Origin: Meiothermus luteus
Lineage (GTDB): Bacteria; Deinococcota; Deinococci; Deinococcales; Thermaceae
DNA length: 48,352 nucleotides
Reading direction: 5' to 3'
NCBI RefSeq assembly: GCF_003574085.1
Contig: NZ_QWKZ01000005.1
Location: forward strand, 1-48,352
Under the pieces are notes generated by a model that was given only the letters and a program-made list of their open reading frames with translations, did not search any database and was not told where the DNA came from. Position 1 is the stretch's first letter. Each line of letters begins with the position of its first letter. Position numbers and translations under genes: made by a program. Shown piece after piece: positions 1-48,352 of this stretch.

Positions 1-170
1 TAGTGGCCGTTGCGCTCCCCCCGCCGGCTGGGTGTGCGCTCCCGGTAGCCGGCGGCCAGGTGCTCGGTCATCTCCTCCTCCAGCACCCGCTCAAGGACCG
101 CCTTCACCCCTTCCCGGATGCGCCGGCTGATCTCCTCCTTGGTCAACCGCCGGAGCTCATCTTGGGTCAT
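1..170 (-). CDS. IS256-family transposase, N-terminal part (runs off the window)
   Basis: The minus strand reads 56 codons from ATG at 168-170 to the window edge. The peptide begins MTQDELRRLTKEEISRRIRE and continues with an acidic VLEEEMTEHL block and an RxGERNGHY-like end, the typical N-terminus of IS256-family DDE transposases (established family pattern). A strong Shine-Dalgarno site, GGAGGT, lies just upstream at about 174-179. The catalytic DDE residues would lie outside the window, so whether the gene is intact cannot be judged. The IS end should fall between about 180 and 240, but I could not define the inverted repeat with only one end present. Confidence 0.75.
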   Translation of the reverse strand, partial: MTQDELRRLTKEEISRRIREGVKAVLERVLEEEMTEHLAAGYRERTPSRRGERNGH

Positions 171-240
171 CGGACACCTCCAGATTAACCCACAAAATAC
201 GCTACGCTACCCCCCCGCAGGTGCGCTAGGATGTAGCAGG

Positions 241-447
241 GGACACCTTCACCCGGCCAGAGGTCCTCAAGGTTCTGACGGGATATGAGAGACGGGGGCG
301 CGCTTTATGGTGGCCCAAAATCCAAATGCTCCGGCGAAGGTTGTGTATTCCTTGGCCCTTGGTCCCGAAGAGAACGTGCAGGAGGCGGTCCAGGAGCACC
401 CCAACCTCCATCCCATGGTGAAGAGTCGTCACGAGTTGAGAAGATAA
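241..447 (+). pseudogene. Broken LRV-type repeat protein fragment
   Basis: The frame beginning at 242 reads DTFTRPEVLKVLTGYE and then loses repeat character. The frame of ATG 307 reads VAQNPNAPAKVVYSLALG followed by VQEAVQEHPNLHP, ending at TAA 445-447. Both pieces match the consensus of the repeat protein that starts at 460 (NPNAPxxVLxxLA then VRxAVAxNPN). Joining them requires a frameshift near 290-300, and a TGA at 286 closes the second frame. I infer the 3' end of a second repeat gene, damaged by a frameshift and cut off by the IS256 element at 1-~215. It could alternatively be a 46-residue leftover ORF (307-447). Confidence 0.5.
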
Positions 448-459
448 AGGGAGGAAGGG

Positions 460-1542
460 ATGGACTATCGGAAAAAGTTGGATCTGGCCAGGGATCCCAA
501 CACCCCCGTAGAGGCCCTCGAGGCCTTGGCGAAAGACAAGGAGTGGACGGTTCGCTGGAGAGTGGCGACCAACCCGAACACCCCGGCGCACATCCTCGAG
601 GCCCTGGCGCAGGATGAAAGCTGGGAGGTACGCCTAGCGGCAGCAGAAAACCCGAACGCACCGAGGGAGGTCCTTGAGGCCCTAGCAGGGGATAAGAATG
701 CGGAGGTGCGCAGGGCGGCGGCACGGAATCCAAATAGCCCGCCGGAAACCCTCAAGGTCCTGGCGAGGGATAGGGAACGGGATGTGCGGGAGGGGGTGGC
801 AGGAAACCCGAGCACGCCGGAAGCCGTCCTCAGGGCCCTAGCGGAGGACGGGGACTGGATAGTGCGCCGAGCTGTAGCGGAGAACCCGAACGCTCCGGCC
901 CAAGTCCTCAGGAGGTTGGCGGGGGACAAGGCAAAGGCTGTACGCCAGGCAGCCGCCGGTAACCCAAACACGCCGGCCCATGCCCTGGAAAGGTTAGCGG
1001 GGGATAAGGGCGAGGAAGTGCGCCGGGAAGTAGCCTGGAACCCCAGTGCCCCGCCCCAAGTCCTTGAGAAGTTGGCGAGGGATGAGGACGGGTTCGTGCG
1101 CCGAGCCGTAGCGGGGAACCCGAATACCTCGGCTCGTGTCCTCGAGGAGCTAGCGAAGGAAGAAGACTGGCTGACACGCCGGGTAGTAGCGGAGAATCCG
1201 AACACCCCGGCTCAAGCCCTCAAGAGGCTAGCGGAGGACAGGGCAAAAGCGGTACGCCAAGCCGTAGCTGGGAACCCCAATGCTCCAGCCCAAGTCCTCA
1301 GAAACCTGGCAGAGGATGAGGACTGGGTAGTGCGCTTGGCAGTGGCAGGAAACCCGAACGCCCCACCTGAGGCGTTGGTTCTCTTGTCGGTGCGAGACCA
1401 TGTGGAGGAGGTCAAAAGAGAAGCTCTGGAAGCAATCCGGAAACGTGCCAATCCATCTTCACCCATGGACTTTTTTCAGAGCCTTCTCTGCGTGAAACCT
1501 TCTTCGTGTGACGCCGAAAGGCAAGGTGAAAGTCACGTCTAA
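460..1542 (+). CDS. LRV-type (leucine-rich repeat variant/HEAT-like) solenoid protein
   Basis: This 360-residue protein consists almost wholly of about 12 tandem 26-residue repeats with consensus NPNTPxxxLxxLAxDxxxxVRxxVAx, starting at residue 12. The DNA period is 78 bp (for example 571 to 649). The pattern resembles the leucine-rich repeat variant family and related HEAT-like helical solenoids, which usually act as binding scaffolds. No signal peptide, membrane segment or enzyme domain is visible. The C-terminal 45 residues depart from the repeat and contain two cysteines. ATG 460 is preceded by GGGAGGAAGG, a good ribosome binding site, and lies 12 bp after the broken repeat fragment. The partner is unknown; family assignment is moderately sure, function is not. 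Confidence 0.8.
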   Translation: MDYRKKLDLARDPNTPVEALEALAKDKEWTVRWRVATNPNTPAHILEALAQDESWEVRLAAAENPNAPREVLEALAGDKNAEVRRAAARNPNSPPETLKVLARDRERDVREGVAGNPSTPEAVLRALAEDGDWIVRRAVAENPNAPAQVLRRLAGDKAKAVRQAAAGNPNTPAHALERLAGDKGEEVRREVAWNPSAPPQVLEKLARDEDGFVRRAVAGNPNTSARVLEELAKEEDWLTRRVVAENPNTPAQALKRLAEDRAKAVRQAVAGNPNAPAQVLRNLAEDEDWVVRLAVAGNPNAPPEALVLLSVRDHVEEVKREALEAIRKRANPSSPMDFFQSLLCVKPSSCDAERQGESHV

Positions 1543-1835
1543 ACCCAGCCCAAGAAGAGGTTAGCCCTCCCACCCTCACGGGCAGGAGGAAGAAACCCTG
1601 GCGCTACACCCACATCCTCTAGGCACCACAGGGAAGCGGAAGACAGGAGCCGCGAAGGTATGTACACTCTAGAGGCTTCTGGCCTACGGCCTTGAGGCGT
1701 TCCCTTGCCCCCCTCCGGAGTACGGGGCGATTGGACTAGGCAAGCCCAGAAAGTGCGGTGTCACGCCCCTTCTGCCCCCCGGACTTCCGGTCCGCCCGAA
1801 AGGCAAAGCCTGGTGTATAGTTATCCGCTCAAAAC
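1543..1835. other. Intergenic stretch without a recognisable gene
   Basis: About 290 bp separates the repeat protein from the transposase remnant. I see no convincing coding frame, RNA gene or strong terminator. A TATAGT box at about 1816-1821 resembles a -10 element and precedes the transposase remnant. Confidence 0.4.
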
Positions 1836-2135
1836 TTGCACTCATCCAGTTCCCCTCAAGGATATGCAACCCTCAAAGCTCTCCTCCTCCTTCTCCTCCA
1901 AAGCCACGGCAAAGCCAGGCCCCAGCACAGCCCCACCAAGTTCCCCGCCGCCCTCTCCCGCTTCCTCAACCGCTACCCCTGGCCCACCCGAGCCCTCATC
2001 CGCCTCGCCCGTGGGGAGGAAGCGAGGCCCCAAGCCCAGGCTCCTGGTGGTCCTGGACCTGGTCACCCTGGCGAAGCGGGGTCGGTTCCCCGCCCTGCTC
2101 CTCTCCTTCTTCCACGGCGACAAGCCCTTGACCGC
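1836..2135 (+). pseudogene. Decayed DDE transposase, N-terminal remnant
   Basis: One frame from about 1836 reads ATLKALLLLLLQSHGKARPQ, then KFPAALSRFLNRYPWPTRAL. Near 2010 the recognisable sequence moves to another frame and reads GRKRGPKPRLLVVLDLVTL followed by GRFPALLLSFFHG. Together these resemble the N-terminal third of IS4-like DDE transposases common in Thermus (from memory; family placement uncertain). Similarity stops at about 2135, exactly where the tRNA promoter begins. The frameshift plus 3' truncation make this a dead remnant. Confidence 0.55.
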
Positions 2136-2156
2136 AGATGGCTTTTTCGGTAACAT
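2128..2156 (+). promoter_or_regulatory. Promoter of initiator tRNA
   Basis: TTGACC (2128-2133) and TAACAT (2151-2156) are separated by 17 bp, a good sigma-A promoter. Transcription would start near 2163, about 11 nt before the tRNA. Confidence 0.7.
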
Positions 2157-2173
2157 AAAAAGCTGCCGCACGA

Positions 2174-2250
<77 letters not shown>

Positions 2251-2257
2251 GAAGCAA

Positions 2258-2278
2258 GCCCGGGCCACCCGGGCCTTT

Positions 2279-2280
<2 letters not shown>
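2258..2280 (+). terminator. Terminator after tRNA-fMet
   Basis: GCCCGGG (2258-2264), loop CCA, CCCGGGC (2268-2274) and CTTTTT form an intrinsic terminator. Its U-tract overlaps the stop codon of the convergent IPP isomerase gene. Confidence 0.85.
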
Positions 2281-4307
<2,027 letters not shown>

Positions 4308-4311
<4 letters not shown>

Positions 4312-6107
4312 GGGCTGGCTGGGTGGTTTGGCAGTTCCTGTAAGGCCCGCACCACCGCCTGGGCGCTGCGCCTATCCATACCGGGAAGCCGGGCCAGCTC
4401 CTCTAGGCTGGCAGCCCGGAGTTCCTCCAGGCTGGAGAAGTGCTGCAGGAGGACCCGCTTGCGGGCTGGGCCTATGCCTCGGATGTCGTCAAAGATGCTC
4501 TTCAGGGCCTTTCGGCTACGCTCCTTGCGGTGGAAGGTCAGCCCGTTGCGGTGGGTTTCGTCTCGGATGTGGATGAGGAGCTGCAAGGCGGGGTGGGTCA
4601 GGGGAAGCGCGAGGGTGCGGCCATCGGGGAGCACCAGGGTTTCCTCGCGCTTGGCTAAGCCCACCAGCGGGAGCCTCAGACCGGCTTGCTGGAGGCCCCG
4701 CTCGGCGGCCCGCACCTGGCCTAACCCCCCGTCAATCAGGATTAGGTCGGGGATGGGCATCTGCCGGGAAAGGCTGCCGCTGAAGCGGCGGGCGAGGGTC
4801 TCCTCCAGGGCTTTGTAATCGTCGGGGCGGCCCTGCAGGCCGCGGATTTTGAGGCGGCGGTACTCGGACCTTTTGGGCCTTCCCCCTTCAAACACCACGA
4901 TGGAGCCCACCGGGCTTTCCCCCAGGAGGTTGGAGACGTCGTACCCCTCGATGCGGTGGGGTCGGCGGGAGAGGCCCAGCAGCTCCATCAGCCCTTTGAG
5001 CGCGGGGTGGTCGCCCTTGCGCTCCAGGAGCTTGAGCTCGGTCTCGAGCGCGGCCTGGGCATTTTTCTGGGCCAGCTCAATGAGGCGGGTCTTCTCGCCC
5101 CGCTGGGGTACGCGCACCTCTACCTTGCGCCCCTTGGCGCTTAGGAAGGCCGCAAAGGCCTCCTGGACCTCCAGGGCGAAGGGGAGCAGCACCAGGGGGG
5201 GCAGGGGGGTGGCCTCGAGGTAGTAGTCCCGTAGGAAGGCCTCCAGGAGCTCTGCGTCGCTGGCGTCTCCAATCCCCTCTATAAAGCGGCTGATCCGCCC
5301 CAGCATCTGTCCTCCCCGTACCTGATAGTGCTGCAGCATGGCATACTCGCCGGCTCGAGCGAAGCCTATGAAATCCAGATCGCCCATCTCCGGGTCGTAG
5401 GCCTGCTGGGCGGTGCCGAAAAAACTCCGGATGGCCGCGATTTGGTCGCGAATCTCGGCGGCCCGCTCGAAATCCTGCTGCCGCGCGGCTTCCCGCATCT
5501 GGGCCTCTAGGCTCGCGTAGAGGGTCTCAATTTTCCCGTCCAACAAGTCCTCTACCTGCTTCACAGCGGTGTGGTAGCTCTCTGGATCGGCCTGGCCCAC
5601 GCAGGGGGCCAGGCAGCGGCCCATGGCGTGGTTGAGGCAGGGATAGCGCCTTCTTCTAAAGGGGTAGCCGGAGTTCTTGCGCAGGAGAAAGTAGCGGTCT
5701 ATCAAGCGCTTGATGCGCCGCACTGCGCTGGCTTCGGGAAAGGGCCCCCAGTAACGGGCCCCGTCGTCTTGTACCCGCCGCACCACCAGGAGCATAGGCC
5801 ACTCCTCCTTGGTCAGTTTCAAGAAGGGGTAATGCTTGTCGTCCTTCAATAAAACGTTGTAGTGAGGGCGATGGTGCTTGATGAGGTTGGCCTCTAGGAG
5901 GAGGGCCTCTACCTCGTCGCGGGCCAGAATGAACTCCAAGCTGGTGGCTTCCTGGGCGATGCGCAGGCTCTTGCCCTCGCTGTGGAAGTAGCTATTGACC
6001 CGCGCCTTTAGGTTTTTGGCCTTTCCCACGTACAGGATGCGCACCCCGTCCTTCCATAGGTAGACCCCTGGGGCTTCGGGCAAGGGGGGAAGGTCTTCCG
6101 GTCGCAT
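4308..6107 (-). CDS. uvrC: Excinuclease ABC subunit C
   Basis: Nuclease of nucleotide excision repair; with UvrAB it incises on both sides of a lesion. The 599-residue protein has the N-terminal GIY-YIG nuclease (PGVYLWKDG, then ILYVGKAKNLKARV, about residues 10-90), a central UVR segment around DFERAAEIRDQIAAI, the RNase H-like 5' nuclease with GYDVSNLLG and DLILIDGGLGQV, and C-terminal helix-hairpin-helix motifs (IRGIGPARKRVLL). The length is usual for the family. ATG 6105-6107 gives the standard MRPEDLPPLPEAPGVY start; a TATACC box (6130-6135) may be its -10. The gene ends in a 4-bp overlap with the convergent dehydrogenase gene. Confidence 0.96.
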
Positions 6108-6160
6108 TGAGGCCCATCCTAAGCGCGGGGGTATACCTTCTGTGTGACTTGTCCTCCTGA

Positions 6161-6166
6161 TAGACT
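6161..6166 (+). promoter_or_regulatory. Leaderless -10 box
   Basis: TAGACT lies 7 bp before ATG 6174, with no Shine-Dalgarno site. Confidence 0.5.
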
Positions 6167-6173
6167 GGGGCCT

Positions 6174-6566
6174 ATGAGCACCGGCCGCGACGAGATGCTC
6201 TACAAAGCCTGGGTCCAGGTCATCGATTGGATGAAGGAGTACGCCGTCGAAAAGGGCGTGGCCTTTAGCAAGGAGTCCGACTTTCCCGACTTCATCTACC
6301 GCATGGAGCGGCCCTACGACCTCCCCACCACCATGATGGCGGTCTCCCTTTCCGACGAGCGGGGGGAGCCCTTCCTCTTCGCCTCGGTATCGCCCCGACA
6401 CGCCAAGCTCAAGCACATTGCCTTCCGCGTTCCAGGAGGGCACATCCACCACCACGCCCACTGGGAGGAAGGAAGGGGGCTGGTGTTGGAGGGGAAACTT
6501 CCCCTGACCAAGGAGCGGCTCTTCCAGATGGCCGACCGGGCTCGAGCCGCCCTGGTCCGGGCCTGA
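6174..6566 (+). CDS. Conserved hypothetical protein, 130 residues
   Basis: I do not recognise this protein. It is small, soluble and rich in charged and aromatic residues. It has an N-terminal helix (EMLYKAWVQVIDWMKEYAVE), central beta-like segments (TTMMAVSLSDERGEPFLFAS) and a cluster of five histidines in GGHIHHHAHW that could bind metal. No signal peptide or membrane segment. ATG 6174 follows TAGACT by 7 bp (leaderless). It is divergent from uvrC and ends 1 bp before the stop of the convergent cyclase. Codon use matches its neighbours, so it is probably a real gene. Confidence 0.75.
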   Translation: MSTGRDEMLYKAWVQVIDWMKEYAVEKGVAFSKESDFPDFIYRMERPYDLPTTMMAVSLSDERGEPFLFASVSPRHAKLKHIAFRVPGGHIHHHAHWEEGRGLVLEGKLPLTKERLFQMADRARAALVRA

Positions 6567-6567
6567 G

Positions 6568-7386
6568 CTACCAGATGGCCATGACCCGGGTGGGGCCGCC
6601 GGAGGCCCCTTTGTGTTTGGGCCCGCCCACGATGACCATGGCCCCGCTAGGCGGCACGCTGGCCAGGTTGGCTAGGTTCTCCAGGCCGTACTTGCCCGCC
6701 CCCAGCAAGGTGACGTGGCTTTTAAAGTCCTTGGAGGCCCCGAAGTCGAGCGAGAGGGTGTCCACCCCCACCCCCACGATGTTCCGTTCCCGCACCAGAA
6801 ACTCGGCGGCGGCCGGGCTGAACCCCGGGTAGTGCTGCACCCCGGCGCCGTCTTGGTTGACGTAGGCCTTGGGGTCGCCAACCCGGCTTTCCCAGCCCGA
6901 GTACATGGCCACGAAAGCCCCGGCCGGCAGGCGCCCGTGGCGGCGCTCCCAGGCCAAAAGGTCGTCTATGGTGACCTCGGCGTCGGGGTTGCGGTCGGCC
7001 TTGTCCTTGATGTTGACGACGGCCAGCGGTGCGATGAGCCGGTTTACCGGTAGGCTCTCGGCGGTGAGGCCGCCCTCCACAAAGTGGGCTGGGGCGTCCA
7101 TGTGGGTCCCGGTGTGCTCCCAGACCTCTAGGATGTTGCCGTAGTAGCCATCCTTCCTGACCGTGACCACCTCGGTGATCTTCATGGGCCTGGCCCCGGG
7201 GAACATAGGGAAGCTGGGTGAGGCCACATGGGTCAGGTCGGCCACGTTGCTAAAGGCTTTTCCAGAAACCTGGCCTTGGGCTTTGGCGCTGACGGCGGCC
7301 AGCGCGGCCAGGCCTGTGGCCAAGCCCAAAAGCTCCCGCCTGCTGAGGCTTCTTTCTACCAGACTCATCACGTGGGGTGCGCACAT
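6568..7386 (-). CDS. Tat-exported cyclase family protein (kynurenine formamidase-like)
   Basis: The cyclase/Kfa family includes metal-dependent kynurenine formamidases and isatin hydrolases. The 272-residue protein has the metal motif HTGTHMDAPAHF around residue 90, plus YSGWESRVGDP and GVGVDTLSLDFG segments expected for the family. The N-terminus carries a twin-arginine motif, SLSRRELLG, a hydrophobic stretch (LATGLAALAAVSA) and an AKAQ cleavage region, indicating Tat export. ATG 7386 has GGGAGGT only 3 bp upstream; ATG 7368 is an alternative start giving MSLVERSLSRREL. Substrate unknown; no tryptophan catabolism genes are nearby. Confidence 0.85.
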   Translation of the reverse strand: MCAPHVMSLVERSLSRRELLGLATGLAALAAVSAKAQGQVSGKAFSNVADLTHVASPSFPMFPGARPMKITEVVTVRKDGYYGNILEVWEHTGTHMDAPAHFVEGGLTAESLPVNRLIAPLAVVNIKDKADRNPDAEVTIDDLLAWERRHGRLPAGAFVAMYSGWESRVGDPKAYVNQDGAGVQHYPGFSPAAAEFLVRERNIVGVGVDTLSLDFGASKDFKSHVTLLGAGKYGLENLANLASVPPSGAMVIVGGPKHKGASGGPTRVMAIW

Positions 7387-7468
7387 ACGACCTCCCAGCG
7401 TTCCAAGCCGGCTTCCTGGTATGGCTCGGTAGCCCCAATTTATTGGGTTTCCCGGGCCTCACGCAAGC

Positions 7469-7897
7469 TCAGTCCCGGCGCGGGCTTACCCCCAGCAGGG
7501 CCAGGGTGATGAGGGCGAAGGCCAGCCAGGCCTGCAGGGGGATGGGGAACTGGGGTAAGTACTCCACGTTGCAGGGGATGGGACCCTTGCAGACGTTGGG
7601 GGCCAGGCCCGGGACCCAAAGCTCCAGAAGGTGGTAGCTGCTCCAGAAAAGGCCCAGTAGGGAGAGGGTGATGGCGTAAGGTTTCACGCCAGCGTCCCCC
7701 CGCCACAGGGCGATGCCCAGCAGGAGGGCCAGCGGGTACATGGCGATGCGCTGGTACCAGCAGAGGGTGCAGGGGATGAAGTTGCGCACCTCGGAGTAGT
7801 AGAGGCTGCCTAGGGTGGCCACCAAGGCCACCAGCCAGGCCAGGGCCAGCAGCAGGGTGTTGCGCTCAGAGGGATTTAGGTTCCTCACAGGGGTCAT
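7469..7897 (-). CDS. dsbB: Disulfide bond formation protein, DsbB/BdbC family
   Basis: A 142-residue inner-membrane protein with four predicted membrane segments that passes electrons from periplasmic thiol oxidases to quinone. The two redox pairs are visible: Cys43-x2-Cys46 in CTLCWYQR and Cys103-x5-Cys109 in CKGPIPCN, the spacing of the short BdbC-type proteins. ATG 7895-7897 overlaps the TGA of the upstream acetyltransferase (ATGA), so translation is probably coupled; the longer upstream frame is only a shadow. It is the last gene of a probable ftsY-acetyltransferase-dsbB operon. No partner thioredoxin-like oxidase is encoded beside it. Confidence 0.88.
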   Translation of the reverse strand: MTPVRNLNPSERNTLLLALAWLVALVATLGSLYYSEVRNFIPCTLCWYQRIAMYPLALLLGIALWRGDAGVKPYAITLSLLGLFWSSYHLLELWVPGLAPNVCKGPIPCNVEYLPQFPIPLQAWLAFALITLALLGVSPRRD

Positions 7898-8541
7898 TCT
7901 ACGGGAAGCTCGTAACGGACCAGGCGGCCGACCACCCGCCCGGGCAGCTCGAGCTCGGTACCTGCTGCCCGGATGAAGGGCCTGGGGTGGATGCGGCTCA
8001 GTAGGGCCCGGCCCGCCTCCTGCCCCAAACCATCTGGCAGCACCCCGAGCATAAGTCCGGCCGGTTCCGCCACCAGCGCGGCCCCAAGGGCGTGTCCTTG
8101 GGCGTAGGCGATGAGGGCTGTGTGGCTGGGGTTTTGCAGCCATCGGCCCACCGCCTGGGCAAAGGCCAGCCGCCACGCCGAGGCCCCGTAGGCCTCAGTG
8201 AGGATGCGGGCTACCTTCCAGGCCTCCGACCAGGGAACCCGCACCACCCGGTGGGGGGTGGGGTGGGCCTCTGCAACGCAAAGCTCAAAGGTGCCCCCAG
8301 GGCGGTAGCCGGCAGCCAGGAGCGCAGAAGCGTCGGCCTCCTCCCAAAGGGTGAAGGCGGGGGGTGCGCCTAGGGCTAGGAAGCGGGCCTCGATTTCCCT
8401 CTGCGCGGCCGCTTTGTGGCCAAAGGCGGTGTTGGTCAAAAGCAGGGGAAACTGGGGCTGGAGCAGGTAGGGGAGGCCTCCGGCTTGGCCGGAGTGTTCC
8501 CTCGAGGCCAAGGGCCGGTACAGCGCGCACAGGTCCAGCAT
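7894..8541 (-). CDS. GNAT-like acetyltransferase family protein (putative)
   Basis: A 215-residue protein with a weak GNAT-type layout: an N-terminal half with PLLLTNTAFGHKAAAQREIE, and a C-terminal half with a SHTALIAYAQGHALGAALVA strand-turn-strand. No clear acetyl-CoA P-loop is seen, so the assignment is tentative and the function unknown. ATG 8541 begins 4 bp after the ftsY stop. The alternative ATG 8583 would overlap ftsY by 38 bp and is less likely. The 3' end overlaps dsbB by ATGA, supporting a three-gene operon with ftsY. Confidence 0.6.
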   Translation of the reverse strand: MLDLCALYRPLASREHSGQAGGLPYLLQPQFPLLLTNTAFGHKAAAQREIEARFLALGAPPAFTLWEEADASALLAAGYRPGGTFELCVAEAHPTPHRVVRVPWSEAWKVARILTEAYGASAWRLAFAQAVGRWLQNPSHTALIAYAQGHALGAALVAEPAGLMLGVLPDGLGQEAGRALLSRIHPRPFIRAAGTELELPGRVVGRLVRYELPVE

Positions 8542-8545
8542 CCGC

Positions 8546-9460
8546 CTAACCCAAAAGCGCCTCCACAAACTCCGCGGCGTCAAAGGGCTGCAGGTCCTCG
8601 GCCTTTTCTCCTACCCCGATGAACTTGATGGGCACCCCCAGGGTGCGCACGATGGGCACCAGCACGCCCCCTTTGGCGGTGCCGTCAAGCTTGGTCACGA
8701 CGACCCCGGTGAGGCCCACGGTTTGGTGAAACTTCCTGGCCTGTTCCAGCCCGTTTTGGCCGGTGATGGCGTCCAGCACCAGCCAGACCTCCCCGGGTTC
8801 GCCGGGGTCGGCTTTGCCGATGGAGCGCTTGACCTTGGCCAGCTCCTCCATCAGGTTGTGCTTGGTGTGCAGACGCCCAGCGGTATCCACCAACAAGAGG
8901 TCGAAGCCCCGGGCCTTGCGGGCTGAGGCGGCGTCAAAGGCCAGCGCGGCGGGGTCGGTTCCCTCGGGGCCCTGGACGACGGGGATGCCCAGCCGCTCGC
9001 CCCAGACCCCGAGCTGGGCCCCCCCGGCGGCCCGGAAGGTGTCCCCGGCGCAGAACATCACCCGCTTGCCCTGCTTTTGGTAGTACTGCCCCAGCTTGGC
9101 GATGGTGGTGGTTTTGCCTACCCCGTTGACCCCCACCATCAGGATTACCTTACCTTTGGGTTCCACCACGCTCTTTTTGGCGTCTGGGCTGAAGCCGGCT
9201 TTGCGGATTTTAGCCCGGAAGGCGTCGGGCTCGAGCTGCACCGTGAGGGCTTGCTTTAGGGCCTCGCGGAGGTCCTTCTTGCCCGACCGCCGCACCTCTT
9301 CCAGCACTTCCTGGCTGGCCTCTACGCCCACGTCGGCGGCGATCAAGGCAAACTCCAGCTCCTCCAGCACCTCTTCGGGGTTTTTGCTCCAGGGTATCGC
9401 TCTCACCAGGCTGTCGCGGGTTTTGCTGAGCCCCTCGCGGAGGCGCTGCAACCAGCTCAT
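8546..9460 (-). CDS. ftsY: Signal recognition particle receptor FtsY
   Basis: GTPase that docks the SRP-ribosome complex at the membrane. The 304-residue protein is a compact NG form without the long acidic N-terminal extension of the E. coli protein. The four-helix N domain occupies about residues 1-100. The G domain shows GVNGVGKTTT (110-119), DTFRAAGGAQL, the DTAGR box, and TKLDGTAKGG near the C-terminus. I chose ATG 9458-9460: it gives the classic MSWLQRLREGLSKTR amphipathic start and lies 8 bp after a TAAACT box. First gene of an operon with the acetyltransferase and dsbB. Confidence 0.95.
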   Translation of the reverse strand: MSWLQRLREGLSKTRDSLVRAIPWSKNPEEVLEELEFALIAADVGVEASQEVLEEVRRSGKKDLREALKQALTVQLEPDAFRAKIRKAGFSPDAKKSVVEPKGKVILMVGVNGVGKTTTIAKLGQYYQKQGKRVMFCAGDTFRAAGGAQLGVWGERLGIPVVQGPEGTDPAALAFDAASARKARGFDLLLVDTAGRLHTKHNLMEELAKVKRSIGKADPGEPGEVWLVLDAITGQNGLEQARKFHQTVGLTGVVVTKLDGTAKGGVLVPIVRTLGVPIKFIGVGEKAEDLQPFDAAEFVEALLG

Positions 9461-9468
9461 ACGGCCCC

Positions 9469-9474
9469 AGTTTA
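9469..9474 (-). promoter_or_regulatory. Leaderless -10 box of ftsY
   Basis: TAAACT on the minus strand, 8 bp before the ATG at 9460; no Shine-Dalgarno site. Confidence 0.55.
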
Positions 9475-9484
9475 CCGGTAAGGG

Positions 9485-9517
9485 GCCCACCCCGGCCGGG
9501 CACCGGCCGGGGTGGGC
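9485..9517 (-). terminator. Strong GC hairpin after the manganese catalase gene
   Basis: A perfect 15-bp inverted repeat (GCCCACCCCGGCCGG at 9485-9499, loop GCA, complement at 9503-9517) lies 11 bp beyond the catalase stop. No uridine tract follows, so it may act as a terminator only weakly or as an RNA-protecting 3' hairpin. Confidence 0.6.
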
Positions 9518-9528
9518 GGGGCCACGGG

Positions 9529-10437
9529 CTACTTGGCCTTCTCGTAGAGCTTCTTGGCAATCTCGTAGAGCTCGCCCGGGTGGAACTCGGGGGCGAACTC
9601 CGCGGCGTCGTGTCCGGCGTCAAACACCGGGCCGCCCGTGGGGGGGCCGTCCACCACCACCACCTCAGTCCCGTCCTCAGGGGAAGCGCCCTTCCAGATG
9701 AGGCCCAGGTCTTGATAATCGGAGGGGCTAAAGCGGTAGAGGTTGCGGTGGAAGCCCTGCTCCATGTACTTCTTGGCCTCGGGGAACTTGCTGTTGTCGA
9801 TGCGGGGGATGGGGAGGAGTTTGGTCATCTCCACCCCGGTGAGGCTCTCCAAGGCCTTGCCGTAGGCGGCGGCGTGGACCCCGCCCCGCACCAGGAGGTA
9901 GCCGATCATCTCCCGGGCCACGGGGTTGTCCGTCATCTCGTAGACCCGGAGCTTGTGGGTGCGGGCCGCTACCTCCAGGAAGAAGTTGTGGAGGAGGTCC
10001 AGGATGAGGTTGCCGCTGGTGAAGACGTACTCCCCGTTCCAGTGCTCCCCCATGGCCCCCATCACCAGGGTGTTGGCCCCTCCGGCGATGAAGTGGGCGG
10101 CGTTGCGGGCGTCCTTGGCGAAGCCCAAGGGGGCGCTTACGGGGTCCACCCCTCCTTCCAGGTCCTTACCGGGGTTCTTGGCCAGGAGGCTATTGACGGT
10201 GGCGGAAACCAGTTCAATGTGCCCGAGCTCCTCCGTGGCGATGTTGGCGATGAGGTCGTAGTAGGGCTTGAGCGCCTTCTTCCCCCGGAAGTTGAAGGAC
10301 TGGTACATGTAGTTCATCAGGGTGGACATCTCCCCAAAGCGCCCACCCAGAAGGGCCTGCACCGCCGCGGCGGCGTTGGGGTCCTGCTCCTTGGGCATGG
10401 GCAACTCAATCTGCAACCGGTCTATTCTCAGGAACAT
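9529..10437 (-). CDS. Manganese (non-haem) catalase
   Basis: Dimanganese enzyme that dismutates hydrogen peroxide. The 302-residue protein is a ferritin-like four-helix bundle and carries all five metal ligands at the positions known for the Thermus thermophilus enzyme: Glu36 (GRFGEM), Glu70 and His73 (ATEELGHIE), Glu155 (FFLEVAART) and His188 (RGGVHAAAY). ATG 10437 has a strong AGGAGG site 7 bp upstream; the in-frame upstream codons are excluded. It is divergent from oxyR with a 100-bp shared control region, so peroxide induction by OxyR is a reasonable inference. Confidence 0.95.
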   Translation of the reverse strand: MFLRIDRLQIELPMPKEQDPNAAAAVQALLGGRFGEMSTLMNYMYQSFNFRGKKALKPYYDLIANIATEELGHIELVSATVNSLLAKNPGKDLEGGVDPVSAPLGFAKDARNAAHFIAGGANTLVMGAMGEHWNGEYVFTSGNLILDLLHNFFLEVAARTHKLRVYEMTDNPVAREMIGYLLVRGGVHAAAYGKALESLTGVEMTKLLPIPRIDNSKFPEAKKYMEQGFHRNLYRFSPSDYQDLGLIWKGASPEDGTEVVVVDGPPTGGPVFDAGHDAAEFAPEFHPGELYEIAKKLYEKAK

Positions 10438-10473
10438 CTCCAACCTCCTGCCCGGCAAAACCGAGCAGTTTCT

Positions 10474-10503
10474 ACCCTAAAGGGGCCTGTGGAATAAGTC
10501 CAA
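10474..10503 (-). promoter_or_regulatory. Promoter of the manganese catalase gene
   Basis: On the minus strand TTGGAC (10498-10503) and TAGGGT (10474-10479) are spaced by 18 bp, about 37 bp before the start codon. Confidence 0.5.
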
Positions 10504-10514
10504 TAGATTGTTGG
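10500..10514. promoter_or_regulatory. Possible OxyR operator
   Basis: CCAATAGATTGTTGG is an imperfect dyad overlapping the -35 of the catalase promoter, in the oxyR-catalase intergenic region. The position suits LysR-type activation; assignment as an OxyR site is inference. Confidence 0.35.
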
Positions 10515-10525
10515 CCTTCCCAGTA

Positions 10526-10531
10526 TAAACT
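10526..10531 (+). promoter_or_regulatory. Leaderless -10 box of oxyR
   Basis: TAAACT (within TATAAACT) ends 6 bp before ATG 10538; no Shine-Dalgarno site. Confidence 0.6.
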
Positions 10532-10537
10532 AGATTT

Positions 10538-11467
10538 ATGACATTGGAGCAGCTCCGGTATCTGGTGGCCCTGGCCGAGGAGGGTAGCTTTACCCGGGCA
10601 GCGGAGCGGGTCTACCTGACCCAGCCCGCCCTAAGCGTGCAGGTACGGCGGCTCGAGGAGGAGCTTGGGGTGCGGCTTTTTGACCGGGCCAAGCGGCCCT
10701 TGGAGCCTACCGAGGTGGGCCGGGCAGTGGTGGCCCAGGCCCGGCGGGTGCTGGAGGAGGTGGAAAAAATACGCGCCTTGGCCGAAGGACAGGCCGCGCT
10801 TTTTGAGGGGCCGTTCCGGCTGGGGGTTATTCCCACCCTGGCCCCTTACCTTCTGCCCCGCCTGCTGCCCCGGCTCGCCGAGCGGTGGCCCGGGCTCGAG
10901 CTCTCGGTGCGGGAGGAGCTGACCCCGGGAATTCTGCAGGCCCTTTTGGAAGGGCGGCTGGACGGCGGCCTGATCGGCACCCCAGAGCGCCTACCGGGCC
11001 TCGAGTTCACCCCGCTTTTTGAGGAGGGTTTTGTCGCCTATGTGGCCCCGGGCCACCCGCTCTACGCCCAGCCGGCGCTCCACCCTTTGGAGATACCCCT
11101 CGAGGACACCTGGGTCCTCTCCGAGGGGCACTGCTTTCGCGAGCAGATTCTCGCGGTCTGCCGGCCTGGCCTGCCCCGGCGGCGGGTGGAGTTCCAAAGC
11201 GGCGACCTGGAGACCCTGGTGCACCTGGTGGAGGAGGTGGGGGGGCTGACCCTCCTGCCCGAGGTGGCCCTTTGGACGCTGGGAGAGGCCAGATGGACCC
11301 GCTTGCGCCCCCTGGCTCCGCCGGGGGCGGGCCGCACGGTCTATTTGGTTTGTCGGGAGGGAGCCTTGAGACGGCCGGTGGCCCAGGCCCTTGGCGAGGA
11401 GGCCCGCCGGGTTTTCCAGGGGCTCGAGCGGCCCCCAGGGTTGGTCTGCGAAGGGGGTTTGCTATGA
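10538..11467 (+). CDS. oxyR: LysR-family peroxide sensor OxyR
   Basis: A 309-residue LysR-type regulator: N-terminal winged helix-turn-helix (FTRAAERVYLTQPALSVQVRRLE, about 18-40), linker helix and a two-lobed sensor domain. The segment EGHCFREQILAVC places cysteines at residues 199 and 208, the same numbers and spacing as the peroxide-sensing disulfide pair of E. coli OxyR. It should therefore activate target genes after Cys199-Cys208 oxidation. It is divergent from the manganese catalase, its likely target. The start ATG 10538 lies 6 bp after TAAACT. The TGA stop sits 12 bp before the Sua5 start. Confidence 0.88.
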   Translation: MTLEQLRYLVALAEEGSFTRAAERVYLTQPALSVQVRRLEEELGVRLFDRAKRPLEPTEVGRAVVAQARRVLEEVEKIRALAEGQAALFEGPFRLGVIPTLAPYLLPRLLPRLAERWPGLELSVREELTPGILQALLEGRLDGGLIGTPERLPGLEFTPLFEEGFVAYVAPGHPLYAQPALHPLEIPLEDTWVLSEGHCFREQILAVCRPGLPRRRVEFQSGDLETLVHLVEEVGGLTLLPEVALWTLGEARWTRLRPLAPPGAGRTVYLVCREGALRRPVAQALGEEARRVFQGLERPPGLVCEGGLL

Positions 11468-11479
11468 TGGCCGGGTTGT

Positions 11480-12427
11480 ATGGTGGTGCTTCCAACCGAG
11501 GAAAACCTCCAGCGTGCTGCGGCCCTACTGCGCTTGGGCGGGCTGGTGGCTTTTCCCACCGAGACGGTTTACGGCCTAGGGGCCAGCGCACTGGACGCGC
11601 AGGCGGTGGCCCGGATTTTTGAGACCAAAGGCCGCCCTACCTTTGACCCTCTGATTGTTCACGTGGCGGAGAGGGGGATGCTGCCCCAGGTAGTGGAGGC
11701 GGTGCCCCCTCTGGCAGAGGAACTCATGGATCGCTTCTGGCCTGGCCCCCTGACCCTGGTGCTGCCCAAGTCCGGACGGGTTCCCAGCCTGGTCACTGCG
11801 GGCCTGCCCACCGTGGCGGTGCGGATGCCGGCCCACCCGGTAGCGCTGGAGCTCATCCGTCGGGCGGGGGTGCCGGTGGCCGCGCCCAGCGCCAACCCCT
11901 TCGGGTATCTGAGCCCCACCCGAGCGGAGCACGTAGAGCGGACCTTGGGCGGCCGGGTGGACCTGATTGTGGATGGGGGGCGCACCCAGTTTGGGGTGGA
12001 GTCCACCATCCTTTGGCTGGGTGAACGGCCGCTGCTGCTGCGGCACGGCGCGGTGCCGCTGGAAGCGCTGGAGGAGGTGCTGGGGCCGGTGGAACTACAG
12101 GTGGGGCCGAAGCAGCGCCCCTTGGTACCGGGCCAGCTTCCCCAGCACTACGCCCCTCGCACCCCAATCCGCCTGGCCTACCCCCATGAGGTCGCCCCGG
12201 AGGAGCGCAAGGAGGCCGGCTACCTGGCCTTTCGCGATGTGCCCAAGGGCTTCAAGGTGGTCAAGGTGCTTTCCCCCACCGGCGACCTGCGGGAGGCCGC
12301 GGCGCACCTGTTTGAGGCCTTGCACCAGCTTGACCGCCTCAGCTTGAAGGCCATTTACGCTGAGCCGGTGCCAGAGGTAGGCCTGGGCCGGGCCATTATG
12401 GACCGGCTCAGGAGGGCCTCGAACTGA
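11480..12427 (+). CDS. tsaC: L-threonylcarbamoyladenylate synthase (Sua5/YwlC/YrdC)
   Basis: First step of tRNA t6A37 synthesis: threonine, bicarbonate and ATP give threonylcarbamoyl-AMP. The YrdC domain fills residues 1-200 with GGLVAFPTETVYGLG, the KGRP motif and the VAAPSANPFG (SxN) motif. The remaining ~115 residues form the C-terminal Sua5 domain, linked by PGQLPQHYAPRTP, so this is the long Sua5 form (315 residues). ATG 11480 follows oxyR by 12 bp, and a TATGAT box at 11463-11468 overlaps the oxyR stop. It converges with metH, leaving 12 bp between stops. Confidence 0.92.
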   Translation: MVVLPTEENLQRAAALLRLGGLVAFPTETVYGLGASALDAQAVARIFETKGRPTFDPLIVHVAERGMLPQVVEAVPPLAEELMDRFWPGPLTLVLPKSGRVPSLVTAGLPTVAVRMPAHPVALELIRRAGVPVAAPSANPFGYLSPTRAEHVERTLGGRVDLIVDGGRTQFGVESTILWLGERPLLLRHGAVPLEALEEVLGPVELQVGPKQRPLVPGQLPQHYAPRTPIRLAYPHEVAPEERKEAGYLAFRDVPKGFKVVKVLSPTGDLREAAAHLFEALHQLDRLSLKAIYAEPVPEVGLGRAIMDRLRRASN

Positions 12428-12439
12428 GGCTCGAGGGGG

Positions 12440-15400
12440 CTACAGGTTGAAGTACTTGGCCTTGGGGTGGTGCACGATGATGGCGCTGGTGGACTGCTCC
12501 GGTATGAGCTGGTACTCCTCGCTCAGCTCTATGCCCACCTCCTGCCACTTTAGAAGCTCCTGGAGGTACTTCTGGTCCTCCAGCCGGGGGCAGGCCGGGT
12601 AGCCGAAGCTGTAGCGGCTGCCCTGGTAGCCCTGCCGGAAGAGTTCCTCCAGGCTGGTGGCGTCGTCCTGGGCGATGTCTAGCTGCTGCCGGATGCGCTT
12701 ATGCCAGTACTCGGCCAGGGCCTCGGCCATCTCCACCGAGAACCCGTGCAGGTAGAGGTAGTCCTGGTAGGCGTCGGACTGGAAGAGCTTTTGCGCCACC
12801 TCTGAGACCTTGCGGCCCATGGTCACCACCTGGGCGGCCAGCACATCGCGCGCGCCGTTCTCCCAGGCCGCCGGGGGGAACCAGGCCTGCTCGTCGCCGA
12901 TGGGCTCGGCAAAGCGGGGGCGGAAGAAGTCGGCGATGCACAGATGGCGGGAGTTCGCGCCCATCTGCCGGGGGAAGTTGAAGCGGAAAAGCTCCTGACC
13001 GGACTCGGGGTCAAACACGATCAGGTCGTTCTTGTCCGAGGCCACCGGCCAGTAGCCGTAGACCACCGCGGGCTCGAGCCAGCCCTCTCCGATGGCTTGC
13101 AGCACCATCTCCTCAAACATGGGTTCGGCCAGGCGCTCGAGGTAGGCCTGGTACTCCTCCGGGCTCATCTCCCCCCGGCGGAACCCCCACTGGCCCCGGA
13201 AGAGGGCGTTCTTGTTCACGTAGCGAGAGATAACCCCGATCTCCAGCTCGCTTTTGTCCACCACCCGGCGTCCCCAGAAGGGCGGCCTAGGGATGCGGGG
13301 GGCGGGCGGGGTGTTGGAGGGGATGTATTCGGAACCAGCCATAAGCTTCTCCTGCAAAATTTCGTAGGCGGTCTTGTACTTGTGCCCGCTTACTTCCCGG
13401 CTGGTGAGGCGCGGCGGGGCATGACCGGTCAGCTCCTCCATAATCTGCAGGCCGTCAAAGGCGTCGGAGGCGTAGTAGACCGGGCCGGTGGTGTAGGTCT
13501 GGCGCAGGTCGTTTTCCACGTAGTGCCGGTTCAAGGCGGCCCCGCCCAGCACTACCGGGATGCTGTAGCCGCGCGCGGCCATGTACTCTAGGTTTTCCTT
13601 CATCACCACGGTGCTCTTGACCAGAAGCCCGCTCATGCCCACCGCGTCGGGTTTGTGCTCATCCACCGCGGCCAGAATCTCCTCAATGGGCTTTTTGATG
13701 CCCAGGTTGACCACCTTGTAGCCGTTGTTGGAGAGGATGATGTCCACCAGGTTTTTCCCTATATCGTGCACGTCCCCCTTGACCGTGGCCAGGACCATGG
13801 TGCCCTTGTGCACCCCCTCCAGCCGCTCCATGCGCGGCTCGAGGAAGCGCACCGCGGCTTTCATGGTCTCGGCGGCCTGCAGCACGAAAGGGAGCTGCAT
13901 CTTGCCCTCGCCGAAGAGGTCCCCTACCACCTTCATCCCCTCCAGCAGGATTTTGTTGATGATGTCCACCGGGCTGTAGCGTTGCAGGGCCTCCTCGAGG
14001 TCGGCCTCGAGGCCCACCTTGCGCCCCTCAATGATACGCTTTTTGAGCCGCTCCTCCACCGGTAGCCCGCCCAGGGGGTCTTGGCTTCTGCCCTTTTCGG
14101 CCTTGTGCTTGGCGAAGTAGTCCACATAGGCGAAAAGGGGGTCGTGCAGCACCTCCCCCTCGGGGCTGAAGACCCGCCGGTCGTAGATGAGGTCAAGGGC
14201 CAGCCGGTAGGCCTCCTCGGGAATCTGAGAGATGGGCAGAATCTTGCCCGCGTTCAGGATGGCTGCGGTCAGGCCAGCCTTCACGCACTCGTCCAGAAAG
14301 ACCGAGTTGAGCACCACCCGGGCCTGGGCCGAGAGGCCGAAGGAGACGTTGGAGATGCCTAGGATGAAGCCCACCTCGGGCAACAGGGCCCGTACCCGTC
14401 GGATGCCCTCAATCGTCCACATGGCCAGCTTGCGGGTGTCTTCGTCGCCTTGGGTGATGGGGAAGGTGAGCAGGTCAAAGAGGATGGAGCTGCCAGGGAT
14501 GCCGTGGACCTGGGTGAGCCGCTCGTACATCCTTAGGGCGATCTCCACCTTGCGCTCAGGGGTCTTGGCCATCCCGGCCTCTTTGTCCTCGTCTATGGTC
14601 AGGGCCACCAGGGCGGCCCCGTGCTGCTTGGCCAAGGCCGCTATTCGGTCAAACTTTTCCAAGCCGTCCTCGAGGTTGACCGAGTTCAGGATGGCTCTCC
14701 CTCCTAGGTGCTTGAGGGCCTCCTCCATCACCTCCGGCTGGGTGGTGTCCACCATGATGGGGATGGGCACGCTGGTGGCGAAACGCCGGATGACCTCCCG
14801 CATGTCCCGCACCTCGTCGCGCCCTGTCCAGGCCACCGAGACGTCCAGCACGTGGGCCCCTTCGGCCACCTGCTCCTGGGCCAGCGCCTCCATTCCGTCA
14901 AAGTCGCCGGCGAACAGGAGCTCGCGAAACTTTTTGCTCCCGGTGGCGTTGGTGCGCTCGCCCACCAGCAGGATGCCGGTCTCCTGCCGTAGGGGCACGC
15001 TTTGGTAGAGACTCGCCACCTGGGCAAAGGCGTTTTCCCGCCGGCCTGGCCAGGCCGGATGGCCACTTTTCACCCCCGAAAGGGCTTCGGCCAGGGCCCT
15101 GATGTGGTCTGGGCCGGTGCCGCAGCACCCTCCCACCGCGTTCAATCCGTACTCCTGCACGAACTTCTGTTGCCAGCGAACCAGCTCGGCCGGGGTCAGG
15201 TCAAAGACCGCCCGACCCCCCTCGTTGCGGGGCAGGCCGGCGTTGGGGAGGCAAGCGGTAAAGCGGGTGGTGTGCTGGCAGAAGTGGCGGATGTGGGAGT
15301 CCATCAGGTCAGGGCCCACCGCGCAGTTCATGCCCACCACGTCTACAGGGAGGTTTTCCAACACGGTGAGGGCCGCAGCGTCGTCGGTGCCCACGAGCAT

Positions 15401-16084
15401 GGTGCCGGTAGACTCCACGGTGACCTGCACCTGCAGCGGCAATTCCCGTTCCACGTCCCGCATGGCCTGGCGTACCGCCAGCACCGCGCAGCGCACCTGC
15501 AGGATGTCCTGACAGGTCTCCAGCAGGATCAGGTCCACCCCACCGCGCAGGAGGCCCCGCGCGGCGGTGCGGTAGGAGGCGAACATCTCAGCCCAGCCGA
15601 TCTGCCCCAGGGAGATGAGCTTGGTGCCGGGGCCCAGCGCCCCGGCCACGAAGCGGGGTTTCTGCGGCCGGCTGTAGCCATCGGCCACCTGGCGGGCCAG
15701 CCGAGCGGCCTCAAAGGCCAGGTCCTCGGCCTCGGCCTCGAGGTTGTACTCCGAGAGGACGTGGGGTAAGCAGCCGAAGGTGTTGGTCTCTATAACATCG
15801 GCGCCGGCCTCGAGGTAGCTCCTGTGGATGGCTGCGATGACGTCGGGACGGGTGCGGTTTAGGATTTCCGGGCAGCCGCTGTACGCCTCCCCCCCGTAGT
15901 CGGCCTCGGTCAGGTTGTGCTTGAATATCTCGGTACCCATGGCCCCATCGAAGACCAGGACCCGCTCCGATAGGGCCTTTAAGTAAGGGAAGGCCTCAAC
16001 GCGCGCTTCACGCCGGTAGCCCTGGGCGTCCAGCGGCTCCAGGCCCTGCTCGGCGAAGAAGTCTCGGGGTGCCCTTGCGCTCAC
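12440..16084 (-). CDS. metH: Cobalamin-dependent methionine synthase
   Basis: Transfers the methyl group from methyltetrahydrofolate through cobalamin to homocysteine. The 1214-residue protein has all modules in order: homocysteine domain with the zinc motif VGGCCGTGPDHI; folate domain with VGERTNATGSKKF; helical cap plus B12 domain with GDVHDIGKNLVDIIL (the DxHxxG histidine); and reactivation domain with RYSFGYPACPRLEDQ. GTG 16082-16084 is preferred because TAGAAT lies 7 bp upstream, making the gene leaderless. No B12 riboswitch fits in that space. A MetF-type reductase is not in the window. Confidence 0.95.
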   Translation of the reverse strand: MSARAPRDFFAEQGLEPLDAQGYRREARVEAFPYLKALSERVLVFDGAMGTEIFKHNLTEADYGGEAYSGCPEILNRTRPDVIAAIHRSYLEAGADVIETNTFGCLPHVLSEYNLEAEAEDLAFEAARLARQVADGYSRPQKPRFVAGALGPGTKLISLGQIGWAEMFASYRTAARGLLRGGVDLILLETCQDILQVRCAVLAVRQAMRDVERELPLQVQVTVESTGTMLVGTDDAAALTVLENLPVDVVGMNCAVGPDLMDSHIRHFCQHTTRFTACLPNAGLPRNEGGRAVFDLTPAELVRWQQKFVQEYGLNAVGGCCGTGPDHIRALAEALSGVKSGHPAWPGRRENAFAQVASLYQSVPLRQETGILLVGERTNATGSKKFRELLFAGDFDGMEALAQEQVAEGAHVLDVSVAWTGRDEVRDMREVIRRFATSVPIPIMVDTTQPEVMEEALKHLGGRAILNSVNLEDGLEKFDRIAALAKQHGAALVALTIDEDKEAGMAKTPERKVEIALRMYERLTQVHGIPGSSILFDLLTFPITQGDEDTRKLAMWTIEGIRRVRALLPEVGFILGISNVSFGLSAQARVVLNSVFLDECVKAGLTAAILNAGKILPISQIPEEAYRLALDLIYDRRVFSPEGEVLHDPLFAYVDYFAKHKAEKGRSQDPLGGLPVEERLKKRIIEGRKVGLEADLEEALQRYSPVDIINKILLEGMKVVGDLFGEGKMQLPFVLQAAETMKAAVRFLEPRMERLEGVHKGTMVLATVKGDVHDIGKNLVDIILSNNGYKVVNLGIKKPIEEILAAVDEHKPDAVGMSGLLVKSTVVMKENLEYMAARGYSIPVVLGGAALNRHYVENDLRQTYTTGPVYYASDAFDGLQIMEELTGHAPPRLTSREVSGHKYKTAYEILQEKLMAGSEYIPSNTPPAPRIPRPPFWGRRVVDKSELEIGVISRYVNKNALFRGQWGFRRGEMSPEEYQAYLERLAEPMFEEMVLQAIGEGWLEPAVVYGYWPVASDKNDLIVFDPESGQELFRFNFPRQMGANSRHLCIADFFRPRFAEPIGDEQAWFPPAAWENGARDVLAAQVVTMGRKVSEVAQKLFQSDAYQDYLYLHGFSVEMAEALAEYWHKRIRQQLDIAQDDATSLEELFRQGYQGSRYSFGYPACPRLEDQKYLQELLKWQEVGIELSEEYQLIPEQSTSAIIVHHPKAKYFNL

Positions 16085-16091
16085 AAGGACT

Positions 16092-16097
16092 ATTCTA
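16092..16097 (-). promoter_or_regulatory. Leaderless -10 box of metH
   Basis: TAGAAT on the minus strand ends 7 bp before GTG 16084; no clear -35 or Shine-Dalgarno site. Confidence 0.55.
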
Positions 16098-16161
16098 GGG
16101 CAGGGTATACCAAAGGGGCCGCTTGCGGCCGGGCGGCCTTTCCCGTTAGCATGCAGCCAAA

Positions 16162-17907
16162 ATGCAACCCACAACGGCTGATCTCCAGTACGCGGTGGAC
16201 GTGGCCCTAGGCCGCCGGCCTGGTACCCTACTTTTGAAGAACGCCCGGCTGCTCAACGTCTTCAGCCTGACCCTCCAGCCCACCCACATCCTGCTGGCCG
16301 GCCCCCTGGTGGCGGCGGTGGGCCTGGAGTATGCCGGCGCCGAGGCCCAAGAGGTGGTGGATTTGGAGGGCCGTGTGGTGGCCCCAGGGCTGATTGACGG
16401 GCACGTGCACCTGGAAAGCTCCCTGGTCACCCCCGCCGAGTACGCCCGGGGGGTGGTGCCCCGGGGCGTGACCGGGGTGGTGACCGACCCCCACGAGATC
16501 GCCAACGTAGCCGGGGTGGCGGGCGTGGAGTGGCTGATGGAGGCCAGCGAAGGGCTGCCGCTGGAGGTCTGGGTCACGGTGCCCTCCTCGGTGCCCTCCA
16601 CCCCGCTGGAGACCAGTGGAGCGGCGCTGGGCCTGGCGGAGATAGAGCGGCTGCTGGCCCACCCGCGGGTGGTGGGGGTGGCCGAGCTGATGAGCTTCCC
16701 AGCCATTCTGGCCGCCGAGGCGGGTGAGCTCGAGAAGGTGCGGCGGGCCGAGCGCTTCGGCAAGTCGCCCGAGGGCCACGCCCCCACCCTGACCGGCCGG
16801 TCCCTGCAAGGCTACCTGGCCACCGGCATCGCCTCCGACCACGAGAGCACCACCTTGGAGGAGGGGCGGGCCAAGCTCGAGGCGGGCTGCTTTCTGATGG
16901 TGCGCGAGGGCTCCACCACCCGCAACCTGGCGGCGTTGGCCCCCCTGCTCCGCCCCGAGCACGCCGACCGCATCGGCCTGGTGACAGACGACCGGCTGCC
17001 CTCGGACTTGCTGCGTGAGGGCGGGGTGGACTTCCTGGTACGCAAGGCCATCGCCCTAGGGGTAGACCCGGCCTACGCGGTGCGGGCCGGGAGCTACAAC
17101 GTGGCCCGGCACTTCGGCCTGCGGCGGCGGGGCGCGGTGGCCCCGGGGTTCCAGGCCGATTTGGTCGTCCTGGACGATTTGCAGGCCTTTGTGGCGGCCC
17201 AGGTCTACCAGCGGGGCCGGTTGGTGGCCGAACAGGGGCGGCTCCGGGTTGAACTGCCCAAGACCAAGGTCTCGGCGGCGGTGGCCCGCACCGTAAAACT
17301 GCCCGAGCTGCGACCCCACGACCTGCGGATTCCGGCCCAGGGGGGCCGGGTTCGGGTGGTGCGGGCCATCCCCCACCAGGTGCTGACCGCCGAGGAGCGC
17401 CTCGAGCCCACCGTTCGCGACGGCGAGGTGGTGGCCGACCCCACGCGCGATTTGGCCAAGCTGGTCTGCATAGAGCGCCACGGCAAAAATGGGCGGATCG
17501 GCAAGGGGCTGGTCACGGCCTTTGGCCTGCAAAAAGGGGCCCTGGCCTGCACGGTGGGCCATGACCACCACAACCTGATGGCCGTGGGGGTCTCGGATGC
17601 CGACATCGTGCGGGCTGCCAGGAGGCTCGAGGCCTTGGGGGGCGGCATGATCGCGGTGGCCGACGGCCAGGTGCTGGCCGAGCTGGCCCTGCCCATCGCG
17701 GGCCTGATTACCGACGAGCCCCTGGAGGCGGTGGACGCCAAGCTCCAGGCCCTCGAGGCCGCCGCCCGGAGGCTGGGGGTCAGCCTGCCCGACCCCTACA
17801 TGGCGCTTTCCTTTTTGGGGCTGGCGGTCATCCCTGAGCTGCGCCTGACCGACCACGGGCTGGTGGACGTGCGGCAGGGGGCCTTGGTGGGGCTCTTTGT
17901 AGAATAG
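16162..17907 (+). CDS. ade: Adenine deaminase
   Basis: Amidohydrolase that converts adenine to hypoxanthine and ammonia in purine salvage. At 581 residues it has the usual bacterial length. The metal-binding signatures are GLIDGHVHLESS (HxH), TDPHEIANVAG, EGHAPTLTG and LVTDDRLPSD, and the typical C-terminal domain contains VGHDHHNLMAVGVSDADI. ATG 16162 is used; a TAGCAT box at 16147-16152 is a plausible -10 for an almost leaderless message. It is divergent from metH and followed after 6 bp by guanine deaminase, so the two purine deaminases form an operon. Confidence 0.93.
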   Translation: MQPTTADLQYAVDVALGRRPGTLLLKNARLLNVFSLTLQPTHILLAGPLVAAVGLEYAGAEAQEVVDLEGRVVAPGLIDGHVHLESSLVTPAEYARGVVPRGVTGVVTDPHEIANVAGVAGVEWLMEASEGLPLEVWVTVPSSVPSTPLETSGAALGLAEIERLLAHPRVVGVAELMSFPAILAAEAGELEKVRRAERFGKSPEGHAPTLTGRSLQGYLATGIASDHESTTLEEGRAKLEAGCFLMVREGSTTRNLAALAPLLRPEHADRIGLVTDDRLPSDLLREGGVDFLVRKAIALGVDPAYAVRAGSYNVARHFGLRRRGAVAPGFQADLVVLDDLQAFVAAQVYQRGRLVAEQGRLRVELPKTKVSAAVARTVKLPELRPHDLRIPAQGGRVRVVRAIPHQVLTAEERLEPTVRDGEVVADPTRDLAKLVCIERHGKNGRIGKGLVTAFGLQKGALACTVGHDHHNLMAVGVSDADIVRAARRLEALGGGMIAVADGQVLAELALPIAGLITDEPLEAVDAKLQALEAAARRLGVSLPDPYMALSFLGLAVIPELRLTDHGLVDVRQGALVGLFVE

Positions 17908-17913
17908 GTCGGC

Positions 17914-19203
17914 ATGGTCATCCTGCGCGGCCTAATCGTTCACACCCCCAAGAACCCCTTCCGTGAGGCCGGCGCTTTGCAGGCCTTTTCCGATGGGGGC
18001 CTGGCCTTTCGAGAAGGGCGCATCCTCGCCTTGGGCAGCTTCGCTGAGGTGCGGGCCCAGTTTCCCAATGCCAGCGTGCAGGACTGCCGCGAGGGAATCT
18101 TGCTGCCGGGGCTGGTGGACACCCATGTGCACTACCCCCAGACCCGGGTGATTGGGGCCATGGGCTACAGCCTGCTGGACTGGCTGCAAAAGCGCACCCT
18201 GCCCTTAGAAGCCCAGCTTTCCGACAACAAGCTGGCCCGCGAGCTGGCCCGGGAGTTCGTAAAGCTGCTCCTGCGCAACGGCACCACCACCGCCCTGGTC
18301 TTCGGCTCGCACTTCCAGGGGGCCACCGCCAACCTCTTCGGGGCCGCCGAGGACGTGGGGCTCCGCATCATCGCCGGGCAGGTGTGTTCAGACCGGCTCC
18401 TGCTCCCCGCGCTCCACACCACCCCCGAGCGGAGCTACGCCGAGCAGAAGATGCTCATCCAGCGCTTTCATGGCCGGGGCAAGCTGCGCTACGCGGTCAC
18501 CCCGCGCTTCTCGCTCTCGGCCTCGGAGGGGCTGCTCGAGGTCTGCCAGACCCTCTTGCAAGAACACCCCGACCTGCACTTCACCACCCACCTCAACGAG
18601 AACCTCGAGGAAATCCGCACCGTGGCCGGGCTCTTCCCCTGGAGCGAGCACTACCTCCAAACCTACGACCGCTTTGGCCTGGTGGGGGAGCGCTCGGTCT
18701 TCGCCCACAACGTCCACCCCACCGAGGCCGAGCTCCTTCGGCTGGCCGAGACCAGGGCCGCGGTGGCCCACTGCCCGAGCTCCAACGCCTTCATCGGCAG
18801 CGGCCTTTTCCCCATGCGGCGGCACCTTTTGCACGGGGTGCGCTTCGGGCTGGGCTCGGATGTGGGGGGTGGCACCGGCTTCAGCCTGCTCAAGGAAGGG
18901 CTGATGGCCTACCTGACCCAGCGCCACGCCCCGGACGGGGTGAACCTGACCCCGGCCCACCTGCTCTACCTGGCGACCCAGGCGGGCGCCGAAATTCTGG
19001 GCTTGGGTGAGGAAGTCGGTAGTTTGGTGCCGGGCAAGGCCGCCGATGTGGTCTGGATTAAGCCGGAGCCAGGCAGCACCCTGGAGGTGCACTTCCGCCA
19101 CCTGGACTCGGTAGAAGACTTGCTGGGCTCGCTTTTTACCCTGCACGGCGAGGCCAAGGTGCAAAAGGTCTGGCTGGACGGGCGGGAAGCGCCCCTGGAC
19201 TGA
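17914..19203 (+). CDS. guaD: Guanine deaminase
   Basis: Zinc amidohydrolase converting guanine to xanthine. The 429-residue protein carries LVDTHVHYPQTRVIGAMG (zinc HxH), THLNENLEEI, the VFAHNVHPT histidine, CPSSNAFIGSG and GLGSDVGGGTGFSLL, all characteristic of guanine deaminases. It starts 6 bp after the ade stop, in the same operon, and together the enzymes feed adenine and guanine into hypoxanthine and xanthine. No Shine-Dalgarno site precedes the ATG, so coupling to ade is likely. Confidence 0.93.
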   Translation: MVILRGLIVHTPKNPFREAGALQAFSDGGLAFREGRILALGSFAEVRAQFPNASVQDCREGILLPGLVDTHVHYPQTRVIGAMGYSLLDWLQKRTLPLEAQLSDNKLARELAREFVKLLLRNGTTTALVFGSHFQGATANLFGAAEDVGLRIIAGQVCSDRLLLPALHTTPERSYAEQKMLIQRFHGRGKLRYAVTPRFSLSASEGLLEVCQTLLQEHPDLHFTTHLNENLEEIRTVAGLFPWSEHYLQTYDRFGLVGERSVFAHNVHPTEAELLRLAETRAAVAHCPSSNAFIGSGLFPMRRHLLHGVRFGLGSDVGGGTGFSLLKEGLMAYLTQRHAPDGVNLTPAHLLYLATQAGAEILGLGEEVGSLVPGKAADVVWIKPEPGSTLEVHFRHLDSVEDLLGSLFTLHGEAKVQKVWLDGREAPLD

Positions 19204-19206
19204 TGG

Positions 19207-19212
19207 TATCTT
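19207..19212 (+). promoter_or_regulatory. Leaderless -10 box of the Nudix gene
   Basis: TATCTT ends 7 bp before GTG 19220. Confidence 0.4.
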
Positions 19213-19219
19213 GGGCCGC

Positions 19220-19804
19220 GTGGAACGGGTCTATGTGCTTCCCGCCTCGGCCTTTCCGCCCGCGCAGGCAAAGCTGATGCCCCTCGAAGCCCCATTGCTC
19301 AGGAAAATAGGGCTCGAGGGCTTCTTCCTAGAACGCGCCCAGGCCGAAGAAGACCCCACCCATCGCCAAGTTATCCCCTACGCTTTGGTGCGCCACGGGG
19401 GCCGCTACTTGCTGATGCGGCGCACCAAGGGAGGGGGCGAGGCCCGGCTGCACAACCTCTACACCCTGGGGGTGGGGGGGCATATCAACCCCCAAGACCA
19501 CCGCGGCCCGGAGGCCAACCCTCTGCTGGATGGCCTGCGCCGCGAGCTGCTGGAAGAGGTGGGGATAAGGCGTTACACCGCCGAGCCGGTGGGCCTGATT
19601 GTGATGTCCGATACGCCGGTGAGCCGGGTGCACGCCGGGGTGGTGTTCCTGGTGGAGGCCGAGGACGAACCCCGGGTAGTGGAGACCGAAAAACTGGAGG
19701 GCCGGCTGGCCAGCCTGGAGGAGGTTTGCGCGGCCTACGAGCGGCTCGAGGGCTGGTCGCGGGTGGTGGTGGACTGGCTTAGGGGCCAGCGGGGGCTCGA
19801 GTAG
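19220..19804 (+). CDS. Nudix-type hydrolase (predicted phosphoesterase)
   Basis: A 194-residue protein with a divergent Nudix fold: RYLLMRRTKGGGEARLHN, the GGHI segment replacing the usual GG start of the box, then RRELLEEVGI (REXXEE core) and strands ending in VVFLVEAED. It probably hydrolyses a nucleoside diphosphate derivative; the substrate cannot be inferred. GTG 19220 is preferred over TTG 19211 because TATCTT lies 7 bp before it. It follows guaD by 16 bp, which may suggest a role in nucleotide clean-up. It overlaps the convergent Rrf2 gene by 26 bp. Confidence 0.8.
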   Translation: MERVYVLPASAFPPAQAKLMPLEAPLLRKIGLEGFFLERAQAEEDPTHRQVIPYALVRHGGRYLLMRRTKGGGEARLHNLYTLGVGGHINPQDHRGPEANPLLDGLRRELLEEVGIRRYTAEPVGLIVMSDTPVSRVHAGVVFLVEAEDEPRVVETEKLEGRLASLEEVCAAYERLEGWSRVVVDWLRGQRGLE

Positions 19805-20315
19805 GCCGGGCCTGGCTTTCCTTCCGCCGCTGGCTGGGTCGGGTGAGCAGCTCGCTCGCAGGGAGCAGGTGTCCTAGGCACTCGGTGTAGTCTATGCCCT
19901 GCATAAAGTCGGCGGCCAGGTCGGCCACGCTGACCCGGCTCAGGCTTTCCAGCACGGCGTCCCGCACCTTGAGCCAAACCCGCCCACGGGCCCAGCAACG
20001 CCCTTCCTCCACACAGGGCTTGGGCCAGTTGAGGCTGACACAGGCCAGGGGAGCGATGGGACCGTCCACCGCCCGGATGACGTCGCGCAGGTTAATCTCC
20101 TCGGGTGGGCGGGGTAGGGCATACCCCCCACCCTGCCCCTTTTTGGAGACCACCAGGTTGTGCCCCACCAGCGCCGCCAGGATGCGCACCAGGTAGGTGT
20201 GCTTAACCCCGGTGGCCCGGCTCAACTCCTCGCTGCCCACAAAACGCCCTGGGGGTTGGGCGCCCAGGTAGCCCAGGGTCTTTAGGGCGTAAATATCGGT
20301 TTTGGAAAGGCGCAT
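19779..20315 (-). CDS. Rrf2-family regulator with three cysteines (NsrR/IscR-like)
   Basis: A 178-residue transcription factor with the Rrf2 winged helix (RLSKTDIYALKTLGYLGAQ, GVKHTYLVRILAALV and the GGGYAL wing) and a dimerisation helix (LKVRDAVLESLSRVSVADL). Cys92, Cys101 and Cys107 are spaced x8 and x5. That is close to the Fe-S ligands of Bacillus NsrR (92, 100, 106) and IscR (92, 98, 104). It probably holds an Fe-S cluster sensing iron, oxygen or nitric oxide; which signal is unknown. No Fe-S assembly or denitrification genes are adjacent. Leaderless: TAAACT lies 6 bp upstream of the ATG. Confidence 0.85.
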   Translation of the reverse strand: MRLSKTDIYALKTLGYLGAQPPGRFVGSEELSRATGVKHTYLVRILAALVGHNLVVSKKGQGGGYALPRPPEEINLRDVIRAVDGPIAPLACVSLNWPKPCVEEGRCWARGRVWLKVRDAVLESLSRVSVADLAADFMQGIDYTECLGHLLPASELLTRPSQRRKESQARPTRAPAGP

Positions 20316-20321
20316 GAACTA

Positions 20322-20327
20322 AGTTTA
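20322..20327 (-). promoter_or_regulatory. Leaderless -10 box of the Rrf2 gene
   Basis: TAAACT on the minus strand, 6 bp before ATG 20315, immediately downstream of the DUF1294 stop. Confidence 0.6.
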
Positions 20328-20330
20328 GCC

Positions 20331-20900
20331 CTATTGGCAGGCCTTGAACCAGGCCACGGCTCCCAGAAAGCCCACCAGGCCGACCCCTACCCAGCTATTC
20401 TGGAGGTACTGCGCGCTGCCCACCAGGGCCAGGTGGAAGAATCCGATGAGCCAAAAGTCGGTTTGGAAACTCTCCTTGCGGCTTTTGTGGCGGAAGAGCT
20501 GCTGGGCCAAGAGCCCTCCCAGCCAGCCCCCGAAAAATTCCATCAGGTGGAGCTGCTTCTCCGGCACCCTCCAGTAGACCTCCGCCCAACCCCGTAGCCG
20601 CAGCTTTTCGTTTTGCACCGCCCGCCACTTATCCACCCCGTAGCGGAAGAGGGTGATTAGCCCCATCGGCAGGTAGGCCAGCATCAGGGCTTGAGAAAGG
20701 GAGAGGGGCGTGGCCTGAAGGGAGTTGAGGAACTCCACCCCACCGGGGACCACCCGCAGCCCCAGGTAGATGAGCCCCAGCAAGGAGAGTAAAAACGCGG
20801 GAATGCCCACCAGCACTTGAATCAGGTACCACGCCAGGACCAAGACCTGCCACCCTAGACTGCGAATCACCCCAAGCAGATACAACGCCGCGCCTCTCAT
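20331..20900 (-). CDS. DUF1294-family membrane protein
   Basis: A 189-residue membrane protein with an N-terminal hydrophobic half (at least two membrane segments between residues 1 and 90) and a C-terminal DUF1294 domain: RVPEKQLHLMEFFGGWLGG, then LAQQLFRHKSRKESFQTDFW, then another membrane segment. Other members of the family are sometimes fused to cold-shock domains, absent here. Function unknown. ATG 20900 has a TATATT box 8 bp upstream and no Shine-Dalgarno site. It is divergent from the acyl-CoA dehydrogenase and lies 15 bp ahead of the Rrf2 start. Confidence 0.82.
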   Translation of the reverse strand: MRGAALYLLGVIRSLGWQVLVLAWYLIQVLVGIPAFLLSLLGLIYLGLRVVPGGVEFLNSLQATPLSLSQALMLAYLPMGLITLFRYGVDKWRAVQNEKLRLRGWAEVYWRVPEKQLHLMEFFGGWLGGLLAQQLFRHKSRKESFQTDFWLIGFFHLALVGSAQYLQNSWVGVGLVGFLGAVAWFKACQ

Positions 20901-20908
20901 GCCAGGCT

Positions 20909-20914
20909 AATATA
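20909..20914 (-). promoter_or_regulatory. Leaderless -10 box of the DUF1294 gene
   Basis: TATATT on the minus strand, 8 bp before ATG 20900. Confidence 0.45.
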
Positions 20915-20921
20915 GCTGGCG

Positions 20922-20950
20922 TTGACGTGGGAGTGGGCGGCTGATAAACT
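20922..20950 (+). promoter_or_regulatory. Promoter of acyl-CoA dehydrogenase gene
   Basis: TTGACG (20922-20927) and TAAACT (20945-20950), spaced by 17 bp, form a near-consensus sigma-A promoter; the leader is about 27 nt. Confidence 0.7.
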
Positions 20951-20968
20951 TTGACTTAGTACAAGTTT
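20946..20968. promoter_or_regulatory. Inverted repeat at the acyl-CoA dehydrogenase promoter
   Basis: AAACTT (20946-20951) and AAGTTT (20963-20968) form a dyad overlapping the -10 and start site, a good position for a repressor such as a TetR-type fatty acid regulator. The regulator is not in the window. Confidence 0.35.
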
Positions 20969-20983
20969 CCCCGAGGTGCGAAG

Positions 20984-22729
20984 ATGGTTGCGGACAGGAA
21001 GCTCTACAGCAAAGGCGGAGGCTGGCTGCTCGAGGCTCCGGAGAAGGTCTTCACCCCCGAGGATTTTGACGACACCACCCGCATGATCCAGGAGACCGTG
21101 CGGCAGTTTGTGGAGAAGGAGTACCGCCCGGTGGCTGAGGCCATGGAGCACGGGGCCCTGGAGCACAACATCCCCCTCCTGCGGAAGTGCGGTGATCTGG
21201 GGCTCTTGGGTGTAGAAGTGGGCGAGGAGTACGGGGGGCTTGACCTGCCCAAGACGGTCAGCACGGTGATTGCCGAGGCCCTCGCGGGGACCGGGGGTTT
21301 CAGCGTCACCTACGGGGTTCAGACCAGCATCGGGCTCCTGCCTTTGGTCTACTGGGGTACCAAGGAGCAGAAGGACAAGTACCTGGCCAAGCTGGTCTCG
21401 GGTGAGCTCATCGCAGCCTACTGCCTCACCGAGCCGCAGTCTGGCTCCGACGCCATGGGGGCTAAGACCCGCGCGGAGCTCTCTGAGGACGGCAAGCACT
21501 ACATCCTCAACGGCACCAAGATGTGGATCTCCAACGCCGGCTTTGCCCACCTCTTCACCGTGTTCGCCAAGACCAAGGAGGGCCTCACCGCCTTCCTGGT
21601 GGAGCGCGACACGCCGGGGCTGCGCTTTGGCAACGAGGAGAAGAAGATGGGCATCAAGGCCAGCAGCACCCGCCAGGTTTTCCTGGAGGACGTCAAGGTC
21701 CCCGTGGAGAATGTGCTGGGCGAGCTGGGCAAGGGGCACAAGATTGCGTTCAACGTGCTCAACGTGGGCCGCTACAAGCTGGGGGCGGGCGCCATTGGCG
21801 GGGCCAAAGGGGCCTTGGGGCTCTCGGCCAAGTACGCCAAGGAGCGGGTGGCCTTTGGTCAGCCCATCGCCAACTTTGGCCTCATCCAGCAGAAGCTGGC
21901 CGAGATGGCCAGCCGCATCTTCGCCGGGGAGAGCGCGGTTTACCGCACCATGGGCTTGATTGACGAGGCGCTCTCGGGGCTGGATAAGGCCAATGCTGCC
22001 GAGGCGGTGCTGAGGGGCATTGAGGAATACGCGGTGGAGGCCAGCATCATCAAGGTGCTGGGCTCGGAGGTGCTGGACTACGTGGTAGACGAGGGGGTGC
22101 AGATTCACGGGGGCTACGGCTACTCCGCCGAGTACGAGATTGAGCGGGCCTACCGCGACAGCCGCATCAACCGCATCTTTGAGGGCACCAACGAGATTAA
22201 CCGCCTGCTGATTCCCGGTATGCTGTTGCGCCGGGCTATGAAGGGGGAGCTGCCCCTCTTTGAGGCGGCCACGAAGCTTCAGAAGGAGCTGCTGGAGCCC
22301 TCCTTTGAGGATCCCGAGGACAAAGAAGTGGCCGCCCTGCAAGGGCTCAAAAAGCTGGCCCTGGCGGTGCTGGGCCTAGCCGCGCTCCGGTTTGGCCCGA
22401 AGGTGGAAGAGGAGCAGGAGGTGCTGGCGGTAGCAGCCGACATCCTGATTGACATCTATGCCGCTGAGAGCGCCCTACTGCGCGCACGCAGGCTGGCCGA
22501 CCCGGTTTACACCGAGATGGCCCAGCTTTACCTGCACCAGGCGCTTGACCGGGCCCAGGCCGCCTCCCTCTCCATCCTGCCCCGGCTGGCCGAGGGCGAC
22601 GAGATGCGGCTCATGGCCTCCGCGGCCCGCCGCCTGACCAAACACGAGCTGCTGGATCTAGTGGCCCTGCGCCGGCGGATTGCCGTTAGGGTCTTGGAAG
22701 CGGAAGGGTACCCCCAGCCCAAGGCCTAG
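20984..22729 (+). CDS. Acyl-CoA dehydrogenase, long form with C-terminal extension
   Basis: FAD enzyme for the first step of fatty acid beta-oxidation. The first ~400 residues are a complete acyl-CoA dehydrogenase: AYCLTEPQSGSDAMG, WISNAGFAHLF, GVQIHGGYGYSAEYEIERAY and RIFEGTNEINR with the catalytic Glu of the FEGT motif. A ~170-residue helical C-terminal extension brings the total to 581, as in VLCAD-type and Bacillus FadE-type enzymes acting on long chains. GAGGTG lies 5 bp before ATG 20984. A 17-bp-spaced promoter precedes it and a terminator at 22769-22795 ends it, so it is transcribed alone. Confidence 0.93.
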   Translation: MVADRKLYSKGGGWLLEAPEKVFTPEDFDDTTRMIQETVRQFVEKEYRPVAEAMEHGALEHNIPLLRKCGDLGLLGVEVGEEYGGLDLPKTVSTVIAEALAGTGGFSVTYGVQTSIGLLPLVYWGTKEQKDKYLAKLVSGELIAAYCLTEPQSGSDAMGAKTRAELSEDGKHYILNGTKMWISNAGFAHLFTVFAKTKEGLTAFLVERDTPGLRFGNEEKKMGIKASSTRQVFLEDVKVPVENVLGELGKGHKIAFNVLNVGRYKLGAGAIGGAKGALGLSAKYAKERVAFGQPIANFGLIQQKLAEMASRIFAGESAVYRTMGLIDEALSGLDKANAAEAVLRGIEEYAVEASIIKVLGSEVLDYVVDEGVQIHGGYGYSAEYEIERAYRDSRINRIFEGTNEINRLLIPGMLLRRAMKGELPLFEAATKLQKELLEPSFEDPEDKEVAALQGLKKLALAVLGLAALRFGPKVEEEQEVLAVAADILIDIYAAESALLRARRLADPVYTEMAQLYLHQALDRAQAASLSILPRLAEGDEMRLMASAARRLTKHELLDLVALRRRIAVRVLEAEGYPQPKA

Positions 22730-22768
22730 CTGGATTCGGCAGGTTGGCTGTTCGTCGGAGGTGTTTGG

Positions 22769-22795
22769 AGGCCCGCCTTGGGGCGGGCCTATTTT
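22769..22795 (+). terminator. Terminator after acyl-CoA dehydrogenase
   Basis: AGGCCCGCC (22769-22777), loop TTGG, GGCGGGCCT (22782-22790) and ATTTT form an intrinsic terminator. Confidence 0.85.
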
Positions 22796-22886
22796 CAGTT
22801 GCCGCCCTTGGCTCCGGGGGTAACAGCCGCGTCCTCCTCCGTTTGTAGATGACCCGGGGCTCTTTTGCTCCCGTTGGCCCAAGCGG

Positions 22887-22892
22887 TAAGCT
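22887..22892 (+). promoter_or_regulatory. Leaderless -10 box of the second acyl-CoA dehydrogenase
   Basis: TAAGCT ends 7 bp before ATG 22900, and TTTGCT lies 17 bp farther upstream (22864-22869). Confidence 0.5.
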
Positions 22893-22899
22893 TAGGCCG

Positions 22900-24084
22900 A
22901 TGACCCCGAACCTGATCCGTGAAGTACGGGCCTTTGTGGAGGAGGAGGTGCGGCCGCTGGAGCCCCGCTTCTTTCGGGACGGCTTTGCGGCGGTGGAACC
23001 GGCCCTGCGGGCGCTTCGTGAGCGAATCAGGGCCTTGGGCTGGTGGCTGCCCCCCCTACCCAAGCCCTGGGGGATGGGCCTTTCCTTGAGCGAGTTTGCC
23101 CGCTGGAGCGAGGAACTGGGCCGCAGCCCGCTGGGCCACTACGCTTTCAACACCCAGGCCCCCGATATTGGCAACATGGAGGTGCTTCTGAGGCATGGCA
23201 GCGAGGCGCAGAAGGAGCGCTTCTTGAGGCCGCTGGCTTCCGGGGAGGTGCGCAGCGCTTTTGCCATGACCGAGCCCGAGCACGCGGGGTCTAACCCGGT
23301 CTGGCTCTCCACCACGGCGGTGCTCGAGGGGGACGAGTGGGTTATTAACGGACACAAATGGTACACCACCGGTTTTGAGGGCTCGGCTTTTTGCATTGTG
23401 ATGTGCGTGACCGACCCCGAGCACCCCAACCCCTACGCTCGAGCCAGCTTGATCATCGTGCCGAGCGATGCCCCGGGGCTCAAAAAGGTGCGCAAGATAG
23501 CGGTGATGGGGGAGGAGGGGGAGGGCTGGGCCAGCCATGCGGAGCTTCGCTTTGAGGGGGTGCGGGTGCCGCGGGAGAACCTGCTGGGGGAGCGGGGGCG
23601 GGGTTTTGCTATTGCCCAAGAGCGGCTCGGCCCCGGCCGCATCCATCACTGCATGCGCTGGGTGGGCATAGCCCAGCGCGCCCTCGAGCTCACCTGCGCC
23701 TACGCCGCCCGGCGGGAGCTGGCCCCGGGCAAACCCCTGGCCTCGCGCCAGGCCGTGCAGCACCTGATTGCCGAGTCGCAGGCCGAGGTCCACGCGGCCC
23801 GGCTAATGGTGTTGGACGCGGCCGAGAAGGTGGAAAAACTGGGAGCGGAGCAGGCCCGGATGGAGATATCGGCGATCAAGTTCTTTGTGGCCGGGGTGTT
23901 GCAGCGGGTTTTGGACCGCGCCATCCAGGTGCACGGGGGGCTTGGCCTGTCCGACGACACCCCCCTGGCCTATTTTTACCGGCATGAGCGGGCCGCTCGC
24001 ATCTACGACGGGGCCGATGAGGTGCACAAAACCGTGGTGGCCCGGGCCTTACTCAAGGCCCACGGGGTAGAGGTCTCGCTCTGA
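22900..24084 (+). CDS. ACAD10/11-type acyl-CoA dehydrogenase
   Basis: A 394-residue flavoprotein of the acyl-CoA dehydrogenase fold: NTQAPDIGNMEVL, AFAMTEPEHAGSNP, KWYTTGFEGS and AIQVHGGLGLSDDTPLAYFY. The motif at the catalytic base reads RIYDGADEVHKTV, with Asp where classical enzymes have Glu. That DGxDEVH form is the mark of the ACAD10/ACAD11 branch, which handles 4-hydroxyacyl-CoA rather than ordinary fatty acyl-CoA. ATG 22900 is chosen over 22849 because TAAGCT lies 7 bp upstream. The phosphotransferase gene follows after 19 bp, the same pair that is fused in animal ACAD10/11. Confidence 0.88.
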   Translation: MTPNLIREVRAFVEEEVRPLEPRFFRDGFAAVEPALRALRERIRALGWWLPPLPKPWGMGLSLSEFARWSEELGRSPLGHYAFNTQAPDIGNMEVLLRHGSEAQKERFLRPLASGEVRSAFAMTEPEHAGSNPVWLSTTAVLEGDEWVINGHKWYTTGFEGSAFCIVMCVTDPEHPNPYARASLIIVPSDAPGLKKVRKIAVMGEEGEGWASHAELRFEGVRVPRENLLGERGRGFAIAQERLGPGRIHHCMRWVGIAQRALELTCAYAARRELAPGKPLASRQAVQHLIAESQAEVHAARLMVLDAAEKVEKLGAEQARMEISAIKFFVAGVLQRVLDRAIQVHGGLGLSDDTPLAYFYRHERAARIYDGADEVHKTVVARALLKAHGVEVSL

Positions 24085-24103
24085 GGCTTTTGGGGAGGGC
24101 GCG

Positions 24104-25144
24104 ATGGACCAGGCTGTACCGGTGCGCAAGGGCGAGGAGCTAAATGTTGCGGCGCTGGAGGCCTACCTGAAGGACCACCTGCCGGGGGCTGGGGGGCGGC
24201 TCGAGGTCTTGCAATTTCCTAGCGGCTACTCCAACCTCACCTACCTTTTGCGCCTGGGGGAACAGGAGCTGGTGCTGCGCCGTCCGCCCTTTGGGGCCAA
24301 CATCAAGACCGCCCACGACATGGGCCGGGAGTACCGGATTCTCAAGGCCCTCTGGCCGGTCTACCCTAGGGTGCCGAGGCCCCTTCTCTACTGCGACGAC
24401 GAAGGCGTGCTGGGGGCGCCTTTTTACGTGATGGAGCGCCTCCATGGGGTAATTCTGCGCACAAAGCCCCCGGAGGGCTTGACCCCTGCCCAGATGCGGA
24501 GGGTCTGCGAGGCTGCGCTGGATGCCTTGGTTGAACTGCACGGCCTGGACTACGCCAAAGCAGGCCTAGCCGATTTGGGCAGGCCCGAAGGCTATGTGGA
24601 GCGGCAGGTGCGGGGCTGGACGGAGCGTTACCTGAAGGCCCGCACCGAGGAGGTCCCCGGCATGGAGCAGGCCATGGCTTGGCTTCCAGCCCATCTGCCC
24701 CCGCCCCAGCCTGCGGCCCTCATCCACAACGACTTCAGGTACGACAACCTGATGTTTGATCCGGGGCTACGGCGGGTAGTGGCGGTGCTGGACTGGGAGA
24801 TGGCCACCCTAGGCGACCCCTTGATGGACCTGGGCACCACCCTGGCCTACTGGGCCGAGGCCAACGACCCGCCGGGCCTCAGGGACTTTGGCCTGACCCA
24901 CCTACCGGGCAACTACCGCCGGGCCGAGCTGGTGCAGGCCTACGCCCGGCGCACCGGTCGGGATGTCTCGGGGATACTCTTCTACTACGTGTTTGGTCTT
25001 TTCAAGGTGGGGGTGATTATGCAGCAGATTTATGCCCGCTACCAGAAGGGTCTCACCCAGGACGCCCGCTTTGCCGCCCTTATTCACCTGATACGCGAGG
25101 TAGGGCACAAAATTCAAAAAGCGTTGGAGACCGAAAAGCTCTAA
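24104..25144 (+). CDS. Aminoglycoside-phosphotransferase-fold kinase (ACAD10/11 kinase-like)
   Basis: A 346-residue kinase-fold protein. It has the glycine-poor nucleotide loop region PSGYSNLTYLLRLGEQELVL, invariant-Lys-like LRRPP, the catalytic loop ALIHNDFRYDNLMF and the metal site VLDWEMATLGDPLMDLG. These match the phosphotransferase half of ACAD10/ACAD11 and of LvaA from the Pseudomonas levulinate pathway. There the kinase phosphorylates 4-hydroxyacyl-CoA before the partner dehydrogenase-like enzyme rearranges it. Adjacent to such a partner, it probably takes part in 4-hydroxy acid use. GGAGG lies about 8 bp before the ATG. Not an antibiotic resistance gene on this evidence. Confidence 0.85.
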   Translation: MDQAVPVRKGEELNVAALEAYLKDHLPGAGGRLEVLQFPSGYSNLTYLLRLGEQELVLRRPPFGANIKTAHDMGREYRILKALWPVYPRVPRPLLYCDDEGVLGAPFYVMERLHGVILRTKPPEGLTPAQMRRVCEAALDALVELHGLDYAKAGLADLGRPEGYVERQVRGWTERYLKARTEEVPGMEQAMAWLPAHLPPPQPAALIHNDFRYDNLMFDPGLRRVVAVLDWEMATLGDPLMDLGTTLAYWAEANDPPGLRDFGLTHLPGNYRRAELVQAYARRTGRDVSGILFYYVFGLFKVGVIMQQIYARYQKGLTQDARFAALIHLIREVGHKIQKALETEKL

Positions 25145-25190
25145 AACCCGTTGTCGTTGTGCCGACCCTCGAGGGCTTCCCAGGAAGGCC

Positions 25191-25385
25191 ATGCGTCGCG
25201 CGGAACTAGCCTTCACCGGCCCGGCCACCTTTCTCAAAGCCCCCTACCGGCCCCTTCTGGAGGATTGGCAGGCCGAGATGGGCTGTTTGGCATCCCCTGG
25301 GCTACCGCCCTGGTATGCGCTTTGCGCAAGGCCAGCAGATCGAGGTCAACGACGGGCAAGTGTAACCCTTCCATCAGGCGCATTC
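25191..25385 (+). pseudogene. Ureohydrolase (agmatinase/arginase-like) N-terminal remnant
   Basis: Three frames read in succession give a family-like N-terminus: MRRAELAFTGPATFLKAPYR and LLEDWQAE in one frame, GLFGIPWATAL in the next, and GYRPGMRFAQGQ in the third, which ends at a stop near 25363. GIPW followed by YRPGMRF is typical of agmatinases. Two frameshifts within 30 codons and the missing metal-binding domain show that it is dead. Confidence 0.4.
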
Positions 25386-25481
25386 CGGTTCCGTAAAGCA
25401 GCGACAAACCAGATGGTGAACCCCATGTGTTGCCGATATAGCCTGGACCTCCTTCCTTGATGGGGGAGCGCTTGGCTGGTC

Positions 25482-25580
25482 TTACCGAATCGCCTCGAGG
25501 TTCTTGGGTAGGGGGTGCTCGAGTACCGTCTTGTACAAAAACAGCAGGGCCGAAAGGGCTACGTTCTGCGTAGAGTTCAT
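25482..25580 (-). pseudogene. 32-residue ORF resembling an integron-type integrase core-binding segment
   Basis: The ORF from ATG 25578-25580 to TAA 25482-25484 contains STQNVALSALLFLYKTVLE. That resembles the STQNxALxALLFLYREVLG helix of IntI-like tyrosine recombinases (from memory), so a remnant of such a gene is the simplest view. However, AGGAGGT sits 5 bp before the ATG and a hairpin (25590-25609) precedes it, so expression as a small peptide is possible. It lies 64 bp downstream of the Wzy-like gene on the same strand. Confidence 0.4.
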
Positions 25581-25589
25581 CCTGACCTC

Positions 25590-25609
25590 CTGGAGCTTGG
25601 ATGCTCCAG
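25590..25609 (-). other. Hairpin in front of the 32-residue ORF
   Basis: CTGGAGC, a 6-nt loop and GCTCCAG form a perfect 7-bp stem that touches the ribosome binding site at 25585-25591. An additional dyad, TTAAGTCGGTCTTAA, lies at 25633-25647 over the stop of the upstream gene. Confidence 0.45.
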
Positions 25610-25643
25610 TGGATGGGGTAGTGAAACTGCCCTTAAGTCGGTC

Positions 25644-27263
25644 TTAACGCCCCCGGTGCAGCTCGCGCAGGAGCCTCGGGGCCTCCCGTTCCCAGGTGTC
25701 GTAGATGGCGCTAAGGCGGCCGAAGAAGTTGGCCGCCTGGTAGCCCTGGAACCCGGGAGGAAACCGGGCCAGACCGGTTTGGAGGGTGCGGATGGCGGCC
25801 TCCTTCTCCCCCCGGGCGGCTTTCAGCCTGGCCAGCTCCAGGTAGTCCAGGGGGTTGGCCAGGGGAAAGACCTCTAGAATCCTCTCCAGGAGCCGCTCCC
25901 GCTCGGCCGGGGTCTGGGCGTAGCCCAGCCAGGCGCGGTAGACCCAGAGGCTTTTGGGGTTGAGCCCGGCGGCCCTCTCCAGGAGGGCCCGGGCCTCCTG
26001 GGCTGAGGACCCCTTCAGCTCAGCCAGGACCGCCTGGCGGTGGCCCAGGTGGCGCCCTATGGCGCAGTCCTGCCCGCAGGGGGCGTACCACCAGGCGGCC
26101 AGCGCCAGGCCCAGCCCCAGGCCGGGGAGACGGGGGGCCAGGGGGCTGGCCGATGGGGCGGTCTGCGCGTGGACCGCCCCGAGGGCGGCGAAGGCCAGCA
26201 TCATCACGCTGGGGTACATCCCGGTTGCGTCAAAGGCCAGGGTGGCCCAGAGCCCGGCGGCCCCCAGGGTCCAGGGCCAGGCCGCCGAGCGCCAGCCCCG
26301 CCAGAGGATGGCCCCGAGCGCCCCCATCAGCAGGACCAGGCGCGGCCAGCCCCCGGTGGCGGCGGTCTCGAGGTAGTAGTTGTGCGCGCTGGCGAAGAGG
26401 ACCCCAGGGTACCGCTGGTAGGCCGGGAGGACATCCCGGAAGCTGCCGTTGCCCGTTCCCAGGGGGGCTTCCAGCGCCATGCCCAGCGTCTGCCGCCACA
26501 TGAGCCAGCGGCTGCCGATGCTGCCCTCCTCGCGGGTGTCCTGAAGCTGCCTGGTCAGGCTGGCCTTCAGTCCGAGGGCGTTCTGGATGGGGGAGAAGGG
26601 GAGCGCGCGGTCCAGGGCGAAGACCGCGAGCACCACCGCCCCCAGCCCTATCCCGATCCGCCCCAGCCCTACCCCCTCGCGCCAAAGCCGCCACACCAGC
26701 AGGGGCCCCATCAGCAGGAGGGGCAGGTAGACGGCTCGAGCCCCCGACTGGAGCGCCGCGAACAGCGCCGCCGCCAGAAGGAGCCCGCCCAGAAGGGGCC
26801 ACCTGGAGCGAAGGGTCCACACCGCGGCCAGGGGGATGAGCCCCAAGGCCTGGGCGCCGGTCACGTAGTGGACGGAGCCCGAGAAGTACATGACCAGCCC
26901 CGCCCAAGCCAGGCTCAGCGTGGAGAGGAGCCCATGGCCCAGCAGGAGCAGGCCCAGCCCCACCAGGCCGAGGAGCCATCCCCCCGCGGCGAAGGCGGCC
27001 AGGTACGCGAGCTCCCAGAGGCCCAGCACCAGGGTGTTGCCCGGGGTCAGGCTCCAAAAGAGGGTGAGCAGGCCCAGGCCCCACCAGGCCCAAAGGGCCA
27101 GCGGAATTCTCGATGGCAGCAAAAATATAGTTCCAATCGCCGTGCATACCAACCAAAGAGGTGGAGGGTCGTAATGCGAGAAGACTTGCTGCCAAGCCCA
27201 CAAAAGCGTTGCAAGTAAAGCGAGTGCGGCCAACAAAGTACGAATATAACCGGCCTCGAGCAC
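25644..27263 (-). CDS. O-antigen ligase/Wzy-like membrane protein with TPR-like tail
   Basis: A 539-residue polytopic membrane protein. Ten or more hydrophobic segments fill residues 1-390, with the Wzy_C-type periplasmic loop GTGNGSFRDVLPAYQRYP and the conserved SAHNYYLE. The C-terminal 130 residues are soluble with TPR-like helices (ALLERAAGLNPKSLWVYRAW). This is the layout of O-antigen ligases and of pilin O-oligosaccharyltransferases (PglL/PilO type); pilins lie 3 kb away. GTG 27261-27263 is the start, 6 bp after a TACAAT box. The first ~48 codons are clearly AT-richer than the rest, suggesting a recombination joint inside the gene. Confidence 0.85.
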   Translation of the reverse strand: MLEAGYIRTLLAALALLATLLWAWQQVFSHYDPPPLWLVCTAIGTIFLLPSRIPLALWAWWGLGLLTLFWSLTPGNTLVLGLWELAYLAAFAAGGWLLGLVGLGLLLLGHGLLSTLSLAWAGLVMYFSGSVHYVTGAQALGLIPLAAVWTLRSRWPLLGGLLLAAALFAALQSGARAVYLPLLLMGPLLVWRLWREGVGLGRIGIGLGAVVLAVFALDRALPFSPIQNALGLKASLTRQLQDTREEGSIGSRWLMWRQTLGMALEAPLGTGNGSFRDVLPAYQRYPGVLFASAHNYYLETAATGGWPRLVLLMGALGAILWRGWRSAAWPWTLGAAGLWATLAFDATGMYPSVMMLAFAALGAVHAQTAPSASPLAPRLPGLGLGLALAAWWYAPCGQDCAIGRHLGHRQAVLAELKGSSAQEARALLERAAGLNPKSLWVYRAWLGYAQTPAERERLLERILEVFPLANPLDYLELARLKAARGEKEAAIRTLQTGLARFPPGFQGYQAANFFGRLSAIYDTWEREAPRLLRELHRGR

Positions 27264-27269
27264 GGCTTT

Positions 27270-27275
27270 ATTGTA
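27270..27275 (-). promoter_or_regulatory. Leaderless -10 box, minus direction, of the divergent Wzy pair
   Basis: TACAAT on the minus strand ends 6 bp before GTG 27263 and shares two base pairs with the plus-strand box at 27274-27279. Confidence 0.6.
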
Positions 27276-27279
27276 GAGT
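27274..27279 (+). promoter_or_regulatory. Leaderless -10 box, plus direction, of the divergent Wzy pair
   Basis: TAGAGT ends 7 bp before ATG 27287 and overlaps the opposing TACAAT box by two base pairs. Confidence 0.55.
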
Positions 27280-27286
27280 TCGAGCT

Positions 27287-28648
27287 ATGACTGGTCGCGT
27301 TTTTTTGCATCAATGGTGGTGGCCGATTTATGCCGCTATCTATGTATTGTTGTTTTATCCGACCTTTCTGGTAAACCCAGGCGCCAGTCTGGGCAATGTG
27401 CTCTCCGATGGTTATTTGGTAAGGGCATATGTCACAGTCTTTTTTTTGGGAGTCGGTTTTCTTCTCGAGTGGTCGGTACATTCTGATTTGCGGCTTCGCG
27501 ATGCTCGCCGTTTGCCGCAAGCGCTACGTCAACACCCGGCCGTTGCGCTGGCTTTGCTATACGGGTTCTGGTCTTTGATAGCAGCCTTTTTCACACTGGA
27601 GCCAATAGCAGCGCTTACAGGTTCGTTTTTTGGTAGTGGCGATGGCGCATTCTTTGGACTAGCTCTGGTTGGGGTTTTCGTGCTGGTCTATTTGCAAACT
27701 TTGCGCGATCCGGGGCTTCCACAGCGCTTGGCCTGGTCTGTTGTGCTCTCGGGTGTCTTGATGGCGTCACTTGCTATAATCGAAATAGCTACCCGCCAGG
27801 GGGTTTTCTATCCGATCCATCCCGCAAGCTTACCAATGGTAACCTTCCCACAAAAAGGGCACCTGGCAGGATTTTTTGTTTTGGTTGTTGGAATTTTGCT
27901 CGGTTTTTTACGACAATCAAGTGGAGTTGTGATACCTGCTCTTTTCGTCTTAAGCATCGCATTGGGCGCGACCTATAATCGGGCAGCTTTGCTAGCAGTG
28001 AGTATCGGTGGACTGTGGTTGGCGGGGAAATGGCGGCAGATGCTTGTGGCTGCCCTGATAGTTTGCTTGGGACTCTCAATAGGCTGGCTAATGGTTCGTA
28101 CACTCAATTCCGAAGGTGAGCGCCAACTTACAAACAATACGACTGCGCAAACCCGCTATTACATCTGGAAAGCCGCCATAGGGGGTATTTTGGAACGACC
28201 CCTGACGGGGTGGGGAGCAGGCCAGTTTGATACGATTTGGCCAAGGTTTTTGTCTAAAGAGGAACTTGACAAATATGCTCAGATGGAGTGGGGCGTCAAA
28301 CGCGTTAAGGATGTTTTTCTAACCCCCAAAGCCTCGCCGGTACTCCTTGTGGAGCAAACCGATGGCACAGTGGCAATCAAAGGAATTTCTGTTTGGAAAG
28401 CCCACAATCAGTTTTTGGATATCGCTTTGTTGCGTGGTCTAGTGGGTTTGTTATGTTATCTAGCATTGTTTTGGTATGTGTTTCGTTCCGTGCATATATT
28501 CCCTCCGCTGGCAATGGGGCTAATTGCCTATCACGCATTTTTGTTCCTTTGGTTCGCCCCTTTTCACATCGAGGGAACTTTGTGGGCTGTTCTTGGAGGC
28601 GCCTGCGCTACAGGAAGCCTACTTGGACGAAAAACGGATAACATTTGA
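27287..28648 (+). CDS. O-antigen ligase/Wzy-like membrane protein
   Basis: A 453-residue polytopic membrane protein with about ten hydrophobic segments. It has the family block LSIALGATYNRAALLAV, a periplasmic loop with GWGAGQFDTIWPRFL and the conserved KAHNQFLD. No TPR tail is present. It resembles the third Wzy-like protein (28619-30043), and the two are probably old paralogues. GC content is about 40-50%, far below the flanking core genes, consistent with transfer. Likely role: polymerising or transferring glycan to lipid or to pilin; the acceptor is unknown. ATG 27287 lies 7 bp after TAGAGT; upstream codons in the frame overlap the divergent gene and are rejected. It overlaps the convergent gene by 30 bp. 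Confidence 0.83.
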   Translation: MTGRVFLHQWWWPIYAAIYVLLFYPTFLVNPGASLGNVLSDGYLVRAYVTVFFLGVGFLLEWSVHSDLRLRDARRLPQALRQHPAVALALLYGFWSLIAAFFTLEPIAALTGSFFGSGDGAFFGLALVGVFVLVYLQTLRDPGLPQRLAWSVVLSGVLMASLAIIEIATRQGVFYPIHPASLPMVTFPQKGHLAGFFVLVVGILLGFLRQSSGVVIPALFVLSIALGATYNRAALLAVSIGGLWLAGKWRQMLVAALIVCLGLSIGWLMVRTLNSEGERQLTNNTTAQTRYYIWKAAIGGILERPLTGWGAGQFDTIWPRFLSKEELDKYAQMEWGVKRVKDVFLTPKASPVLLVEQTDGTVAIKGISVWKAHNQFLDIALLRGLVGLLCYLALFWYVFRSVHIFPPLAMGLIAYHAFLFLWFAPFHIEGTLWAVLGGACATGSLLGRKTDNI

Positions 28649-30043
28649 AGCTTCAGAATGAATCGAGGCCCAGGCAATAGCTGCAATTAACAGATGCAAG
28701 GGCTCGGTTCCGATGACCGGAAACCAGGCAAGGTAGTAGATCGTCAAAGCTGTCAATACCCAAATCCAGGCGAGACTTCGGTTTCTCCAGCTTCTCCATA
28801 TTGGATACAAATACAATAACAACCACAACATCATGCTCAAACCACCAAAAGCCACCAGGCGATCTAGCCAGAGGTTGTGGGCCTTGTCGAGGATGATAGG
28901 GTAGCTTTGTTTGATGTTGGTTTGACCTCCAAATTGCTCAAACTCCACCTGAAGATATTTGCTACGAATCTGCTCTTTTGGGGGCAGCACAACCGTAACC
29001 TTGCTCACACGTGCGTCCTGTGGCCAGGCAAGCTCCAGTTTGATCAAGTCTAGTAAATCGGTTACAGGTGGGTCTCGCAACAGGGCTAGCCTGAAGGCAT
29101 CCGGCCCACCACCAATCCAGGGTGCACCTGGAATTTTGCCCAAGCTTTGATAGGCTAGTGCCCAGATTTGGAAACGAATTTCTAGGGTATTGGTCGCAGT
29201 ATACTCCCGCGTAAAACCTAGGCGGTTTGGCACAATGAACTGGACGCAAAGTACACAGACGATAGCAAACCCAGAAAGAAAGAACACACTCCAGGTACGA
29301 TAAGCTAGAATCAGGCCCACCAAGCCAACAATCAGGGCGATCAAGGCCGCACGATTGGTAGTTGCGCCAAGGGCCAACGCGGATAAAAAAACCCCAAGTA
29401 TCAGCAAGTAGCGGTAGTTTCTATTGGCTTGCTGAGTGAATAGCCATATCCCCAGCATTATGGTGGGCAAGAGGAGGCCAGCCAACATGCCCGGGTGGCT
29501 GAGGCTGCCAACTGGGGTGGCATACATGCTCCACTTCACCAATGGCCCAATGGGGTCAAGCTGCAGGCGTTGTAGAAGGGCCAGGACTGCTTGAAGGGTG
29601 CCACCAGCGAACAGTGCCAGCAGGAGCTTGTTGCCTAGTCCTGGCAACGTCAAGACTAACTGATAGGCCACAATGACGTATAGAACTAAACCCACATGGT
29701 ACAGCAAGCCATCAAGCCGTCGCTGCGGCCCAAGTAGAACATAGCTCCAATCGTCGCGTGCATTGAAGCTGCTTACCAATACAAGTAGTAAGTGAGTCAA
29801 TAGCAGAAAAACAAAGGGTTCGCGCCACCGTATTTCCCTGAGACTAAGCATTCCCAATAGGCCAATCAACAACAAAACAAGCACCTTTGGAAAAAGCTGA
29901 AACATTTCCAGCGCCTGGGCGAGTTCCGTATCAAAGATGAGACCGGGTTTCCAAAACAGAGCCCCAGGAGCTAAGACCACTGGAAACAAGATGGCAAATG
30001 CGATTAGAGCAATCGCAGCACGATGCTGTTTCGATGTTTTCAT
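28619..30043 (-). CDS. O-antigen ligase/Wzy-like membrane protein
   Basis: A 474-residue polytopic membrane protein with LSALALGATTNRAALIALI, GGGPDAFRLALLRD and KAHNLWLDRL, the Wzy_C-type signatures shared with the neighbouring paralogue. The N-terminus has a short basic tail (MKTSKQHRA) before the first membrane segment. GC content is low (about 48%). It lies directly downstream of the two pilin genes on the same strand but behind their terminator, with its own TATAGT box 7 bp before the ATG. A pilin glycan transferase or polymerase is plausible; this is inference from context. Confidence 0.83.
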   Translation of the reverse strand: MKTSKQHRAAIALIAFAILFPVVLAPGALFWKPGLIFDTELAQALEMFQLFPKVLVLLLIGLLGMLSLREIRWREPFVFLLLTHLLLVLVSSFNARDDWSYVLLGPQRRLDGLLYHVGLVLYVIVAYQLVLTLPGLGNKLLLALFAGGTLQAVLALLQRLQLDPIGPLVKWSMYATPVGSLSHPGMLAGLLLPTIMLGIWLFTQQANRNYRYLLILGVFLSALALGATTNRAALIALIVGLVGLILAYRTWSVFFLSGFAIVCVLCVQFIVPNRLGFTREYTATNTLEIRFQIWALAYQSLGKIPGAPWIGGGPDAFRLALLRDPPVTDLLDLIKLELAWPQDARVSKVTVVLPPKEQIRSKYLQVEFEQFGGQTNIKQSYPIILDKAHNLWLDRLVAFGGLSMMLWLLLYLYPIWRSWRNRSLAWIWVLTALTIYYLAWFPVIGTEPLHLLIAAIAWASIHSEASNVIRFSSK

Positions 30044-30050
30044 TAGATTT

Positions 30051-30056
30051 ACTATA
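30051..30056 (-). promoter_or_regulatory. Leaderless -10 box of the third Wzy-like gene
   Basis: TATAGT on the minus strand ends 7 bp before ATG 30043; no Shine-Dalgarno site. Confidence 0.6.
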
Positions 30057-30074
30057 GCCCTCCTGACATCAACC

Positions 30075-30105
30075 TAAAAACAAAAATGCCCCTCGCGAGA
30101 GGGGC
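30075..30105 (-). terminator. Terminator of the pilin operon
   Basis: On the minus strand GCCCCTC, a 4-nt loop and GAGGGGC (30088-30105) are followed by ATTTTTGTTTTT, 22 bp after the second pilin stop. Confidence 0.88.
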
Positions 30106-30127
30106 TTCCCTAATCAGAACATTGCTC

Positions 30128-30478
30128 TTATGGGAGGGTGAAGGTTCGGCCAGCAGCACTGGATACGACCACTTGGACAATATTGCCGCCCAGACTGCTA
30201 ACCGTGCAGGACTGCACCGTGCTTGCTCCAGGGCTTGTGATTACATAACTGCCAGCCGAGTAGCCGCTGGTGCAATCGCCAGTAACCAGGCTATTGTTTG
30301 GGTCTTCTGCAATGTATGCATTGGCGGCTTTGTATACGTTGTGGCCGTAGGCTTGTGCCGCCCGATCAATACTGAGCCGGCGTGCCTGTATCAGGTTGGG
30401 CAACAACACCGCAGCCAGAATGCCGATGATGGCAATTACAATCAAGAGCTCAACAAGCGTAAAACCCTTGTCACGCAT
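30128..30478 (-). CDS. Type IV pilin (second of tandem pair)
   Basis: A 116-residue prepilin: leader MRDKG, cleavage before [20 protein letters not shown] with the essential Glu5, then an amphipathic helix ([18 protein letters not shown]) and a short globular domain. It has two cysteines (TGDC and VQSC) that probably close the C-terminal disulfide loop. AAGGAGG precedes ATG 30478; the upstream codons of the longer frame are rejected. It is very similar to the first pilin in residues 1-70 and diverges after that, indicating tandem duplication. The product would be assembled into type IV pili, which in Thermus serve DNA uptake and twitching. Confidence 0.93.
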
Positions 30479-30497
30479 CGGCACCTCCTTACCGAAA

Positions 30498-30527
30498 CCA
30501 GGGGATTCGGCTTGGCCGATCCCCTGG
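30498..30527 (-). other. Hairpin between the two pilin genes
   Basis: CCAGGGGAT(T)CGGC at 30498-30511 pairs with GCCGATCCCCTGG at 30515-30527, leaving one bulged base. It lies between pilin genes and is followed on the minus strand by only three T residues, so it may be a partial terminator or an RNA-processing/stability element. Confidence 0.6.
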
Positions 30528-30551
30528 CACAAAGTGTGAGGCTATGTGGAT

Positions 30552-30899
30552 TTACTGGCCGATGGTGAAGACTGTATTATTGGCGCTGATGACGGTAACA
30601 ACAGGGGCGTTGGCGTTGCCAGTAACATTGCAGTCAGAAACCGTAGTCCCAGGGTTAGCGACGCTGTAGCTGCCAGCGCTATAACCGGTCTTACAGCTAC
30701 CCGTAATCAAACTTCTGTTGGGGTCTTCAGCCACATAGGCCAGGGCAGCCTTGTAGACGTTCTGGCCGTAGGCCTGGGCGGCGCGGTCGACGGCGGTGCG
30801 GCGGGCGTTGAGCAGGTTGGGGATGAGCACCGCAGCCAGGATGCCGATGATGGCAATGACGATGAGAAGCTCAATCAGGGTGAAACCAGACTTCTTCAT
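30552..30899 (-). CDS. Type IV pilin (first of tandem pair)
   Basis: A 115-residue prepilin: leader MKKSG, then [20 protein letters not shown] with Glu5, helix [18 protein letters not shown], and a small head with cysteines in TGSC and VSDC. TAGGAG lies 7 bp before ATG 30899. The region coding the conserved N-terminus has host-like GC, but the head-coding part drops to about 50% GC from about 30720 leftward. A long leader of about 100 nt separates it from its TATACT box. As the promoter-proximal gene of the pair it may be the major pilin. Confidence 0.93.
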   Translation of the reverse strand: MKKSGFTLIELLIVIAIIGILAAVLIPNLLNARRTAVDRAAQAYGQNVYKAALAYVAEDPNRSLITGSCKTGYSAGSYSVANPGTTVSDCNVTGNANAPVVTVISANNTVFTIGQ

Positions 30900-31007
30900 G
30901 GTGTTCTCCTAGGGTTCCGCGCCGGGATATGGGTATTGGCGCGGTATGGGGTAGTGCAGAGGGCTTAGGGCCTCATGGGAGCGGGCCGATTCCCGACTCC
31001 AGGGGTT

Positions 31008-31013
31008 AGTATA
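31008..31013 (-). promoter_or_regulatory. -10 box of the pilin operon
   Basis: TATACT on the minus strand, about 108 bp before the first pilin start. A matching -35 at 17 bp is not obvious. The long leader contrasts with the leaderless neighbours. Confidence 0.45.
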
Positions 31014-31128
31014 GCGCCGGGCCGGAGGAAGGATGTGAAATTTGACCCAGCCGGCCCCCCTTTGCGTTACGCCTCTATGTGGAAGTAGGAACCATTCGCA
31101 GATAACTCCTAAATTCCGACAAAAATAC

Positions 31129-31157
31129 TTGATTTACTCCCCGAGCCTTGCTAGCTT
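31129..31157 (+). promoter_or_regulatory. Promoter of the ferric-type ABC transporter operon
   Basis: TTGATT (31129-31134) and TAGCTT (31152-31157) are spaced by 17 bp. The short leader contains a small hairpin, GCGGGC-TGCG-GCCCGC (31166-31181), directly before ATG 31186. Confidence 0.5.
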
Positions 31158-31185
31158 GAGGCTCTGCGGGCTGCGGCCCGCCCCT

Positions 31186-32748
31186 ATGGCAGCCCAGACG
31201 CTCCGGCCCATTCCCCTACCCCTGCTGGCGGTGGCCCTGCTGGTGGGGCTGGGGGTCTTGCTCCCCTTGGCCTACCTCGGGCTGCGGGCGGCCCAGGCCG
31301 AGCCGGGCCAGCTTGTGGAGATTGTGCTGCGGCCCCGCAACCTGCAGCTTTTGCTCAACACCCTGGCCCTCTTGCTGGGGGTCATCGCCCTGACCACCCT
31401 CTTGGCCCTGCCCCTGGCCTGGCTCACCAGCCGCACCGACCTGCGGGGCAGGCGCCTTTGGACCCTGCTCCTCACCCTGCCCCTGGCGGTGCCGGGGTAT
31501 GTGGGGGTGTTCGGGTTTTTTGGGGCCACGGGGGGCAGCGGCTGGCTGAGCGGGCTGCTGGGGTTCACCTGGCCCAGGCCCACGGGCTACCTAGGGGCTT
31601 TGGGGGTGCTCACCCTCTTCACCTATCCCTACTTGTTCTTGAACCTGCGCGCGGCCTTGCTCGGGCTGGACAGCGCCCTCGAGGAGTCGGCGAGAAGCTT
31701 AGGCTACCGGGGTTACCAGGTCTTCTTCCGGGTGGTGCTCCCCCAGCTCCGGCCGGCCCTCTACGCAGGCTGGCTTTTGGTAGGCCTGCACGTGCTGGGC
31801 GACTTTGGCGTGGTGAGCCTGGTTCGCTTTGAGACCTTCAGCTACGCCATCTACCTACAGTATTCCTCGGCTTTTGACCGGGTGTACGCGGCCTGGCTCT
31901 CCTTAATGCTTCTGCTGCTCACCGGGAGCCTGCTTTGGCTCGAGGCCCGGCTGCTCAAAAACCTCTCCCTCAGCCGGGTGGGTCTGGGCAGCTCCAGGCT
32001 GCCCCAGCGCACCCCGCTGGGCTACGGGGCCCTGCCGGCCTACGCCTTTTTGCTGCTGCCGGTGGTGGGGGCCTTGGTAGTGCCGCTGGTCTCCATCGGC
32101 TACTGGGTGCTGCAGTACCCCAGCGGCTACCTGAGCTGGGAAGGGGTTGTTCAGGCTCTTGAGAACTCAGCGCGGGCCTCGGCCCCGGCGGCTTTGCTCT
32201 CGGCGCTTATGGCCCTGCCCCTGGCCTACCTGGGGGTGCGCTACCCCAGCCGGCTGGCCCGGGCGCTGGAGCGGGTGGCCTACCTGGGGTACGCCACGCC
32301 TCCCCTGGCCTTCGCCCTGGCCCTCATCTTCTTCAGCCTGCGGGGGGCCCCCTTCCTCTACCAGACCCTGGCCCTTTTGGTGCTGGCCTACGCCCTGCAC
32401 TTTTTGGCCGAGGCCATCGGGCCTGTGCGCAGCGCGCTCTACCAGGCCCCGCCCCGGCTCGAGGAGGCCGCCCGCAGCCTGGGCTTTGGCCCCTTTCAGG
32501 CCTTCTTTAGGGCCACCTTTCCCTTGCTGCGGCGGGGGATGCTGGCCAGCATGGCCTTGGTCTTCCTATCGGCCATGAAGGAGCTGCCCCTCACCTTCCT
32601 GCTGGCCCCGGTGGGCTACTCCACCCTGGCCACCCGCATCTGGGGTTACACCTCGGAGGCCCTGTTCGCGGAGGCTGCCCCCTACGCCCTGCTGGTCGTG
32701 CTGCTCTCGGCGGGTTTTGTGGGGCTTCTGTTGACCCAAGAACGATGA
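31186..32748 (+). CDS. ABC transporter permease, ferric iron/thiamine type (two-domain)
   Basis: A 520-residue inner-membrane protein with about 12 hydrophobic segments and two tandem permease halves. Each has an EAA loop: EESARSLGYRGYQVFFRVVL in the first and EEAARSLGFGPFQAFFRATF in the second. This double layout is typical of FbpB/AfuB/ThiP proteins moving ferric iron, sulfate-like ions or thiamine. I prefer ATG 31186 because the earlier in-frame codons overlap the promoter and are not hydrophobic. The TGA overlaps the ATG of the ATPase gene. No substrate-binding protein gene is adjacent, so the substrate is not fixed. Confidence 0.88.
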   Translation: MAAQTLRPIPLPLLAVALLVGLGVLLPLAYLGLRAAQAEPGQLVEIVLRPRNLQLLLNTLALLLGVIALTTLLALPLAWLTSRTDLRGRRLWTLLLTLPLAVPGYVGVFGFFGATGGSGWLSGLLGFTWPRPTGYLGALGVLTLFTYPYLFLNLRAALLGLDSALEESARSLGYRGYQVFFRVVLPQLRPALYAGWLLVGLHVLGDFGVVSLVRFETFSYAIYLQYSSAFDRVYAAWLSLMLLLLTGSLLWLEARLLKNLSLSRVGLGSSRLPQRTPLGYGALPAYAFLLLPVVGALVVPLVSIGYWVLQYPSGYLSWEGVVQALENSARASAPAALLSALMALPLAYLGVRYPSRLARALERVAYLGYATPPLAFALALIFFSLRGAPFLYQTLALLVLAYALHFLAEAIGPVRSALYQAPPRLEEAARSLGFGPFQAFFRATFPLLRRGMLASMALVFLSAMKELPLTFLLAPVGYSTLATRIWGYTSEALFAEAAPYALLVVLLSAGFVGLLLTQER

Positions 32749-33824
32749 TGGAGACGGCTTTTACAAAAGGGGAAATCCCCCTCCTTCGGGTGGAGGGGCT
32801 GACCAAGCGCTACCTCAAAGGAGGCCCCCCGGTGGTGGACGGGGTGAGCTTTGAGGTCGCTCCGGCGGAGATCTTCGCCCTGCTGGGCCCCTCGGGCTGT
32901 GGGAAGACCACCACCCTGCGCCTTATCGCCGGGTTTGAGCGGGCCGATGAGGGGAGGGTTTGGCTGATGGGCCAGGAGGTGACCCGCTGGCCCCCGGAGC
33001 GGCGGGGGATAGGCTTTGTCTTTCAGGACTACGCGCTTTTCCCCCATCTGAGCGTGTGGGAAAACGTGGCCTTTGGGCTGCGCCACCTGAAGGGGAGGGA
33101 GCGGTGGGCCCGGGTGGAGGAGGTGTTGGGCTTGGTGGGGCTCACCGTCTTCAAGGACCGCAAGCCCGGTGAGCTCTCGGGGGGGCAGCAGCAGCGGGTG
33201 GCCCTGGCCCGGGCCATCGCCCCAGGTCCTCGGCTGGTCCTGTTGGATGAGCCCTTCAGCAGCCTGGACGCGGCCTTGCGCCAGACCACCCGCGACGAGG
33301 TGCGGGCCATGCTGAAGCAGGCCGGAATCGGGGCGGTGCTGGTCACCCACGACCAAGAGGAGGCCCTTTCTTTTGCCGACCGCCTGGCGGTGATGCGGGG
33401 GGGGCGGCTCGAGCAGACCGGAACCCCCGAGGAGGTCTACCTTCGCCCCAGAACCCCCTTTGTGGCCCAGTTCCTGGGCCGCACCAACCTGATCCCGGGA
33501 GAGGGCCGGGGCGGCTGGGCTGAAACCCCACTGGGCCGCCTTTCCCTGGTGGAGGAGGCCCACGGCCCGGTGCTGCTCTCGCTGCGGCCTGAGGGGCTGG
33601 GGCTGGCGGCGCCGCTGGGCCACCTGGGCGAGCGGCAGCTCGAGGGGGTGGTGGTTGCGCGGGAATTCAAGGGCCACGACCTGACCTACCGGGTGCGGCT
33701 GGGCAGCCGCGAGCTCACCGTGCAGGAGGGGCCCGAAAGCCCCTTTCGGGCTGGGGATAGGGTGCGGGTGCTGGTGCGGGCCAAGGCGGTGGTGGTGGGC
33801 CAAGGGCGCCAGGAGGGCACCTGA
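32745..33824 (+). CDS. ABC transporter ATPase, ferric iron type
   Basis: A 359-residue ATPase of the polyamine/iron/molybdate class. Walker A GPSGCGKTTT (48-57), Q-loop VFQDYALFPHL, signature LSGGQQQRVALARA, Walker B LVLLDEPFSSLD and the H-loop VTHDQEEAL are all intact. The C-terminal ~120 residues form a TOBE-like domain (LIPGEGRGGWAET, LSLRPEGLGL). It overlaps the permease gene by ATGA and surely forms a complex with it. An ATG three bases later is an equally possible start. Confidence 0.92.
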   Translation: MMETAFTKGEIPLLRVEGLTKRYLKGGPPVVDGVSFEVAPAEIFALLGPSGCGKTTTLRLIAGFERADEGRVWLMGQEVTRWPPERRGIGFVFQDYALFPHLSVWENVAFGLRHLKGRERWARVEEVLGLVGLTVFKDRKPGELSGGQQQRVALARAIAPGPRLVLLDEPFSSLDAALRQTTRDEVRAMLKQAGIGAVLVTHDQEEALSFADRLAVMRGGRLEQTGTPEEVYLRPRTPFVAQFLGRTNLIPGEGRGGWAETPLGRLSLVEEAHGPVLLSLRPEGLGLAAPLGHLGERQLEGVVVAREFKGHDLTYRVRLGSRELTVQEGPESPFRAGDRVRVLVRAKAVVVGQGRQEGT

Positions 33825-33861
33825 GCGGGAAATTTGGAAAACCCGCCGAGGGCTCCTTAGA

Positions 33862-34659
33862 ATGGCAGCCGAATTGGGGGCGCTGGAGGAAAATCTGGGT
33901 TTACGGCGTATTCTGCTCTTCGTTGAGTACGACGGCACCCACTTTGCGGGCCTTCAGACCCAGGCCCAGGGGGAGCGCACCGTGCAGCAGGAGCTCGAGG
34001 CGGCCCTAGCCCGGATTCCCGGAGCCCGGCCCAAGGTCTGGCCTTGCGGCCGCACCGACGCCGGGGTGCACGCCTTAGAGATGCCGGTGCACTACGATAC
34101 CCAAGACCGCATTCCAGTGGAGAGGATTCCCCACGCCCTAAACAGCCTGCTGCCCTCCGATATTCGGGCCTTGCGGGCTCGGGAGGTGCCCCTTTCCTTT
34201 CACGCCCGAAAGAGCTGCCTTTGGCGGGAGTACCGCTACCGGATTCTGCTGCGGCGGATGCCGCCCGCCCTGGAGCGGCACCGGGTCTGGTGGATGCCCC
34301 ATTCCCTCAACCTAATCCCCATCCGGCACGCCTTGGAGCACCTGGTGGGCCTTCACGACTTCAGGGCCTTTGCGGTAAAGGAGGAACGGAACACCGTGCG
34401 GGAGATATACCGAGCGCACCTGGAAGTCTGGCCGGTGGAGGGGGGGCAGGAGGTGTGGCTGGAGTTCGTCGGCTCCGGCTTCCTGCGGGGCCAGGTGCGC
34501 AGCATGGTGGGCACCTTGGTTGAGGTGGGGCTGGGGAAGCGGGACTCCGACTCCGTTCGGGCCCTGCTCCGGGGGGGCAGCCGCAAGGAGGCGGGCCCCA
34601 CCGCTCCTCCCCAGGGCCTCTACTTTGTACGGGCGGGCTACGAGCCTTACCGCAGGTGA
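33862..34659 (+). CDS. truA: tRNA pseudouridine38-40 synthase
   Basis: Modifies uridines 38-40 of the tRNA anticodon stem. The 265-residue protein shows the TruA pattern: LFVEYDGTHFAGLQTQ, catalytic Asp66 in CGRTDAGVHA, FHARKSCLWREYRYRI and GSGFLRGQVRSMVG. The start is uncertain: ATG 33862 is used, but a TAGAAT box (33858-33863) overlaps it, and TTG 33874 in the same frame could be the real leaderless start. It follows the ABC ATPase by 37 bp and overlaps the convergent hypothetical gene by 13 bp. Confidence 0.92.
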   Translation: MAAELGALEENLGLRRILLFVEYDGTHFAGLQTQAQGERTVQQELEAALARIPGARPKVWPCGRTDAGVHALEMPVHYDTQDRIPVERIPHALNSLLPSDIRALRAREVPLSFHARKSCLWREYRYRILLRRMPPALERHRVWWMPHSLNLIPIRHALEHLVGLHDFRAFAVKEERNTVREIYRAHLEVWPVEGGQEVWLEFVGSGFLRGQVRSMVGTLVEVGLGKRDSDSVRALLRGGSRKEAGPTAPPQGLYFVRAGYEPYRR

Positions 34660-35474
34660 AGCCGCATGTAGACCCGCGCGGCCTCTACCGGAGCCCGTGA
34701 AACCTCTGCGCCGAGCTGCCACCCCTCCTGGGCGTAGGCGATGCCGAGGATGAGCTTCTTAGGCCTGAGCAGCCAGGCCTGCAGGCCCTCCTGGGGGGAA
34801 AGAGGGCTGCTTGGCCCTAAGTAGGCCCACTCCGGGTTCCACCAAGCCCAACCCTCCAGGTGGCCGTTTGGGGCCGGCAGCGGGAGGCGCACTCGGCCCC
34901 AAAGGCCTTGGTCGGGCTGCCAGAAGGCCTCGCCCAGGGTTCCCCGCCAGCCCAGCCGGGGAGTTAGCTCGAGGGTTCCCCGCGCGGCCTCTACGAAGGC
35001 GCCCGCCCGAAGGCCACCGCTGCTGGCCCCCACGTAGAGCTGCCCCCCGGCCAGGGCCGGGTGGGGCAGGTAGGCGGCCTCCAGGTCCTGGTAGCGGGCC
35101 CACACCCCCCAGCGCCCGTCCTGCCCCATGAAGGTTTCGCTCCAAGGGCCGGCAAGCTCGGTGCGCTTGCCGTAGGCGAGCTCGAGGACGCCCAGCCGGG
35201 TTGCCCCGTAGGCCTCCAGCAGGCCCCACTGCAACCCCCCCTCGTACCATAGGCCGAGCCCTAGCTGGTAGTGGACGCCACCCTCCAGGGCCCGCAGGGT
35301 GAGGAGGGCCCCCGCCGCCCAGGGTGGGGCAAAGGCCTGGGCCAGGCCGAGCTGGAGGCGAAAGGAGGGCTCGAGGCAGATTTCTGGGGTCGGGCAGGCC
35401 GGCTCGAGCCGCGGGGCTTCCTGGGCCGGCGAGGGGGCGAGCAAAAGGGCTGCGGCGATGAGCAACAACCGCAT
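34647..35474 (-). CDS. Exported hypothetical protein, possible outer-membrane beta barrel
   Basis: I do not recognise the family. The 275-residue product starts with a signal peptide (MRLLLIAAALLLAPSPAQEA). The mature part alternates glycines, aromatics and short strands (LGLWYEGGLQWGLLEAYG, GQLYVGASSGGLRAGAFVE), with a last strand RVYMRLHLR. That pattern suggests a small outer-membrane barrel or periplasmic beta protein. One cysteine pair (CPTPEIC) follows the signal. It overlaps truA convergently by 13 bp and starts 24 bp after the stop of the upstream dipeptide permease gene, so it may belong to that operon. Confidence 0.7.
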   Translation of the reverse strand: MRLLLIAAALLLAPSPAQEAPRLEPACPTPEICLEPSFRLQLGLAQAFAPPWAAGALLTLRALEGGVHYQLGLGLWYEGGLQWGLLEAYGATRLGVLELAYGKRTELAGPWSETFMGQDGRWGVWARYQDLEAAYLPHPALAGGQLYVGASSGGLRAGAFVEAARGTLELTPRLGWRGTLGEAFWQPDQGLWGRVRLPLPAPNGHLEGWAWWNPEWAYLGPSSPLSPQEGLQAWLLRPKKLILGIAYAQEGWQLGAEVSRAPVEAARVYMRLHLR

Positions 35475-35498
35475 GGCTTCATGCCACCGCTAAAAGCC

Positions 35499-36716
35499 TT
35501 AGAGCCGGCTGCGCGGGTCAAGGGCGTCCCGCAGCCCGTCGCCCAGGTAGTTGAAGGCCAGCACGGTGATGAAAATCATGAAGCCGGGGGCCAGGGCCAG
35601 CCAGGGCGCGTCAAAGACGTAGACCTGGGCGTTGTTGAGCATGTTGCCCCAGGTGGCTACCGGGGGTTGAATGCCAAAGCCCAGGAAGGAGAGGGTGGCC
35701 TCGGTGATGATGGCCCCACCGATGGCCAGGGTGGCGTTCACGATAAGGGGGGCCAGGGCGTTGGGCACCAGGTGCCGGAACATAATGCGGGCGTCGCTGG
35801 CCCCCAGGGCCTGGGCGGCGGTGGTGAACTCCTGTTCCCGTAGGCTCAGCACCGCCCCTCGGATGAGCCGGGCGGTGCCCACCCAGCCGAACAGGACGAT
35901 GATGGCGATGATGATGAAGACCGAGGCCGCTTCCCCAAAGACCGCCTGGGCCCAGCGGCCGGCGGCCCCTTGGGTGTCCCGCAGGAGGGCCGAGAGCACC
36001 AGCAGCAGGGGCAGCTCGGGGATGGTCAGCATGAAGTCCATGAAGCGCGAGATAACCACATCCAGGTCCACCTTGCCCTGTCCGAAAAGCCCCCAGACGC
36101 CCACCGCCAGCAAGGCTCCCCAGGCGGCCACCAGCCCCAGAAGGGAGAGGATGTTGTTCACCGAGGTTGCGCCGGAGAAAAGGGCCTGTACGTTGGGGCC
36201 GGCCAGACGCCAGGCCAGGTCGGCCAGGAAGAGGAGGAGCCCGTAGAGGATGACCCAGGAGGTCACCCGCCAGAGGGCGAACGGCCAGGGCTTCCAGCCG
36301 TCGGCGGCTCGAGCCAGCGGCCCTAGGTAGAAGCGCAGGGGGCGGCCTGAGAAATACCCCGCGATGACCCCCAGGGTGGTCCCAATCAGGGCGGCGGCGA
36401 AGGCCGCGACGAAGCCCACCAGAAGCGAGATGCGGGCCCCGTAAATAATGCGGGAGAGCACGTCACGCCCCAAGTCATCGGTGCCCAGGAGGTGTTCGCG
36501 GCTTGGCCCCTGGAAGTACTTGGTGGCCAGGTCTTCGCCTGTGGGTTGGGCGGTGGGGCTGTAGGGGGCGATCCAGGGGGCCAGCAGGGCCATGAGCACC
36601 AGGGCCACCACCACCCACAAGGAGACCATAGCGGCCTTGTGCTTCTTAAAACGACGCCAGGCCAGGGCCCAGGTGGACTGGGATTTGTTTCGGGATGCGC
36701 TCGCAACGGCAGCCAT
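35499..36716 (-). CDS. Oligopeptide/dipeptide ABC permease, DppC/OppC type
   Basis: A 405-residue membrane permease. N-terminal segment LWVVVALVLMALLAPWIAPY, the family landmark HLLGTDDLGRDVLSRIIYGARISL, and the EAA loop REQEFTTAAQALGASDARIM are present. Compared with typical members (about 300 residues) it holds an insert of about 80 residues after YFSGRP containing two more hydrophobic segments (VTSWVILYGLLLFLADLAW and LSLLGLVAAWGALLAVGVWG). Such inserts occur in some thermophile homologues. It starts 8 bp after the DppB-type gene. ATPases and binding protein are not in the window. Confidence 0.9.
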   Translation of the reverse strand: MAAVASASRNKSQSTWALAWRRFKKHKAAMVSLWVVVALVLMALLAPWIAPYSPTAQPTGEDLATKYFQGPSREHLLGTDDLGRDVLSRIIYGARISLLVGFVAAFAAALIGTTLGVIAGYFSGRPLRFYLGPLARAADGWKPWPFALWRVTSWVILYGLLLFLADLAWRLAGPNVQALFSGATSVNNILSLLGLVAAWGALLAVGVWGLFGQGKVDLDVVISRFMDFMLTIPELPLLLVLSALLRDTQGAAGRWAQAVFGEAASVFIIIAIIVLFGWVGTARLIRGAVLSLREQEFTTAAQALGASDARIMFRHLVPNALAPLIVNATLAIGGAIITEATLSFLGFGIQPPVATWGNMLNNAQVYVFDAPWLALAPGFMIFITVLAFNYLGDGLRDALDPRSRL

Positions 36717-36724
36717 AAAGCCCC

Positions 36725-37735
36725 CTAACTATAGCGGATGCGCGGGTCTACCACCGCGTACATGAGGTCGGCCAGGAGGTTGAACAGGGCGGTGAGCATG
36801 GCCAGAAAAGCCAGCGCGGCCATGGCCACGTTGTAGTCCTTGTCAATAAGGGAGTCCAAGATGGCCCGGCCCATGCCTGGGTAAGAGAAGATGGTTTCGG
36901 TGATGACTGCCCCGCCGAACACCCCGGGAATGGCCAGCCCCACCAGGGTGATGATGGGGATGAGGGCGTTGCGCAGGGCGTGCTTGTAGAGCACCACCCG
37001 TTCACCTAAGCCCTTGGCCCTGGCGGTGCGGATGTAGTCCTGGTTCAATACCTCCAGCAGGCTGGCCCGCATGTAGCGGGTCCAGGAGGCCATCTGGATG
37101 GTGGAGAGGGCCAGCACCGGAAGGATGAGCTTAAAGGCCCAGTCACCGATGTACTGGAAGAAGCTCACCTCGCCGGTTTGTACCTGGTACCACTGCAGGT
37201 CGGAGACGCTTTGGACGGGGAACTTAGGAAACCCGGGAATTTGTTCGGGGAGCCAGAAGGCAAAAAGGAACAGAAGGAGGATGCCCAGGAAGAAGATGGG
37301 CATGGAGAAGCCCACGAAGGAGAGAAAGGTGATGATGTAGTCGGCGGCGCTGTACTGGCGCACCGCTGAGAAGATGCCCACTGGGATGGCCACCAAGAGG
37401 GCCAGCAGAAGGGCGGCCCCTGAGAGGACCAGTGTGCGGGGCAGGCGCTCGGCGAAGATGATCTGGGCCGCGGGGGTGGCGTAGGTGCGAGACTGACCGA
37501 AGTCGCCTTGCAGGGCCCTGCCCAGCCACTTGAAGTAGCGCACATAGATGGGCTGGTCTAAGCCGTAGGCGCGGCGGAGCTGCTCGAGCTGCTCCGCGGT
37601 GATGCGGGGGTTCTGTTGGCGCAGCTCGTCCAATGGGTCGCCCGGCTGGAGGGCCAGCAGGGTGAAGATGACCACGGAGGCCGCGAACAACAGCGGAATC
37701 ATCTGCAGCAAACGGCGAACGGTGTAGGCAAACAC
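36725..37735 (-). CDS. Oligopeptide/dipeptide ABC permease, DppB/OppB type
   Basis: A 336-residue permease with N-terminal MFAYTVRRLLQMIPLLFAAS, LQPGDPLDELRQQNPRIT, the EAA loop LNQDYIRTARAKGLGERVVL and PGMGRAILDSLIDKDYN, all typical of DppB. The GTG start at 37733-37735 lies 7 bp after a TATGAT box, so it is leaderless. It forms an operon with the DppC-type gene. The substrate cannot be read from permeases alone; peptides, nickel or sugars are possible. Confidence 0.92.
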   Translation of the reverse strand: MFAYTVRRLLQMIPLLFAASVVIFTLLALQPGDPLDELRQQNPRITAEQLEQLRRAYGLDQPIYVRYFKWLGRALQGDFGQSRTYATPAAQIIFAERLPRTLVLSGAALLLALLVAIPVGIFSAVRQYSAADYIITFLSFVGFSMPIFFLGILLLFLFAFWLPEQIPGFPKFPVQSVSDLQWYQVQTGEVSFFQYIGDWAFKLILPVLALSTIQMASWTRYMRASLLEVLNQDYIRTARAKGLGERVVLYKHALRNALIPIITLVGLAIPGVFGGAVITETIFSYPGMGRAILDSLIDKDYNVAMAALAFLAMLTALFNLLADLMYAVVDPRIRYS

Positions 37736-37742
37736 GCCCTAC

Positions 37743-37748
37743 ATCATA
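37743..37748 (-). promoter_or_regulatory. Leaderless -10 box of the DppB-type gene
   Basis: TATGAT on the minus strand ends 7 bp before GTG 37735. Confidence 0.55.
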
Positions 37749-38056
37749 CCCCTAGCCGAGAAATATGGGTGATCCGATCCCTTGCCTCAGGCACTTCTAA
37801 GCAGCTTTTCCCTAAGCCTACCGAGGGCAACCTTGCGGCTGCCGCAGCCGCTTTGCGCCTCCACCCCTCCACCGGTCGATCGGTGAAGAAGCCTAGGCCG
37901 CCTCCTGCCGGGTCCGGTTCCAGGGTTCCAGAATGGGTGGGAAGCAGACCCCCTGAGCTTTGCTGGGGAATGGGGGCGCTTCTCCCTCTAGCCGGTGCTT
38001 TCAGGATGCCCCGGCGTGTTTGGCCTGACTCGCTTTTGCGGCTTTGGCCCAGGGGG
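37749..38056. other. Intergenic region of about 300 bp with two inverted repeats
   Basis: No gene, RNA family or riboswitch consensus is recognised. It holds a perfect hairpin GCGGCTG-CCG-CAGCCGC (37835-37851) and a small dyad CACCG-N6-CGGTG near 37877-37893. One frame stays open through it into the ABC gene, but its composition is not protein-like. Confidence 0.4.
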
Positions 38057-38062
38057 TATGCT
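38034..38062 (+). promoter_or_regulatory. Promoter of the fused ABC transporter gene
   Basis: TTTTGC (38034-38039) and TATGCT (38057-38062) are spaced by 17 bp; the -10 ends 6 bp before ATG 38069, a leaderless arrangement. Confidence 0.5.
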
Positions 38063-38068
38063 AGGGGC

Positions 38069-39550
38069 ATGAATCCGCCGGTCCTTCCCGAGCCTCAGGC
38101 CCTCCCCACCACCCCCGCCATCCGTCTTTCGGGCATCGCCGTGGCCTTTGAGGGACGGGAGGTACTCAAAGGCGTGGACCTGGAGGTTCGCAAAGGGGAG
38201 TTCGTGGCCATCATCGGGCCCTCGGGGGGCGGGAAGAGCACCCTCCTGAGGGTGATCGCGGGGCTCCTAAAAGCCCAGGCCGGCACAGTAGAGGTGCTGG
38301 GCCGACCCGCCATGGTCTTCCAGGACTACCGGCTTTTGCCCTGGCGCAACGTGGAGCAGAACATACGGCTGCCGATTGAGCTCACCGGGCGGGGCAAGGT
38401 GGAGACCTATCTGGGCATGAAGCCCTACTCGGGGCTCTACCCGCACCAGCTCTCGGGGGGCATGAAAGCCCGGGTGGCCATTGCCCGGGCCCTCGCCCAA
38501 GACGCCGAGGTGCTGTTGATGGACGAGCCCTTTGCTGCCCTGGACGCCTTGGTGCGGGAGCGCTTCAACCTCGAGCTCAAACGCCTGCACGAGCGCACTG
38601 GAAAGACCATCCTCTTCGTGACCCACAGCATCCGGGAGGCGGTCTACCTGGCCGACCGGGTGGTGGTGCTCACCGGAGGCCGGGTTGAGGCTGTGCTGGA
38701 GACGAAAGGGGAGGGCCGCCTGACCGCTTTCACCGACGGCATTGAGGCCGAGCTGCGGGAGCGCCTGGGGGTGGCCGACTCCACCTTTATTGAGCCCCCA
38801 CCCCCTCCCATGCGCCCCCCTTGGGAAGTCTTCGGGGTTCTGGGCCTAGGGGGGGTGTTCTTTTTGCTGTGGAGCCTTCTGGCCGCTCGGGTTCCGCTCT
38901 TCATGCCCTCCCCAGCCCAGGTCTGGAGGGCCATGGTGGACAACGCCCCTCTACTGGCCCAAAGCGCCCTGGCCACCCTCGAGGCTGCCCTGCTGGGCAC
39001 CTTGGTTTCGCTGGCGGTCGGGCTCCCTCTAGGGTACGCCATGGGCCGCAGCCGGGCCTTGGAGCGGCTCTTCTCGCCTTTCATCGTAGCCCTGCAGGCG
39101 GTGCCCACCATCATCATCGCCCCCCTGCTCATCATCTGGTTCGGCTATGGCCTGGTCTCCAAGGTCATCACGGTAACCCTCATATCGGTCTTTCCCGTAA
39201 TGGTGAGCGCCATGGTGGGGGTGCGGGAGGTGGACCGGGTTTACCGCGAGGTCTTTCAGACCATGGGGGCCACGGCCTGGGGGGTGTTCAGCAAGCTGGA
39301 GTTTCCTGGGGCCCTCCCGGTGGTGCTGGGAGGGCTGCGGCTCACCCTCTCCTTGGCCCTCATTGGGGCGGTGGTGGCGGAGTTCGTGTTCGGGGGGGCG
39401 GGGCTTGGGTACATGGCCAACACCGAGCGGCTCAATTTCCGCTATGCCAACGCCTTCGCTGCGGTGATGGTCACGGTGGGCCTGGGCATCGCCCTGTACG
39501 CCTTGGTGGCTGGGCTCGAGGGCTACGTGCTGCGCTATCGGCGCAGGTAG
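38069..39550 (+). CDS. ABC transporter with ATPase and permease in one chain (nitrate/sulfonate/pyrimidine type)
   Basis: A 493-residue fusion. Residues 1-240 are an SsuB/TauB-like ATPase: Walker A GPSGGGKST (50-58), VFQDYRLLPW, signature LSGGMKARVAIARAL, Walker B LLMDEPFAALD and FVTHSIREAV. A proline-rich hinge (IEPPPPPMRPPWE, about 241-253) leads to a permease of about 240 residues with five or six membrane segments and an EAA loop YREVFQTMGATAWGVFSKLE. These two parts are normally separate genes. Domain order ATPase-permease is visible without any frameshift. Substrate class: nitrate, sulfonates, taurine, or thiamine/riboflavin precursors; no binding protein is adjacent. Confidence 0.88.
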   Translation: MNPPVLPEPQALPTTPAIRLSGIAVAFEGREVLKGVDLEVRKGEFVAIIGPSGGGKSTLLRVIAGLLKAQAGTVEVLGRPAMVFQDYRLLPWRNVEQNIRLPIELTGRGKVETYLGMKPYSGLYPHQLSGGMKARVAIARALAQDAEVLLMDEPFAALDALVRERFNLELKRLHERTGKTILFVTHSIREAVYLADRVVVLTGGRVEAVLETKGEGRLTAFTDGIEAELRERLGVADSTFIEPPPPPMRPPWEVFGVLGLGGVFFLLWSLLAARVPLFMPSPAQVWRAMVDNAPLLAQSALATLEAALLGTLVSLAVGLPLGYAMGRSRALERLFSPFIVALQAVPTIIIAPLLIIWFGYGLVSKVITVTLISVFPVMVSAMVGVREVDRVYREVFQTMGATAWGVFSKLEFPGALPVVLGGLRLTLSLALIGAVVAEFVFGGAGLGYMANTERLNFRYANAFAAVMVTVGLGIALYALVAGLEGYVLRYRRR

Positions 39551-39603
39551 CCCGTCTTGACAAAACCGCACTCAACTGTCTTAGGTCCTGTGACCCAGCC
39601 CTC

Positions 39604-39633
39604 TTGACAATCTTGCGGGCAGGGCGGAATAAT
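39604..39633 (+). promoter_or_regulatory. Promoter of groESL
   Basis: Perfect -35 TTGACA (39604-39609) and AATAAT (39628-39633), spaced by 18 bp, place the start of transcription near 39640. Confidence 0.7.
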
Positions 39634-39644
39634 ATAGCCTCGGG

Positions 39645-39671
39645 TTGACACTCTAAACCCAAGATTGTCAA
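39645..39671. promoter_or_regulatory. CIRCE-like operator of groESL
   Basis: TTGACACTC, nine bases, GATTGTCAA. The half-site length and the 9-bp gap equal the CIRCE element (TTAGCACTC-N9-GAGTGCTAA), with 7/9 and 6/9 matches, just after the predicted start site where HrcA normally binds. The right half also forms a 12-bp perfect inverted repeat with the -35 region (TTGACAATCTTG, 39604-39615, against 39660-39671). Confidence 0.55.
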
Positions 39672-39694
39672 AGGCCTTTTACAGGAGGAACACA

Positions 39695-42785
<3,091 letters not shown>

Positions 42786-42790
42786 CGGCT

Positions 42791-43699
42791 TCAGTTTAGT
42801 GCCGCGCGGAAAAAGGCCACCGCCCGCTGCATGAGCAGGGCGTAGTCTTGGCCGCGAAAGGTGTGGCCCGCCCCCGGGTAGCTAAAGCACCGGTGGGGCA
42901 CCCGGTTCCTCCGAAGCGCAGTGCATATCTCTTCGGCCCAGGCATGAGGGGTCTGGGCGTCGCGGGTGCCATGGTGGACCTGAACCTGAGCCCGCAGGCG
43001 GTGATAGTGGTATATGGGCGAGATTTGGGCCAGGTTGGGAGGGGGGTTGCGGGCCTCCTCGCAGCCTCGAGCCCCATTGGTAAAGACGTAGCAGATTTGC
43101 TGGGCGTTTTTCAGGTCGTCCCCGTGCATGCTGCTGTACAAAAGCACCGCCCGTATCTGGTTGTCCACCACCGCCACCCGCTGGGCCACGCCGCCCCCCA
43201 TGCTGTGGCCCATCAGGCCGATTCGAGGAAGGGCTTTCTCCAGCGCTCCACGGCCCGCCTGCGCCCGCACGATGGCTGCCAAATCCAGGATTTCCTGCGC
43301 ATAAAGGATGCGCCAGGGGCTCCCCTCGGGCTGACCCTCGGAGAGGCCGTGCCCCCGCAGGTTGGGGTGCAAAACAACGAACCCGGAGCGGGCCAAATGG
43401 TCGGCGTAGCGGGTGGTGTAGGTGAGCGTGCGGTAGGTAGAAGGGTTCACGTAGCCGTGAATCAGGATGATCACCGGGAACCGACCGGCTCCGTTGGGAA
43501 CGTTCATAAAGCCGTACATCCGGAGCCCTTGCGAGGGGTAGCGCACCAGGTAGCGGGTAAATCCCTGGGTCCGCTCCAAAACCCTCTCCACGCTCAGGGT
43601 TCCGCCACCGTAGTGCTGCCGGGAGAGCTGGTCTATGGTGAGGGTTTGGGACAGGCCTAGGGAAGAGACCCAAAGAAAGCCCACCAACCAGCGCAGCAT
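42791..43699 (-). CDS. Secreted alpha/beta hydrolase
   Basis: A 302-residue esterase/peptidase-like hydrolase. A short signal peptide (WLVGFLWVSSLGLSQ) is followed by a core with ILIHGYVN (oxyanion region), HPNLRGHGLSEG, the nucleophile elbow GHSMGG with Ser166, an acid residue near HGTRDAQTPH and the histidine of GAGHTF. An extra region with two cysteines (QQICYVFTNGARGCEEA) may hold a disulfide. It resembles dienelactone hydrolase/S9-like families; the substrate is unknown. ATG 43699 is chosen because TAGGGT lies 6 bp upstream; TTG 43705 is the other option. It ends 5 bp before the hemW start. Confidence 0.82.
   Translation of the reverse strand: MLRWLVGFLWVSSLGLSQTLTIDQLSRQHYGGGTLSVERVLERTQGFTRYLVRYPSQGLRMYGFMNVPNGAGRFPVIILIHGYVNPSTYRTLTYTTRYADHLARSGFVVLHPNLRGHGLSEGQPEGSPWRILYAQEILDLAAIVRAQAGRGALEKALPRIGLMGHSMGGGVAQRVAVVDNQIRAVLLYSSMHGDDLKNAQQICYVFTNGARGCEEARNPPPNLAQISPIYHYHRLRAQVQVHHGTRDAQTPHAWAEEICTALRRNRVPHRCFSYPGAGHTFRGQDYALLMQRAVAFFRAALN
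42793..42798 (-). promoter_or_regulatory. Leaderless -10 box of hemW
   Basis: TAAACT on the minus strand ends 7 bp before GTG 42785, within the last codons of the hydrolase gene. Confidence 0.5.
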
Positions 43700-43705
43700 A
43701 CCCAA

Positions 43706-43711
43706 ACCCTA
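43706..43711 (-). promoter_or_regulatory. Leaderless -10 box of the alpha/beta hydrolase gene
   Basis: TAGGGT on the minus strand ends 6 bp before ATG 43699. Confidence 0.45.
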
Positions 43712-43878
43712 AAACAGCCTCGGGCTCGAGGGGGGAACTGGCTCACATTTCAAAGGGCAGGGGTACGCCCTACCCTGAGAGGCTATCGCAAAGGCGACAA
43801 TCCCTACGTCTGCGGCTGCTCCTACTGCCACCTGACCCGCTGCCCCCGAAGCGTTTGCTACCCTGGAGGAGATTCGCT

Positions 43879-44256
43879 ATGGACGATAGGAAGCTGAACC
43901 CCTTGCGGCTGCTTATCGCGGTGGGCATCCTGGGTTACTTTGGTTGGCTCTTTGTCCAGCCCAGCCCGCAGACGGAGGCCCAAAAGGCTCCACCCGCGCC
44001 GGCCTCGAGGCCCACCAGCCAGAGCCAGCCTGAACCCTCGGCCTGCTCGGCCAGGGTTGAGCAGGTGGGCATAAGCACCTACGAGGTGCGGCTGCGCATT
44101 TCGGGTTCGGCCAACACCATCCTGGTCTACACCGACCAGGGCACCGTGACCGCCTCCACCACCGAGGCCGGCAGCGCTGGGGAGTACCGGGTGCGCACCC
44201 CCGGCCCGGCCACAGCGGTGCAGCTTGATGGCTGTCCTCCCTTGGACCTGAGGTGA
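43879..44256 (+). CDS. Membrane-anchored hypothetical protein
   Basis: A 125-residue protein with a single N-terminal membrane segment (LRLLIAVGILGYFGWLF), a proline/alanine/serine-rich spacer (residues 29-57) and a C-terminal beta domain of about 70 residues. The domain is bounded by two cysteines (ACSARVEQ and DGCPPLD) that may form a disulfide. Family not recognised. GGAGGAG lies 7 bp before ATG 43879; the upstream in-frame TTG 43855 is less likely. It probably faces the periplasm. No functional hint comes from neighbours, which are phage remnants downstream and a divergent hydrolase upstream. Confidence 0.7.
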   Translation: MDDRKLNPLRLLIAVGILGYFGWLFVQPSPQTEAQKAPPAPASRPTSQSQPEPSACSARVEQVGISTYEVRLRISGSANTILVYTDQGTVTASTTEAGSAGEYRVRTPGPATAVQLDGCPPLDLR

Positions 44257-44397
44257 CCTGATGGACACGGACATCAAAAAAGGCGAAATCCTGTTGCTTC
44301 CAACACAGCTTCTTTATCCTGCTTACCCACACACCTGAGGGTTTGCCCCCAAGACTTGGCTACCTAAGCCACAACCCCATTTCCCTTGAGTACTACT
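44257..44397. other. Intergenic stretch, nothing recognised
   Basis: About 140 bp with lower GC and no coding signal. A small dyad TGATG-N8-CATCA lies near 44261-44278, without a T-tract on the plus strand. Confidence 0.3.
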
Positions 44398-44633
44398 GAA
44401 ATGCGGGCCAGCCTGTAGGCACTGTAGGGAAAGGCCACAACCGCCGGTGGCTGGCGCATTTGCACTTGGACATTCTCAAAAAGCGGCTCGACCGCTGGGA
44501 CGACTGGCCTGGGCACGACCGAGCCCGGTTGCTGAAACACTACACAGACCCCTGGGCCTTTTTGCAAAAGCAGGCCCAAGCAGGCCGAATAGTCTGGCCC
44601 AAATGCTGGGAGGTTGACGCGAATGTGTGGTGA
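44398..44633 (+). pseudogene. Orphan open frame, probable phage-gene fragment
   Basis: Open from just after TGA near 44397 to TGA 44631-44633 with protein-like composition, including RRWLAHLHLDILKKRLDRWD and LLKHYTDPWAFLQKQAQAGR. No good start codon or ribosome site exists, and I do not recognise the family. It ends exactly at the point where the truncated integrase begins on the other strand, so it is probably the C-terminal piece of a gene joined by deletion. Confidence 0.4.
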
Positions 44634-45231
44634 GCATGAGGTGGAACATGGGGTATAGGCGGTGGGACCGGGCAACCTCCAGGAAGCGGGCTGCCTGCTC
44701 GGGCCGCCACGCCCGGGCGGGGCGCACCCTGCTGCCCTTGGGGGGGTCTACCGCGTCCATGGGATTGCTCTCTATCAGCCCCAGCCGCAGGGCGTCGCGG
44801 AGGGCGGCGCGCAAGAACTGGTACAAGTGCCCCCGCACCGAGGGGTACAGGTGGGCCAGCTCGGCAAAGCGTTGGCGCAAGGCAAGCGGGGTCAGGCGCG
44901 CCAGAGGCAGGTGGGCCAGCGGTTCCAGGTGCCGCATGTACTGGCGATAGTTGGCTACCGTAGCCGGGCGCAACCCCTTGGAGCGGGCCCGTTCCTCAGA
45001 CCAGTGGGCCAGCCACTGGCCCAGGGTAAAGCGCGGCGTGGCCGGCAGCACCGCGTACCCCGCCTTGGGCAGTAGCCGGGCCAGCTTCTCGGCTACCTCC
45101 CGCCGGGTTGAGCCATAGACCCACTTCTTGCGCTGCTTGCCATCCGGGCCATAGCCCACCGTGACAAAAGCCGCCCACCGACCATCCTTGCGCTGGAAGA
45201 TGCTGCCTTCGCCTTTGCCGCGTCGGGGCAT
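44476..45231 (-). pseudogene. Phage-type tyrosine integrase, truncated before the catalytic domain
   Basis: ATG 45229-45231 has AGAGGAG 5 bp upstream. Residues 1-60 are an AP2-like arm-binding region (RGKGEGSIFQRKDGRWAAFV, KQRKKWVYGSTRREVAEKLA). Residues 70-170 form the SAM-like core-binding domain (TLGQWLAHWSEERARSKGLR, ATVANYRQYMRHLEPL). The frame continues to MFHLMLTT, where the catalytic domain (GLRRGE onward) should start. From about 44630 the frame runs through unrelated sequence to a stop at 44476. The catalytic R-H-R-Y residues are therefore missing. Confidence 0.8.
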
Positions 45232-45232
45232 G

Positions 45233-45261
45233 TTAACTCCTCTTACGTGATGTGATACCCT
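45233..45261 (+). promoter_or_regulatory. Possible promoter of the 49-residue gene
   Basis: TTAACT (45233-45238) and TACCCT (45256-45261), spaced by 17 bp, divergent from the integrase. Confidence 0.4.
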
Positions 45262-45283
45262 TAGCTCGAGGGGAAGAACGAAT

Positions 45284-45433
45284 ATGCGCACTACCGTGAA
45301 AAACCGGAAGACCCGCGCTGCCCGTATCGGTCGGGTTATCGACAAGGTGACCAGCGATGCTCAGGCCAAAAAAATGCTTGCCGAAGTGCTCAAGGAAAAC
45401 GCCAAAGCTTTGAAAACCCTGGCTAAGCTGTAA
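45284..45433 (+). CDS. Small basic protein, 49 residues
   Basis: ATG 45284 to TAA 45431-45433. The protein is strongly basic with an arginine/lysine-rich start (MRTTVKNRKTRAARIGRVID) and a helical, lysine-rich second half (AKKMLAEVLKENAKALKTLA). A GAGGGGAAG site lies about 8 bp upstream. It is divergent from the integrase remnant and 3 bp before the LysM-like frame, so it probably belongs to the same phage-derived block. It might bind nucleic acid; no family recognised. Confidence 0.55.
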   Translation: MRTTVKNRKTRAARIGRVIDKVTSDAQAKKMLAEVLKENAKALKTLAKL

Positions 45434-45436
45434 CCC

Positions 45437-46205
45437 ATGGCCAAGCTGTATTACCGCTACCGTGGGGATACCTTCCTCACGGTAGTTGCTTTGTTGCAGG
45501 TTCATGCTGATGTCCTTGAGTTGTCGGGTGGGTTGCCGGGAATCAAAGACCGTGGGTCCCACACCTACAACCGGCGCAGGATGCGGGTATCCTGCTGCAA
45601 ACCTGCCGCCCGCGCCGGCTAAGACGGTTGGGGAGTTGCAAAACCGCGTCTGGCGAATCATCCTAGACTACAACGGCAAAATCAACGACACCGCCAACGC
45701 GATGGGCTTTGTGCCGGATGTAATAGGCAAGACCTACGCCAAATATCTGGCAGAGTATCTGGTGGAATCCGCCCTGAAAAACAAAGTGCCGCTGGATTTG
45801 TTGGTAGCGCTGACCCGGGCAGAAAGCGCTTTTGTCCCCACCGTGACCACCAATCGTTACGAGGCCATTGGCTGGACAGACGACGCAATCCGCAAAGCGG
45901 TGCAAAACCAGTGGTCTGTGGGGCCGCTCCAGGTCAAACCCTTTGTGTTCACCGAGGTAGGCTTGGCCAGCCCGGCCCGTTGGCCAGGTGACCCTGTGCC
46001 TTGGAAACACCCAGCCCGGTTGCGCGATGCGGTGGAGGCCGGAGCACGCTACCTGACCAAGCAGCGTAATCGGTTTGGTACCTGGCGTGCAGCGCTTCAC
46101 GCCCACAACGTAGGGCCAACCGCTTATCAGCAAGGCCGCCGCAACAACGCCTACGTCGAGAAAATCATCAACTGGGCCAACGGGTACACCGAGCTGAGAA
46201 CATAA
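45437..46205 (+). pseudogene. LysM-like domain plus lytic transglycosylase, interrupted by a frameshift
   Basis: The frame of ATG 45437 encodes a LysM-like N-terminus (YYRYRGDTFLTVVALLQVHA, then DVLELSGGLPGIK). Near 45540 protein-like sequence passes to the +1 frame: a Pro/Ala linker (TPTTGAGCGYPAANLPPAPA), then a transglycosylase SLT-type domain with VALTRAESAF (catalytic Glu), WSVGPLQVKPF and ALHAHNVGPTAYQQG, ending at TAA 46203-46205. The intact gene would be a phage or cell-wall lysin of about 255 residues. A start after the linker (for example in the 45600s) might still allow expression of the enzyme part alone. Confidence 0.7.
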
Positions 46206-46232
46206 GGTGTCAGTAAGGTGTCAAAAGCACAA

Positions 46233-46261
46233 CTCCGGGGTAAGTTGGCCCCGGAGCTTTT
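46233..46261 (+). terminator. Terminator after the transglycosylase remnant
   Basis: CTCCGGGG (46233-46240), an 8-nt loop, CCCCGGAG (46249-46256) and CTTTT. Confidence 0.8.
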
Positions 46262-46273
46262 GCGTCCTGGCGC

Positions 46274-46350
<77 letters not shown>

Positions 46351-46363
46351 CCGCAGCGAAACG

Positions 46364-46392
46364 AGTATAGCCGGGGCTTCCAGATAGGTCAA
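46364..46392 (-). promoter_or_regulatory. Promoter of tRNA-Ile
   Basis: On the minus strand TTGACC (46387-46392) and TATACT (46364-46369) are spaced by 17 bp, about 14 bp before the tRNA. Confidence 0.8.
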
Positions 46393-46448
46393 GCTCGCAT
46401 ACAGGCTTTTATCACGACCCTCGAATTAGCTTGAGCAGGGGGTGAGGA

Positions 46449-46765
46449 TTAGCCGAGAACCTCCTGACCGAGCGCAACACGGGCCACTTGTAGGGGCTCC
46501 AACTGCTCGCTCAAAAACCAAAAGAAGCGGTAGATGGTGGCTTGCGCTGGTTCAGACGGGTACGGATACCCACCTGGTTGAGCAGGAAAGCACGGTGGTC
46601 TTTCACCCACTGGCGGATGGCCAGGATGTTGTGCCGTCCCGAACCCACCGCCATCAAGCAGATGAGCAGCAGGTCTTGCCATTGATGTTGGGTCCTCAAG
46701 GGCTCGCGGGGGTCGGGTATCTGGGCTAGATAGGGTAGTGGACTGGGAATGGAGACCGCTTGCAT
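46449..46765 (-). pseudogene. ISAs1-type transposase, N-terminal fragment with frameshift
   Basis: From ATG 46763-46765 the frame reads LPYLAQIPDPREPLRTQHQW, DLLLICLMAVGSGRHNILAI and RQWVKDHRAFL, the conserved N-terminal domain of ISAs1-family transposases. Near 46535 the sequence shifts frame and continues IYRFFWFLSEQLEPLQVARV to a stop at 46449. The DDE catalytic domain is absent, so it is an IS remnant. Confidence 0.7.
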
Positions 46766-47040
46766 ATGTGGAAAAGCCTGCCCCTGAATATAGGGAAGGG
46801 CAGCCAGGGCGCTGGGTGGTTTACCCTGGAGGTCTGCCAGGGTCAAGATACCTCGACGGAGAGGACGGTAGAGCCTATGCGCCTCCCTTAGGGGAAGCCC
46901 CTGGCGCAAGGCTTTTCGCAAAACCTCGGGCAGTTTTGTTATGGGAAGCAGGTCGTACAGAGGTACTTGGGATCAAGCCCAAGGGCCTCGGCAAAAGCCC
47001 CAAAGGCCTTGCGATCCAGGCGGAGAAGACCCTCCACCAC
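46766..47040 (-). pseudogene. Gene fragment, possibly ParB-like
   Basis: From GTG 47038-47040 one frame reads LLRLDRKAFGAFAEALGLDP. After a one-base shift near 46955 it continues YDLLPITKLPEVLRKALRQG, LPLREAHRLYRPLRRG and so on into the IS fragment. The helix-turn-helix-like stretch ending in LPEVLRKALRQGLPLREA recalls the DNA-binding part of ParB/Spo0J proteins. The match is by eye only. Confidence 0.3.
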
Positions 47041-47061
47041 CGTAGCTTACTGAACAAAGGG

Positions 47062-48270
47062 TCAGCGCTTGCCTTTGAGGTTGCGCAGGCTTTGAGCCGA
47101 CATCCGCTTGCGGGCGGTGGAGTAGTCTTCCTCTATGAGCTTTCTCAGCTCTTGGAGTTCCTGGGTTTCCTCGGGGTAGATGTCCTCGAACTTGAGCATC
47201 ATGGGCGCAGCAGCCATAAGCACCTCCCCGGCCCGTTTCAGCTCTCCCCTATCCAAGTAGGCCATCGCCTCCCGCCGGGCCTGGGTGGCCTCGAGCTTGG
47301 CCAGGTAGGCCATCACCTCCTTGCGCTCGGGCAACTGCGCGAAAGTGGCGGCATCCACAGCCTCTAAACGCAGCGGTAGGCTCATCTGCCGGCGCTTGCC
47401 GGCGCTGTCCTCCCAGCTCAGCTTGAGCTTGCCCTGCAGGGGGCCGGGCGGAACGCTGAGGGTAACGGCCAGCTCGAGGGGCAGCCCGTGGGTCAGGTCG
47501 GGCAGCCGGTAGGCCCCGTGGGGGTCGCGGTTGAACTCGTTGTGCATCTCTACTTGCCATCCGGCGCCCTCGAGCTCCAGGCGCACCTGCTTGGCGAAGG
47601 TGGCCAAGAGGCCCGAGAGTTCAAGCGCAAAGATGCGCGGCAGGTCGGCACTGCTCTCAATGAAGTAGAAGTTGCCCTCGCCCCGGTCGGCCATCAAGGC
47701 CAGCAGGTCCTCGTTGAAGTCCCGCCCGATGCCCAGGGTGCTGGTGGAGACCCCCCGCCGGGCCAGCTCGCCCACGTGGCGGCCGATCTCCTGGGGGTCG
47801 GTGAGGCCCTGGTTGGCCAGGCCGTCGGTGAGCAGGAGGACCCGGTTGAGGGCGGCGGGGTCAAGGTGCTGCGCGACCTGATGGGCAGCCTCGCTCCAGC
47901 CCCCGAAGAGGTGGGTGCTGCCGCGATCGTGGATGCGCTCGATGGCCGCGATGATGGCAGTTTTGTCGGTGGCAGGGGTGGAGGGCAGCACCAGTTCCAC
48001 CTCGCTGTCGTAGGCCACGATGGCGACGCGGTCCTGCGGGGTGAGCTGCTTGACGACAAAGATGGCGGCCTCGCGGGCTTTGCGAATCTTATCGCCGGCC
48101 ATGCTGCCCGAGCGGTCGAGGGCCAGGCCCAGGTTCAGGCGGGGCCGCTCGGGCAGGGAGGCCTCGGGGGCATGCAGGCGCAGCAGGGCCTCGAGGCGGG
48201 TCGGGGCGTCGCTTTGCACGGCAGGCTTGCGGGGGATGAACTCAATGCGGGGTCTGGGGGTGGTGGGCAT
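47062..48270 (-). CDS. von Willebrand factor A domain protein
   Basis: A 402-residue protein without signal peptide. The VWA domain spans about residues 40-220 with a full MIDAS metal site: LALDRSGSMAGDKI (DxSxS), the Thr in DRGSTHLFGG and LLLTDGLANQGL. The C-terminal half has a beta sandwich-like region (KLKLSWEDSAGKRRQMSLPL) and a helical tail (TARKRMSAQSLRNLKGKR). Related proteins often work with AAA ATPases or protein kinases/phosphatases, but none is visible here. GGAGGT lies 5 bp upstream of ATG 48270 and overlaps the stop of the preceding gene, so the two are an operon. Confidence 0.88.
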   Translation of the reverse strand: MPTTPRPRIEFIPRKPAVQSDAPTRLEALLRLHAPEASLPERPRLNLGLALDRSGSMAGDKIRKAREAAIFVVKQLTPQDRVAIVAYDSEVELVLPSTPATDKTAIIAAIERIHDRGSTHLFGGWSEAAHQVAQHLDPAALNRVLLLTDGLANQGLTDPQEIGRHVGELARRGVSTSTLGIGRDFNEDLLALMADRGEGNFYFIESSADLPRIFALELSGLLATFAKQVRLELEGAGWQVEMHNEFNRDPHGAYRLPDLTHGLPLELAVTLSVPPGPLQGKLKLSWEDSAGKRRQMSLPLRLEAVDAATFAQLPERKEVMAYLAKLEATQARREAMAYLDRGELKRAGEVLMAAAPMMLKFEDIYPEETQELQELRKLIEEDYSTARKRMSAQSLRNLKGKR

Positions 48271-48280
48271 GTTTTACCTC

Positions 48281-48352
48281 CTAATAGCGGGGTTTTCTAC
48301 GCGGGGTAGGGCTGGAAGAGGCCAGGGTCTCCAGGGCCTTGCGGATTTCCTC
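48281..48352 (-). CDS. C-terminal end of an upstream gene (runs off the window)
   Basis: The minus strand reads 23 codons ending RKPRY and TAG at 48281-48283. The visible peptide contains EEIRKALETLASSSPTPRRK, a helix followed by a basic tail. The stop lies 10 bp before the VWA start, suggesting co-transcription. Family cannot be told. Confidence 0.5.
   Translation of the reverse strand, partial: EEIRKALETLASSSPTPRRKPRY

Follow-up and report, generated by a model that had tools for sequence, protein, structure and literature searches.

The window analysed here is a stretch of 48,352 nucleotides from Meiothermus luteus (contig NZ_QWKZ01000005.1, positions 1 to 48,352). In it, two divergent genes, wzy1 (25644..27263, minus strand, 539 aa, GC 0.70) and wzy2 (27287..28648, plus strand, 453 aa, GC 0.50), are separated by a gap of 23 bp (27264-27286). 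Both encode membrane proteins with a Wzy_C (O-antigen ligase) domain (Pfam PF04932, E-values of 6e-11 and 4.5e-11, respectively), with bit scores of 42.7 for wzy1 and 43.2 for wzy2, above the gathering cut-off of 31.7; wzy1 has in addition a weak C-terminal TPR match. A third gene, wzy3 (28619..30043, minus strand), is convergent with wzy2 and is a Wzy_C-like paralogue of it (30% identity over 293 aa, E = 5e-13), with a PF04932 score of 27.6 bits, below the cut-off. None of these Wzy genes received an NCBIfam name, and no solved structure resembling wzy2 in sequence was found.

The preliminary description of this locus assigned wzy1 and wzy2 to the same family. This holds for the shared Wzy_C domain, but the best alignment between the two proteins covers 52 residues only (E = 0.003), and wzy2 is much nearer to wzy3 than to wzy1. 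The GC content of wzy2 and wzy3 (about 0.50 across 27287-30043) is low compared with 0.70 for wzy1 and about 0.64 for the window, which suggests that wzy2 and wzy3 were acquired horizontally. Beside the three Wzy_C genes lies a gene for a prepilin-type protein with an N_methyl motif and a weak PilA4 match (30552-30899, minus strand). Given this neighbour, we can guess at a possible role of the Wzy genes in pilin glycosylation or assembly, or in surface glycosylation.

The start codons were judged by conservation together with the enumeration of all possible start codons, as a simple gene-calling routine overlooked wzy2 and misplaced the start of wzy1. On the minus strand, the GTG at 27261..27263 (CAC on the plus strand) is the first start in frame after the upstream stop. 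Its position is kept in relatives as either GTG or ATG; in one congener (G005) the codon is ATG at the identical distance from the conserved core described below, which is good evidence for the predicted start of wzy1. On the plus strand the frame is open back to a GTG at 27161, yet relatives align from the ATG at 27287..27289, and the N-terminus is conserved from this codon onwards. Each of the two start codons is also the predicted 5′ end of its mRNA. Both mRNAs would accordingly be leaderless, with predicted transcription start sites 24 bp apart.

Read directly, the gap consists of GGCTTT-ATTGTAGAGT-TCGAGCT. Its central ten base pairs (27270..27279, with no strand assigned) form the predicted core of a bidirectional promoter. 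On the minus strand, the −10 box TACAAT of wzy1 (27270..27275, ATTGTA on the plus strand) is found 6 bp from the GTG, while the −10 box TAGAGT of wzy2 (27274..27279, plus strand) is found 7 bp from the ATG. The two hexamers overlap by the TA at 27274-27275, which corresponds to positions −12 and −11 of both predicted promoters. The start codons, gap, boxes, two-bp overlap and spacers are exactly as they had been described. The opposed −10 boxes thus overlap with their key positions coinciding, in the form ANNNTANNNT at 27270-27279, which is the arrangement of the 23-bp class of bidirectional promoters. At the same time, a TANNNT motif precedes the start codon by 6 bp (minus) or 7 bp (plus), as is characteristic of leaderless genes in Deinococcus-Thermus.

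The spacers AAAGCC (minus) and TCGAGCT (plus) contain no GGAG-like Shine-Dalgarno motif. Neither a TTGACA-type −35 element nor an extended −10 (TGn) is recognisable in either direction in the five species compared below. Likewise, no structured RNA was found in the gap: the only Rfam matches in the window are two tRNA genes (2174-2247, plus strand, and 46277-46350, minus strand).

We then compared the locus among congeneric species. Five of them, including the window's own 2.87-Mb Meiothermus genome (G000), have the divergent pair together with the core, and the gap measures 23, 23, 23, 24 and 23 bp in G000, G011, G004, G007 and G005, respectively. The positions of both start codons are kept, and the spacers are 6 bp long on the minus side and 7-8 bp on the plus side. 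The core consensus is ATTGTA(G/A)AGT. Nine of its ten columns are invariant compared with 2 of 13 in the spacers (Fisher p = 0.0006, to be taken as indicative only since the sequences are related). Averaged over all pairs of the five, identity is 96% in the core and 50% in the spacers; for the third codon positions of the first 20 codons it is 46% in wzy1 and 65% in wzy2. For example, the plus-strand gene of G005 is just 40% identical to wzy2 and nonetheless has an identical core.

The core is not essential to the gene pair. In two further congeners (G014 and G010) a wzy2-like gene adjoins a whole or partial wzy1 and the shared core is absent. A third genome, G008, keeps a core, ATTGTAGGGT (TACAAT/TAGGGT), beside wzy1, with its different wzy2-like gene about 170 bp away. 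That gene has a TAAACT of its own 7 bp before its ATG. We also considered a decayed wzy2 start beside the G008 promoter: the region is colinear with G004, but the part to the right of the core aligns no better than shuffled sequences, and we make no claim for this candidate.

This conservation bears on the alternative of a promoter in a single direction, with the opposite −10 match incidental and its gene read from further upstream. Symmetric −10 boxes do ease incidental matches on the reverse strand, and the two boxes are not equally constant: TACAAT is invariant in the five species and also present in G008, while the plus box, the weaker of the two, is TAGAGT in four of the five species, TAAAGT in G007 and TAGGGT in G008. 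Nevertheless, both boxes, the near-constant spacers and both start codons are kept in all five species, no TTGACA-like promoter was found nearby at a fitting place on either strand, and in Thermus the doubly leaderless spacing is far commoner than a shifted spacing (see below). We therefore regard a promoter in one direction only as unlikely.

To place the locus in a wider context, we examined the distribution of −10 motifs in samples of 400 kb from each of three genomes (two of Meiothermus, one of Thermus), drawn as 20-kb stretches. TANNNT peaks 6-8 bp before start codons: it is found at 6 bp in 7-12% of genes and at 7 bp in about 6%, compared with about 1% elsewhere. Between divergent pairs (about 1.25 Mb), opposed −10 boxes sharing the TA (a separation of −2) recur, and most scrambled motifs give 0-1 matches. 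One scrambled motif, TNNANT, gives seven matches; overlapping real −10 boxes as it does, it serves poorly as a control.

We further counted the pattern CAY-N(6,7)-ANNNTANNNT-N(6,7)-RTG in 50 genomes of the family, using as controls the reversed pattern and a pattern with the start codons placed 3 bp further out. The 27 Thermus genomes (genus g5, identified as Thermus from kinship and translated sequence) have a mean of 17.4 sites per genome compared with 0.74 (reversed) and 1.07 (shifted). The 18 Meiothermus genomes have a mean of 9.7 compared with 5.6 and 4.9, an excess of about twofold or less. Wilcoxon p values for these counts overstate independence because the genomes are related. For the window's own genome, a claim of clear enrichment was dropped, with 5 sites found compared with 1 and 4 in the two controls. 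The remaining families of the order mostly show a small excess or none.

Of the four sites in the 400-kb Thermus sample, three are supported by gene calls as real divergent pairs and the fourth has a called gene on one side only. The four matches in the sample from Meiothermus G007 included no called pair. The Meiothermus counts thus hold much chance, and the case for the locus in Meiothermus rests mainly on its own conservation. Taken together, conservation and recurrence of the arrangement exceed what is expected by chance. The preliminary description had considered the arrangement unusual; with about 17 sites of the same geometry in each Thermus genome, it is ordinary in its own bacterial family, and its main value is that of a clear example open to testing.

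A second instance of the same core is found in many Thermus genomes between divergent uvrC-like and dipeptidase-like genes (named from reading their translated sequences rather than from a database match). These genes have the same 10-mer and the same 23-bp GTG/ATG gap as wzy1/wzy2, with different spacers. That the 10-mers are identical is in part built in, as the 10-mer before an ATG was the query; this does not apply to the gap, the start codons or the divergent orientation. This core is located at position ~1500 of the Thermus loci L071-L081.

The uvrC/dipeptidase instance is relevant to another explanation, namely that the conserved 10-mer is mainly the operator of a regulator instead of a promoter. 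A short conserved block in a divergent gap would fit an operator. Against it, the block is 10 bp long without a wider dyad, its flanks drift, it is spaced from the start codons as −10 boxes are and the same 10-mer and gap occur at this unrelated gene pair. We consider an operator extremely improbable.

The reading that we favour, with a probability of about 0.8, is that the gap is a bidirectional sigma-A promoter of the 23-bp class giving one leaderless mRNA in each direction. The two opposed −10 boxes would share their first two bases, TA, so that RNA polymerase could bind in either orientation and open the same TA step. In either direction, initiation would then fall 6-8 bp downstream, on the start codon of wzy1 or of wzy2, and the geometry of the promoter would set the distance between the two codons. 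The start sites, the leaderlessness, the dependence on sigma-A and the co-expression of the two genes are what we infer from this arrangement.

Both components of this reading have precedents. In Deinococcus-Thermus, TANNNT located 6-7 bp before an ORF is a working −10 element for leaderless expression (PMC12340547), and such −10-adjacent leaderless expression concerns about 30% of ORFs (PMC12340547; PMC3160421). For bidirectional promoters, PMC12825309 gives start sites 18 bp apart as the commonest, with 10 and 23 bp also common. Given the leaderless mode of TANNNT, the known bidirectional classes and the predicted spacing of 24 bp, one core serving two leaderless mRNAs is the simplest explanation.

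The arrangement accordingly resembles the bidirectional promoters of bacteria and archaea (Warman et al. 2021, 2026; PMC12825309, PMC10268837) in its opposed, overlapping −10 boxes and in its predicted start spacing, which lies inside the 7-25 bp range that defines them and adjoins the common 23-bp class. It differs in that both mRNAs are predicted to be leaderless and no −35 element is visible; those promoters are mainly from E. coli and Salmonella, and leaderless mRNAs are not treated in the accessible text of these reports. It likewise resembles the leaderless −10-motif genes of its own phylum, with TANNNT 6-7 bp before the start, except that those are described as single genes (PMC12340547; PMC3160421), and the main texts of both papers use neither 'divergent' nor 'bidirectional' for leaderless promoters. 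The csoR-cueA divergon of Bradyrhizobium liaoningense (PMC5057107) also has overlapping −10 boxes between divergent genes. There, unlike here, csoR alone is leaderless (shown by RACE), cueA has a 42-nt leader, and the region includes −35 boxes and a CsoR operator. Among the open-access papers searched, none describes a bidirectional promoter of this class that is leaderless in both directions, which is weak evidence of absence; csoR-cueA, with its one leaderless side, comes nearest. While bidirectional promoters and leaderless −10 genes are each known, the doubly leaderless form may be new.

On the favoured reading, one promoter core can make up an entire divergent intergenic region, leaving neither side with a 5′ UTR, ribosome site or −35 box. 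Thermus seems to use this solution routinely, with about 17 sites in each genome and about 12 more of the 18-bp class, and such recurrence implies that the spacing of many divergent start codons is set by the geometry of the promoter. The geometry consequently offers a simple way to correct annotated start codons, and the sites lend themselves to tests of polymerase competition in which neither leaders nor −35 boxes play a part. Regarding the 18-bp class, in which the boxes overlap fully as TANNNTA between divergent starts, we found 12.4 sites per genome compared with 0.6 for the control in Thermus and 10.9 compared with 3.9 in Meiothermus.

Next, we considered whether sharing a core makes the two genes mutually exclusive. 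The preliminary description had proposed that RNA polymerase could occupy only one direction at a time and that expression may be exclusive as a result. The first part is supported by the geometry, the conservation and the leaderless mode of the phylum: with overlapping −10 boxes serving two leaderless genes, the core is likely occupied by one polymerase at a time. The second part is not supported. According to PMC12825309, the five bidirectional promoters tested in E. coli all have a basal activity too low for their two directions to compete, and output in one direction did not rise when the other was removed. Competition was seen only after a direction had been made stronger or had been activated, and strong activation on one side then repressed the other.

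It is conceivable that the same promoter makes the genes reciprocal through polymerase competition, strong use of one direction shutting the other. The shared TA at −11/−12, which makes simultaneous binding implausible, and the E. coli repression on strong activation would fit with this. However, basal activity was too low in the five E. coli cases, no −35 or TGn element is present in either direction in the five species, no activator site was identified, and the spacers are not conserved. Such competition is, in our view, quite unlikely. The stronger version, a reciprocal switch in which activating one direction silences the other and the cell alternates between wzy1 and wzy2 as surface or pilin glycan enzymes, is highly doubtful.

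With no −35 boxes and no known activators, co-expression of wzy1 and wzy2 at modest levels is the better guess under the bidirectional promoter. The arrangement thus probably does not make the two Wzy-like genes mutually exclusive, and the shared core does not turn them into a switch. Finally, the third gene of the cluster, wzy3, has a predicted −10 box of its own, TATAGT (30051..30056, minus strand), 7 bp before its ATG, and its mRNA is probably leaderless as well.
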